Assembly (NCBI GenBank): GCA_032358165.1
Contig: JAALGY010000015.1
Location: forward strand, 2,046,001 to 2,110,000
DNA: 64,000 nt
Reading direction: 5' to 3'
From: Diplosphaera chodatii
Taxonomy: Eukaryota; Chlorophyta; Trebouxiophyceae; Prasiolales; Stichococcaceae
Positions 1 through 64,000 of this stretch are shown here, one piece after another. The notes under the pieces were generated by a model. It worked only from the letters and a program-made list of their open reading frames with translations, had not been told where the DNA came from and ran no database searches. Position 1 is the stretch's first letter. Each line of letters starts with the position of its first letter. The position numbers and the translations under genes were made by a program.

Positions 1-223
1 GCTGGTGTCGACTGGGACAAGTGGCAGCTTGGTTTGGCACATGCAGCAGCGAGCCTGTGCATGATCCCTACCATATTGGGAGCCCTATGCGCTCTGGCTG
101 CGGAACATGCTGAACATAGCTTCCACACTGTGATTCGCATTATGTGCCAATGTTGACGCAAGCCCACAGCCGAGACCCCACTACCATTGCCGACTGATCG
201 CTACCAGCATCAGCGTCCCTGTC

Positions 224-2816
224 TCACAAGCGATAATTGGGCTTGAGGTTGGCAAGCCGCTGCGTCAGGTGCACTTTGTTCACGGGGTCGCCGCCGGCGG
301 CATTGCGGCTGCGCTCGTCCCACAGCACCTATGTTTTCAATAGTAGTTTCACACAGCCTCGTCATTGCCACAGTGGCTGATGCACGACACCTGGCTCGTA
401 CTGTGTCACGCCGGACATGCCAAATGCTGAGTCTGTAAAGGACATGTGCTCACCGACAGTGCCGCCTTGCCAGGACCGCTGAGCGACATGACAGCCAGGT
501 CGAAGCGCGGCACATCTGGCAGCTTGACCAGCAGGTCCACCTGCGGGCAGCGCAGGCAGCATGCCTCAACGAAGCAGTGTTTCAGCACAGCACACAGCAA
601 GCTGCAATTGCACGCAGCTGTGCAGAAGCGGCAGCTAGCTGCAACATCTCCTGCATCAGCAAGCTCGGATGAGGGATTGTTCTCTAGCGTGACAGATCCT
701 CGACATCCGTACTGCGTGGTCAGCGTCGCAGTCCTCGGCCAGCAGCGACAGCAGCGGGGGCAGCAGCGACGCCAGCAGCGGCGCCGTCAGGGACGCCTTC
801 AGCAGCGTCGGCAGCTGCTGCGGCCGCAGCAGCAGCAAGAACTGCGCCTGCTGCTCTGGGCGGCCGGCCAAGCTGCGCCACGTGCGCTCGAAGTCCAGCC
901 CTGCAAGCATGAACACATGGATGTCGTCAACCGCCGTGCATCCTGTCGTGGGTACTGCCAACTCCCGGCCTCCCCCCTGACAAGGCACTGCAGCTGGCTC
1001 GTAGATCATAATATGCCACAGAAGCAGCAGCACTGGAAAGATCACGTGTTTGCATACCATTTGTTGGTCGTTTGAGCTTCACAGGGCCACTTCCGCCGCT
1101 GCCTGGCCTGGATAGCTGTACCGCGGCAGTGACCGGAGCACTTGCCGTTGCGGGCGAAGCTGCTGCATGGCCATTCTGCTGTGGCGCTGAAGCCATGCTG
1201 CTTGTTACTGACTCAGGAGCAACTGTTTCGTGCGGCGGGCTGCCTACATGGTTGCTGGCCACGCCGTGGCCGTTGGCAAGAGGTGGCATCATATCGGATG
1301 TCGTTTGAGTTGCCGGACCAGGCTGAGCTGTGTCTGTATCCGGGGGCGACTGGGCAGGCGCACTGGGTGGCGGCAGGCCTTGCACAGCCACATTGCCAGG
1401 GCGGGCTGACGGGCTTTGCGGCAGTGGCATAGCAGCAGGCGACGCTGGCGGAGTCGCCTGCGAGGCTTGCTGCGCTGGTTCCGTGGGACTTGCAACAGCT
1501 GTCGGCTGCACAGCTGTCGGCATTGCCGAACCTGCCTGCTCTTGTCCAGCAGCCGATGCCGCTGGCACGGCTGTGACGGCTGCAGGGGTCCCACCGTCGC
1601 CCGCATCGCGGATCCGGATCTGATGCACCTGATCTGGCCTTGGCGTCCCAGTTACCGCATGATACCTGCTGCCAAATGGGGTACTAGCAACTCGCATGTG
1701 ACATCGCGATGATCACGCCATGCTGGCACAGTGTAAGATGGCTAATTGTCGGGCGCATGCCTGTCGATCGCAGCAGCCCGCTCTGCTACGAGGGGCTTGC
1801 TGCCAGGCTGGAGCCGCACGGCATACTCCAGGTCGGCGATCGCGCCCATATGGTTCCCCTGCTCCGCACGCGCAGCTGCTCGTCGCTGGTATGCCTGCCA
1901 GCAGGAGGGAGAGTCAGCCATATGCATGGTTATATATGTTGCACAGCATGCACCTTCCTGCACAGCTGTCAGCTGATGGGCCCGCCACATGGTGTGGAGG
2001 CGTTTGACGCCCAGACGGGCTAGATGACGGACCTTGATGTAGGCGGGCTCCAGGTCGATTGCTGACGTGCTGTCGGCCTCTGCCGCCGCAAAGTCGCGCA
2101 GCTTCAGGGACGCCATGGCACGGTTGGCAAACGCCAGGTGCGTGGTCTTCACGCGCAGGCTGGCTGTGTACGCCTCCCGCGCCAGGTCATACTTGCCGTC
2201 CTGCACCATGCAAGCACAGATGGATGACCTGCAGATAACATTCGACATCGGCAGCGTTTCACACTGGCAGCAGGGGGTGCCGCATTGCCGACTTGCCACT
2301 TGGCGAGGTTCTCCATTCAGAAGTGACGTGCGGACCACCTTGAACAGGGCATTGCCGCGCTCTCGGTGCGTGTCCCGTGCCTCTGGACTGTCCGCACTGG
2401 CGCTGTCGCCGCTGCGGTCGAAGGTGAAACCTGCATCGGGCTTGCTCTTGCCTGATCGCTGCCTGGTAGCTGCTCCAGCGTCACCGTGATGAGCGGCGAT
2501 GGATCTAGTGCCGGCTTCCTGCTGCACCCCGCCACATGACGTCATCAGTGCCTTGCCAGCATTATCAAACGTTCCTCAGCACCTAACATAACCAACTCAG
2601 CCACAGTGCTCATGGATGCAGTGGCATCGGCGGCTGCACCTGGTCATTGTTGGCGCCACTGATCGCAGGCGCCTTTGGTCGGCGAGCGGCAGCAGCCTTC
2701 AAGGCAGCATCCTTCTTCCTGGCCTGCTCCGCAAACTTCTGCAGCTCCCTGATGTTGTCCTGCATTTCTAGTGCCTGTCTTCGGATGGCCTCCTGGGTTT
2801 CCCTGCTGCTCGCCAT
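224..2816 (-). CDS. RPAP3: RPAP3, R2TP co-chaperone subunit with TPR and RPAP3_C domains
   Basis: RPAP3 links HSP90 to the R2TP complex that assembles RNA polymerase II and other large complexes. Hand-derived exons on the minus strand: 2816-2640, 2521-2339, 2200-2033, 1894-1761, 1665-1058, 900-713, 540-454, 328-224. They join in frame to about 549 aa. Exon 1 carries the typical N-terminus (MASSRETQEAIRR, then an IRELQKFAEQ helix). Exons 2-4 encode three TPR-like helices pairs (RERGNALFK, FANRAMASLKLRDF, AYQRRAAARAEQGN). Exon 5 is a long Pro/Ala/Gln/Ser linker of about 200 aa. Exons 6-8 are the RPAP3_C domain (FERTWRSLAG, LLLLRPQQLPTLLK, RFDLAVMSLSG, VLWDERS) ending NLKPNYRL. The exon 4/5 join works only with a GC donor (AG|GCATGC) and is the weakest point. 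Identification is firm; the linker is low complexity and probably disordered. Confidence 0.9.
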
Positions 2817-3277
2817 CGCGGAGTCGCCTGGTGCACGATGGCGCAGATGCTTGTGTTGTACAGTGACGCTGCAAGCTGCGATGGCCCAGCTCTCACCAGT
2901 GGATCCAGATTGAGCAGATGTACACTAATCAATGCGGCATGTGCCCGAGTGCCAAAGTTTTTCGCGCCAGCGCGCCAATGCATCTCGGCGTTTCATTTGA
3001 CACCCTGGTCATCCACCCTGGCGGTACAGACTCTGATGTGCAATGGCGTGCAGAATATCTTGCGCACAGGTTACCATTGTATACCTCGCATATGTCCTCT
3101 TCGAATGCTTCTCTGTGGCCGCTGGGTCTAATGCTGGCATGCACTGCACCTGCACCTCCTACACACCGCCGCCACTCCTGAGGCATGTAATCGCAGGCTG
3201 CAATGCACATGCTCACACGAGTGCCAGCTGAGAAGCCTGATGACCAGGCGTCAGTTTGCTAAAGCGAGCATGACACC
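2817..3277. promoter_or_regulatory. Divergent intergenic region, RPAP3 / XPA
   Basis: This 461-bp stretch separates the start codons of two genes transcribed away from each other, so it should hold both promoters and 5' UTRs. I see no TATA box or recognisable operator, and no convincing coding potential. Its role is inferred from position only. Confidence 0.45.
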
Positions 3278-3835
3278 ATGCTGGACATGGAGGCCGCAGC
3301 AGAGCACAGCGGCGGCATGGAACGCAGCGGCAGCGGCACGTGCAGCGACTGCGGCAGCATCAGCTACAGCCGGCAGTGGCAGGATACTTTCGGGGTGAAG
3401 CTATGCAACGAATGCAAAGGCAACTACTCCCTCATATCCAAGGGCACCGCAAAGCAGAAGTATGCTGTGACGGATGGCGATCTCAAGAGGTTGGGCACCA
3501 TAGAAAAGCCGAATCCACAATACAAACAGGGTGCCCCAATGCAGCTGTACCTTGAACATCAGGTAGAGGAAGCCAGTCTGATGAAGCATGGCAGCGAGGA
3601 TCAGAGGGAGCTGCGGATCGAGGAGCTCCGCCATGCCCGGTCAGGCCCTGGCAAGGCTGCCAAGACCAAGTTAGACGAGCGCAAGGCAGCAGCTCTTCAG
3701 GCGCGCATCGCAGGCACCAAGAAACGTGTGTCCACAGATGTGCCACGCATCAGCAGGGTGTTCAGCAGGGGCAGCAATGAAACCAGCAGCAAGGGCTCCC
3801 CCAAGGCGGCTGCAGTTGATGTTGAGGAGATTTAG
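3278..3835 (+). CDS. XPA: XPA/Rad14-type DNA damage-binding repair protein
   Basis: Single-exon gene of 185 aa. XPA verifies damage and organises the pre-incision complex in nucleotide excision repair. The zinc finger is visible at about residues 22-46 as CSDC, 17 residues, CNEC; the C-x2-C-x17-C-x2-C spacing is the same as in animal XPA. It is followed by the DNA-binding half: an LISKGTAKQKYAVTDGDL stretch, KPNPQ, PMQLYLEHQVE and a Lys/Arg/Glu-rich helix. The protein is shorter than human XPA (273 aa) and lacks most of the N-terminal region that binds RPA32 and ERCC1 in animals. The C-terminal 45 residues are Ser/Lys rich. The start chosen is the first ATG of the open frame; a second one (MDMEAA) lies two codons on. 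It is divergent from RPAP3. Confidence 0.9.
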   Translation: MLDMEAAAEHSGGMERSGSGTCSDCGSISYSRQWQDTFGVKLCNECKGNYSLISKGTAKQKYAVTDGDLKRLGTIEKPNPQYKQGAPMQLYLEHQVEEASLMKHGSEDQRELRIEELRHARSGPGKAAKTKLDERKAAALQARIAGTKKRVSTDVPRISRVFSRGSNETSSKGSPKAAAVDVEEI

Positions 3836-4025
3836 TCCTTCAACAAGGTCCTCCACGGTAGTGACAGGAGCTGCACCTTGGTATGCGGTCACAGCTGCAT
3901 GCGATGGTGCCAATTGACCTCACAAGGCGCTGGCAGCGGTTTGCAATGCTGCCAACTCTGTAGCAATGACCAAGGATTTTCTAAACCATCAGCAATGTAC
4001 ACTCAAGCCAGAGCGTGGCTACAAC

Positions 4026-5875
4026 TTAGATATGTCTCTGATGGTGGGCCTTGGTTCTGGATGGCAAGTGCGCCAGTGATACCTCCCGCTGCTTTACGCT
4101 GTCCTTTGCGTCATGCACCACGAGGATGAGGCCAGAGATGACGCCGATGCCACCCAAGTCCCATGCTGTGGGCCGTTCTCCCAGAAACAGAAAAGATAGC
4201 ACCGTGCCCATGAGCGGCTGAAGTGCCTGAAATGACGCCACCTGCGAGGCTGGCAGCACGCTGGTCGCCCACGTCAACAAGTAGTACCCCAGTATGCTCG
4301 CCACGCAGATCCTGCGGCACAGTGGCAAAGTCGCACTTCAGCGGTGTCCAGAACCTATGCTTTGCCGGTCAGCAAGGCGCAGTCTGATATCGGACAGCTG
4401 GTGATACCCCGAAGCTGCCAGCAGCTGCCCCACCAGTATACCAATGGCCCTAACATGGCCGTGGGCACGGTCCACTCGTTCCGTTGCACTGTTGCAGCGG
4501 CTGTTGCGCCCATCAAGGTAGCTGCAACGATGTATGCCCATGCTGCAATGCACACCGGGTTGTACTTGCCCACCAGGTGCTTCGCCAGAATATAGTACAG
4601 TGCCTGCGGGTTGATGAGGAAGAAACATAGACACTGTCCAAATGACAGCACACGGGCACTGCTACATGCCGCTGAATGCAGGGTATCCGCACAGCTGGGA
4701 AATCTGCTGTGCTGGTGTGCCTACCATGCTGACAGTGTTGGCGGCAAGACACAGGCAGCCCAGCAGCATGTGGTTGCCGCCACCGCTGCCCTTGGCGTCG
4801 CTCTTCATCACACCGCCCAGCACCTGCGATACAAGCCACCGCTTGACAAACCGTCCCATTCTGAGCTGCTCTTGACAACGCAAGGTCCTTTACAGCAGAG
4901 CCTCTCGGCTAACATCCACTGCCCACCATGCAGACTGAGCCCGCCACGGCCAGCAGGATGCCGACAAACTTCTGCAGCGAGCCAGCTTCGAGGCCCAGCA
5001 GCACGCCCAGCAGCGCCGTGATGACAGGTATGGACGGCTGCATGCACGTCGCCAGCATCACCCCGCTCATGTCGATGCCCAGAATGTAGAAGAGCTGCAG
5101 GAAATGCGAGCGTACATTGCACACAATTTGAGATCACTGGCCGATTCGACACAAGCATCCACGAGCGAAGCCAGCATGTGAGGTCATGATGCTCGTCTGG
5201 GCAGACAGCATGCTGTGTCCAAGGCTCTGCAGCACCCCACCTGGTTGAGGAAGAGGCAGAGGCCAAGTCCGCCGATTGCCAGCAAGTCTGCCCGCCTTGG
5301 ACCAGCACCTGTCATTGGAATTCAACCTTCCAACCTTTGACTGCCCAAACGGAGCTGGGATGATAGGTGTAGCCGGACGGCTAGTAAGCCTAGCCTGCAA
5401 CCACAGCGCTCACCTGTTGTGGCATAGGCGATGCAGCATAAAACGGGCCCCGCTATTGCCTCGCGGACAAAGGCAAAAATGACGGGGTGGAAGTGCAGCC
5501 CCTGGACGAGGCGGAAGCTGGACTTGAGGTACACGCTGCCCACGACGAAGCTGGTCTGCACCCCTGCAACTGCAAGCTGGCAGTGCAGCGCCTTGTTCTC
5601 AGTGAAGAATGCCGACCGCCCTGCGGCAGCATCAACGGCGTGATCGCCGATGGGGTACGTCAGCGGAGGGCCTTCACGCGCCTCGCAGGTGAAGCAGACT
5701 TTAAGCTACATGCTAGATTGCAATGGCATGCTTGCTCACCTTGGAAGGCCTTGGGAGGCGTCGAAGGAGGGAGTTCAGACTCCGAACCGTTCAAATCTCG
5801 GTGCACATGCTCGCTGGATGATCGGTCTCGGTCGACGATCTTCACAAAGCCGGGCTGCGGCCCTGCCCATGCCAT
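4026..5875 (-). CDS. Drug/metabolite transporter (EamA, WAT1-like) membrane protein
   Basis: Minus-strand exons 5875-5740, 5671-5414, 5308-5241, 5094-4927, 4823-4725, 4633-4434 and 4311-4026 join in frame to about 404 aa. The first 45 residues are polar. Ten hydrophobic segments follow, in two EamA-like halves: VQTSFVVGSVYLKSSFRL, a TM segment ending IAYATT, LLAIGGLGLCLFLNQ, GVMLATCMQPSIPVI, FVGILLAVAGSVCMV, LLGCLCLAANTVSM, a FFLINPQALYYILAK stretch, IAAWAYIVAATLMG, SILGYYLLTWATSVLP, and SFQALQPLMGTVLSFLF with GIGVISGLILVV at the end. Plant relatives (WAT1/UMAMIT group) sit in plasma membrane or tonoplast and move amino acids, auxin or other metabolites; the substrate here cannot be read from sequence. 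The exon 1/2 acceptor (AAG) is uncertain; all other junctions are GT-AG. Confidence 0.85.
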
Positions 5876-6102
5876 GCCAGTTGCGTGATCGGCCAGGCTG
5901 GAGGTGCTACCTTTGACCGTCACATTCTGAAGTGTGCCTCCCGACACTACGCTTTCACCGATGTCTCACTTGATGCAATGCTGGGCTCAGTTTGCAATGG
6001 CAGACCCTGTGTACAAGCCCCGTTTGCCAAACTTGTTTGTACTGCGTCCCTTGAGCAGCAGATACTTATTCCCCGTAGTGTGCAATGCCGCTGCGCACAG
6101 CT

Positions 6103-6519
6103 TCAAGGGATCAATAGAAGCACGAGGCCTGCGAGACGTTTGCAAGCACGCAGCTGGTGTGTGGCACCTTGCAACGTTGCAATCCCCGCGCTGTGAAATC
6201 GCTGCATCACGAGATCACGTGCCTGGCGCTTTTGTGCTTCGAGCTTCCACAGATCCAGGCCAGTGCTTGCCAGATCGCTGTCATGCTGTGCTTCAGCAGC
6301 TTCTAGTTTCAGCAAATGTGCAGCGTAAAACTGGTTCAATCGACTTGGCATCGACCGGACTACCCCTGGACGACGATCACCAATCTGAATACGGTTTTGG
6401 TTCCGGAAGTCCAGCTTGAACCTCAGGCCTTTCAGCGTACTTTCTATCTGGGTAGTCAGTACTGGAAGTTGAGCATGGTGATCCTGCGATTCATGTCGTG
6501 GGATCGCCACTTCTGCCAC
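6103..6519 (-). CDS. Hypothetical ORF, unsupported
   Basis: An open frame of about 138 codons lies in the gap between the transporter and RIC1. Its central part (QIESTLKGLRFKLDF, then RLNQFYAAHLLKLEAAE) is helical and charged like real protein, but it has no ATG at a sensible place (the open frame starts at GTG and extends upstream across the RIC1 promoter) and I do not recognise it. It could be an exon of an unmodelled gene or chance. Confidence 0.22.
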   Translation of the reverse strand: MAEVAIPRHESQDHHAQLPVLTTQIESTLKGLRFKLDFRNQNRIQIGDRRPGVVRSMPSRLNQFYAAHLLKLEAAEAQHDSDLASTGLDLWKLEAQKRQARDLVMQRFHSAGIATLQGATHQLRACKRLAGLVLLLIP

Positions 6520-6610
6520 TGTGGCAACGGCAGGGTCATGTACCGAGCTGCCTAGTGCAGCATGGCGCCGCTGCTGTGAGCCAACTCGCCCCTTGGCAGG
6601 AGAAGCCGCT

Positions 6611-9600
6611 ATGTACTTTGCTTACGGCTGGCCCAGAGCATTTGACGCGAGTGGCAGCACACCGCAACAGGCCCCAGACAGCAGCAGCGACATCCAGCGC
6701 GGGGCTGCCTCCGATGCTGCTGAGGCATTGGGCGCCACTGCTGCCCGCTCGATCGTGCAGATCCTCACGGACGATGACTTCATCGTTGTCGTCACCGGCA
6801 GCAGCGTGCAGGTGACCTCAGAGCGGGGCTGTCACCTTTTGGGTTCATGCATGCGCTGCATGTGCAGCTCATACCGCAGCACTGTTTGCACGCTTCAATC
6901 TTGCTCAGCCACATTGCACGGCCATGTCTCTGCAGGTGTGGTCAGGAGGCATGCACCGCATCCGCCTAGGTAGCGCATGGCGCTCCCAGGACGCTGTGCG
7001 GACTGAGGGCGCCAACAAGCGTGCCTTCTGGAGCTCCTCGCGCCGCCTGCTGGCCGTCATTGTGCGCTCCTATCAATGTGGCTCGACGCCCACTGTCCGT
7101 TGTGCGCCAGTGGTACTGCCAAGTAGGCAAGGAGGTGCAAGTAGCTGGCGACCTGGCCACCAAGTTGGAGGTGCACCCCTGCAGACGCACAGCAATGTGC
7201 TACACTACTATGGCGTGCGCGCCTCCAAAGCGGACGCTGTGCCGGCGACAGCAGCGGGGTCGGGTGCAGGCGGCACGCTGCCAGTCAAGCGGCTGGATGT
7301 GTTCCTGGAACGCAGCGTCGTCATCGAAGGCAGTGCCCTCTGTGCGGATGTCACTGGCGACAGCCGGACAGTGCTGCTCGGCATGGCAGACGGCACCCTG
7401 CGCACATACTCCTGGCACGCTCAGGTGAAAGTGTGGCACCACCCTGAGCTCTCGTGGCTTCGCTCTTTGTCTCCTCTGTACAAATCAGCTACAGTCAGTC
7501 GTCCGAGGACCAGCTTGTCATTGCAACACTGCCACTAGATGACCATGCTTGGCTTTCTGCAGTTCAAAGGCAGCGTGGCTCCGTTCAAGCTTGCTGAGGA
7601 CTCGCAGCGACAGCGGCCCTTTCACAGCAGCCGCTCCGGCGAGCTGCGCAGCAGTAGCAGTATGCTCCTCTTGCTCACTGTCCGCACTGTGTGGGCATAG
7701 GTGGAGATCACATATTACACATACGCTAACGACACGGTGCAAGTCTGTGCTGCACAGTCGTGGTGGAATGCCAGCAGTGCGTCCATGCATTGCAGGCAGC
7801 AGTCTTGCTACAGTGCCGCCAACTCCAGCATGGCCACAGCCCACATCCTCGCCTGGAGGCCTATATACCAGTTCATCAGCGGGACTGTATGGCACCTCGT
7901 CAGTGGGGCTGCACTCGGTGCCGTCAGTGGAGGCCCCCATAACGCCTGCAGGCGGCACAGCAGAGTCCAGCATCGTGGCATTGGATTACGCCTCTGTGTT
8001 GCGGCTGCTGGTGAGCCACAGCTGCCCAGACCCTGAAATGCCGTGCACGTGATGCTTGAAGTCTGGCAGATGGTTCCCAGCTGGCCAGGTTGGACAGTTG
8101 CACTGGTAAAACTTGCTGGCAGGCCGTGGTGCTGGCGGATGGGAGGTGTGCTGTGTGCCGCGCCGGCAGCAGCGGCCTGTCGTCCTCGGAGCCGATCCAG
8201 CTCAGCCACTTCGTGTGTCGTGCTGGCTCTGGCGCAACCAGCGCACGCATAGGTGCGCGTGAAACTTCTCAGCTCATGTGCCCTGCACGACCTGGCCTGA
8301 CTGAAGGTACTGTGTATGTATACCTGGATTTGCCACGACTGAAGCACTCGGCCGGCAACCTTGAAGCGCGGCGCGTGCTCCTGCAGGTGTGACAGTGCAG
8401 CTCATAGCGATTGGCCTGGGATCTGGCGATGTGGCGCTGCACAAGCTGTACGGCCGTGCAGGGCGGCGGTCCAATGACCCAGCCTACACAGAGCCGCTGC
8501 GCATTCTTTCCATGTACGCTCCACCAGTGTTGAGATGCCTGACAGACATTTCTGAGTTTAAGTTTCACGGCATCACTGTCGCCCTCAGCAGCGCAGCAAT
8601 GCTGAACGAATCTGCACAAGACTGTGATGTGTGGCGTCTTCTGCAGGTACGATTGGGGCTACACTCCAGAGGCGCTGGGCGGCATCGCAGCGCTGCACTG
8701 GTCGCCGGACAACCGCGCACTTGCAGTGGGCACTTGCTGATTTCGCATAACCCAACTATGAAACTGCACACAACCTTGAGTGCTGTGCTGCCAGCGGCCA
8801 AATAATGATGGCTCAGCAGTCTGTGGTGCCTACCTAGGTGGGCTGGGAGTGGCGGGGCATTGCAGTGTGGTCACCCTCGGGGTGCCGGCTGATGTGCTCA
8901 TTGCGGCAGGCGGCAAATGGTGCTGCGATGACGCCTCGCACCGCAGCATCACTGCTGTCGCCCTTCACAGCCGAGAATGGGGTGCAGCCGCAGCCGCTGG
9001 AGGTGCGGCCAGCTGCTGCTGTAGACTTTGCATGCACGACATATCAGCAAACTGTTGCCAAGTGTCTTCGTTTTGGTAGAGGACGCAGGCGACCTCGAGA
9101 CATAGAACAGCATTGCATACATCCCACCGCATCCCTGATGCTCGCTGCAGAGCGGCATTGCGTCACTGGCGTGGGGCGCTGGCGGCTTTGCGCTGCTGCT
9201 GGCCGAGGCGCACGCAGCGGGGCCGCCTAAGCTGCTGGAGCTGTCCTTTGCGCACAGCCTGCCGGGGGCCCACCGCGTGCAGCACTTCACCGCGAGCGGC
9301 CCTGCGGCTGCAGAGCAGGGCAGCATCAGGGAGGCGCACCTGCTGCTGGTATGCCCTTGATAGCCTCTTGTCAGCAACTGCAAGCATTTGCAGGACGAGA
9401 GCGGCTGTGTCTGGCATGTGCCTGACCTCATGTCCGGCACGCAATGAGATGCAGGCAGCAGACAGAGTGCTGCTCATGAGCGAGCAGCCCGATGGCAGCG
9501 GAGTGGGCAGTGCCTTTGGCGAAGGAGCTGGCGGCTCCAACTTGAGCGACCTTGATGTGAGCACGATAGTCCACCGCCTGCAACATGGATTGTTAAAAAG

Positions 9601-12600
9601 ACAACCTGCAACTCAGCTCCGGTAGTCTCTGCGATGGTGTGCTGTTAGTTACCCACATTGTGGGTGGCACCGCCACAGGTCCACCACCTGCGGCCGCCCG
9701 CAGCGTACTTAGCAGCGAACTGGCCGCTGCGGCATGCGGCGCTCAGCGCTGATGGCGGGGACCTGGCGGTGGCCGGCCGCCGGGGGCTGGCGCTGTTCGC
9801 CCGGCGCTCCGGCCGCTGGCGCCTGTTCGGCGACATCAGCCAGGAGCGCAGCCTCGGCGTGCAGGTGCTCACGCTTGTTTTGTGGAACACAATGGGCTGT
9901 GGTTTGCAACATTGCGCCACTGCCGCAGCAGTCAAAGGAGAGGCGTCACCGAGCTATTGTTGACAGTTTGTGGGGTATGAGCTGTGCATGCAACAGCATG
10001 TATGCGGGTCTCGCAGGGTCTCCTGTGGTTGCCGCGCATTGTGGTGGCGTGCGCGCAGCTGGCGGCGCCTGGCGGTGCCAAGCCGGCGCTGCAGCCGGGC
10101 TCGCAGCTGCGCCTGTACCCGCGCTCGCATGTGGACGAGGCTTCCTGCCTGGCCCGATGCCCTCTGCATTCGGTGCGTATCTGGGCAACCGAAGGGCAAT
10201 GTGGTGGCATACATTTGCATCCTTGCGCAGGGCAGGGCTTCCACGGTTTAGAGCTCACTGCAGGACTTGCTTGTGTTTGCAAATGCCCAGAAAGATCGCT
10301 ATCTCGCCTGCTGATGTTTTGCGGGATGTTGATAGCCCTTTACAAGGGTACAGTGGGTAGCATGTTGCCATCGAAGGGCCATGGCCTCTTTCAGCATGTC
10401 GACGATTTTGTTTTTGCCACCAGGTGCCGCTCGCAATGGACAGCCTGGACTACCACATCGTGGTCATCCTGCCACCACTGGACATTCGGCTGCTGCGTGT
10501 GGAGCTGAAGCCAGCTACTGGACCGAAGCAGACTGCTGTCGCTCAGCTCACGGTCATGCGCGAGCTGTCCATCATGAGCGTCGGATCCCCGCTGACGGTG
10601 TGCTTCGATGCTCAAATAGCTGGTTTGTGCCCATCGCTGCAGCGATTGCATCCCTGCGCAAAGCTAGCTGCTTCAAGAACACAGCCGCACAGCACAATGC
10701 ACACAGTGCATGAGCATCTTCTCCGGTCATGCTGGAAACTGATCGGACCCTCTGCTGCAGGACATCGCAATTGTCCGGCCGCAGCTAGTTGTGGCGCCTG
10801 GCATCGACTATGGCAAGGGGGGACAGCAGGCTGACCCACGGCATTGCGTGCTGCTGCGCGCCAGTGGCGTCATGACTGTACTGGACCTAGACCAGGGTAT
10901 ACATCAACGCTTTTGCACACATCCATGTGTGTTTGCAGGCCTGGGCATTCACGCACAGCTTCTAGACGTACGTCCGTACGTTGCAGCCAGTAACCTGTTG
11001 GCTTCGGCGTTATCTACTACTGCCGTCTCGTCAACCCCTATGCACTGCTGCAGGGTCGGAGATCACCATTGCTGATGATGTCGAAAGCTTTTGGCTGTCA
11101 GACACCGGCTCGGCAGCCCAGCTCCAGGCAGAGGATGATGCTGCATCGGAAACTGACGGCACATCTGTGGTGACCCGCTGCTTCATCACATGCTGCCTGG
11201 TGCTGATACGCTCTTCTGAACATCTTTTGGCATGAGCATGGGAGCCGCTCTCAGGCCATTGTGTGGCATCAGCCTGCCTCTGAACTGCTGCAGCTGGGAG
11301 TTTCTGGCAGCGAAGCCCTGAGCCGCAGCAGCAGCATGTCCTTGCCGGACAGCTTGGCAGCCAACGGCAGCGGCGTGCGGCGCAGCCCCAGTGACAGGCT
11401 GCTGTCAGTCGACCTGAAGGCTGGCCTTGCAGATGCTGCCGACATATCAGCCTCGACCATGCAAGGTACCACCACGGCTTGCATCATCCGGCCTCTCAGG
11501 GGTTTTTCGGCAGTGCCACAGGCAATGTCAACATGTGGGCAAGACATCGTGATCTGTATGATGTCTGAGGTACTACTTCAGGACGCAGGCTACAGCACAA
11601 TTACCGGATATTAGATGAGCATACAATTTCATCACCATTTCCAGCAGGCTACGGCGACGTTGAGATGCCGTGGTGGACGTACGGCTGGCGGGGCATGCAG
11701 CTGTGGTTCCCGTCCTCGCTGGCGGAGCCGCTGTCCCCCAGCACCGCCCGCGACGCCATGGGCTTCGGCGCCTCCACCGACCCGGAGCTCGAGTTCGACC
11801 GGGAGGTGTACCCCATCGGCATCTCCCTCTCCGACGTCGCCATCCTGGGTGAGCCCCGTCGCCTGCTGCCACATCAGCTGGGGCCTGTGGCAAGATAGGC
11901 CTGTGCCTGGGAATGGGAATGGGAATGCCCTGCTGCCAACATGCAAGGAAACCCTTCATAACGGACTCCTGTTGTTTGTGACATTTACTGTAGGTATGCA
12001 CGACCACATGCTTGAAGTATGCAGGCGTATCGAGACCCCAGGGTGTGCATATGTTGCAGGTGTGACGCAGCGCATACTGCGGAGTCCCGGGGCTGGCGCG
12101 GCCACGACCAGCAGCGCGCCTGGCCACGGCGCATACCCGTGCTTTCATGCAATCCCAGAAAGCCAGCCGGTGCTGCCGTGCTTGCTGCGGAGGCTGCTGC
12201 AGAAGGGCAAGATTGACGCCGCGACTGCTCTAGCAGCCCACCACAGCAGGTAGTTCCTGTTAGTAGCCTACCCACCACCTCCAACATGCCGATCTCGCTC
12301 CATGCATACCATCTTGGTTGCCTGCTTCCAGTGTTGTGCACGGCTGCTCTGCATGTGACATCATCGCATCATACTTGCAGTGCGCCCCACTTCAGCCGGT
12401 CGTTGGAGTGGCTGCTGTTCACAGCACTGGAGGCGAATGCAGACGGCCCCGCCCCAGCCCCAGGCCAGCAGCCCCAGTCCAGCAGGTGCACATAGCACGA
12501 ATGGTGACACGCAGTGCAGTTCCAGTGCAAGTCACTGATGCTGCGCTTGCCTGCGGGACCGTGTCAACAACCCACTCATGCTGCATTGCAGGCAGATATC

Positions 12601-14754
12601 GGCAGCACGCCGCAGCAATGGAGCCGAGTGGGCGGCGCTCGGCGCACCCCCGCGGCCGACTGGTCTGCCACAGCTGCGCAGCCCGCCGCAGCCACCCGCT
12701 GAGAGGGCTGCGCCGCAGCAGCCGCCCCTGGCCGGGCCCCTGCTGGTGGCAGCCGCGCAGCTCATCAGGAACTTCAGCCAGGCAAGAGCGCGCACCCTCC
12801 TCACCGCATCGCTCCCTTGACCGAGCTGCACCATCCATCATGCTGTTGCCTTGCATGCCACGCTTTGACGACCTTCTTCAATGTCGACTGTACAAAGCAA
12901 GCCACTCGCAAGCGGTGCTACGCCATGTGCACTGCAGTTTGCGGATGTGGCGGTCAGCGTGGCGCGCAAGATGGACGCCGCGCTGTGGCCGGCGCTTTTC
13001 GACGCGGTGGGCCCCCCGAACGCGCTGGCAGAGGGGCTGCTGGCGGCGGGGCAGCCCGTCAGTGCTGCCTGCTGCCTGCTCATCGTCGACCGGCTGCAGG
13101 GCGCCCCCAAGGCCCAGGCGCTCGCGCTACGCAACATCCAGGTGCACGCCCTGTATCCTTTTGAAAGGCACATATGGCTCTTGTATCCTGCATTGGATGT
13201 GTCATCAGTGCTGCAGCAATGCTGGTTTATCTGCAGTTCCTCCAGCTACCCCTGGGTGCTGCTGTGCTGACGCCTGGCATGTGTTTCTGACAAAGCAGGC
13301 AGCCATGGACGACCAGCAGTTTGAGCTGGCCACAGAGCTGCTGCGCTTCGTGGTGCCGCCCGGGGCCGCCGAAGCCTTTCTGGCTGCCGTCCGGCGGCCG
13401 GGCGCAGCAGCCGACACGGCCGACCTGGCCGCAGCGCAGCTCGAGGCGGTCACGCTGCAGCCCAGCACGCCTCCAAAGCAGGATCGGCAGCCCAAGAGCG
13501 CAGGGGTGCGCCGGCGCTGCGCAAAGCCCTGCTGTAGGTGTCAGGCTGTACTCCTGAATGCATCCGAACTTGGGCCTCCACTGAGCATCCAGAGTTTGTG
13601 CGCTTGACACCGCAGTGGCTGGCGACATTGTTTGGCGGCGGGCAGCAGGCGCCTGCAATGCCTCCTGCCTCGTCTCCGGGCCTTGTGATCAACACAGGTG
13701 CACGCGCCAGCAGCAGGTCCATGTGTTTGGCATCTGCCTGTGTGCTCAAAATCGTGTCCCTGCACTCCATGCAGCCTTCAACAGGCCGGTAACTGGTGGT
13801 GCTGTCTCCTGTGCAGGCACACCCACGAGAGCAGCTGGTGCTGAGCAGCCAGACTTGCAGACAGCCTTTGTGGCATGGCAGCTGGTCGCCGGGGCGGCGC
13901 GGCACTTGCTGAATGCAGGCGGCTTGCGCGCGGTGAGTGCCAGACATCTTCCTGTCAAACTGTCAGATGCAAGAGTTTCTGATCCTCTTGTTCCATGTTT
14001 TACCATGCTCATCTTTGATGCCTCCTCGGATTTATGAAATGGCTGCTTTGGACAGACGGTGCGCCTTGGCGCTGCGCTGACAGCGCTTGGGACGGAGTTG
14101 CCAGACCTGCTGGCGACAACACTGCCGGAGGCAGCGCCGCAGCCACCGCCTGTCAGCGTGCCGTATGGTGGGCTGATGTCACCATTTTATCATGTTGCAG
14201 GACGGAGTCAGCTCCTTGACGAGGATCAGTCACCATTGCTGCAACTGCTGTGGTACCCATGTGTGTGGCACACCTGATGCTTCATGCCACCTGCCTATAT
14301 AGCCATGCACATGGCGATGGCGGAGTTCCCAGCCCTCGATGATGGCGAGGCGCATGCAGAGGCGTTGCAGCTGCTGGACGCGTGTGCAGCTGGCAGCCTT
14401 GAGCCTTGGACAGCAGTTTTGTCACTGCTGCTGGGCAACAGTGCCACACTCGCAGGTGTGTGCCATTGTCGGTGGACAGTCAGCTGCTTCAGAAGGGGCT
14501 GCCTGGGCTGCCTGGGTTGCAAGCACACAAGTCTTCATCTAGCATCCGAATTTATTCATGTCAGACAACACACAGGGACGTGTTGCTGCGTTGCAGCCTG
14601 CCGGCAACGGGATGTTGGCATCTGGAAGGAGCTGGTTGGGCATGTGGCGACTGAGACGGAGCGGCCAGACTTTTGGCAGACTCTGGCGGCAGCAGGGCTG
14701 GGCTCGCAGGCACCAAAGCTCAGCAGCGCTGCAGCCGTGGCTGCCAGACCTTGA
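6611..14754 (+). CDS. RIC1: RIC1 homologue, RAB6 guanine-nucleotide exchange factor subunit
   Basis: RIC1 pairs with RGP1 as the GEF for RAB6/Ypt6 at the Golgi. Exon 1 (6611-6811, 67 codons) begins MYFAYGWPRAFD, matching the very conserved RIC1 start, and ends before a GTGACC donor. Exon 2 starts at 6936 with VWSGGMHRIRLGS and AFWSSSRRLLAVI, the first WD/beta-propeller blades. Later exons give LHYYGVRASKA, TGDSRTVLLGMADGTLR (near 7350), a long second propeller around 8640-11100, and LGSGDVALHKL. The RIC1 domain follows: FSRSLEWLLFTALEAN near 12390, VARKMDAALWPALFDAVG near 12950, and ELATELLRFVVPPG near 13325. The last exon ends AAAVAARP at 14754. More than 15 introns are present; I did not fix every junction. 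The gene is 8.1 kb, the longest in the window. Confidence 0.85.
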
Positions 14755-16433
14755 ATCAGCAAGGGAGTCGGCATGTTGCCACATGCTCTCAGCGGGACAG
14801 GGATAGTTTAGGCGCATGAGAGGCAGGTGTACATTGACCGTGGGTTCGGTACTTATGGCTGCTTCTCGGCAGTTCGCGTGCTTATCACGGGAATTTCCTA
14901 ATCAGTGGTTTGGCCTCAGTGCCCGCCCTTTTCGCGGGAACGTCCCCCAACATCGACCCCCCAGAGTAGTAACCATAACATCATGAAGAGGGGGAGTAGC
15001 CCTGGTCACGGTGGTAAGTACCCTGGGTATTGAACAGCAGCAGTTCGCCGACCAAGCTGTGCAGGCTTATAGATGCCAAGTCCCAGATGCATACAAGCAG
15101 CGAAAGCTTCGACGCAAGCATTGTGGACACAGAGGACCATAGAAGGGTGGCCGGTCTCAGCATCTGCGGGATTGCGATCTCAATGTGTGGAGCAACGATG
15201 TAACTATTGACAGTGGGCATGCAACGGTCGGCATGCCAGGTGTGCCCACGTACTTGTGGGCAACTACCCACAATGCTGCAGAGAACCGTGCACGGCTGTC
15301 TGCAGGAGATGAAAGTGGAGGTGCATGCCTGCTACATGCTTACATTGCTGCAAGATATCTATCTGCAAACCAAATCCAGCCGTACCGCAAGCGACCAGAT
15401 TCGACGCTGTTGTTTCGCAGATGGAACGGGTTGCACGTGGCACCCCATGACAGTTCTGCAGCCTCCTGACCTAGCGCTGGTGCGCATCCAGCCATCCATG
15501 GAAACCGTGGAAGGCATCCGCTGAAACCTATGCTGCTGAGTCTAAATGCAGAGCTTGTCACAATACATCTTGCTCAGTAAAGCCATTTGTGCGCAGGTGA
15601 CAGCCCGGGTGGCGTGGCCTGCACCCAGCTGCGGGCTGGCATGGGCGTGCGCTGGCAATCAGTGGAGAGCCATGGCGCACACATCCCAGCGGCGCCGGCC
15701 TCAGTCAGCACGCTGGCGCCACGGCCCTCGCCGCCCGCACGGCTGTGCGCCTTGACCTGGCTTACCACGTCACCGTTGCGAAGGCCCCCATCGGCAGCGT
15801 CATCTCATCACTGTTTGAGCGCTCTGTGCGTCCGCCATCTATCTTCCTTTCGGCACCGCTCCTCTGCTCTTGCCTGCCATGCCTGCCCTGTGTCACCTAT
15901 TGTTCTGTGGACGCCTCCTTCTCACATGCAGTCCTCCTCTGCACAGGCTGGCAACCTTGTGGACATGCTCCGGTAGAGCCAGTGCCTGCTTTCCACCATG
16001 CCTCCTCCTGGCGCTTGACTTTGGTGCTCTCGAGACAACCTGCTCTGTCAGTGGCGCCCTTCGCCAGCCATGCCACGTTACTTACAGACCTTATAATGTC
16101 CTCTGCACCACGCTGCTTTCCAGCTGGTGCACTGTGCTCTGCATGATGCTACCTTGTAACTCCTGTGGCGTCAACACCGCACCCCTCCCACACTTCCTTT
16201 TCCTCCCTCCCCACTGACGCGGACCATCCCTTGCTTCCCCACCTGCCTGACAAAATTCCCGTCATCGCTAGTTTCACAATGCACAGCGAGAGAATCACCA
16301 GCTTTTGGTGCCAAGTTGCTGCCATGGTTCCCTGCAGATTGCTTGTTACCATTTTGTAAGTCATATTAGAAGTCTCGATACTGCAGCTCGATCATTGCTG
16401 ACAAGAAGAGCAATCTGCGGGGCAGACCGTAAG
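14755..16433. other. Unassigned 1.7-kb interval between RIC1 and the AGPase subunit
   Basis: No gene could be established. A GC-rich exon-like stretch preceded by a GTGCGCAG acceptor lies at 15599-15830, and an open frame ending with TGA near 15524 lies before it, but neither gives a recognisable domain and frames do not join cleanly. The downstream part (16000-16260) is pyrimidine rich. It probably contains the RIC1 3' UTR and AGPase promoter and may hide a small gene. Confidence 0.35.
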
Positions 16434-19400
16434 ATGGCGCTCTTGCTTCCTCGGGCTGGCGCGTTCGGCTGCCAGAGCGCAGCGGAGCAGATGGCAGCTC
16501 CTGATGCGCTGCGTTGCGGCCGTCAGCTCCCAGCACAGCTGCGATCGACTGGCTGCACACGCAGGAAGGGGCTGTCCGCTCTCGCAATCCCGGTGAGCCC
16601 CAAGCCCTCGAGACGAAGAGGATTGCTGGTGCCAACATACTTAATAAAGAAACACCCATGAATTGCAGCCCACCATCATATTTTGGGATGCATGCGTGCA
16701 CCCGCTGACTGGGCAGTATTATCAAGCCACATGATCAGTTGCAATATGTGTGCATTGTGGCATGCGGGTCCGTAAGCAGCAGTTTCTACAGCGTTTCCGT
16801 CAGCGTTGATCAAATCATTTTAACTCTGCCACCGAACATGGGTGCCCGTCCTGCAGAGGGCTGTGGCGGCCGCGCCGGCCCAGAGCGCCGCACCCAGGTG
16901 CACGATCACCGGCTGGCAATGGTCGCTGGGCCATGTGCACCCTGTCGCCTCATGCGCGTGTTCCCACGACCACAAGTTCATGTACAGCAATCCAAGCTCC
17001 TCACCGCAGGGCACAGAATGGGGCGTTCTCCAGCGGCGACCGCATCCCGGTGCCGCAGCAGGAGATCACGCAGTCTGTGGCGGCGCTGGTGCTGGCGGGC
17101 GGCTCCTCGGACAACCCGCTCGCCCGCGCGCGCGCGATGCCTGCGCTGGAGATCGGTACGTGCAGCCTGCCTGCATTTCTGGGCGTCACCAGCAGAGCCT
17201 GCCATTCCCAATGGCATCCTATGTCTCTGATGTCGCTTCGCTGACAGTTCAGGTGGTCAGGTGTTCGTTCAATTCTGCAGGCTCGAACCTCCGGCTGATC
17301 GACATTCCAATCAGCAACTGCATCCGCTCCGGCGTCAACAAGATGTAAGCCGATGCACATGGTGGCATGCTGCTGTTTATCGGCAAGTTATCAAGGTAAA
17401 CATACAGTCCAGCTGCGACTTTTACCCTTAAAGGTGCAAAGCTGGCGCTTTGCAGGTTTGTACTGACGCAGTTCAACTCAAATGCGCTCAATACACACAT
17501 CCACACCTGCTACCCGCCAGGTAGGTAGCATCTGCTGTGACAGCAGTCTCGCCAACAGCTTGCCACTTCCAGGCTGAGTGTTCCCCAACACGCGGCAGCT
17601 GTCTGCAGGTGCCTTTGGCAACGCAAGGCAACGGGGCTTTGTGGATGTGCTGACCGCGAATCAGACGCCTCGCTCGACAGATTGGTGCGCCCCCTGCACA
17701 CTGACATGAACATGGGAGGCTCAGAACACCAGGATGTTCATGGGCTACAGCTCAGAAGGGACTGGGCCACCCGCTCAGGCCGCAGTGAGGTATCAGCACA
17801 ATCTAGGTGCAGGGACGTCCATTCGTGCGTGGTGTTGGCCGCAACAGGTACCGCGGCTCAGCGGACGCTGTGCGCAACAACCTGGAGAACATCACGGAGG
17901 TGTTTGACGGCGAGCCGGTGGACGATCTGCTCATCCTGTCGGGCCAGGCGCTGTACAGCATGGTGCGCCACTCTGCTGCAGGACCATGCGATACTCTGAG
18001 AGCTGTGAAACTTGCAAAAGGTAAATGCGCACATGTAGGAGTGTCAGCACTGCGCACTGCCATTGCACCATGCTGGATCAACAGAGACAGGTTGGCAACG
18101 CTCGGCGATCACAGGACTACAGCCACGTGGTCGCGACGCACCGGCAGACGGGGGCAGACATCACCATTGTGACGCACTCAATTGAGGAGAGGGACGCCGG
18201 CCGCCGCGGCGTCATGCGTGTGAACCCTGACTCAGGTGGCCGCCCAGAGCAGCATGCTGGCCGCCTACGAATTTGACGCACTTGCTGGTCGCCCGCCACT
18301 GTCAGCAGCTGCATTTCCAACACAAAAATGCAGTAGCACTGGGCCGCGTGCCTGTTGTGGCTGATTACCCATTTGCCGAAATGTTGCAACGGCAAGCTTT
18401 GGCACTCTGGTGAATGGCAGTGCACCCGCAAAGCGTTTCCCTTGCAACATGGTGCAGGTGTGGTGGAGCAGTTCACAGAGAAGCCTGGCAAGGGCGCGCT
18501 GCGGGAGCTCATGAAAGGCAGCAAGCATTCCTCCGATACCCTGCCCTTCGAGGTGACTCCTGTGGCCGCGCAATCATATGCTTGCGTCAAGCGCCCTATC
18601 ATCTTCTGCTCAAGAGGGGTTCCTGCCGCCTTGCACAGATGCACATCCAGATCCTGTTCACTGCTGGCAAACTGCGGGTCTGAGCGCAGGCATCGATGGG
18701 CATCTACCTGTTCCGGCGGGAGGTGCTGGAGGAGCTGCTGCAGGACAAGAACCCCAGTGGCACGGGGCGCCAGGACGAGCACTTTGGCTACGACGTCATC
18801 CCGCACGCCCTGCGCAACGGCGCCAAGGTACAATGAGTCTGCACTCGTCAGCACTGAGCAGTCGTCGTTGTGCACTGCTTAGTGCCGCAATGCATGGCTG
18901 CCGTGCATGTGTCACCATGGTACATCATGGCTATATGTACTGGAGGCCCTACAAAGCTGAGCGTGAATGACTGCAATTGCAGGTGGTGTCACACCACCAC
19001 GAAGGCTTCTGGCTGGATGTCAGCACGCTGCGCAACTTTTACGACGTGAACCTGCAGCTTGCAAGCCGCGAGGCCCCGCTGTCTGTGGAGGAGATCCACA
19101 AGGGCATCGTCTCCCGTGGTACGCTCTACTGCTTTTGCACTTTACCATCTCAACAGTCATCACCCATGTACCTTCACCACGACTGCAGATGCAGGTGCTG
19201 ATGTGTGCCACCTGTAACTCCTGATACCATCGCATGCAGGCTCGTTCTGCCCGCCAGCCATCGTCAGCCACTGCGAGCTCGACAACACGCTGGTCGGCGA
19301 GGGCTGCGTGCTGCGCCACTCGAAGCTGCGCAATGTGGTGCTGGGCTCCAATGCCTTCATCGATGCAGGTGTGGAGTCAAGGCACCCAAGCGCTGTGGTT

Positions 19401-20139
19401 TTGCAGAATCCTGTGTTCAACTTGTGACTCACTATCTGCTCCTGTGACCATGCAGGCTGCACCGTCGAGGACTCCGTTTTAATGGGCAACACGTGCGTGC
19501 GGTCACGCCTTATGTTTGATTTGCATGCTGCCATACCATCAGCCCACAGCCATCTGTTCACTCCCACCTCGTCTGCCTGCCTGATCCATTGTCTGTTGTC
19601 ATGCAGATTCTACCAGAATGACAAGGCACGGGAGGAGACCAGGAAGGCTGGCGAACCAGTACTTGGTGAGCTGCATCAACACTGAAGTTGATTTGTCATC
19701 TACGACGGGAAATTTCGATCTGTTCTGCTGTCTGTGCACCCCAGCACGCCTCGCAGTGGCACTCTACATGCTGCTGCATGCTTGACGCCTTCCACCAAGA
19801 CACTATCAACTGCATCATGATATGCCGTGCTTGATATGCGCAGGTATTGGCCGGAACACGCAGATCAAGGGGGCGGTCATCGAAAGCAACGTCAGCATTG
19901 GCGCCGATGTGACAATCCGAAATGCCGCTGGTGTGCAGGAAGCAGACCGCGCTGATACTGGGGGCTTTATTATTCAGGTGAGCATGCACAGATTGGCTGC
20001 CTGGTCTTCAGTGTACCTGCATCATATTCTGACTGCTTTTTGAAAGCCTCTGTGCCCTGACATCTTAGCAACATCTGCGCAGGATGGCATCATCCTTGTG
20101 TTGCAAGGGGCTACCATCTTAGACGGCACACGAATCTAG
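16434..20139 (+). CDS. ADP-glucose pyrophosphorylase-family subunit, catalytic residues lost
   Basis: AGPase makes ADP-glucose for starch in the plastid. Sixteen exons join in frame to 523 aa: 16434-16592, 16857-16897, 17010-17155, 17281-17344, 17456-17520, 17609-17684, 17848-17962, 18115-18235, 18458-18552, 18690-18827, 18983-19118, 19240-19368, 19456-19492, 19607-19665, 19844-19977, 20083-20139. An Ala/Arg-rich leader suggests a chloroplast transit peptide. Family marks are clear: NLRLIDIPISNCIRSGVNK, FVLTQFNSNALN, YRGSADAVRNN, DLLILSG, GADITIVTHS, EQFTEKPGKG, and C-terminal left-handed beta-helix repeats ending GATILDGTRI. However the nucleotide loop (usually GGGxGTRLxPLT..RAKP) reads AGGSSDNPLARARAMP, the catalytic Asp of LSGDHLYRMDY is Gln (LSGQALYSMDY), and the usual NDFGS metal site is DEHFGYD. 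I infer a regulatory, non-catalytic large-type subunit. Confidence 0.9.
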
Positions 20140-20442
20140 GCAACAGATGAAGGCCAGATCAGAGTGGACGCCTGAACTCAGCAGGATAGCTGCACAAGTT
20201 CCGACAGCACTCAGTGGGCATTCGCCCGTGACACACGAACAACCAAACCAAGTACAGCTGTCCCTTCAGACATTGGACATTTTGATGACGCGGCCGTGGG
20301 CAGCTAGCATCTGCAGTCCTTCTATCGTGTCTTTCTGTACACAGGCTAACCCTGACCTAGCAGATGGCATGCCTCCAAGTTGCAGAAACCAAGCTGAAGT
20401 CACTACCAAAGTTTGGACACAGGATGTGCCGTCGTCGCATCG
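20140..20442. other. Convergent 3' interval
   Basis: This 303-bp stretch lies between the stop codons of the AGPase subunit (+) and HOS15/TBL1 (-). It should contain both 3' UTRs. I see no further gene and no clear TGTAA signal. Confidence 0.5.
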
Positions 20443-23400
20443 TCAAAGGTCCAGGTCGATGACAGCGACGGTCTTGTTGGAGAAGCATGCTGCAACGTAG
20501 TTGCCGCTGCGTTCCCAGCACACCTCGAAGATGCCCCCCTGGCCCTCATACGTCTTGATGAGCGCACCATCTTGCACGTTCCAGATGTCCAGCGTCTTGT
20601 CAAAGGAACCGCTGGCCAGGTACCTGCGCAACAGCAGCATGAAAGTATTCAAGGCGCTTGAAGTCATGCCATGCAAGGCCCATCCTGTCAGTCGATCAAG
20701 CAGCAAAACTCACCTGCCATTGGGGCTGAAGGCGACCGAGTACACGGGCTGCGTGTGGCGGGTGAGCGCGTAGATGCAGGCGCCGCTCTGCACGTCCCAC
20801 AGCCGGATGGTGGTGTCGAAGGACGCCGTCACCAGCATCTGGGGCTGATTCGGGTTCGCTGAGCCCGGACCTGTGAGTCCCAGCGCACAAAGCTAGGTCT
20901 TGCTCTCGTCTCTACGGCAGCAATGAGTGGGTGAAGTGGAACAACCTAGCAGCCGGATGGTGAGCATGGCACAGCTTTGCAAACATGCAGGGCTGGCAGT
21001 GTGGCTTGTGGAATTGCACTGCATCAGCTGCTACAGGGAGGACAAGACCCAGCAGCACCTGTTGGAGACCACTTGATGGTGTAGATCTCCTTGCTGTGCA
21101 GCGTGAAGTCCTGCACTGGCTGGTCGCCCGCCAGGCTCCACACCTTGGCCGTGTGGTCATCCGAGCACGACGCCAGCAGCTTGCCTGTTGGCGACAAAGC
21201 TCGCCAAATCAGCTGCTGCCGCGTGGTTTACTCATGCTGGTAGTGATGATCCACAACGAGCTTCAGATGCACTTCCCATGCATTTACCTGCACTCCAGTT
21301 GCATGCACAGTGCGCTGACAACTGGTGCAGCATGTCACCCTGCCCATCTGACAACTGGTGCAGCATGTCACCCCGCCCATCTGCCCACAGTGCCCACCTG
21401 CCGGGTCCCACTTGACGGCATTGACCTCGTCCTGGTGGCCCACGAAGCACTTCGCGGGCGCCGACTCGCCGAGCTTGCAGACGAAGATGCGCTTGTCGGT
21501 GGAGCAGGTCGCAAAGGACGTCTGGTTGCGCCAGTCTACGTCCAGCGTCGGCGCTGCAAAGTGGCGAACACACCCAACGTCCTACATCGGCTCTGTAGGA
21601 TGCCTGTTTACAATCCGGGACCCACCAGAAAGCAACGTCCACGTGCACTAGCATCAAGATGTCAATCAGGCACACTGCAATGTTGAGGTGCATGCACTTG
21701 GTGACCCGCATACGTGCCAAAGGCTGCACAACCAGAGCGAGCTTTGGCACAGACCTGAGTGGAACTCGAACTGCTGTTTGACCTCGCCGGTGCGGCCGTC
21801 CCAGATGATGGCCGTTTTGTCGACGCTGCCAGACAGCAGCAGATCACCGCGCTTGTTCCACTTCAGCGAGAAGATTGGACCCTTGTGCGCATTCAGTATC
21901 TGCTTGAGCTCGCCTGCAAGCACACGCCAGCGCTTGATGAAAGGCTGGCATGCGGCAGCGCAAAAGCCAAGTCCCTGCGTCACAGATTGTGCTGCATGCA
22001 AGTGCACGCAGTTGTATGCACATGCAGAACCGCCACATTTGTAAGTGACATGTTAAATCTTCGCACCTTCTCTTGACCAGATGCGGGCGATGCCATCATA
22101 GGAGCCTGTTGCCAGCAGGGACCCATCGCCGTTCCAGTCGAGCGTGGTGACGTCTTTGCTCTGCTTGTTCTTCTCAATGGTGTGCTGCAGCGCCTGCACT
22201 GGCAGTGCGCAGCTGTCAGGGCCATGGCGGTACGAAGGTCCATCTGCTCAGCTGTTGCAGTGTGATATCACGTCTTCACAACAGCTCCAGTTCTTGCCGC
22301 TCCCCATTCTGGGAAGTTTTACCTGGGCCCGCACCTCCCCGCCGCTGCCCAGCCCACTGAGGTCCCATATCCTGGCTGTGGAGTCGCCAGAGCTGCAGTG
22401 AGTGCGCAGCATTGTCAGTGCTCCACCTCTGGATGCTGCTAGCGTTGCATGCCTTGACACGGCAAGTGCATGGACCTCTGACATGATGCGGGCTGTTCCA
22501 CACACTTGACGGCCGGCTTCTGCACCAGACCTCTGATGGTGCAGTCAGCTCACCCGGAGGCGAGCAGCGGCGCGGTGGGGCTCCAGGCACAGATGAACAC
22601 CTCGTTGGTGTGTCCCTGCAGCGTGGTGACACGCTCCGCCGGGATGTCCAACGAGGCGCTGCCCTCGCCCCGGGGCGCTGCCAGAGCCCCTACTGCGGTT
22701 GCCGCTGCTGCCTGCACGCCAAGCGCGGTGCGGTCGTCACGAGACTGGGTTGATGTTGGAGGCTATATCCCATGCCATGCTGGAGATCACCCCTGCGTGT
22801 AGGCCATGTGCGATCAGGCCCCACCTGTGCCGCTGCTGCGGATGCGGACGCCTGCCGATCCTCGCCGGCGTTGGCGGTCACGCCGTTCCTGGTGCTGCCG
22901 CTGGCACCGCCGCGGGGGCGCGCCTCGGCGTGAGCCCTGGCCGCTGCATCTGCAGCCGCCTCCTTCCGGGCTGCCAGAGTGATCTTCAGCTCCTCTAGGT
23001 CCTTTGTCAGCAGCTCCCGGGAGGTGAGCGCCGAGTAGTCGGCGTCTGCATTGGGGCCCCGAGCCTCCTGCGAGGGAGGACAACATGCAACGCATTGCTA
23101 CCCACAGCCAACATGGCTGCTGGAAGCAGTTGCGGGAGGCGGAACCGCAGGTAGTTGACGGGGCTGGGACAGTTTGTGCCTGGGCAAACAAAACACCTCG
23201 TTCGCCAGGTTTGCTTCCATCTCGAGGTACTGCAGCCCCTTCTGCACGAAGGAAACCAGCGCGCCCGGCGGCACATCATTGCTGTTGATGTCACTCTTGT
23301 GCACAAAGCTCTCGTAGCCGAAGGTGAATGCCGAGTGAGTGAATCCTGCGGGTCGAGCGGCAGCAGTCACTTGAGTGCTCAGCAGTGGATTGACACAGCG

Positions 23401-23493
23401 TACACTGTCATGCTGGTTATGTAATCTGCACACACCTGACTCCTGAAGGTACCGGTACACCAGAAAATTGAGCTCGTCACTTGTGACAGCCAT
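20443..23493 (-). CDS. HOS15: HOS15/TBL1-type LisH and WD40 corepressor subunit
   Basis: TBL1/TBLR1 in animals and HOS15 in plants bind histone deacetylase complexes and E3 ligases to repress genes in the nucleus. The start (23493) gives [19 protein letters not shown], the LisH motif. The second exon ([16 protein letters not shown], then [20 protein letters not shown]) is the rest of the N-terminal TBL1 dimerisation domain. A charged Ala-rich linker ([16 protein letters not shown]) follows, then eight WD repeats spread over exons: [130 protein letters not shown] and [19 protein letters not shown]. The last exon ends AVIDLDL. About ten introns; a few junctions not fixed. Convergent with the AGPase gene. 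Confidence 0.92.
21316..21381. repeat. 33-bp unit, two tandem copies, in a HOS15 intron
   Basis: Two adjacent 33-bp copies (21316-21348 and 21349-21381) differ by about one base. They lie inside a HOS15/TBL1 intron and look like a recent local duplication with no obvious function. Confidence 0.85.
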
Positions 23494-23863
23494 TCTACGC
23501 TACAACTGGCCGCCGCAGCTGGTCATGTGACGCTCATGCTGTGCATGACAGGGGCTGATCGCTGGAAGGGGGCCGTTCAGCAGTGTGTCCAGAGAGAGCG
23601 AGGCACCCGGAAGGACTTGATGATCTGCTAGATGGAAAGCTCGCCAGGTGCAAGTGACTTTGCCTGCTGTGAACGGGCTGGTGGGGTGATCGATGAGCTC
23701 TGCCAGCACGTGACAGTGACACGCTCCAACAATACTGATACTTGCATACTAAACCTACATCTCCCATGGCCTGCTTGCCCGCTGCCGGCGTGCGTTGGTT
23801 CCTCCTCTCAGGTTCGCAGCGTGGTGGCAGGGCCGCCAGCCGGTGCAGCAGCAGTCCGGCAAC
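23494..23863. promoter_or_regulatory. Divergent intergenic region, HOS15 / RPL12
   Basis: The 370 bp between the start codons of HOS15 (-) and RPL12 (+) must contain both promoters. A pyrimidine tract followed by CAG (near 23799-23812) just before the RPL12 start may be the acceptor of a 5' UTR intron, as is common for ribosomal protein genes. No other motif recognised. Confidence 0.4.
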
Positions 23864-24364
23864 ATGGCTCCCAAGTTCGACCCCAGCGCGGTCGTGGAGG
23901 TGTACGTCCGCGCAACGGGTGGCGAAGTGGGTGCTGCATCCTCGTTGGCGCCGAAGATCGGTCCCCTGGGTCTGTCGCCCAAGAAGATTGGTGAGGACAT
24001 CGCCAAGGAGACCGCCAAGGAGTGGAAGGGGCTGCGTGTGACGGTGAAGCTGACGGTGCAGAACCGTGTGGCAAAGGTGTCCGTCATCCCCTCCGCCGGC
24101 GCCCTGGTGATCAAGGCGCTGAAGGAGCCACAGCGCGACCGCAAGAAGGAGAAGAACATCCAGCACAATGGCAACCTGTCGCTGGACGATGTGGTGGAGA
24201 TCGCACGCATCATGCGCGACCGCTCCTGCGCGCGTGCGCTCAGCGGCACCGTCAAGGAGATCCTGGGCACCTGCGTCAGCGTCGGTTGCACAGTTGACGG
24301 CTCAGACCCGCGGGAGGTGCAGCAAGGGATCGACGATGGTGAGGTGGAGGTCCCTGACGCTTGA
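23864..24364 (+). CDS. RPL12: 60S ribosomal protein L12 (uL11)
   Basis: 166 aa in one exon, the normal length for eukaryotic L12. It binds 28S rRNA at the GTPase-associated centre next to the P-stalk. The start [20 protein letters not shown], the loop [50 protein letters not shown] and the C-terminal [19 protein letters not shown] are all canonical. Codon use is strongly GC3-biased, as expected for a highly expressed gene. It converges with GPATCH11. Confidence 0.97.
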
Positions 24365-24448
24365 GCAGAGCCTGGTCGTGGCCAACCACCCGCAAGCAAA
24401 GGCAGTGCGCCAGGAGCGGGTGCTTGTGTCATAGCTGTCACGGCTGGC

Positions 24449-24460
24449 TTACAAGTGTAA
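24449..24460. terminator. TTACAAGTGTAA: overlapping poly(A) signals on both strands
   Basis: TGTAA, the usual green-algal poly(A) signal, occurs on the plus strand at 24456-24460, 92 bp after the RPL12 stop, and on the minus strand as TTACA at 24449-24453, downstream of GPATCH11. The near-palindrome could serve both convergent genes. The plus-strand use is better placed; the minus-strand use is inference. Confidence 0.5.
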
Positions 24461-24696
24461 CACCAGAACTCATGCCATTGACCGATACCGATACCAAACC
24501 CTGAAGGCTGCTGCCACTCGTAACGTGCCTGCATACCCAGATTCGTTCTCGACTACTCATCCGCGCAGCAGCTCCATCCGGCTGCGCATGAGCCCGATGC
24601 CCAAGCGCACTGCGATGCACCGCGTGAACACAGCCATGGCCCAGCGTAATGCTGTGCACGCAGCATGTCACATGGAACCATCTTGTCATGCTGGTG

Positions 24697-25482
24697 TCAA
24701 TGGTCGTCCTCGGCTGGTCCTGGGCAGGCTTCTGCCATTTCTGCAGCGTCATTGAACTGGCAGCCGCAGAACAGGCAGTAGAAATGGTGTTCCCGAAGGT
24801 ACCCCAGGACATCAGCCAGACGCTGCTGCGCAGGGAGTATATCCCACGGGTTTGGCTCGGTTTCTGGCTCGCTGCTGCCCGCTGCCAGTTCGTCCTCAGC
24901 AGCCGAGGGCAGTGGCGACGGTGGCCACAACTGGTGGCGCAGAATGCCGCCTCGCTCGTCGAGCGTCTCGATCGTCTTCCTCGCAGCCATCACATGCTTC
25001 TCTGCAGCTGCATCTCCAAACCGCCGTGCACTAGTCTCCCTGAAAGTCGCCCGATCTTCTTGTTGCACTTTGACCCGCTTCGCCGCTCGATCAAGCAACT
25101 GCTGCTCCGCGTGCGCTTCCCGCTGCTTGCGGCCCTCGTCGATGCCTAGGCCCGTGCGCTTCGTTTTGAGCTCAAGAGCCACGGGTGCTGCACGGCCGGT
25201 GCCGGCAGCCCCAAGGCCTTGCCCCTCGGCCCAGCCCATGCGCTGCAGCAGCTGAAAGCCTTTGTTATCCTGTGGCAGCGCTGTTGCCAGGCCTTCAGTC
25301 CGCAGCTGTTGCATCCCTTTCTGCGGTGGCTGCTTGCTTGCTGCGTGCTTGATTGCAGTGGCCTTGGCTTCAGCCTCCGCCTGGGCCGTATACTGTGAGG
25401 TGAGTTGTTCCAGCTCATCATCTGCCTCTGTGACATCGTCCAGTGCCGCAGCGCTAGTGCGCTGGCCTGGTGCAGCAGCCAT
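24697..25482 (-). CDS. GPATCH11: GPATCH11 (G-patch domain protein, CCDC75-like)
   Basis: 261 aa in a single exon. The G-patch at about residues 70-110 reads KGFQLLQRMGWAEGQGLGA, preceded by an acidic, coiled N-terminus. A charged helical stretch (KQREAHAEQQLLDRAAKR) follows. The C-terminus has the diagnostic GPATCH11 zinc-finger-like end, WDILPAQQRLADVLGYLRE then YCLFCGCQF and CPGP. G-patch proteins activate DEAH helicases in RNA processing; the human protein is nuclear and kinetochore-associated. It lacks introns, unlike most neighbours. Confidence 0.9.
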   Translation of the reverse strand: MAAAPGQRTSAAALDDVTEADDELEQLTSQYTAQAEAEAKATAIKHAASKQPPQKGMQQLRTEGLATALPQDNKGFQLLQRMGWAEGQGLGAAGTGRAAPVALELKTKRTGLGIDEGRKQREAHAEQQLLDRAAKRVKVQQEDRATFRETSARRFGDAAAEKHVMAARKTIETLDERGGILRHQLWPPSPLPSAAEDELAAGSSEPETEPNPWDILPAQQRLADVLGYLREHHFYCLFCGCQFNDAAEMAEACPGPAEDDH

Positions 25483-26316
25483 TTGCTGCTAGATGACCTG
25501 AAAGTGGGAAGGCTTCAGTTGACGACTTCATGATGCACATTTGTCTCATGCACCTGCAAAGGCTGCACTGCACTTCGGACGCATGCATAACAGTGCTGCA
25601 TTCACGGAAATCTTGCTTGGCCAACGCCAGGGTGCTGTGGAAGGTGTCATCTCATGCTCATTGCCTGGCACACCAACCAGGTAATACTGGAAAGCCAGAC
25701 ACACCTGAACACTTGCTTGCTGCTGCTCAAAATGCATCATCCAAGCGCTGCACAAGCACACCGCTTCTGCACACCTTACACTGATCTAGGCGGCTTCGTA
25801 CATTACCCAAAACCGTCAAGATTCCATCTCATATCCATCTCGGCCTGCGTCAACAGATTACTACCATGCGCCGCTTGGTCTGTCTACTATATTTCGCGCA
25901 GTCCAACAGCTGCCCAGTTGTGGCTCTATTAATAAAAGGACTAAATATCACGTCGGGAAATGCTCTGCAGCTGTGAGGGCGTATGCAGCCCCTGACAGCG
26001 CAGCAGGTGCCCTGCATGACAACGGTAATGTGAGGCCGGTCTATAAACGTGGATGGACTAAGTTGATAAAGCTGCAAGTGGAGATGTTGACCCCGGGGGA
26101 GTGGACGGCCCATCGTGTCACCCTGTCGGCATAGGGGCGCCCCGCTCAACTCATCTTACTGTGTGACTGAGTCAGATGTACAGCGTGACAGTGACGCTTT
26201 AAGGTTGGGTAAGAACAGTTATGTAGTCGGCTGTTACGGTGGTCAGGACCCCCTTCAATTACTAGTTGCTGGCCCCCATCGTTCCGACGGCCTTTCATGA
26301 TGTTCAATCTGCATTG
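25483..26316. other. Intergenic, GPATCH11 start to inverted-repeat element
   Basis: This 834-bp interval holds the GPATCH11 promoter. The ORFs in it are short and out of register with splice signals. No gene or RNA recognised. It runs into the left arm of the inverted repeat. Confidence 0.4.
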
Positions 26317-26933
26317 TGGCCCCTTTTGGATGCAGTTGCCCGAAATATGACGCTCCAGCTCCTCAATATGACGTTGCTCAAAACGCTAAGTGCTGCAAGC
26401 ACAGACGCCCGCATCATGCGCCACCACTTGCAGATTGCTCTTTGAGACCTTGTTGACCTTCCTGCAAGCGGCCGCGCCTCTCCAGGTGGCCTGCACGCGG
26501 GCATGTGCCCTGGGCACTCACCTGTGTACATCGGCCCAGCCACGGCTACAGCCGTGCGCACGGGCCATGCCCCGGAGTATCGAAGGTCGGTCGTGTGCAA
26601 GTCCTGCCTGCGCCTTCGTTTGGCGCATCGCATGCTCCGTCGTGCTGCAATTCCAGGTTTGCTTGTGGGAGCCTGTACGCATGCATGTCGGTGCATGGCC
26701 CGTGAGGCACAGCTTTCGGGGCGCCAGCAGGCTGTGACGAATCCACTTGGCCTGCTGGATGCAGAGCAATCGCCGGCGACGGTATGCAGACACCCTGGAG
26801 GCTGTGCCAGAGAATGGGGTGCTCGATCCAGACAGCATGCAGTGATGCCACCGCAAGCCGCCGGGGTCAGGGGACGCAGCGACCGAGCAGCAGTAGCGCC
26901 ATGCTGAAGATGCAGCACCAGCGGATGCAGCAG
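26317..26933 (+). repeat. Left arm of 617-bp inverted repeat
   Basis: Starts TGGCCCCTTTTGGATGCAG and matches the reverse complement of 29254-29870. Very few stops occur in several frames, so long spurious ORFs appear on both strands. Includes a NotI-like GCGGCCGC and the repeated motif CGTCATATT near the outer end. Confidence 0.9.
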
Positions 26934-29253
26934 GCGCAGCAAAGTGGCAAACCAGCATGAAATGAGGCGGCATCAATCTGCACAGCCTTCTAGGAAGTCC
27001 ACGCACCCGCTGCTCAGGTGCAGCATTCCTGCTCGGCGGCGTTGTTGTCAGCACATCCAGATTTGGGGTGGTGCAACCGACAAGTGGAGCAAGATATCTT
27101 CTTCGAGTTGATGAGCCAGCACAGTTCCACCACACAAGCAGGGCTGGTTGACATGTGATGCATGGGGAGTGCACATGGCTGCAGCAGTGCTGCAACTGTC
27201 CCTGGCATCTCTGGCAAGCGGTGGTGGGCAGTCAGGGCGCAGCGCATCACTGAAAGCAGTCCTCCTACATGCTCTTTGCTGCCGGTAATGGCCTATGGTA
27301 CAGATTTCGAGACACCGCTCATCATTGACCATCGCCTCAGACCAATGCTCGACTAGTGTGGCAGCAGAGAATGCAAGAGTGGCCGGTGCACATGGCACTG
27401 ACAACAGCGGATATCAAAATACCAATTGTTCAGCAGATTTTATGGATTAACGAGTTGCCCCGGCAACTGCCTGGCAGGATGTTTCTCATGCATTGTATGG
27501 CTGTGTATCACATGTCACCGAGCGCTTCACAGCAAGTCGAGCATGGAGTCGTGGGGCGATGTCTTGCTGCTGTAACGCTGATGCGCTCTTTGTGTGCTGC
27601 AGGCTCATTGCCAAGGAACGAAGCGCCACCCGCCACCTACAGTATCAGCCAGGACTTTCATTTCACCTATCTACAGTGCGAACACAGTGGTCAGCAACCT
27701 GCCCTAGACATCCACCGCTCATGAGGTGACTGGTGATGCAGGAAGTGAGCACCTTCCAGCTTGTGGCAGCCCACGTACAACTGTCGTGGGACTGCATGTG
27801 ACTGTCCGTGAACTCAGCAATGTCATGATCGGTCATCAATGCTTTGCTGACCATTTGCAGGGTTGATGACGCGCCCACCACTGCATATCAGGAGGCATTG
27901 TCGGCAGTGATGTTTGAAAGGGTATCCAGACACTCAGGACTCGCACCATTAATGGATTGGTGCACATGGCTGTGAGACATTTGCTCTCTGCTGAGGTGAG
28001 CGCTGATGAAGCGCATCGCCTAGTCTCTTCTCAATTTGTGCACGCTTATGTGAGGACAACAGTGCTGATGTTGCTCTGCAGATTACGAAGACAGGCCCGC
28101 ATGGCTGGTGAACCCAAAGCATGCAGAGATGCTGGTCCTGCAGGTGGCTACTTCAGACAGTTTCGCCTGTCAGGTTGCATGCTCAACTTTCACAGTGCTC
28201 GAGTGCAGGAGGTGTTGATAGCTCATCCTGCTTGACATCTCATGATCCACCTGCAAACCAGTGGGGCTGTGCAAGCACACGGCTGTACGGGGCGGCAGAT
28301 CAACACATGAGGAGTCCGTATGATGGCCTGAAACCATGATACACCGAGTGCAAGTGGGCCTGCATTATATATCCCGCAGACCAACGTGAGGGCCAGCACA
28401 TGCTTGGCATAATTCAGTGTCACTGTGTTGCACAACGTGTGACAGCCTCCTATCTTAGTGCACACGTTGGTTGTTGTCGCATGTCAAGGGCACATGAGCA
28501 CCGCAGCTGCGCAGATGGCAGCTGTAATACACTGTACATGAGGCAATGCAAAATTGGCTACCAGCCATCAGCACCAGACTCTGGGCATGCTGCACAGCTG
28601 CTTTAAGGTCTGGCAGTGCCCTGCTTGACAGCCTTGTTGCAGAGGCACTTTATAATAGATGCCAGTACTGGAGCAACGATTGTCGACATTGTGCACACAC
28701 GCCGCTCCTGACTCCATGCTGTAGCCCAGGCTGCTGGTAAAGGAGCTTCCTGCAGGCGTCTATACTGCAGCTTGCAGCGGCCCATCCGTATGCTGGCAAC
28801 GGTACTTCTGCGGCAGATACTCGCGCTGTAGTGCAGCCTGCAAGGCCATGTGCCTCTGCTTTGTGACGCTGCTTTGGCGACAGATGCTCGGGCCAGAAAC
28901 GTTGCAGCACGAGTGGATGCGAGCATGGCAGGCAGCTTCAGCTGCACATCGATGCAGATAACGCACCTTTAGAGTGCTATGCGGGGCCTGACTGGCCACA
29001 GATATCCGTTGGGAGTCTGAGGAAGCCATTTTTTGCAATGGCCGCAGCATGCGCTATCAATGCAAAGCGCCTGTCACCTGCTTGCATTGGCGTTTCCCCA
29101 GTCATCCAGGGCTAATCTCAGGGCATCACAGACTTAGCTTGTCATCTCAGCGCTGACAATGCTTTGCACACAATGGGCAAAACAGGACCTGCTTGATTGT
29201 TGGGTGCCCGCGGCATCACAAGAAAGGCATCATCATGTGCTGCCCAGCTCCGT

Positions 29254-29870
29254 CTGCTGCATCCGCTGGTGCTGCATCTTCAGCCTGGCGCTACTGCTGC
29301 TCGGTCGCTGCGTCCCCTGACCCCGGCGGCTTGCGGTGGCATCACTGCATGCTGTCTGGATCGAGCACCCCATTCTCTGGCACAGCCTCCAGGGTGTCTG
29401 CATACCGTCGCCGGCGATTGCTCTGCATCCAGCAGGCCAAGTGGATTCGTTCCAGCCTGCTGGCGCCCCGAAAGCTGTGCCTCACGGGCCATGCACCGAC
29501 ATGCATGCGCACAGGCTCCCACAAGCAAACCTGGAACTGCAGCACAACGGAGCATGCGATGCGCCAAACGAAGGCGCAGGCAGGACTTGCACACGACCGA
29601 CCTTCGATACTCCGGGGCATGGCCCGTGCGCACGGCTGTAGCCGTGGCTGGGCCGATGTACACAGGTGAGTGCCCAGGGCACATGCCCGCATGCAGGCCG
29701 CCTGAAGAGGCGCGGCCGCTTGCAGGAAGGTCAACAAGGTCTCAGAGGCAATCTGCAAGTGGTGGCGCATGATGCGGGCGTCTGTGCTTGCAGCACTTAG
29801 CGTTTTGAGCAACGTCATATTGAGGAGCTGGAGCGTCATATTTCGGGCTAACTGCATCCAAAAGGGGCCA
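29254..29870 (-). repeat. Right arm of 617-bp inverted repeat
   Basis: Reverse-complement copy of 26317-26933, ending CATCCAAAAGGGGCCA. Differences from the left arm are scattered single bases plus one-base indels (for example an extra A near the outer end). It abuts the minisatellite directly. Confidence 0.9.
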
Positions 29871-29872
29871 TA

Positions 29873-29942
29873 TTGGACATACTGCTGGATTGGACTGCTG
29901 GATTGGACATACTGGAGGAGATTTGGACATACTGGAGGAGAT
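29873..29942 (+). repeat. Minisatellite of TTGGACATACTG units
   Basis: Four imperfect tandem units begin TTGGAC: 29873-29889, 29890-29902 (with CATA missing), 29903-29921 and 29922-29942. They lie between the right inverted arm and the first direct repeat copy. Confidence 0.85.
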
Positions 29943-30179
29943 GTTTAAACCCAAACCCTCGAGTCCGAACTCAAACTCGCAGCCGCGATCAATTGCGGCC
30001 AGGGTTTAGGCCCCTTCAGTACACCCGACCCCTTCTCGAGCAAGCGGCGGGGGAGTGTGAATTTCACCAGGAACGGGGCGGTTCTTGTTCACCGGGTCGC
30101 AACCAGGCGTCGACCTCTAGTTATGGGTCTGATTTCGTTTCTGTCGACGGAATTCCGTTTTTGAAAATTGCAAATTCAA
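29933..30179 (+). repeat. Direct repeat copy 1 (about 247 bp)
   Basis: Begins TGGAGGAGATGTTTAAAC and ends GCAAATTCAA. It matches 30215-30460 with a handful of differences, period 281-282 bp. It contains GGGTTTAGG, and AAACCCTAAA lies just after its end, both like the plant/algal telomere repeat. Confidence 0.92.
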
Positions 30180-30214
30180 AGTTAAACCCTAAAAGCCTCA
30201 AGTGGGGGGACTCA

Positions 30215-30460
30215 TGGAGGAGATGTTTAAACCCAAACCCTCGAGTCCGAACTCAAACTCGCAGCCGCGATCAATTGCGGCCAGGGTTTAGGCCCCTTCA
30301 GTACACCCGACCCCTTCTCGAGCAAGCGGCGGGGGAGTGTGAATTTCATGAGGAACGGGGCGGTTCTTGTTCACCGGGTCGCAACCAGGCGTCGACCTCC
30401 AGTTATGGGTCTAATTTCGTTTCTGTCGACGGATCTCGATTTCCGAATTCGCAAATTCAA
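30215..30460 (+). repeat. Direct repeat copy 2 (about 246 bp)
   Basis: Second copy of the unit at 29933-30179. The last 40 bp are the most diverged. No coding function; a chance ORF of 196 codons runs through both copies. Confidence 0.92.
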
Positions 30461-31037
30461 TAATTGGCGTTCGCATGGGCGAGACGCGAGTTTGTCCCCC
30501 ACCGGCATAGGAAAGTGGGAGGCAAGAAGGGCGTGCACTCTGAAAGGCATCGTCATATCTCCCCGTCGTCCAAACACACTCAACTTCTGCTCCTTAGCTA
30601 AGAGGACATAACCATTCGCAAACCAAATTTCGCTCGCCGCGCACCGCGACTAGCTCGTCACTATGCGACGCCGACATCAACAATGCAGGAGATAGGCGAG
30701 GTGATATCAGGCCACAAGCTTGCAGCGCTGACGGCCGGACCGCCCCATCAGCCGTTCCGGAAATACTAGCTTTAGGGTTTACTCTCGCTCCTAAGCGGTG
30801 AACGCAAAGAGTTTGGCCCCTAAAGGGGGGCCAAACTAAAACTTGTGTTCTCGAGATGTCGACAAGGGAATGAAGCCTATTCCCCTTGATGTCGAGGAGG
30901 ACTGCTCGGTGGGAAGACGGAAGCAGATGTGCAGCAAGCTAACCTGCACCAGTTTATTTGTTGCTGATTCCAGTTCCGAGCTTCCGACTGCGGCCTGTCG
31001 CACACTGAGTGCCTGGTCTGAATGCTGATGAACTCAC
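30461..31037. other. Upstream region of the REase-kinase gene
   Basis: No gene is seen in this 577-bp stretch. It contains the telomere-like TTTAGGGTTTA at 30771-30781 and a perfect 10-bp hairpin at 30811-30836. The promoter of the gene starting at 31038 should lie here. Confidence 0.4.
30811..30836. repeat. Perfect 10-bp inverted repeat (hairpin)
   Basis: GTTTGGCCCC (30811-30820) pairs fully with GGGGCCAAAC (30827-30836) across a 6-base loop, about 200 bp before the start of the REase-kinase gene. Could be a transposon end, a regulatory hairpin or chance. Confidence 0.7.
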
Positions 31038-33286
31038 ATGTTTTATACCGTCAGAGAGCTTCTCAAGCTGCATCTCGCAGCCACTGTTGACGTTGATGAA
31101 AACCTCAGCAGACAGAGCAGCGTCCGCAGGACTTTTCCGCAGTCATTGAAACCCTGGCCTGAATTTCTGCAAATTGTTCGGGCACGTATCGAGGCTGCAT
31201 TACAAGGCTTTCCGGACACACGCGAGTTTGACATCGGCGACTTAGATGATGTCTTCATTGGTTCAGAAACAGATGCGGTCTCACAGTTCGTCCAGCACTG
31301 CTTGAAGCGCACCGAAAGAGTGCTTAGGCGTCGGCACGGACATACCTCCTATCGATACATTCAGCATCCCCGTGGCTGCAGCCTACCGGACCGTGAGGTT
31401 CCAGGCGGAGTTGTTGACGCAGCGTGAGTCGCACCCTCCTTCATTTCCGAGATGGTGGAGGAAGTTTTATGGTCTGGATGTTACTGTGACATCGCACCGT
31501 TGTCCACTGCGGGTCAATTGTCTCTCTGCAGGCTGGTGCGCCTGGTGGCTCGTGACAGCAAGGCACTCATTGCTGTGGAGGGCAAACAGCCTGGCGTGCT
31601 CTGCAACAACACCAACCTCATAGAGCACTACCATGACCCGGAGGAAAAGTACAACAAGGTGCCATCATCATGCATGTCCAGATACGCCACAATCACAGGG
31701 GTGCTGGGATGTGCATATACACCTTTCTTCTGCTGCATATATGCACTTGCCCTTGCATATTGCAGGTGCGATACGCGGTCGCGCAGATCACACAATACAT
31801 TCAGGAGCTCGGCACAGAGTTCGGCGTGCTCAGCAGCTTCAGCCGCACCTGGTTCTTCAAGGCCAAGCTGGTGACCTGAATGCACCTTCCCCTTGCATGC
31901 ATCCATGCAGCCGGTATGCGGTGTCTATGGTCACATGATCTTATGTGCTACTCGCCCTAGGACCTTGCAACCAACTTCGTGGACCTGTGGGTGTCACCTG
32001 CTATTCCATGGAATGCCGATGACACGACAGCGACTGAAGTCATGTATGCCCTCTCGGTAAGAAGCTGTCTGATTCGTGATGAAGCAAGTCATTGCAACTG
32101 GCATCATCACTGCTGGCACGTAACATCAGCTCACAGTGGGCTTTCAATTTCCCATATGCAGCTGATCGCAATCGATCGCGAGGCCAAAGGCACTGGCGGC
32201 CTTGCCGGCGGCCGGCGGCAAGCCAGAGGCCTGCCATCCGTCTTCCAGCCTGACCACGGCATGATGACACGGAGCAAGCAGGGCTCTGGTGACAGTGAAA
32301 CAGGTGGCAGCAGCAGGCGCAGCGGCAGCGGTCAGGGGTTTAAAGAAGCCAATGTCTTCACTGCGGACGAGCTCGACCTGGGTGATTGTGCTGCATGCCC
32401 TTTGCCTTCGGTCAATTGCAAGACGACAAAACTTGCTCTGTTGCTGTCAAGGGTTTGTCCTTGCTGCATGACCAGGCTTATGTCCACGTTGTCCTAGGAC
32501 GCATGCTGGGCTGGGGCAGGGATGGCGTGGTGAAGGAGGCGTGCTTCGAGGGGCAGCCGGCAGCTCTTAAGATCATGGTGCCTGAGCTGGCGGAGAACCC
32601 TGCCATGGCTGCCGCTTCATTTGCAGCCGAGCAAAACATCTACAGGGCGCTTGACGATGTGCAAGGTGCTGGTCACACATGTAGTCAGGTGTGCAGCTAG
32701 TTGTTTCACCAGACCAGGGTTAGCCTTCAGCTCCTCTGCTTCTTTGCTTTTAGGCCATCAGATACCACGCCTTTTGGGGACGGGCACCATAGCGAACCGC
32801 AGGGGTACGCTGTGCCCATTCCTGGCCCTCGAACGGTGAGTGCTGTTTAACTGTTATGGTGCTTGTGGGGTCTGACTGCACGTTTTCGTCATATACTGCC
32901 GGCAGGGTCCCTTGGTTGACATGCTGCATTGTACCCTGTGTCACAGGCTTGTGGGCCACACCCTCTATGATGAAGCGCAGCCCAGCCAGCAGCAGGGGCG
33001 GGCAGCGCAACACGCGCTTCGCGCCTTACATGATCGAGGCGTTGTGCATGGAGACGTGAAAGCTGACAACATCATGATAATGGATGCAGCAGCCCCAAAG
33101 GATGGCGTGCGCATTCTCGACTTCGCAGCCAGCAGCATTGGTCTGACAGCAGAATTGCAGTTGGCGGAGGAGCTGGAGCTGGCCAGCATATTCTCGTCCA
33201 AGGGCATCACGTTGGACCCTCTAACGCCGCCGCAGCGGAAGACGTCGCCACGCCTTCGGCCTGTTGACTTTAGTGATAGTGACTAA
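31038..33286 (+). CDS. Crinkler/RHS-type (CR) protein: REase-like domain fused to protein kinase domain
   Basis: Eight exons join in frame to about 507 aa: 31038-31423, 31532-31658, 31766-31870, 31961-32056, 32162-32381, 32498-32665, 32754-32835, 32947-33286. Residues about 1-240 look like the PD-(D/E)xK nuclease-like domain of CR effectors: a PDREV segment, LIAVEGKQPG with the E-x-K pair, then AQITQYI and FGVLSSFSRTWFFKA, a signature pattern of this family. After a Ser/Gly linker (GGSSRRSGSG) comes a kinase domain: G-loop GWGRDGVV, Lys in AALKIM, Glu in AAEQNIYRAL, catalytic HGDVKADN and DFAAS (HRD and DFG altered, catalytic Asp, Lys and Asn kept). The fold assignment is by motif reading, not a search. 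No Crinkler LxLFLAK header or signal peptide is seen. It sits next to a repeat-rich element. Confidence 0.75.
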
Positions 33287-34091
33287 CCGGCACGCTGTAT
33301 CGTGGAGTGGTGTCGTGTTGCCTTAGACCTATGCGTTCACCAGGTGCAGGAACACTGATGTGATAGGTTTGCTTTCGGAACGTGTGCAGGCCACAATGTC
33401 ACTGGTAGACCGAGTGGAAGTAAGTCTGAGCATTCTGCATGCACAGTCGTCTTACCTGTATGCCAGGAGGTACTCCATTAGCAGTTGCAATGGGCGGCGG
33501 CAATGGTGCCTCCTGTCATCTGCTCAACTTCACCGCCGGCTTTGAGTAATTGCAAGAAGGTGCACAAGGACACAAGTGTCGGCACTAGTCATATTGGCAG
33601 ACAGCATCGTCACAGCCGCACTCGTGTTACAGGGATCACGCACCCTCAGCTCCACTCTCATCCTAATTGTCAGACTTCACATGATCTCACCAAAATGCTA
33701 TGACTTGATCTCTATGTGATCGGGTTGACAAGACGCAAATCTCACAGTTCATCGAACGAGTTGAAAGTGCACTGCGTGGCTCTCTTGCACTTGTCGCAAA
33801 AGGCTTTAGGCTTGGGTGTACCGATCCTTCCACACGCCGGTCGGGCTCTGATTGGCACAGCCAAACTGTATGGCGGAAAAGCTAACTCTTGCCTGGCAGC
33901 AGCAGCTTGCAATGCCGAAGCATCCGCTTGCCAGCCTAAAGGACTGCCGTGCACCGTTCTAGGCTGACCTGCGGCAAGCTTGCTGGCGGCAAGGACCCTG
34001 CAGAGACTTCGCAGGTACATGTGTTACTGACACATGAGCAGAGTACATCACAACGGCAACAGCTGATATCAGCTACTCGTCAACAGCCTGC
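33287..34091. other. Intergenic, 805 bp
   Basis: Lies between the REase-kinase gene and the TPR protein. Short ORFs only, none with splice support. I see no RNA gene, repeat or recognisable promoter motif. Confidence 0.4.
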
Positions 34092-35933
34092 ATGGGGCGC
34101 CGGGGGGGACGCGGCGGGGGCAGGGGTGGCGAGGGCGGCGGCGGGTTCGAAGATCAATATGGCGAGGCGATGCGCTCGCAGGACAGAGACAGCCACCATG
34201 GCGGCACGGGAAGGGGCGGCACCGGCTTCAGCGGCGGTGGAGAGGCCGGCGGCAGCAGGGGGGCCGATCTGAAGGGTGCGTGAAGCTACAGATGCTGCGG
34301 TTCCAGCAGCAAGCGGCAAAGTCAGCACGCGTGCTTCAGCATATTGCAGCAGCCACAGGGCTTGATATGCAAGCCGCCCCCTTCTTCGTCCGCAGTTGCT
34401 TCGCATGTGCCCGCGTTCCTGAAGGCACATGCGCACCTGCTGCACGGCAAGGCGCGCAAGGAGTCTGAGCCAGTCGTTGATCAGGGGCCTGACGACGACA
34501 GCGACTTCGAGCGGGACGATGGGGTGCGGCTGCCACTGTCATGGCTCTATATGCAACACAGGCCAGAGCTGTAGAGCCCTGCTCAGCGTCAGCGGCAACA
34601 TCTGTGGGTGCATCTGCGTCCTAGATGTAAGCCTGCTGCGCAAGCGCCACTGTTCCTCTCCTGTGGCAGGGTGCGCTGGCGAGGGCGATTGCCGAGAACC
34701 CTGCGTTGGCAGCTCAGGACAGCGCCCTGCAGCGACGAGCCGACAAGGTGCACTGCTCTTGTTGCCTCTCGTCCGCACCTTTGAAAGCAGAGGACATGTG
34801 GACTCGGCACAATCGCGAGTGCCATCTGCCTCCAGCACCCCACGTTATGACCCTAGCAGCTGCGCGTGCACAACAGGCTCAAGCGGAGGAAGAGAAGGGG
34901 GCAGGCAATCGTGCCTTTGGCGCCAGGGAGTATGACAAGGCAATCGGTCACTTCACGCTCTGCATACGACTGGATCCAGAGTGAGTCCACTACAGGCATG
35001 GCACGAGTACGTACTGCGAGCAGAACTATTGCTACCGCCGTGATGCTTAGACGCCTTGGGCTTGCACATGCGCAATGGCGTCTAGCAATGCATGTCGTGC
35101 TGCTCTTCCACTGCATCTTCGTCACCGTGCCCCTCAGGAACGAGGTGTACTACAGCAACCGTTCGGCGGCGCTGCTGGCGCTGCAGCGGGACCGCGATGC
35201 GCTCGCGGACGGCAGGACGTGCGTTGAGCTGCGGCCGGGCTGGGCCAAGGGCTTTGCGCGAGTCGGCGCTGCCCTCTCGGCCCTGGAGCGGTTTACAGAG
35301 GTGCTGCTGCCTGCCCACCGCTGACAATGCTGGGCTACTAGCGCGCTCACGTTCATCCGGGCCGTCATTGCTGATGAGCACACCAGAGGGCCTGAATTCC
35401 CATCTCAAGCGAGGCACAAGCTCGAACAGATATCGCTCTCTGTACGTTGCCTCACGTGTGTCCAGGCAAAGGAGGCATACCGCAACGCACTGGACCTGGA
35501 GCCAGAAGATGCACAGCTGCAGGCAAGGGCAGATGTCTTTGTAGGAATTGCATAAAACCAATTCTCAGCTGTAATGTGCATTTCGTTCGTTACTTTGCGT
35601 ATGGTACTCTGCAAACATACCCTATGACCCTGTGTGCAACAGGATCTGGCGCACAGGGCAGAGATCGCAGAGCGGAAGGCAGTGGACAACAGGAAGCACA
35701 AGTTCAGCGCTGCACCGGCTGGTGCACCGTCTGCTACGAAGCGAGCTCGCAGCAACATGGCGCACAGCAGCAGCGGGGCTGGCAACGGCAGCGGCAGTGG
35801 GCAGGGCGGGGCCAGCGAAGGCGGCGGACAAGGCAGCGGTGCTGATGACAGCAAACCGGAGGAAGCACACCGAAGACATGGCAAGGCTGGCAAGGGGACG
35901 CTGCTGTCATTTGGCGAAGACGAAGACGAGTAG
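34092..35933 (+). CDS. KIAA1143/DUF4604-like protein with TPR insert
   Basis: Seven exons join in frame to about 334 aa: 34092-34275, 34396-34523, 34670-34747, 34877-34980, 35138-35300, 35466-35522, 35643-35933. The first exon is a Gly/Arg-rich (RGG-like) leader. Exon 2 reads VPAFLKAHAHLLHGK then PDDDSDFERDDG, and exon 3 ALARAIAENPALAA, resembling the N-terminal half of KIAA1143 proteins. Exons 4-6 are TPR repeats (GAGNRAFGAREYDKAIGHF, VYYSNRSAALLALQRDRD, AKEAYRNALDLEPED). The last exon is Ser/Gly-rich and ends KGTLLSFGEDEDE, like the KIAA1143 C-terminus (LLSF plus acidic tail). So a TPR module appears to sit inside a small nuclear-type protein. Exon 6 either ends at a GC donor (AG|GCAAGG) or runs five codons further to a GTAGGA donor; both keep frame. 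Molecular function unknown. Confidence 0.75.
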
Positions 35934-36030
35934 TGATGAGACGATGGCCGAAAGACCACGTTGTTGCACAGTGTACAACCAGCCAATCGAGGCGAACGTG
36001 CATGCCTTTCAGGCACTGTTGGATAGTTCA

Positions 36031-36063
36031 GTCAATCCGCTGTCAATCCGCTGTCAATCCGCA
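36031..36063 (+). repeat. Three tandem copies of GTCAATCCGCT
   Basis: An 11-bp unit repeated three times (last base differs in the third). In the spacer after the TPR protein; no function inferred. Confidence 0.9.
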
Positions 36064-36171
36064 TGGTCCAGCATAGTAGGGTTTTGCCAGCTGTAGCACA
36101 GCACAAAGTGCACGACACGTTACGCTGGAGAGGCCAAGCTACTGCGATACCAGTCCTCACAGCCGACAACT

Positions 36172-36900
36172 GTGTCGATGCTGCATCCGCAGGCTGACCA
36201 ACCCGCTGGACACGGTGACAGATATGTCGCACCGCAGGTGCCACAATTACGCAGGAGTGTGCGGCAATGCAATCCGAGCAGGAGGATCACAGCGACGTCA
36301 CAGCGGACACCACACGTTGAAGGACAAGAAGAGCCGATGCGGAAACGCATGCGACGGGCGGCGACAGGACTGCTGGAAGACTGCTCACCGACACCGGAAC
36401 GGCAGCACAGCGGGGTGCTCAGGCCAGCAATCCAGCCGCAGGCTAGTACCCATGCACCTCCTCCACCTGATGCTCAGACTCATCCTATGCTTGAACCTCC
36501 TGGTGGACCGTCACTGCACCTCAACATGCGATCTAAACGCCTCAGATTACCCCTCCCGACTATGCAAGACGCCGCCTCTGCCCCAGTACATGACACGCAG
36601 GACGCCTGCCATCAGCAACCTCCCTCGCCACGCGCTGGGAGACGCCGCAGCCAGCCAAAGCGCCGGCATAGCCCGCAAGCCGCGCCGGTGTCGCAGGTCG
36701 CACAGCATGCTGGTCGACCGCTGACATCACGACGCAGAGCTAAGTCACATCTCTCGCCATTGCCGACGCCTCAGTCTCAGGAGCAGCACGTTGTCTCTCG
36801 CATGGGTGCCCCAGTGTCACCTTTGCAAGATGATGGGTTGCCGTTTGACCGAGGTAAAGGCTCAGCAACGCCGGGGCGCAAGCGCCGGGCTACACAATAG
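36172..36900 (+). CDS. Hypothetical basic Pro/Ser/Arg-rich protein
   Basis: An uninterrupted 242-codon ORF, one of the longer unexplained frames in the window. It is rich in Arg, Pro, Ser and Gln with basic clusters (LRRSVRQCNPSRRIT, MRKRMRRAATG, RAGRRRSQPKRRH, PGRKRRATQ at the end) like a nuclear, chromatin-associated disordered protein. No domain recognised. A start before GTG/ATG near 36172 is plausible (MLHPQADQP). It could also be a 5' exon of a spliced gene. Real coding status is uncertain because GC-rich DNA gives long chance ORFs here. Confidence 0.35.
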   Translation: MSMLHPQADQPAGHGDRYVAPQVPQLRRSVRQCNPSRRITATSQRTPHVEGQEEPMRKRMRRAATGLLEDCSPTPERQHSGVLRPAIQPQASTHAPPPPDAQTHPMLEPPGGPSLHLNMRSKRLRLPLPTMQDAASAPVHDTQDACHQQPPSPRAGRRRSQPKRRHSPQAAPVSQVAQHAGRPLTSRRRAKSHLSPLPTPQSQEQHVVSRMGAPVSPLQDDGLPFDRGKGSATPGRKRRATQ

Positions 36901-37226
36901 TGTGGCCTAGCCTACAGTCTCAACTTCATTTGGCAGGATACCACCCTGCTCAGGGATGGGGTCCACATCTTCTGGCTCCATGCACATGCATGCATGCATG
37001 CAGCAAGGAATCAGTGATTGTGGTAGTCCCCCATCGCTTCAGTACACGCGGGTCTAAAGTCCTCCCTTTGGGAGGCGCCTTGCGTCGCACTTTCAACTTT
37101 CAAGGCGCCTCATGTCGCCGTGTCAAGTCGGTGTATCGTGCAAGGCAATCGTTGCAGCTGAGTATTTGAGCAGGGTGACACCCCGACGGCTATTCTCGCA
37201 GACAGCATCCAGTTGACACCTGCACC

Positions 37227-38412
37227 ATGCATGTCGCAGGTTCATCCACATGTACCGCTGCAAACGGCCAGCACGTCGACCTGCTTCGTTCTCGCATCAG
37301 TAGCGCTGCACCTCTTGCACCACAGCGTCAGCCCATCGCGCTCAGGCAGCAGCTACTAGATCATGCACATCAGTTGCGTCGCCGCACTGGCCCATGTGCG
37401 GCAACGGAAAGCTCAGGGCAGGGCCCTCAGGACTTGTACCCCAACATCAACTTACAGCATCAGGCAGCCAATGGCGACTACAACGGACCGCAGCTGGTTC
37501 CATTAGATGCGGAGTCAGCCATGGGCCTTGGCGGCACCAGCGAGAATATCTTTGGCGAGCTGGTAAGCGGCGCACACACTAGCAGGCGACATGTTTACAT
37601 ACAAACATTTGCCGGAAGGTGGTCCTCGCTCTCGACGCGTGCTGAACTGGCCTCAGTGCATCCGGCAGGCAGTGCTGCTGGTGGGCTTCAGTCAGGCGCA
37701 CGTGGACATCTTCCGCGCCATGATGAACGACATGGAGGTAGGCAACATACATGCTGCAAGTGAGGCCCACTCGACAGCAGCTCTCAACCAACGATGACAT
37801 CGTTATGTGCTGCACATCAACCCTTGCAGGCAGATTTTGTGCCGGTCATATCGGCGAACACAGCCATGTTGGATGGTACACTTCAGGCGGCAGTGTCGTC
37901 AGCTCCGCCACCCTATCAGCAGGTGCTCCTGACACGAGGCTGTCGTTCTCCGCGAACCTGCCCGTGGCCAACAAATGTCTGCACGAAATATTCAAAAATC
38001 CACTGCTGCTCATCCACGACAGCTCTGACCCTTCTCACCATTGCCGTCGTGTGGCTGCAGCTCCCGGTGGATACACGGCATGCCATTGTGATGTCGGGGA
38101 TGTCAACTGCCGAAGTCATGGAGGTCATTGGCGCCTACAGCGAATCAGGCAAGTCAACAGCCGTTCCTAGGGACAATTATGCTGCTGCCGTTCGCAGGGG
38201 CAATCTTGTTGCTTGCAAGTGCCACATTTAAGTATAGTGCGCAGCATGAGAGTATGCCTGTATGCACAGAGTCACTGCCGGAGACATTGTTTGGAGCTGC
38301 GGTGCCAAACAACTATGGGAGCAACCTCCGGACATTGCTGGCGGAGATGTATGATGACAAGGACTACAAGACTACACAGGACACGTTGGAGGGGCTCTAT
38401 CAGCAGCAGTGA
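37227..38412 (+). CDS. DUF3783-family protein, probably plastid targeted
   Basis: Proposed exons 37227-37562, 37669-37737, 37830-37922, 38061-38148, 38270-38412 join in frame to about 242 aa. The first 70 residues (MHVAGSSTCTAANG, then SRISSAAPLAP) look like a transit peptide. The conserved core is AVLLVGFSQAHVDIFRAMM, ADFVPVISANTAMLDGTL and RHAIVMSGMSTAEVMEVIG, followed by LPETLFGAAVPNNYG and LLAEMYDDKDY. Bacterial and plant DUF3783 proteins share the IVMSGM-type strand and the LP.T.F...VP motif; the function is unknown. Intron 4 needs a GC donor with the ideal AG|GCAAGT sequence. The start of exon 2 may be 37657 instead. Confidence 0.68.
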
Positions 38413-39132
38413 TGCAGGAATTAAGTCCTACCCGGGAAACGCTGACTGTATGCATCTCCCACAATCTGGGTTAGTGCGCTCATCTGCGATTGTATATGTA
38501 TGTACGTGCGTCGCCTCCGACATTGTCCTCACCGAGGCAGAAGCAACCGCAGTGCTTTGTGTCGAAACGGGGTGTCGAAACGGGCTGGCTTCTGTAAGTG
38601 GGAACATGTGACACATGCCAACACATGCACCTGGGTACGTAGGTTATGCAAGTGCAGCAACCCCTGTAGCGTTCCGAGTCAGCAATCCGCACGATCACAC
38701 CAGATGTGGTCCGCAGGGGCATAGTTTCGCACCACATCCACTGCGCACCTGACACTAGATTGAGGTGTGACACTTTTGCTGCACATCTGCTGGCCCGACG
38801 CCCTGGGGTCGCTGGCTCTGAGAGCACCCGGGCCTGCACAGTCAGCACAGCCACAGGGCACCACAGTGCGGTGCAGGCGAACCTGTTGCAGGGTGTCAAG
38901 GATGTCGTTGGGTACACAGCCGCTATACAGCGCAGTGCTGTGGAGGCATCAGCCTTGCAGGAGTGAGATGTGAAAGAGCTGGCGTACGCATGTGATAGGC
39001 AACTACACGCTGCCGGCGCCGGCTGACTCTGCTTTGTAAGTGCTGGAGGTCCACCTGAGTCAGACATCATGTCGGCCTCCTGTTGCGATTGATCGTCAAC
39101 GGCTTTTGGCCTCTTGAGGTGTCGAATCAAAG
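38413..39132. other. Intergenic, 720 bp, upstream of SnRK1
   Basis: No gene supported. A 216-codon minus-strand frame crosses it but is Cys/Ser-rich without domains and has no intron signals. It should contain the SnRK1 promoter. Confidence 0.4.
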
Positions 39133-40608
39133 ATGCAAGATGTCAATCAGACGGCAGAGTTCTTCCTGTCCAACTACCGCCTCGGCAAGACGCTTGGCAT
39201 TGGCAGCTTTGGCAAGGTCAAGGTGGCGGAGCACATTCTCACTGGCCACAAGGTCGCCATTAAAATTCTCAACAGACGGAAGATCAAGCAGATGGATATG
39301 GAGGAGAAAGTGCGGCGCGAGATCAAAATTTTGCGGCTGTTCATGCACCCGCACATCATCCGGCTGTACGAGGTTATCGAGACGCCACAGGACATCTATG
39401 TCGTAATGGAGTTCGTGAAGGCAGGCGAGCTGTTTGACTACATTGTGGAGAAGGGTCGGCTGCTGGAGGACGAGGCCCGCCACTTCTTCCAGCAGATCGT
39501 TTCCGGCGTCGAGTACTGCCACCGCAACATGGTGGTGCACCGAGACCTGAAGCCGGAGAACCTGCTCCTGGACACCAACAGCAATGTGAAAATCGCAGAT
39601 TTTGGACTCAGCAATGTCATGCGTGATGGCCACTTTCTGAAGACCAGCTGCGGGTCGCCCAACTATGCTGCACCCGAGGTCATCTCTGGCAAGCTGTACG
39701 CGGGACCAGAGGTGGATGTGTGGAGCTGTGGCGTCATCTTGTATGCACTGCTGTGCGGCAGCCTGCCCTTTGATGACGAAAACATCCCCAATCTGTTCAA
39801 AAAGATCAAGGGCGGCATCTACAATCTGCCGAGCCACCTGTCGCCGGGCGCACGAGATCTCATACCCCGGATGCTGCTGGTTGACCCGCTGAAGCGCATC
39901 ACTATTCCCGAGATCAGGCAGCACCCCTGGTTCACTGTGCACCTGCCACGCTACCTGGCGGTCATGCAGGCGGACACCGTTGCCAGCTCCTCCACGATTG
40001 ACGAGGAGACCGTCTTGGAGGTGGAGCGGCTGGGCTTCCAGCGGGGGGCGCTGCTGGACGCGCTGCGGGGCCGGCACCAGAGCAAGGCAGCCGTCGCGTA
40101 CTACCTGCTGCTGGACAGCCGCCGCCGCAGCGCGGGCTCCGGCGCCTACCTGCGCGCCGAGCTGTCCTCCGCCTGCGAGGCGCTCATGCAGAACCCACTC
40201 GGGCTCTCCTCAGACAGCACAGCGATGCCGCAGCAGCGGCTTGTTGCTGAGCGGCGGTGGCGGTTGGGTGTGCAGTCACGGGGGCACCCCTCAGCCATAG
40301 TTGCTGAGCTGCTGCGCGCGCTGCGGGCATCCCAGGTCCTCTGGAAGAAGTCGGCGCCCTACAACTTCAAGTGCCGGAAGGTCATCCAACTCCCAGGCAA
40401 GCCCCAGCCGATGGAGGATGCGTCACCAGAGGCGGCGGATGGGCTGATGTCGGACGATGCGACATCGCGGGAGCGTGTGCTGAAGTTTGAGGTGCAGATG
40501 TACCGGCTGCGTGATGGCGAGTATGTCGTCGACTTCCAGAGGCTACAGGGCGAGCTGTTCCTGTTCATGGACCTGTGCAGCCGCATGTTTTCGACGCTGC
40601 GGCTCTGA
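39133..40608 (+). CDS. SnRK1: SnRK1 alpha (SNF1/AMPK-type) Ser/Thr protein kinase, intronless
   Basis: 491 aa in one exon. SnRK1 is the catalytic subunit of the plant AMPK-type energy sensor, active in cytosol and nucleus. Kinase domain about residues 15-270: GIGSFGKVKVAEH G-loop, VAIKILNRRKIK, YCHRNMVVHRDLKPENLLL, DFGLSNVMRDGHFLKTSCG with the T-loop Thr, and SPNYAAPEVISGKLYAGPE. HPWFTVHLPRYL ends the lobe. A UBA-like helix region (EVERLGFQRGALLDALRG) follows, then the C-terminal KA1 domain (SAPYNFKCRK and VLKFEVQMYRLRDGEYVVDF, ending FMDLCSRMFSTLRL) that binds the beta and gamma subunits. Complete, normal length. It is the only long gene here without introns. Confidence 0.97.
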   Translation: MQDVNQTAEFFLSNYRLGKTLGIGSFGKVKVAEHILTGHKVAIKILNRRKIKQMDMEEKVRREIKILRLFMHPHIIRLYEVIETPQDIYVVMEFVKAGELFDYIVEKGRLLEDEARHFFQQIVSGVEYCHRNMVVHRDLKPENLLLDTNSNVKIADFGLSNVMRDGHFLKTSCGSPNYAAPEVISGKLYAGPEVDVWSCGVILYALLCGSLPFDDENIPNLFKKIKGGIYNLPSHLSPGARDLIPRMLLVDPLKRITIPEIRQHPWFTVHLPRYLAVMQADTVASSSTIDEETVLEVERLGFQRGALLDALRGRHQSKAAVAYYLLLDSRRRSAGSGAYLRAELSSACEALMQNPLGLSSDSTAMPQQRLVAERRWRLGVQSRGHPSAIVAELLRALRASQVLWKKSAPYNFKCRKVIQLPGKPQPMEDASPEAADGLMSDDATSRERVLKFEVQMYRLRDGEYVVDFQRLQGELFLFMDLCSRMFSTLRL

Positions 40609-40958
40609 TGGCATCATCAGGAGGCGAATGATAAAGCAGCGGCCCACCGAGTGAAGTGTGCTTGCACTTTGGTGCTTGTGGAAGAAGGGTCTCCACGGTT
40701 TTGAAAGCATAACCAGACGCGCTGTATGAAGTGACCTGTGCGAGCGGTTGCCACCTCTGACACACATCTGCTGTCCAGCGCAATGCGAGTTTCATCAGTG
40801 TATTGACCCTTTGAGCGGCTAGCTGTGCGGGCTTTGTTACCAGGTGGCGTGCAATCCTGAGGTGATGGTGCGACCTAGGTTGACAATCCGATGCATGTGT
40901 TTGCGTTTTGGAAAGTGGTCCTTGCAGTTACACTGTGGTTCCAAATGCTAGACCGAGG
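40609..40958. other. Convergent 3' interval, SnRK1 / IQUB
   Basis: 350 bp between two stop codons. A minus-strand TGTAA (TTACA at 40928-40932) lies 27 bp past the IQUB stop and is a good poly(A) signal for it. Nothing else recognised. Confidence 0.5.
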
Positions 40959-42534
40959 TTATGGCTTTGAGCTACGGACAGCGTCTTGGAGCGTGTCCAA
41001 TATTCGACGGTGCAGATGCTGCAGCGACTTCTGGCTTCTCCCCCTACAACACACGTAGTCATGCCATTGCTTCAGCATGCTGTGCTATCGGTGGCAAGAT
41101 CCATGTGCACACGACTGCAGCAGCAGCAGCAGCAGCAGCGCAGGAAGCACATATGCCTGCAATATGAATGCACCTGTTCAGCAGGTCTACTTCCCGGTTG
41201 ACAAGCTCCAGAGCGCCCACATGGCAAGCGCACGCCTGCAGCACTGTGCGGGCTTGAAGCAGCGCTGCTACACGCTCGTCTGTGCTGAGCCTGTTGCTCA
41301 AGTGCGCGTGCATGCTGGCTAGCTCCTGCGCCCTACAGCTACAACATTGCTGTTGGTCCGATCACATAAAGATGTTTGCAGTTGTTTCTCTCCAGTGTCA
41401 AACATTACGAGGCTATCCTGAGCACTGCATAACAGAGCATCCACCACGTGGTGACAGTCAGTCCACAAATCATCGACGTGTCGTGCGTCCCCACCTGGCC
41501 ACTGATGGCGTGATCACGGAGACTCTGCCGCCACCACGAACTGCCCATTGCTCTGGCGCTGTTGCCTGCTGCACGATGTGCGAGGCACGCTCGGCCCTAC
41601 TGGCCTTCACAATGGCCGCATGTCTCAAGCCAATCGTCTGTAGGTACTTTACCTCCTGCAGTCACATTGTACGTACACGTGGAACAGCACCAAGACATGT
41701 GTCTAGATCACACAGCTTTCGCAGCAGCCGACTCGTAGCACCTTTCTGCAAAGCTCGAGTAGCTTCTCTTGCCGCTCGCGCTCGCTAAGACTAGCTGCCT
41801 TTACTGCAGCCGTCTCCTGCACGCCGGCAGCTTCGCAAGCTGTTGTGGACCAAATTTGCCTGCTGACGAGTGTTCAATTGTCAAGGCGCTGATTGTCTTT
41901 CGCATCAGCAGGTGTGTGTCACCTGCGCCATCCATTGCCGGACTTTCTCATGCAGCATGGCAAAGTCCGCAGCCGTCTTGGGGTGCAGCTGTCGCTGCAA
42001 ATCTCGATGCTTTACTTTCTCGGCTGCGGCAGCTTCAGCTTGCTGATGCTCCTGGTGTGCGTATGAAAGCTGCTTCTGCAGCCCGTGGACGCCTTCAGTG
42101 ATGTGCTTACGCACCAAACACCCGCGGGTCTGAGCCTGGATGAGCGTGACGGCATGAGCTGCTGCAGAGGACTGGCTTGGTCTCACTGCATTTAACAACA
42201 CCTTCTATTCGTGATCTCAAAAGCACTGCGTTTTGCCATGCTACTGGCTGCGTGCTGGCGGCAGACCTTTTCACGAATGCTGCGCACCAGTCACTGACAG
42301 CATCCGGCCCACATACGAGGGAGCGCCAGGCGCTGGCGTCTGAGAATCAGCCTCTGCATTCGTCTGGACCGCGTCTGCCCTGGTGTAATGGGCCTGGCAA
42401 TCGGCGTCGACACCAGCAGGACTGGCGTATGCCTCTGCAGCCTCACCAGCCTGTGCTGCGGCGCTGAAGTACAGGCACCCTGTGTTCCTGTCCCGGAAAC
42501 CCTCTGAATAGTCTGCCTTCCGATCTTCAGCCAT
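40959..42534 (-). CDS. IQUB: IQUB-like protein, core region only (IQ motif, axonemal family)
   Basis: IQUB is a ciliary protein tied to radial spokes and calmodulin. Minus-strand exons 42534-42317, 42175-41923, 41816-41742, 41637-41495, 41332-41174, 41043-40959 join in frame to about 310 aa. Matches run in family order: YSEGFRDRNTGCLYFSAA, HYTRADAVQT, the IQ motif VTLIQAQTRGCLVRK, RQLHPKTAADFAMLHEKV, SLSERERQEKLLELC, TIGLRHAAIV, QQATAPEQWAVRGG, STDERVAALLQARTV and ELVNREVDLLNRGR. Human IQUB is about 790 aa; here the N-terminal ubiquitin-like domain and the C-terminal Cys-rich part are missing. Exon 2 needs an AAG acceptor, a weak spot. It may be a truncated gene or the upstream exons may be unrecognised. 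Confidence 0.7.
41117..41140 (+). repeat. (GCA)n microsatellite in an IQUB intron
   Basis: About eight GCA triplets in a row lie within the last IQUB intron. Likely polymorphic; no function inferred. Confidence 0.85.
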
Positions 42535-42742
42535 TCGCGCAGCGAAAGAAGAACGTTCTGGTACCGATGACTTATGTCAGCACGCCTGCAGAGTCCAAGT
42601 CAAGAAGTTGCAAATCCCACGGAAGACGTCAGTGCAGGTCTCAAATGCAGCAACAACGTTACTTGGATTATTTCTGTGTGCTATGGTGCCTTTCCGACCG
42701 GCCGTAGCCAAGCTGCACCTCTGTCGCGACGTTGTGTATTGA

Positions 42743-43051
42743 TGCGGTGGCTCCGAAAGTGAAGATGATGGCACGGGCCAAAGCCGGCCACCCAGCCACG
42801 ATCAGCCGTCGAAACACAGTGCTTTGGAGCCTCGCGCCGAGGACCTTCGTGCGACACTGGCTAGCCTGCTTGGCGTGGTGAAGGGGACACTATGCGGTTT
42901 TGCAGCGCTGCAGGATTCCTACGAGAGAGGAGTGCTCATCAGGCTCAAAGCCCAGCTCGCAGCTGCAGAGTCGCACCCTCGCACGCATTCTACACGTTCT
43001 CGCAACTCAACCACACACAGCTCAACTGCTGGCTGCACCGGAGCAGGATAA
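42743..43051 (+). CDS. Candidate exon of an unrecognised gene
   Basis: An open frame on the plus strand begins with an acidic/polar stretch (GGSESEDDGTG) and continues with a plausible helical segment (EDLRATLASLLGVVKG, AALQDSYERGVLIRLK) up to a TAA/TGA-type stop at 43051. It lies between divergent IQUB and PSMA2 starts, where a small gene could fit. No upstream exon with a start codon could be settled and I recognise no domain. Confidence 0.3.
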   Translation, partial: CGGSESEDDGTGQSRPPSHDQPSKHSALEPRAEDLRATLASLLGVVKGTLCGFAALQDSYERGVLIRLKAQLAAAESHPRTHSTRSRNSTTHSSTAGCTGAG

Positions 43052-43199
43052 ACAGTCATCGCTGCGTTGCTGGACTGCGACACTTTGCCGGCTTTGCATC
43101 CACCCGGGGCACCTTCGCCATCGGTGAAAAGCTACACCACTGGTACTTGACGCATTGAGTGCAGAGCGTGGTGGCTTACAAAGCGGTGCAGGGCCCATC

Positions 43200-44714
43200 A
43201 TGGGGGAGTCTCAGGTACCATCTGGAAGCGCCACTGTGCACTCACACCGCAATGTGCCAGCGCCTGACTGCACAGCATCATGGCATCAAGTGCATCTGTC
43301 TACATGATCTGCTTGATGGATTGTGCAGTACTCCTTCTCGCTTACGACCTTCAGCCCCAGCGGCAAGCTGGTGCAAATCGAGTATGCGCTGAATGCGGTG
43401 GAAGCTGGAGCCACCTCGCTGGGCATCAAGGCCACCAATGGCGTGGTCATAGCCACAGAACGCAAGGTCAGCAATTTTTTCCGTTTGCCTCACTGAGACA
43501 AATGGCTTTTGCGTCAGTCTGGGTACTTTTCGACCGTCAAGGTAGCGGCCCAATGCTGACAGCAGCACTTCACAGACTGAGGCATTTGACACCTGCAGGT
43601 GCCGTCGATCCTGGTGGATGAGAGTACCGTTCAAAAGATATCGCTGCTGACCCCAAATATCGGCGTGGTGTACAGCGGCATGGGGCCAGACTCCCGTGTG
43701 CTCATACGAAAGGTGGCCATGATCAGTGCTGTCAGCAGGGTAGCCCTAGCTGGCTGGCTCGCCACCTTCATAGCTGCAGGGGCTTTCTCACCTGGCAGCA
43801 ATTACACAGGTGCTGATTTGTCTATACTGGACTCTGGCTGCAGGCCCGAAAACAGGCGCAGGCATATTTCAGGCTATACCATGAGCACATACCTGTGGCG
43901 CAGCTAGTGCGAGAGGTGGCAGCAGTCATGCAGGAGTACACACGTAAGGCTGGCTGCAAACATGATCGAATCAATGTACAGCTCAACACGCATCTGCCAA
44001 CTGTTGTACTGGCCTGTCCCGTTCGGACCAGCAACACCATCAGAGTCTCATGCCTCATTGGGATGTGCGCCTGCATACATGCAGAGTCTGGCGGGGTGCG
44101 GCCATTCGGTGTGTCGCTGCTGCTTGCGGGGCGGGATGAAAACGGGCCACAGTTATACCAGATCGATCCCTCGGGGTCGTACTTTGCCTGGAAGGCGTCC
44201 GCGATTGGCAAGAACTACACCAATGCCAAAACGTTTCTAGAGAAGCGGTGAGTGCTGCGACGGCTCAGCAACATTTGCACGTGCGACGAACAGCAGTACA
44301 ACAACGATTGCCCATTGAGCCGTTGTCACTGGGAAGTGCAACAATAGCAGGGCGATGCAGTCGCTGCAGCAGTGGGCAGCGGTGGAAGGTGGCCACCTGC
44401 AGTCGAGGATAACGATCGATCCATGATCGCACAGGTATGCTGACGACATGGAGCTGGAGGACGCCATCCACACGGCCCTGCTGACGCTCAAGGAGGGCTT
44501 TGAGGGCCAGATTGCTGCTGACAACGTCGAGGTGCGCTGACTTGCATCAGCCAGCATCGCACGCATGGCGCTGTGGTGCTCTACGACGCCGCACGGCCAA
44601 GCGGCGCTGAGAGTGTGTGAGACATGTGTGCAGGTCGGCATCGTGGGCGAGGACAACAAGTTCAGGGTGCTGACGCCTGCAGAGGTGGCAGACTATCTGG
44701 AGGAGGTCGAGTGA
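43200..44714 (+). CDS. PSMA2: 20S proteasome subunit alpha type-2
   Basis: Seven exons, all GT-AG, join in frame to 235 aa: 43200-43214, 43329-43466, 43599-43712, 43844-43943, 44085-44247, 44435-44531, 44634-44714. The 15-base first exon encodes MGESQ, followed by [19 protein letters not shown], the alpha-subunit N-terminal signature that gates the 20S pore. Other marks: [65 protein letters not shown] and the C-terminal VADYLEEVE. Normal length; no odd residues. Part of the outer ring of the proteasome, and one of two proteasome subunit genes in the window (RPN2 is at the end). Confidence 0.96.
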
Positions 44715-44740
44715 CGACACTAGGCAGAAAAAGGAATGGA

Positions 44741-44745
44741 TGTAA
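44741..44745 (+). terminator. TGTAA poly(A) signal of PSMA2
   Basis: TGTAA 27 bp after the PSMA2 stop codon, the usual chlorophyte signal and spacing range. Confidence 0.6.
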
Positions 44746-44854
44746 CCTGTCACCATGCATCGGCAGTCAGCAGCTGACCCTTAACCCATCATAGTGTGCA
44801 GATACGCTGTCAGCTCTGCAATCAGGTCCTCCAGGCCAAGGCAGCGACTGCCTA

Positions 44855-47142
44855 TCATAATTCGTCACTCTGCCCCCCTGCGGATCGCTGCTTGCTGAGC
44901 CACTCACTTGCGAGAGCGGCGTGCATCGCAGCACCAGTCTTCAGCGCTGTCTGGTCCAACTTGAACTTGGAGCTGTGCAGCCCATGAACAGACCCTAGCG
45001 TCTCGTTCTTGATGCCAAGGAACAGGAAGGCACTGGGCTTCGACCTGCAGGATGCACTGCCCGTGAGTTGATGCAACCAAGAGGTTGACATATGGTACAT
45101 TCAAGTCATCAGGGTTCCAGTGCAGATGTATGTGAAAGATCTACACCTGGCAATGAAAGAAAAGTCTTCGCCAGCCATCAGCGTAGGTGTGTTGCTATCA
45201 ACACGCTCCTTTCCAAGGAGCCTGCATCGCACCGTTCGCAATTCGTCACAGGTGTAACACTGCATGAAGCTGATTGAGAGAAATCACCTCTGTGATCGGA
45301 ACAATCACCTTGTTGCTACATCTGTAGCAAACTCGTGCGCTGCCTTGTCGTTGCGCACTGCTGGATAGTAGGGGTTACTCTTCGGCAGCCAATCGACTGT
45401 GCCGGTGCAGCCATAGGAGGCAGATTGATGCCTTACCACCTGCATGACCGAGGAGCTGGTTTCTGGAGTCGAGTCTCTACAACTGGCAGCAGTCACTCAA
45501 AATGCCCTCTGGTCTTTGAAGCCAAAGTGCCAGGAGGACATGCTGTGCCGTACCTCTTCGATTCTCTGTCGTAACCTCGCCATCCACTCGTCAGTCAGAG
45601 CCCGTACCGTGCCCGTCATGACTACACTGTCAGGGACGACATTGAACACGTCACCTGCGTTTATCTGCGCAGCAACACAGCAAATAACTTGAGGATGCCC
45701 ATGTCAGGCAGCGCGTGGCACATAACTGGTAGTATTATGTGAAGCTGAGGATGTTGCCTGTGTGATACTGATGACAGTGCTGCCTAGTGGGTCTGTCTCC
45801 CGTGATACAATCGACTGCAGCGCCATCACAATTGCCGCAGCTGCAGATGCAGTTTGAAGGATTGCAGCTTTACCACAGCACTGTCTGCACGATTTACGGG
45901 CATGGATGGGCTGCCTGACCGAGATGAAAACGTCTGGTGCATAGAATCGCCTCCACCAGGACAAAGGCACCTGCTACCACTGGGTCCACAGTGGTGTGTG
46001 GCATTGCAGCATGGCCACCTTTGCCTACGATTGTCACAACAATTGCATGTGCACCCGCCATAATTGCGCCTGCTCTGGTTCCGATCATACCTGCACTGAA
46101 AGCACATGTTCAGAGGTCCTTGATCCAAGCACTGCAGCTCGTCCAACTGCACCCAATCCACTTTGACTTGCCTGACGGGATTTGTGGCATGACGTGAAAG
46201 CCAAATGCTGCTGACACGCCATCTAGGGCTCCTGCAACCGGGCAATGGGTGGTACCCTTTCTTCTGGCTGCTGTGTTGCGATGAAACAGCTATCAGTATT
46301 ACCAGCACATAGTCGCAACAGCGTCATGATCCTACCCTCTTTGACCATGACATCACCACCAGCACCCCCCTCCTCTGCCGGTTGAAACAGGAGCCGCACG
46401 GTGCCCTGCAAAGCAACAGCATCTGGATGGCCATGTCGGCATGTGAGTCGACACTTCCTGCGCTGGCCGGGCACCATCAGCCAAGCTGCACCTTGAGCGA
46501 GCTCTCCGCATCGTGCAAGAGTCGGGCACCGCCTAGCAGCATGGCCATGTGGCCGTCGTGGCCGCACATGTGGCCCCAACCATCGCGCTCACTCCTGCAG
46601 GTTTGAGTCTGAACATCAATGCTGTCTATGGTGCCACAGCAGTCTGCATTGCATATGCAGCTGAATCGTGCAGGCATGAAGCCTTACTTGACAGGTGCAG
46701 AGCCCTCCTCGCGGATTGGCAGCGCATCTATGTCCGATCGAAGCACCACCATTGGCGGCTGCCCGGTGCCAATCTCAGCAATCAGCCCCGTACCTGATGC
46801 TGGACGCCTGCAAGATGAGAGCCTGATGGTCTACGCAACGTCTGATCAACAGTACATCGAGGGCTCAGGTTCAACACAAGTCTCCGCAGGCGCCCGAGAA
46901 GGACACCTATGCTTTACGCCGATGTCGGTGAGGTGCTGCTCGAGGGCAGCATACGTCCTTGGGGTATCAAACATCAGCTCAGGGATCCTGTGCAGCTCTG
47001 TCTGCCGCTCAATAATCCATGGCTCGATCGCAGCTGCAGAGTCGAGCCAGCTGCTCAGCGGTGATGCAGCGGTGCATGCATCATGGCCAAGCAGCGCTAG
47101 TATGAGCGGCAGGACCGGCCTGACGATCCGCCGGCTCATCAT
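44855..47142 (-). CDS. ILR1/IAR3-like M20 amidohydrolase (IAA-amino acid hydrolase family)
   Basis: Plant members cleave amide conjugates of indole-3-acetic or jasmonic acid in the ER; bacterial relatives act on N-acyl amino acids. The start (47142, [19 protein letters not shown]) is a signal peptide or membrane anchor. Then [30 protein letters not shown]-like metal region, [17 protein letters not shown] (the conserved Cys and His metal ligands), [15 protein letters not shown] (catalytic Glu), [19 protein letters not shown] in the dimerisation domain, [18 protein letters not shown], and the C-terminal [16 protein letters not shown] and [16 protein letters not shown]. About nine exons; junctions only partly resolved. 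The active-site residues are kept, so it should be an active hydrolase; the substrate is unknown in algae. Confidence 0.88.
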
Positions 47143-47396
47143 TCCTTGCGTGATTGACAAGTCAACATGACCGTTTGTGGACGACCCCACCCACGTCTGC
47201 GGGGGCTGCACCTCGTTTTGCAGTGGCACGTGCACTCATGCAGGCTGTCAGCAAGATGCAAACATGGACTTGCAACTCGGACAGAACAACAATTTCCTAC
47301 AAGTGTCACAGTGCACCAACCGTACAGTGATCTTGCGCTTCGATCTGGCGATCGACCAGGACTTTGCCATGATGTGATTTATGACAGGCATCTCAC

Positions 47397-50300
47397 ATGT
47401 CCGGCGTTGCGGGTTCCAACTTGCCGGACCTGCGGTTCGGTCCTGTGCCACTGAGCATCATCAGGTACACATCAGCTGCTGCTTGCCTGCTATCTGGTCT
47501 CGAGTGTAAATTTGGCATCTACAGGCATGTGCACCGCTGCAGGAGTGAGGCGCGGCGCCACATCCTTGCTGCTATCGACTCGGTGAATAACCGAGCGCAT
47601 CTCATTGCCCTCAGCCTGTCCATCACATTAGATGTATTCGCCAACGTCCAATGGCAGCAGGATGTATCTTCTACCATTCATCTGCAGAGGCGTGGCAAGA
47701 AGCTCCTGGTGCTGGACCCCAAGATCAGCGCCTACCTGGGGTTTTTGACAGAAATCGCACTGCTGCGGGAACACGGCGTCGAGAGGTGGTGCTGCGCCAA
47801 AGTTCCTGCCAGTGCACGACATGCTTGATCAGGCGATCAGGCCCTAAATCGCCCGTGCTGCTTGCAGGTTGTTGCATCTGGAACGCGGAAGCCTCGGGGA
47901 GGTGGGCGTGCGGAGCGTGGTATACTTTGTGCGCGCCAGCATCCCCAACGCTCAGATCATTGCAGACCAGGTCAAGGAGCTGAACAGGTGGGCGTCTTCA
48001 CTGCCGGTGCTGGGAACATACTCGACATCAAGAGCACTGCTGCAACTGTTGCAGCACTGTCAAGACTGCTAGTCACGATGAGAGCCATGCTGGGACCCTG
48101 CTGCAGCTACCCTGCTGTCCTGCTGCAGGGCAGAGGCACGGCACGATGTGTCTGTCTTCTTCATCCCAGATCGCAGCATCCTGTGCGAGCGGCTGCTGAA
48201 GCAGGTCAGATCCAACTGATGACTTATGTAACAGTTGATTGCCGCTGCCAATGATGCAACAGCCATCCACTAAGGAGTTCCTTTCACATGATCATCCTCT
48301 CGAATCCCATCGGATGTGTTAAAGTGACTTTATGGTGCCGCAACAGGAGGGAGTGTATGGAGACATCGTCATCGGTGACATTCCAGTCGATTGGGTGCCA
48401 TACGACAACGACGTCCTCTCACTCGAGCGGGAGTATGTGTTCAGGGTATGAAGCTCTGTGGTTCACCGTGTGCCTGCCCGGGACTGGCGCACGCGGCTTG
48501 TCGCCTGTGCGTCTCTTACGCGTGTAGATGTGCACAAGCACATACGATCTTGGGGCTGCAACATGTGCAGGAGCAGGTGTGCGAGGACAACTACAGCTCG
48601 CTGTACCGCATTGCCCAGGCGCTGACTCAGCTGCAGGCCACATATGGAACTGCACGAGAGGTGAAGGGCGTGGGCACCGCTGCCCTGCAGCTACAGCGCA
48701 TGCTGACCAGGTGCTGCAATGCACAGTCGCCAGAGCCATACTAATCGACAGCTGAATGTACTTGCAGCAAGACTGAATTGTAGGCATGCAATTGTCTGCC
48801 GTTGCTGGCTTACATGATCCATTGGACCCTCAGAGAATCCAGGGAGTGTCGACTCAGCTGGCACTGCCCGCACAGCTGACGTTGTCGGGGCGGGGTGCAG
48901 CAGCACTCGCACTGATTTTGCTGCTGCTACCTGCTGTCGTCAGTGTCAGCTGCCATGCATGCCCAGGCTCCGGGAGGAGCAGGCGGGGTCGCCAGCGCAG
49001 CAGAGAGCACCGGCGCGAGGCATCGACACCCTGATCCTGCTTGACCGGGCAGTGGATGTCATCACGCCCTGCTGCACGCAGCTGACCTACGAGGGGCTCA
49101 TGGACGAGGTGTTTGGCATCGTCAACGGCGCGGTGCAGCTGGAGCCAGGTGGGTGCCGTGTGTCGTAGTGGCTGCTGTTTCACGGTTCTGCCTGGATGGA
49201 GCCCTCCGCTCCAGCAGCATCGCAGCATCGCAGCGTCCCCCGCATGCCCTGTTGTCCTTGTTGACTGAATGGTGTGGCTCAGTTGTATCATGGCCCTGTC
49301 GATTGCAGGCAGCAAGCAGAAGATGGTGCTCAACTCCAGCGACAAGCTGTTTGCTGAGTTGCGCGACATGGACTTCCCAACAGCCGCCGCACGCGTCAAC
49401 CGGGATCTGAAGCGCCTGAAGGATGGCTACGATCGCAGCAAGGCAAGTCCTGAAACCGTATATCTACTGACGTCGGTCCAGGGTTGCCATGTATCTGCCT
49501 TTATGGGGTTGTAGGACAGGATCGTCATTTGCAAATCAGAGCAGCATGAGCATAGGCAAGCCATGTGTACCTGTGTCTGCAGGACAAGAGCGCATCAGTG
49601 TCACAGATTAAAGACTTTACTGGCGAGCTGAAGGCACATTATGCACTTCTTGAAAAGCACGCGCTCGTTGTGGAGCTCATAACGAAGTGCAGCCCAGGTT
49701 TGGGCATTCAGAGCCGCATGCGTGCCGAGCAGCTGCTGCTGGACAGCTTCGGCCTGGACTCCGTCTGCGAGACGATTGAGGTGGACATCAGTCCACAGCA
49801 TCACAAGTCCACGCGAACGATGCTGTGTACATGGCGGCATGAGCTTGCAGCTCTCCCAATCTGGCGAGCTCGTGCCTGGAACATCTGGGCGTGGTGCCTG
49901 CACCAACTGTCCTGTCATGCAGGAGTGCACAATGCCTGTATCTTCGGCATGGGATGCTGCGCCATAGGATATGCCTCAAGGGCCAACTCCATGTGCTGAA
50001 CCATGCAGGAGCTCATTGCGGACCAGGCACCACTGCAAGCCGTGCTGCGCCTCATGGTGCTGATCACGCTGACGGCCGGCGGCATCCCAAAGAAGTTCTT
50101 TGACCCATTGCGGCGGGAGGTGCTGCACACGTATGGCCACGAAAATGTTTTGACACTCAGCCGCCTGCAAGAAGCAGGTGTGTCTGATGGACCAACACTG
50201 TTGTGCACTAGTAACAGTTGCATGGCAACCATATCTGCATGTAAGAGTAGCCCTGTCGGCAGTGGCCCATCCCCGCCAACCAAGCCAAATGGATGCAGGC

Positions 50301-51166
50301 CTGCTGCGGCGGCAGGAGGGCTCACGCAGCAACTTCTCAGCCCTCAGGTAAGTCTGCTGTTTGTCACATGACAGCTATGCACTGAGCTCCCATTGTTAGC
50401 TGTCTCCTGTGGCAAGCGAGCATAAACCGGTTTGCACAAGTATCGACTCGCGTGCTGTGACTTATCATTATGACATCATACAGGCGTGCGTTGCAGCTGC
50501 TGGTGGACAGTGATGCCAACGCGCCTCCTGACGATATTGCCTATACATACTCGGGATATGCTCCTATATCAGTGCGGCTTGTGGAGCATGCTACCAAGGC
50601 TAGCTGCAGCTGGACTCAGGTGCATTGAGCGTTGCGTTGCTTGATACACTGCAGCCGATTGCAAAACCCATACAAAATGAGACTTGTTGGTTGCTGCAGA
50701 ATACGGGCACCATGGCTCTCACTGATCTATACTGTGTTATGACAAAAATTTCTCACAGATTGAAGATGCGCTGAAGTTGTTGCCGGGTCCGCACTTCGAG
50801 CATTTACAGCAGGATGCCAACATGGCATCAGCACGGCCACCTGGTCGGTGCTGCTCGTGTTGCACGCAACAACTGTGCCTCATGCAGCTGCTTGCCACGG
50901 CTGTGCTCACACAGCTGCATAGCATACGATGACACAGTCCATATGTATGATGTGTAGGCAGCAGCCAGCGGCGGCTGGTGGTTGTCATGTTCATCGGCGG
51001 CGTCACATTTGCAGAGGTGGCTGCGCTGCGGTGGCTGAGCCGGCGGCCAGACACCAACTCAGACTTTCTAGTCTGCACTACCAAGCTCATCAGTGGCAGC
51101 TCGCTGCTGAGCTCATGTGTGGATGACTCTGTGCTGGCAAGCATGGCCCAGGCCAACGTCGTCTAG
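47397..51166 (+). CDS. VPS33: VPS33, Sec1/Munc18 protein of HOPS/CORVET
   Basis: VPS33 is the SM subunit that templates SNARE assembly at the vacuole/lysosome. Exon 1 47397-47464 (MSGVAGSNLPDLRFGPVPL), then 47525-47582, 47688-47785 (RRGKKLLVLDPKISAYLGF) and 47868-47987 (RSVVYFVRASIPNAQ) join in frame. Later exons carry VFFIPDRSILCERLL, DIVIGDIPVDWVPYDNDVL, EQVCEDNYSSLYRIAQAL, GIDTLILLDRAVDVITPCC near 49020, YEGLMDEVFGI, MVLNSSDKLFAELRDMDF near 49325, SQIKDFTGELKAHYALLEK, LVVELITKCSPG, LRLMVLITLTAGGIPKKF near 50050, and a last exon RRLVVVMFIGGVTFAEVAA ending at 51166. About 15 exons. The order follows the family fully; a few middle junctions were not fixed. Its 5' end is divergent from the ILR1-like gene. 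Confidence 0.9.
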
Positions 51167-51288
51167 ATCACATCCTCAGCAGGACTAGCTTGTACCGGTA
51201 GATATCTCAGATTTTTCAGCAAACCATCCGTTGCCTCTGTACCATATGTCAATCAGAGTGACCGAGTCGTTGCAAGCACACGACCTCA

Positions 51289-51293
51289 TTACA
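51289..51293 (-). terminator. TGTAA poly(A) signal of ELOF1
   Basis: TTACA on the plus strand is TGTAA on the minus strand, 96 bp beyond the ELOF1 stop. Placement is reasonable; use is inferred. Confidence 0.4.
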
Positions 51294-51388
51294 CGGCGCA
51301 CTGATGATTGTACACGCGTGTCCACCCCGACCCCTGACCCCAGGTTCTATCTACCTACAACTGTGCAAAAGCATCAATTGATTGTGCG

Positions 51389-51722
51389 TCATGAGTTCTC
51401 AGCCTCACAGGCGTCAATCCAGTCACTGTAGACATCTATGGGCTCGCTCAGCTTTGTGATCGGTGTCGTATAGCTGCTCTGCGACCATACAGATCAGCAC
51501 ATTAGTCTCATGGAAAGCTGCATACAATGACCATGCAGGTGCATCCGAGGGGAACATTGCCGCACCTGGCAGGCGTTGCACGAAACTGTGCCGATATCGC
51601 GAGCCCTGTCGAACTGGCAGGAGACGCTGTTGTCGGTGTTGCAAAAAAGGGCACGCAAACTGGGTCGCAAGTTTGGGCTTCTGCTTCTTTGGAGGGGGCT
51701 TGCTGCTCTTCCGCTTGCCCAT
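51389..51722 (-). CDS. ELOF1: ELOF1, transcription elongation factor 1, with a +1 frameshift
   Basis: ELOF1/Elf1 is a small zinc-ribbon factor of elongating RNA polymerase II and of transcription-coupled repair. Exon 1 (51722-51566) starts [17 protein letters not shown] and reaches QFACPF; the next family residues ([18 protein letters not shown], then VSCNACQ) are present but one base out of frame. A run of six T (51643-51648) has one base too many; exon 1 is 157 nt, which is 52 codons plus one. Exon 2 (51478-51389) continues [19 protein letters not shown] and ends ACEAENS. Both zinc Cys pairs exist once the shift is allowed for; the protein would be 81 aa. Because the rest is perfectly conserved, a sequencing indel is the most likely cause, a true mutation or frameshifting less so. 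Confidence 0.85.
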
Positions 51723-52679
51723 CTGCCGGGCCTTGCCGTGGCACCAGGCGCCAACCTGTTGCAGTGAAGCACAGCATTGCAGTTGCAAACATGATAGGGA
51801 GTGTCGTCTGTCCTCTTCCGCCTTGTCGACGAACGTGAAAGTGCGTTCTGCAGTCATTGCCACATTCCGACATGTATGCAATATTGCCACTGTGCTGCAG
51901 CAGCACGCACCCCTGTCCCCGACGATACAGCTGCCACGTGCTGGATCTAAGCTTGGCCTCGCACGTGAGGACTTGTGTTGTATCAACTGCAGGTGGACTT
52001 GTGCTGTGGCACCCCAACAACAGCAGCCATTGAAACTGCGCTGCCAAGCTTCAATTGAAGTGACAAGACTCAATGTCAAATCACATACCTATGGATTCAA
52101 AACCGTCAGACACAAGCACGAGATCAGGATCCTCGTCAATCAGCAAGCTATGCAACTCTCTGAACCAAATGGTCAGCTGCCTCTGAACAAAGCAATGTGA
52201 TCTGCTGGTATGGCAAATATCAAGGGCCCAACGGGGCCGTGTCAGCGACGTGACTTGCAGCCCAAAAGCATTGCCTAAGCATTGATGGAAGCTTGAACAC
52301 TGGCAAGATCCTTCCTCCTCCTTCTGAGAGCTAACTCTTGTGGCACGTCCCCCGCTGAGTCAACAGGGGTCCTATTCCCCTTGAACAGGGTAAGGGGCTA
52401 AGGGCGCGTGCCGCCGGCGGCCGCAATCAGCATAAGTCATTCCTGCTTACATTGTAGTCCAAGGTGCCACGATCTACGCAGCGTGGCTGCTGATTGGCTT
52501 TGAAACGTCGAGCCGTGAATCAGTTTGCAACAGGGATTGCAGGCCCCTTGGCAGCTGCCGCGAATCGTCGCAGACTGTTGGGCAGCTGCTGAGCTTCTGT
52601 GTGGAGTTCGATAGAAGCCTCGCACAAAGCGCACCTCCGTGTAGTCTGCCAGCAAGGCCGCATTGCCAAGCGGCGGGCT
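51723..52679. other. Divergent interval, ELOF1 / AFG1
   Basis: 957 bp between the two start codons, holding both promoters. Long ORFs on both strands overlap ELOF1 itself and are shadows. A G/C-rich patch with inverted short motifs (CCCCTTGAACAGGG near 52377) occurs; no gene recognised. Confidence 0.35.
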
Positions 52680-55600
52680 ATGCGTCAATGGCGGACCTCG
52701 CTCAATGCATTGAAAGTGGCCCGCTTCGCACATCAGGCAGCGGAGACTGTAAATCCAGGTTGGATTGGCTAAGCTCTGGTGTCAAGCATTTTGTGCCCTT
52801 TCTTTGCACATGCCGCCTGTCTGCATCGCCCTATGCTGATGACGCTGACACTCCTGATACTTTGGGTTGTAGGTGCTCTCGCACTCAGTCCAGCCACCCA
52901 GTTGTCGAGCGGCAACAACACAGCGGCGCCGCCTCTGCAGCAAGCAGCCCACTGCGCAGCATGGCAGGCATTCAACCGAGGGTTTGCTGCCCAGCCGCAG
53001 CCCGATTCAGGTGAGGGGCCACTGGTGCAGAGGTAGGCAAGCAAACACACAGAAGTACAGCGCCAGATGCTGTGCGTGCATACGAGATGAGACTAGGCAT
53101 CCGCAATGATGACACCAAACCCATACAATTGCTGTTCAAACCTATCTCTTCGTGAGGACCTGAATATTTGCCCTGAGCGGAGCCACACACATTCGTGGCA
53201 TGCTCCAGCCCTCATGCTAGTATGTTAGCCTGTATGAACGACAGCTCCTGTGACCCTGCTGCAGGGGAAGAGGAAGCCGACAGCAGCAGCAATGCCAAGG
53301 ACACCTTTCTTGCTGACACAGCTGATGTGAAGGAGGGGCCCCTGGCACTGTACAGAAAGCAGCGGGAGGAGGGTCTTTACCGCAAGGTGCCCCCCTGTGC
53401 TAGGCTGTCAAATTGCACGCCCATGATGTTGGGCGTGGCAACATTGCAGCAGATGCACCCTGCATTTGACTGGTGAGCTGCTACCTGCCTGTCAACATGG
53501 TGAACCCATCTGTTTACGTGATGCAATGCAGGACCCGGGACAGGAACGGACAGTACAGATGCTGCAGCGGCTGTACACCGACTTGCGGGCGGCGCACCCG
53601 CCGAAGCGGCGGCCCAGCGGCCTCACGGTTGTTGACAACTACGAGGCAGATTCGTCAAAACGAGGCGGCGGCAATGGCGGCTGGTGCGCTTTTTAAGAGT
53701 TGCCTACTCCCTCCAAAGTACGACGACACCTGCTGAGATCAATGATTCTCAGATGATTCTGTGAATGGCTGAGGGCATGTCCTGTGCTGCAGTTATGGTG
53801 CTGTTGCTGGCCAACTGTTGCACGGTGTCTGAGCACGTTACTTTCCTGCAACTCCTGTATGTTGCTGCAGGTGGTCCAGCTTCATGGGCAGTGACGATGC
53901 AAAGCCTGCGAATCGGCGCACGGCGCCGCAGGGGCTGTACATGTATGGTGGTGTTGGTGTTGGCAAAACAATGCTGATGGACCTGCTGGTCACAGCAGCG
54001 CCGCCTGAGTTCAAGGTGCAACAAGGGTTTTAACCTGAGTCCTGCTGGTTATCAACACCTGCACTGCTATGAGCCACCCCAGTGTGCGTCAGGTGCACCA
54101 CCTTTTGGCAATGGCAGCACTTTATGATGACCTGCTGTACTGCAGCTGAGGCGGACGCACTTCCATGACTTCATGCTGGACGTGCATTCGCGGCTGCAGA
54201 AGCATCGCACTGACAGCGACGCCCTGCACATGGTGTGTTGCACTGCTTCCCGTGCATTGCGTACTGAGCCAAGCCTCTTGACATTGGGCCTGTCGTGCCA
54301 CCAGTTGTTGCGGGTACAGCGTCCTGCTCTTGCCTGACGCCGCTGGCCACTGGTCTGCAGGTGGCGGATGAGCTGGCAGATGAGATGAACGTGCTGGCGC
54401 TTGATGAATTCTTTGTCACAGATGTTGCGGACGCAGTAATCCTGAACCGGCTCTTCAGGTGTCAAGCATGTACTTACTGGCACCACATTGATTTTCTCAC
54501 TTTCATCGATGTGTTGCACCTTGTTGCATCCCTACCAGGCTGGAAACATGTTGAGGCTCATCCGTGTGCTCGTGCATTGACTTTGTGCTGTATACGCATG
54601 CCGTGCAGCCGTCTCTGGGAGCTGGGAGTCGTACTCGTGTCCACTTCTAATCGGGCGCCTGATGCGTTGTATGAGGGCGGCCTGCAGCGTGTCCTGTTCT
54701 TGCCCTTCATTGACCGCCTAAAGGTGACAAGTCATGCAGATTGCCTGCAGTGCCTCAGCAGTTTCTGCAGTGCCGCGAGAGCCACAGCACCTACCGGGCA
54801 CTACTCAAGAAAGAGGGCGAAATTGTCAGGCTTGGTGCAGGAGTATTGTGTGTGCCATGACATGGCATCGCCTACTGACTACCGTAAGCTGGCGCACCCG
54901 CGCCTTGGCATGTACTTCACAGGCAAGGGCAAATTTAGTTTACAAACCCTGCATGGTGCCAGGAATGCGCTTTACAAACCCTGCATGGTGCCAAGAATGC
55001 GCTTTTGCCACACTCTTTATGTTTGCTCCAATGCAGCAGACCAGATCCTTCTGCGGGTCGTTTGCATGCTGCCATCATCTACCGGATGCATCTCCTCACT
55101 CCCAAGTTGCAGGGCCCGCCTCAGGCTTGTGTCACCGTGGCTGCAGGCAGCGATCGGGATGAGGCGTTGGTGGAGTCGTTCCACGAGCTGACCAACCATC
55201 AGCCTGTGGCGCCCACCACCATCCCCGTCCAGATGGGCCGCAAGCTGCAGATAGACAAAGCAGGTGCATCTATGAAGCTTGCCGACCTGCTTTCAATTCA
55301 AATGGCAATCAGCAACTCGCAGCAATTAAGCCGACGTGCTGGGCCTCTTGCCTGGTCAGGACGTGTGCAAATGCTCGCGTACAGTGACGGTGCCCTGTCT
55401 GGTCGATGGACACCTATGTCCTGAGGCCCTGATGTGCACCAACACCTCATGATGCTTCGACTTTCGATGCAGTTCCAGGCAGGCAAACCATCAACAGCTC
55501 ATGTTTCATGTCAACCAGGCGGGTGCATCTGCATGTTGTCCTTCGACGAGCTGTGCGGTAAGCCGCTGGCGGCGGCAGACTACGTTGCACTCGCTGGCCG

Positions 55601-56280
55601 CTTCCACTCCGTAGCCATCAGCGGTGTGCCGCGTGTGACGGCCGCCAATCGACCAGCGGCCTACCGCTTCATGATCCTCATCGACGTGCTGTATGAGCAG
55701 CGGTGAGTACCTCTGTCTGGAGTGTTTGTGCACTTGGCACTCTTGACGGGGAGCACTCGGGGTCCCAGGGCTCAGCCGCCTTGTGTACGGCTGCCTGTGC
55801 TCGTCTTGACTTGGCAAACACTCTGCAGGATTCGGGTGTTCATGTCGGCAGAGGCGGAGCCCTTCGAGCTGTTTGAGAAGGTGCTACCGCATGACGAGGC
55901 GAAGGACCGCACTGAGGACGACCTGGTGAGTAGGTGCACGTGGATGTCCACGTTGCATGCAACCCCCGTCTCTGCTTCACAGCATCGAGGCAAACTGTGA
56001 GATGTCTGGAACATCTTCATGTGCAAGGCGTGCTGGGCCAGCAACATTCCAGTCATGCCGATGCCTGATGGCTTTGCAGGTGGTCGACGACAACCTGGGC
56101 TTCACGAAAGACCGCACCATCTCGCGCCTCATCGATATGCAGAGTCGCGAGTACCTTGCCCAGCATGCTGAGAAGCACGCGCCTGAGCTGCTGCTGGCGC
56201 TGCACGACCGCAAAGGCAACCGACGCAGCAAGTCTGCCAGCCGGCATGAGCGTGCAGGCCTGCGATCGTCTGTTCATTAA
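52680..56280 (+). CDS. AFG1: AFG1/LACE1-type mitochondrial AAA+ ATPase
   Basis: AFG1 helps degrade or assemble respiratory-chain proteins in mitochondria; ZapE is the bacterial relative. Exon 1 (52680-52758) encodes MRQWRTSLNALKVARFAHQ, an amphipathic Arg/Lys leader fitting a mitochondrial presequence; exon 2 is 52873-53010 in frame. Then GPLALYRKQREEGLYRK, Walker A GLYMYGGVGVGKTMLMDL near 53930, LRRTHFHDFMLDVHSRLQK, Walker B NVLALDEFFVTDVADA near 54395, the sensor region LVSTSNRAPDALYEGGLQR, FLPFIDRLK, PTDYRKLAHPRLGMYFTG, VPVQMGRKL-like region, ISGVPRVTAANRPAAYRF, MILIDVLYEQR and SAEAEPFELFEKV, ending at 56280 after DRTISRLIDMQSREYL. All ATPase motifs are intact. About 13 exons; some junctions unresolved. 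Confidence 0.92.
54939..55002 (+). repeat. 32-bp unit, two tandem copies, in an AFG1 intron
   Basis: 54939-54970 and 54971-55002 differ by one base. They start TTTACAAACCCTGCATGG. A recent local duplication inside an intron. Confidence 0.85.
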
Positions 56281-57540
56281 TGGGTGTACAGGCATCTATG
56301 CCCTCGTTCAGGGTACTGAGAATGGCATATTCTTGAGCGGCGTGGGTCCTGCCGTAGCGCAAATATGGGCTACAATCTTTGTTTAGCGGTTAGGAGGTAG
56401 GAGGTTTCTGCTGCTGCTTTGGTTTGTGGTGACATTTGAGCAACATAATGTCGGCAATTACTCTATTTGTTGCATTGCCCAGGGATTGCTCAATGTTTGT
56501 TTGTGTGTAGTCACGGTTGGCGTGGTCCAAAACACACAGTGAGGACGATGTACCGTACCCATCAGCATCAAGTCCGCGACCTCCTTAATTGCAATTGATT
56601 TGGGCTATTCCGCACAAATCCGCAGCAAATTTTAGTTTTTCTATGCTTTTCCGCACCCCCACGACAATTCTGCAGATGCATTCCGCAGCTGTGTTGTGTG
56701 GCACTGAATGCGATCCTGCTGTATCTGCTGAGGCATTATATCGATCAGGACGCTGTCTATGATGCAGTTTGAGCTATTTGCACCGCCGCACGAAAAGTTT
56801 CTAGCGGGATTTGAGCCTGGAACCTAATTTTAGGCGAAACTTGATTTTCTGCACCCAATCCGCACCCGATTTCGAATTGTTCACTCCCAATCCGCACCGG
56901 GCAAAATTCCTATTTTGGGTGCGGATTGGGCCATTCCGCACCCCCTTGAGAATTACTAATCCGGACTTGTTGCTGATGGGTACGGTAGAACATTTGCACA
57001 GCATTGATGCCCTGAGCAGCATAAGCGGGGCTCTGCGGGTAGCAGTACGCCTGGGGACCCTGGGCCTTCAGCCTCTGGCCATGTCAAGCTGCCGCCAAGC
57101 CTTCGTGTAGTGAGTTGGCTAGCACCGTAGACAGCCAACAACAGAAACAGCTCCTGCCGACCTGCCCCGTACGGTAGGCCCGTACCTCCGTTTCAACTAA
57201 ACCCTGCAGCGTCCATACCAATTGGGCTCCAGAGCCCTTACCATCTTCCTCTTGTCGGCTTCCCACGTTCTGCCCAGGGCTGTGTCGTTTCCCTGGCCTT
57301 TCCAGCTGTTTGCACCGTCACCCTCCCCAAGTCTGTAGACCTCAGTCTTTGGCGTCGTGCAGACCCCATCGTGGGTTGCCTCTAAGCAGTTTGGCCCAGG
57401 CCTGACGCACTTGAGCAGCTTTACACCCGGCTGCAGCCCTGGCACACAGTTTCAGGGATCTCGGTTGCGCCTGCAGTGCTGTGCCCCTGTGGCAGCTTTG
57501 AGGGGACCGAAGCCTGCACCCACACTGGGCAGTTCACGAC
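56281..57540. other. Intergenic 1.26 kb with CCGCACC-rich inverted repeats
   Basis: No gene supported between AFG1 and GID4. The first half is unusually AT-rich for this window and carries many CCGCACC motifs, including a perfect 14-bp inverted repeat (56854-56867 with 56917-56930). The second half (57050-57540) is pyrimidine-rich, probably the GID4 promoter and 5' UTR. Confidence 0.45.
56854..56930. repeat. 14-bp perfect inverted repeat with 49-bp spacer
   Basis: CCCAATCCGCACCC and GGGTGCGGATTGGG. A third copy of CCCAATCCGCACC lies inside the spacer at 56886-56898. Possibly a remnant of a small TIR/MITE element. Confidence 0.8.
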
Positions 57541-59578
57541 ATGATCATCGAGCCCGAACCGCAGGCCAGGAGCCTGGCGCACTTGGCCCGTGGGCGCCTG
57601 CCCGCCTATCGCGGCTTCCAGGACATCGCGAACCCGGATGACGAATGGGTTGAGGGAGTCAACGCGGCCACGCAGGCTGTGCGGGATGAAATCCTGCTCA
57701 GCAGCAACCGCCTAGGCAGCGGCCCCGGGACATATGATGCCAGCCGCCTGTCTACCGTGCGCCAGCTCCGCATGCTGGTGAGCTCACCATCTGAAGTGTC
57801 TGTCACGTGCAACGATGCTGTCTTGCACACGGCCATGCCGCCGCAGCAGGCGTGTCAGCCTTGCTGTCGGGCGTGGTTCGTAATTGGCAACAGCAGCTGG
57901 TGTTGGTGTAGAACACGTGCAGAGGAGCGGGAGACGTGTCGCATTGGGCAGTCAGGACGCATGCATCCAACGTGTCGCTGACGAGCAGACACAACATGCA
58001 CCGCCGCACTGGGTGCGCAGGGACGATACCTGCCAACGAATGCAGCTGGGACAAACAAAACTTCACTGGGACTTTTGTGCAGCGGGAGATGCGGGCGCGG
58101 GGGATGCGCAGCGAGGAGGGCGTGCGCAGCGAGATCCGGGCGCTGGGGCGGGGCGAGCTGCTGCGGCCGGGCGGGGCGGGGGACGCCGCGGGCGCCCTGC
58201 TCGACGCGGCGGAGCCCTGCCCCATCCTGTCCGACGAGTGGCACCTGCTCGACGACGTGCCGGGCCCCGACACCGCGCTGCTGGACCTCGACCTCCGGCC
58301 CGACGGCCGCCAGGTGGGCGCCGGCTGACTGCGCCAGTGGGTTCAGATGCAGAGCTTCGTGGGGAGCTGTACGTGACGCTTCAGTTCGGACCGAACCGGC
58401 AGTGACGCAGTGCCTGCGGGCCGCTCGCAGGTGGCACCGGCGGAGCGGCCGCCACTGCTGCGGCCCGGCATGTGCTTCCAGGGCAGCCAGTGCAACAACC
58501 GCATCAGCGACAGCAGCCACAACTGGTCGGTCGCAGTCTGTGTGGAGGTGATCCTTTGCGTTCACAGCCGCACCCATGGCAGCCAGTGCATTCCATCTGT
58601 GTACTGCTGCCTGATCAATGCAAAATGTGTGACATTCATGACACTGTGTCAGTGTTGTGCCTTGCAGGAGTGTGACTGGACCACCGGGTACATTTGCGGC
58701 AGCATGACAGCAGGTGTGCAGAATCACATGTGCGAAACCTGGGCACGTCTCATGTAGAATGTATGTTCGGATGATCTGCCTGCACCACACCTCACTGTCT
58801 GCGACGTCCGCCTATGTGGCTGTGCAGACAATGTTCCCAAGATCGATGCGCCGGTCACCACATTCTGGGAGGGCAGCATTGTGGGCGTCGGACCAAACAC
58901 CTTCGTCACTGGGCAGTGGGGGGCCGACAAAGCCAACGACTGGTCGCACTGGCAGAAGTGGGTCCGTTGGTCTTGCTGTGATGCCGCCACTGGGTGTTAC
59001 AGAGCAGTGTGCAGCCAGCTCTGAGACCCAGACCATAGAATCGCTGCGCGAGATGGGCTTTGGGTGCATACCGCCTCCATCTGACCATGCCTACCCATGA
59101 TAACGCAGGTTCCCAGCCTTCCAGCGCATACAGCAGCACCTGGCGCGGGCTTCGCACCCAGAGGAAGGCACCAGCGGGGAGGAGGCAGCTGCCGCTGCGT
59201 CCGCAGCAGTGGCCGCTGAAGACGTTGTCTTCATGCGCTGGAAGGAGCGCAGCTTCGACTCAAAACACACCGAGTCCTGCGGCCTGACAATCCAGGTCCC
59301 CGTTGGCGCAGTGCTGCATTGCTTCTCATGCACCATACTGCGACTATGTCGTGGCTGTGCTTCGGTTGCATTGTAAGGTTGCATACCTAGGGCGCCGTCC
59401 CATGGTATGGGCTGTCTGACTGCTGCAGGGCTTCTACTATGTGGCGATGTCGTGCACAAGTGGGCAGCTGGAGGGCTACTACTTTGACAGCGGGTGCCAG
59501 CCATTCCAGAAGTTGAAGCTCAATGCAGCGCGCACGAGCGACCATGGCTTCTCCTCCTCGACGTACCAGTTCAGCTGA
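57541..59578 (+). CDS. GID4: GID4/VID24, substrate receptor of the GID/CTLH E3 ligase
   Basis: GID4 binds Pro-N-degrons and passes substrates to the CTLH ubiquitin ligase. Seven exons join in frame to about 365 aa: 57541-57777, 58083-58313, 58431-58547, 58668-58713, 58828-58957, 59109-59295, 59429-59578. The beta-barrel starts in exon 3 (LLRPGMCFQGSQCNN) and continues CDWTTGYICGSM, APVTTFWEGSIVGVG, TFVTGQWGADKANDWSHW, FPAFQRIQQHLARA, DVVFMRWKERSF, GFYYVAMSCTSGQLEGYYF and QPFQKLKLN, ending TYQFS. The order is that of human GID4. The first two exons add about 156 residues (MIIEPEPQARSLAHLARG; SEEGVRSEIRALGRGEL) with no counterpart I know. The last exons are canonical. It converges with the methyltransferase gene. 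Confidence 0.88.
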
Positions 59579-59898
59579 CCATCAGCCGCTCAGCTGCTGA
59601 TGGCATTCATGTGAACAAGTGCTTTCATGGGACCTGCACTGATTTAACCGAGCCTTGGATGTATGGTGGTGCACGATTGAGGCGTACCAATGCTGGCAAA
59701 GGGCCACTGCACTCAGCTTCCCAGATGTTTTTCTGCCTGCATCGTCGAAGGGTTTGAGCGCCCAGATGGCATAATGCCTCAAGTTCGTGTACATCATCGA
59801 TGCTGCAGCTGACTTGCCTTGAGCTGTTCACTTGATGATGTTCGACCAGTGAGATTGATGATACAAGATGGCGACAAGCAGCCAGGGGCCACACGAGA

Positions 59899-62800
59899 TC
59901 ACAGCTGTCTTCTTTGAAACCACAGCAAGCGCATTGCTGAGCCTGATGTGATGCCCAACGATGTTGCAGCTTGCACAACCTCTGCCGGCCCATCCACTGC
60001 CAGCAGGCCTGCGACAGTCGCATGCTGCAGAATGACATCCTCGCTGACGCTGCGGGCTGTATGGCACAGCATCAGACGCGCCTCCAGCGAGTCAGACAGC
60101 AACGCCGCTGCCGCAGCAAACAGCGATGGGATGCTGGCTATGGCATAAATCACATCTGCACCACATACCACGTCAAAGCCGCCAGGATGTTCCTCCTGCA
60201 AACGAAGCAGACACATATGGCATGTTGTATCGTCAGGGCTGGGAGAGGCACTTCACAGCACCATACATGCTGCGCGCATTGCCATGCGCTGCACAGCTTC
60301 GCCTCAGAACCCCAAGCCTTTCGGTTGATCTGGCACCTGTAGAGCTGTGAGGTGGCGGGGATCGTCCCAAACCAGCTGCCGCAGCATGATGCGCTCTGCG
60401 AGAAACAGATGGGAGTTTGTAGCCAGGTTGCGGCCCAGCAGCCGCAGCGCTTCGGCGCTGCCGTCCGTGCAGACGATGCGTCGGGCGGCTCGGGATGCCG
60501 CCACAGCCGCCAGTCCCGCTGCCCCACACCCCAGTTCCAACATGTGCCTCCCTACAAGCGACGTCTTGGTGGCTTTTGGCCTTCCCTCCTCAGATATGAG
60601 GCTAGGCCTCGGCCTCCAATGTAGGCATGCAGATGTGCAGGCAGCAAGCATGCAGGAGTGGCGGTGTGCAAGGCAGGCGCCTCACATTGGAAGTAAGTTG
60701 GGCATGCCAGCAGCAGCCGCGCCAGGGGCCGTGCCGCCTGCCACACCATGAGTGCCGTGTGGCTAGCCGTGTGGCAGTGCTGCCGTGGCATCAGCGCCAG
60801 CCGCAGCGCTAGCCCTGGTTGCAGCTGCTCCACCACTTCCTTGCACAGCCCACGACATGCGATCATGTGGCCGCATGCAGTATTTTCCATACATGTAGTG
60901 GATGGATGAAGTGCTGACTGTGGTGAATGTCAGCCATGGCTTGTGCCAAGCCCCACCCGATGGTATGCACTGCTTTGCATCATGATGGTTACCTGCATCT
61001 CCACGGGCTCGTGAAACAGGTCTGACAGCTCAGAGCCAACGACTCCGCTGCTGGTGTTGGCCTCCCATTCGTGCTGCAGTGCGCCAGCCGCAGTCGAAGG
61101 TTGCTCGGCTGCAGGCAGCAGCAGTTCTCCTGCCTCCAGCTCGCGAGTGCTGCTGCCAGCCGAGGGACCCTCTGCATTGCTGGAGCTGCAGCTGTACACG
61201 TCATTGGCTGCCAGGCCCGTCCCTGAAGCCGCCGCACCTGTGCCAGGTATCCAAATCTGGGTCGGCTGCCCCATGAAGCAGGCGTGCATGCCCTGCGATG
61301 GGCGCATGGCATACTGATTGTCGTCACGGGCTGGTAGGGCAGAGTATGTAAGGCTCCATGTTCCAGTGCAGTCTTTGGTGCTCCATCCGTCGCCTCACCA
61401 GCGCCCTGGTATGTGAAGGTGGCTTGCACCCAGTGCCGCTCCATGGTGGTCTGCTGAGCGCGGTTGCAGGTGTACCGCTGGTGCACTTTGATGGCATCGC
61501 AGCTGAAGCCCTCTGCTGCAAAAAGATCCTGCAGCTCCGCCTGCGCATGCACAGCCGAGGTCCTCATGTTGCCTGCCACCCTGGAGCAACATCACCAACA
61601 CCCACCACGAGGACTACCAGACATGCTGCAGGCAAGTTCGGCCATGTCTGCACTACTGGGAGCTGCACTCTGCCTTGTGTGAGGCTCACATTGCTGAAAA
61701 AGTATGTGCGTGTGCCATCGCTTCGACAATAGGCACCAGGCCCCAACCGCCGGGTCTTCCCTGCCTGTAGTGCATATATGCACCTCTGGCATACTGATGA
61801 AGTGCCTTGCTTCTTTTGCGAAGGTATGCCCACATGGCAAGTGGCTATGGCCACCTTGTGGAGGCGTGCTGCTGCGAGGTCGCCCTCCGCATAGTCCCTG
61901 AAGAAGATCCTCCCGCTGCCAGGAATCAGTGAGCGTGCAATGTTACGGACTGCCTGTGGGACACACACGTGCAGAGTTGCCAGCAGAGATGGTGGCAGGG
62001 TGCAGATGAGTTCTTGCATATTGTTCTGATGACAGGCGTCAGCGGTGTTGGCAGATTTACGGCTGCAAACTTGCCTGCTGCATGCGAGACGGCGCAATGG
62101 CCGACAGCACGAACACTAGGGTGCACATCTCGATGCTGCCCGGCGGGACAGCTGCAGTCAGGTCATCGCTTGTGAGGTCTGCCACGAATGCATGGACGCG
62201 TTGCCGCTCGTACTGCGGGTGGCTCCTGCATGACGTGAAACACAGCCACAGCTAAGGGCTTGGTGAGGCTTGACATGATGGACCAAATGAATCAGCATAG
62301 TCCAGGTGTGCAGCAGCTGTGCTTTGGCAGCTTCTGTGTGGCCACCACACCTGACAAGGTCCACGGCTGTAGCGCTGAAGTCGCAAGCATAGATGACCGT
62401 TTCGGGGCGGCACACCTCCAGCAGAGGGTACACCGTGTTTCCGGCGCCGCACCCTACCTGCAGATGCATCGCAATTGGTGGGAGGTGCATGTGACAACAG
62501 GTTTGGAGTGCGCCTATACAAGGCGTCCAGAACTGCAGAACTTTGCAGGTCGCTCGCAAGGTCTGTGATGTCGGCACCTCCAGGATGGTGCGGGCGTCCA
62601 GCAGCGCCGGCAGCTCCTTGTCCAAATAGTGCCTCCACAATGGCAAAACCCTTTCACATGGGGCTCTCGCGCACTCGGAAGTGTCACTCTCAGAGGCGTG
62701 TCACCGTTCGTATGAATGACCATCAGCAGAGCTCACCTGTCCCTGAAAAACTTCTCGGCATGGCGCTTGTAGAAGCAGTCCCACCTGGCGCCGGCCCTGG

Positions 62801-62945
62801 CGTCCAGTTCATCTGTTCACCCGGTCAACAGCGGAGATTATGTAGTGGCGATGCTACAGAGAGGTGATGTGCTCATGAGGTGACTGGAACGCAGTCCACC
62901 TCTGGCGTCTGTCGATAGCTGCTCCGGCGGCACAAAATTGAACAT
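59899..62945 (-). CDS. Two-domain methyltransferase: METTL2/6-type tRNA m3C enzyme plus METTL16-family (Methyltransf_16) domain
   Basis: Twelve minus-strand exons join in frame to about 610 aa: 62945-62900, 62812-62737, 62632-62578, 62457-62351, 62225-62075, 61953-61855, 61764-61690, 61540-61399, 61330-60993, 60917-60686, 60551-60337, 60195-59899. The N-terminal half is a TRM140/METTL2-6 enzyme for 3-methylcytidine in tRNA anticodon loops: MFNFVPPEQLSTDAR, DCFYKRHAEKFFRDRHYLD, VGCGAGNTVYPLLE, YACDFSATAVDLV, VFVLSAIAPSRMQ, RIFFRDYAEGD, SDGTRTYFFSN, ERHWVQATF. After an Ala/Ser linker, ENTACGHMIA, MVWQAARPLARLL, HMLELGCGAAGLAAVA and FDVVCGADVIYAIASI form a second Rossmann methyltransferase like that fused in some land-plant TRM140 proteins. 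Intron 5 needs a GC donor (AG|GCAAGT). Two separate genes is the alternative, but the frame-keeping splice at 60993/60917 argues against it. Confidence 0.83.
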
Positions 62946-63496
62946 GAATGCCTGCCCGAAAGAGCTTCTTTGGACTGACGACGTGCGTCAAGCAAATACA
63001 GTCTTGTGGCACTGGATGAGCTTCCTCATCATAGCCCTGATAAACTGCTGCTATGCAGCCACTGTAGTCAAGGCAGCATGCGATGACCGCCAGCAGCATG
63101 CACTCAAAATAAAACACCGACCGAGTGCAGCCGTGATATGTGGCAAAACGATCAGGGATACACTGAGACGCTACTGTATCACCAGATCACCAGATATGTA
63201 AATACGGGCATACAGAAATCCAACCGCAGGTTGGTCATCGGAGTGGACTTGCCAGCTGAAAGGGTGTTAGGAGGAAAGGCCGCTCCCTATTGTGCCGTTC
63301 AGGTGCCATGCAGCAAACACGCAACTTCGGTCGAGGCTGCAGCACAGCTCAGTGGCAAGTTCTGGGCCGACTGGTAGGTCTGCTGCCGCAGAAACGATGT
63401 GGCCGCGGCTCAGGAAGCCGTGTTGATAGCAGGCGGTCGAACGTCAGTCAATCAAGACTGCAAGGCCTTTTCTTTGCACAAAACGCCCAGCACAGC
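62946..63496. promoter_or_regulatory. Divergent intergenic region, methyltransferase / RPN2
   Basis: 551 bp between the two start codons. The RPN2 frame stays open upstream to about 63290, but the family N-terminus begins at the ATG at 63497, so the rest is taken as 5' UTR. No specific promoter motif recognised. Confidence 0.4.
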
Positions 63497-64000
63497 ATGG
63501 CGGTGATGGATGTGTCGTCAGCAGAGGGATGGTTGTCGATGCTCAGCGAGGACTCCCCGCAGCTCAGAGTCCATGCGCTCAACGCACTGAATGGCGTGGT
63601 GCACCAGTTCTGGTTCCAGATTGCGGGGTCGCTTGCATCCATCGAGGCGCAGTCTGAGGATGAAAGCTTTGCGCACCAGGACCTCGCGGCGCTGGTGGCC
63701 TCGAAGGTGGGCCCTGCAATGGCGTGCGAGCTGGTTCACACGCCGCGCGGCACCTGTGCGCTGCTTCATGAGAATTGTGTCACACTGTCCTACCAGGTGT
63801 TCTTCAACCTGGGCGAACTGGACGATGCTCTGCACTATGCACTCGCCTCCGGCCCGCTGTTTGACGTCAGCGAGAAGTCTGAGTATGTGCAGACCATCCT
63901 TGGTGAGGGGTGCCATAGTGCTCCTGAGTGTCCCATGCACCTCTGCTTTGCAAGCGTCGACCGCAAGATGATCCCACTGACTACATGATGCCGCTGCAGC
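63497..64000 (+). CDS. RPN2: RPN2/PSMD1, 26S proteasome regulatory subunit 1 (5' part only)
   Basis: RPN2 is the large scaffold of the 19S base that carries RPN13 and contacts ubiquitin receptors. Only the first exons are in the window: 63497-63706 (70 codons, MAVMDVSSAEGWLSMLSED, LRVHALNALNGVVHQFW, FAHQDLAALVASK) and 63797-63902 (VFFNLGELDDALHYAL, ASGPLFDVSEKSEYVQTIL), joined in frame by GT-AG. This matches the start of plant RPN2 closely. Further exons lie beyond the window edge. Confidence 0.93.

Follow-up and report, generated by a model that had tools for sequence, protein, structure and literature searches.

The window analysed here is a stretch of 64,000 nucleotides of the Diplosphaera chodatii genome (C13:2046001–2110000), from an assembly of 85.6 Mb in 55 contigs with 56 matches to the chlorophyll a/b-binding family when exons are counted separately (one of the 14 control genomes also matched). 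Together with the introns, these matches mark the source as a photosynthetic eukaryote, plausibly a green alga. At 31038–33286 the window holds a real, intact gene. Its eight exons, spliced in frame, encode 507 aa and a stop codon, and the retention of a single intron brings in a stop codon for five of the seven introns. Reading of the upstream sequence showed an in-frame TGA (31029-31031) followed by two sense codons and then by the ATG. The eight in-frame exons and the 507-aa product had been put forward in the original prediction and were confirmed, all seven introns being GT–AG (88–116 b) and their positions being matched in a paralogue; the motifs claimed with them (VEGKQPG, AQITQYI, SSFSRTWFFKA, the G-loop, the Lys, HGDVKADN and DFA) are all present. 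The parts of the gene are listed below, where invariant residues are those shared by the window protein, the paralogue and a further relative, P0001, and where the PF13588 set is the group of comparator domains used for the N-terminal half.

31038..31423, + strand: exon 1, from M1 to just past the putative REase residue D127; first residue identical in the paralogue and P0001
31416..31418, + strand: D127, putative REase motif Asp, invariant (3/3) and opposite the PF13588-set Asp in the profile alignment
31532..31658, + strand: exon 2, with the E-x-K strand (exon join; paralogue comparison)
31578..31586, + strand: E145-G-K147, putative REase E-x-K, with E and K invariant (3/3) and in register with the E-x-K of the PF13588 set
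31766..31870, + strand: exon 3, AQITQYI...SSFSRTWFFKA; paralogue exon equal in length (105 nt) and phase
31784..31786, + strand: Q178, putative REase motif Gln, invariant (3/3) and in register with the PF13588 set
31961..32056, + strand: exon 4; paralogue exon equal in length (96 nt) and phase
32162..32381, + strand: exon 5, end of the REase half and Ser/Gly linker (exon join; three-protein alignment)
32498..32665, + strand: exon 6, kinase G-loop, Lys336 and Glu356; paralogue exon equal (168 nt, phase); Pfam Pkinase at residues 312-457
32569..32571, + strand: K336, kinase Lys, invariant (3/3)
32754..32835, + strand: exon 7; paralogue exon equal in length (82 nt) and phase
32947..33286, + strand: exon 8, HGDVKADN loop, DFA, tail GITLDPLTPP...FSDSD and stop; split by the extra intron in the paralogue
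33053..33055, + strand: D431, catalytic Asp of HGD, invariant; H429 is replaced by Arg in P0001
33119..33121, + strand: D453 of DFA, invariant

The paralogue (C27:567804–570230; L009:3305–5731) encodes 508 aa that are 39% identical to the window protein. Each of the seven introns of the window gene matches a paralogue intron in alignment column and phase; the paralogue has one intron more, and its intron 2 (L009:3921–4031) is GC–AG, with GT–AG at the equivalent position of the window gene. P0001, also of 508 aa, is 51% identical to the window protein with 100% coverage and spans every exon junction of the window gene. The contig that encodes it is probably a transcript, because its 1618 bases leave no room for introns. 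When each of the three proteins was searched against the genome, two loci were found in all (E up to 0.001), and three weaker matches from one of these searches (E 0.03–0.09) covered the catalytic loop alone. Two protein searches, with the best 7995 candidates scored in each, yielded no relatives beyond P0001, and residues 1-240 of P0001, used as a query with 5469 candidates, returned none besides P0001 itself. No relatives were found in viral contigs, prokaryote genomes or phage records.

Comparison of the two paralogues gave a pS of 0.69 and a pN of 0.42 over 497 codons, with frames open throughout, and the corresponding values were 0.78 and 0.45 for the N half, 0.54 and 0.46 for the linker and 0.64 and 0.37 for the kinase, the ratios being indicative only because synonymous sites are saturated or nearly so. 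The linker is the least constrained part, and the identity between the paralogues is 45% in the kinase half against 36% in the N-half. Open frames and shared introns across such divergence show long-term constraint, and by these comparisons the gene looks like a member of an old, resident, two-copy family of the alga that is intron-rich and diverged.

The gene lies among the following features of the window:

1745–2575: TPR repeats (Pfam)
26216–29875: rearranged 3.66-kb relative of a TIR element, upstream of the window gene
29933–30447: two 233-nt direct copies at 96% identity, 282 from start to start, upstream of the window gene
about 30459–30842: 384-nt dispersed repeat, upstream of the window gene
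34095–35933, same strand (+): likely TPR-repeat gene, downstream of the window gene (ORFs read by eye)
39118–40605: SNF1-type kinase with KA1 domain, 496-aa open frame (Pfam)
54268–55188: piece of an AFG1-like ATPase (Pfam)

Nine window ORFs were scanned against Pfam (three matched, six were without a match), and no sign of a defence cluster was seen among them. The full element related to the 3.66-kb stretch is represented by 5.3-kb copies on C11 and C10 (L036:1000–6301; L037:966–6271), which are 98% identical and end in terminal inverted repeats of about 660 nt; inspection by eye of the L036 ORFs revealed no transposase. Stretches similar to the 233-nt pair occur elsewhere in the genome. The 384-nt repeat has at least 16 near-full copies, the window copy included, among at least 43 matches, and its ends are fixed, reading AAYAATTGGCG...GGCCAAACTAAAAC in most of the copies viewed, with a hairpin near the right end. 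The adjoining repeats that had been noted beside the gene are real but dispersed. The suggestion that the gene originated in, or acts in, transposon conflict was not supported: the second copy is single, diverged and intron-rich, and no tie to the nearby repeats was found. We consider the link of the window gene to transposons weak.

The N-terminal half of the window protein gave no Pfam and no NCBIfam family in plain searches. D127, E145, K147 and Q178 are among the 61 of 245 positions of this half that are invariant in the three proteins. A lead to HSDR_N_2 (PF13588) came from P0001, with an E of 0.28 for the whole protein and 0.051 for the N-half, in one of the three members. Type I restriction proteins and bacterial proteins related to them carry HSDR_N_2 as their N-terminal nuclease domain. 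A comparator set was assembled from nine PF13588 members of bacterial plasmid records, annotated as three HsdR N-terminal proteins and six N-6 DNA methylases, all nine of which are above the PF13588 cut-off. An hhalign comparison of the three-relative N-half profile with these nine domains covered 71 columns at a probability of 88.8% and a P of 2.5e-6, a P value that is somewhat optimistic because PF13588 was chosen after the weak Pfam lead. D127, E145-x-K147 and Q178 fall on the D, E-x-K and Q of the comparators, so that the PD-(D/E)XK pattern (D...E-x-K with a downstream Gln) is found together with a matching profile. The algal protein differs from the nine compared domains in being longer between K and Q and in carrying a kinase, which these bacterial domains lack.

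The probability of this match was 84.1% when the query was swapped and fell to 0.07% both for the reversed profile and for the kinase half. None of 300 column shuffles reached the real score of 45.0, the top score being 21.1 and the top probability 2.2%. The signal needs the three-member profile, because single sequences gave 12.1% (window protein), 64.4% (P0001) and 3.5% (paralogue). A PDB profile search of the N-half with an E limit of 10 gave 12 chains, no nuclease among them, the HSDR_N_2 profile searched directly in the genome gave no match, and the predicted structure of P0001 alone had a pLDDT of 32, too low for the model to be of use. Several other candidates for this half were discarded. 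DUF6197 (E 0.002, residues 85-237) was below its cut-off in the full window protein, was lost when residues 1-304 were scanned alone and is missing from both relatives, and it was set aside, unexplained. Vinculin chains (PDB profile, from E 0.37), a PHROGs match (E 0.37, one of three members) and MerR-DNA-bind (E 0.18, one of three halves) were taken as chance. For the N-terminal 240 residues, on which the original prediction had staked its REase fold, plain searches of the window protein found no REase match whereas the profile–profile comparison did. The N-half is likely to have a REase fold, by remote homology only, and the claimed fusion of such a half to a kinase in one gene is supported at that same level for its REase part.

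The kinase half of the window protein matched Pkinase (3.2e-8) and APH (2.4e-8) above the Pfam cut-offs; both families are below cut-off in P0001 and the paralogue. K336, E356, D431, N436 and D453 are invariant in the three proteins, and all elements of the kinase fold (G-loop, Lys, Glu, HxD..N, DxG) were recognised. The HRD position reads HGD in the window protein, RGD in P0001 and HGD in the paralogue, and the altered DFA motif noted previously is present in the window protein and also in P0001, with DLG in the paralogue. The claim of a kinase thus stands for the catalytic residues, which are kept, but most of the C-lobe is absent, the Pkinase match stopping at profile position 145 of 263, short of a complete C-lobe. 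The kinase is described here as shortened and Bud32-like because the chain ends 52 residues past DFA and its relatives are alike, all three proteins ending about 50 residues past DFx. A GI-x-L-x-PLTPP stretch is common to the three tails.

Minimal kinases of the Bud32 type have an HGD...N loop and an Asp motif, and their chain ends soon after. The algal kinase resembles them in these three features and differs from them in being fused to a nuclease domain and in giving stronger matches to generic kinases. P0001 matched arch_bud32 with an E of 0.0073, far below the NCBIfam cut-off, and among the best 60 of 67 PDB chains only 8k20_B (226 aa, E 3.3e-4), which we take to be a Bud32 although the PDB entry itself says Ser/Thr kinase, was matched into the kinase tail. 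The window protein also showed a weak catalytic-loop match to FunK1 / Pkinase_fungal (PF17667; E 0.011, residues 417-447), below the family cut-off, and a genome search with PF17667 gave four matches, none of them at the window gene. The 25 PADLOC matches shown were all within the kinase half (best, PD-T4-6, 3.1e-14), and a defence role was not read from them since they reflect the kinase fold.

The original prediction had called the gene CR-type, after the Crinkler (CR) proteins. According to PMC5289972 (after Zhang et al. 2016), REase plus kinase makes up about one sixth of CR C-termini, with toxicity attributed to the REase and control of the REase to the kinase; CR header motifs and REase classes are described for a mycorrhizal fungus in PMC6131194. 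The layout of a REase-fold nuclease and a kinase in one eukaryotic protein, as described for CR modules, is present in the window protein. The CR header (LFLAK-type; PF20147), however, is not among the Pfam matches of the window protein at E up to 5, and the algal gene cannot be called a Crinkler here. PF20147 was also unmatched in the genome, a weak negative that leaves the absence of the header from the genome unproven because the same search matched none of the 14 control genomes. The start Met is the same in the three proteins, with the conserved region following at once, and no signal peptide was obvious when the N-terminus was read by eye. Further differences from CR modules are the shortened, HGD-type kinase and the finding of only two copies in the algal family. 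The label CR-type is accordingly retained for the layout, by analogy, and membership is unproven. A search at the level of titles, which covered some papers pairing Crinkler with an algal term, found no published title on Crinklers of green algae, and none of the papers searched contained both Crinkler and Chlorophyta.

Our preferred reading, for which we see about an even chance, is that this old two-copy host family encodes a cell-internal, kinase-gated enzyme of defence or conflict, in which a PD-(D/E)XK nuclease domain, a flexible Ser/Gly linker and a minimal Bud32-like kinase are joined in one protein. We infer its nuclease activity, its kinase gating, its intracellular site and its role in defence or conflict. 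The protein would act inside the alga's own cells in a manner like that of CR REase–kinase modules: the nuclease domain would cut nucleic acid, the kinase would phosphorylate itself, the linker or the SP/TP-containing tail, and this phosphorylation would either hold the nuclease off or release it upon foreign or damaged DNA.

The kinase might instead be the working part, a housekeeping signalling or DNA-repair kinase whose REase-like half binds nucleic acid or serves as a scaffold. The better conservation of the kinase half between the paralogues (45% against 36% identity; pN of 0.37 against 0.45), the confinement of family matches above cut-off to this half and the finding of two copies only are consistent with this alternative, which we judge possible but clearly less probable than kinase gating; the invariance of D, E-x-K and Q in all three proteins would be needless for a domain that only binds. 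We think it rather improbable that the N-half has a fold unrelated to REases and that its match is a resemblance of motifs. This would agree with the lack of a single-sequence family match for the window half, with the pLDDT of 32 for the P0001 model and with the nuclease-free PDB profile search, but hardly with 71 aligned columns that hold the catalytic residues in register and with a score that none of the 300 shuffles came near.

The layout shared with CR C-termini, as given in PMC5289972, would also suit a genuine Crinkler effector that is secreted or passed into another organism, be it partner or competitor. This is improbable to a further degree, considering that no header was found in the protein (the genome-wide negative being weak), that in each of the three proteins the conserved region starts right at the shared initial Met and that no signal peptide is obvious by eye. 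Least probable of all is that the mobile elements nearby carry the gene or gave rise to it, in spite of the TIR element (26216-29875) and the dispersed repeats less than 5 kb upstream: just one other copy was detected, at 39% identity and with conserved introns, protein searches found no copy of the window gene at the C10 and C11 sites of the element, and the closest repeat match on the paralogue contig, among the matches listed, lies at 321 kb, a distance of about 246 kb from the paralogue.

Beyond the kinase-gated enzyme preferred for this alga, it is conceivable, though on balance unlikely, that green algae retain, without the header, a restriction-type nuclease under kinase control as a built-in enzyme of intracellular defence or abortive response against viruses or mobile DNA; as part of the same tentative reading, such a resident nuclease would be the counterpart of the module exported elsewhere in eukaryotes as Crinkler effectors. 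If the module works in its own cell, it would reveal what REase–kinase fusions do before or without export, with a bearing on the origin of Crinkler effectors, and would offer a tractable protein in which to ask if a nuclease of restriction type can be switched by a kinase.
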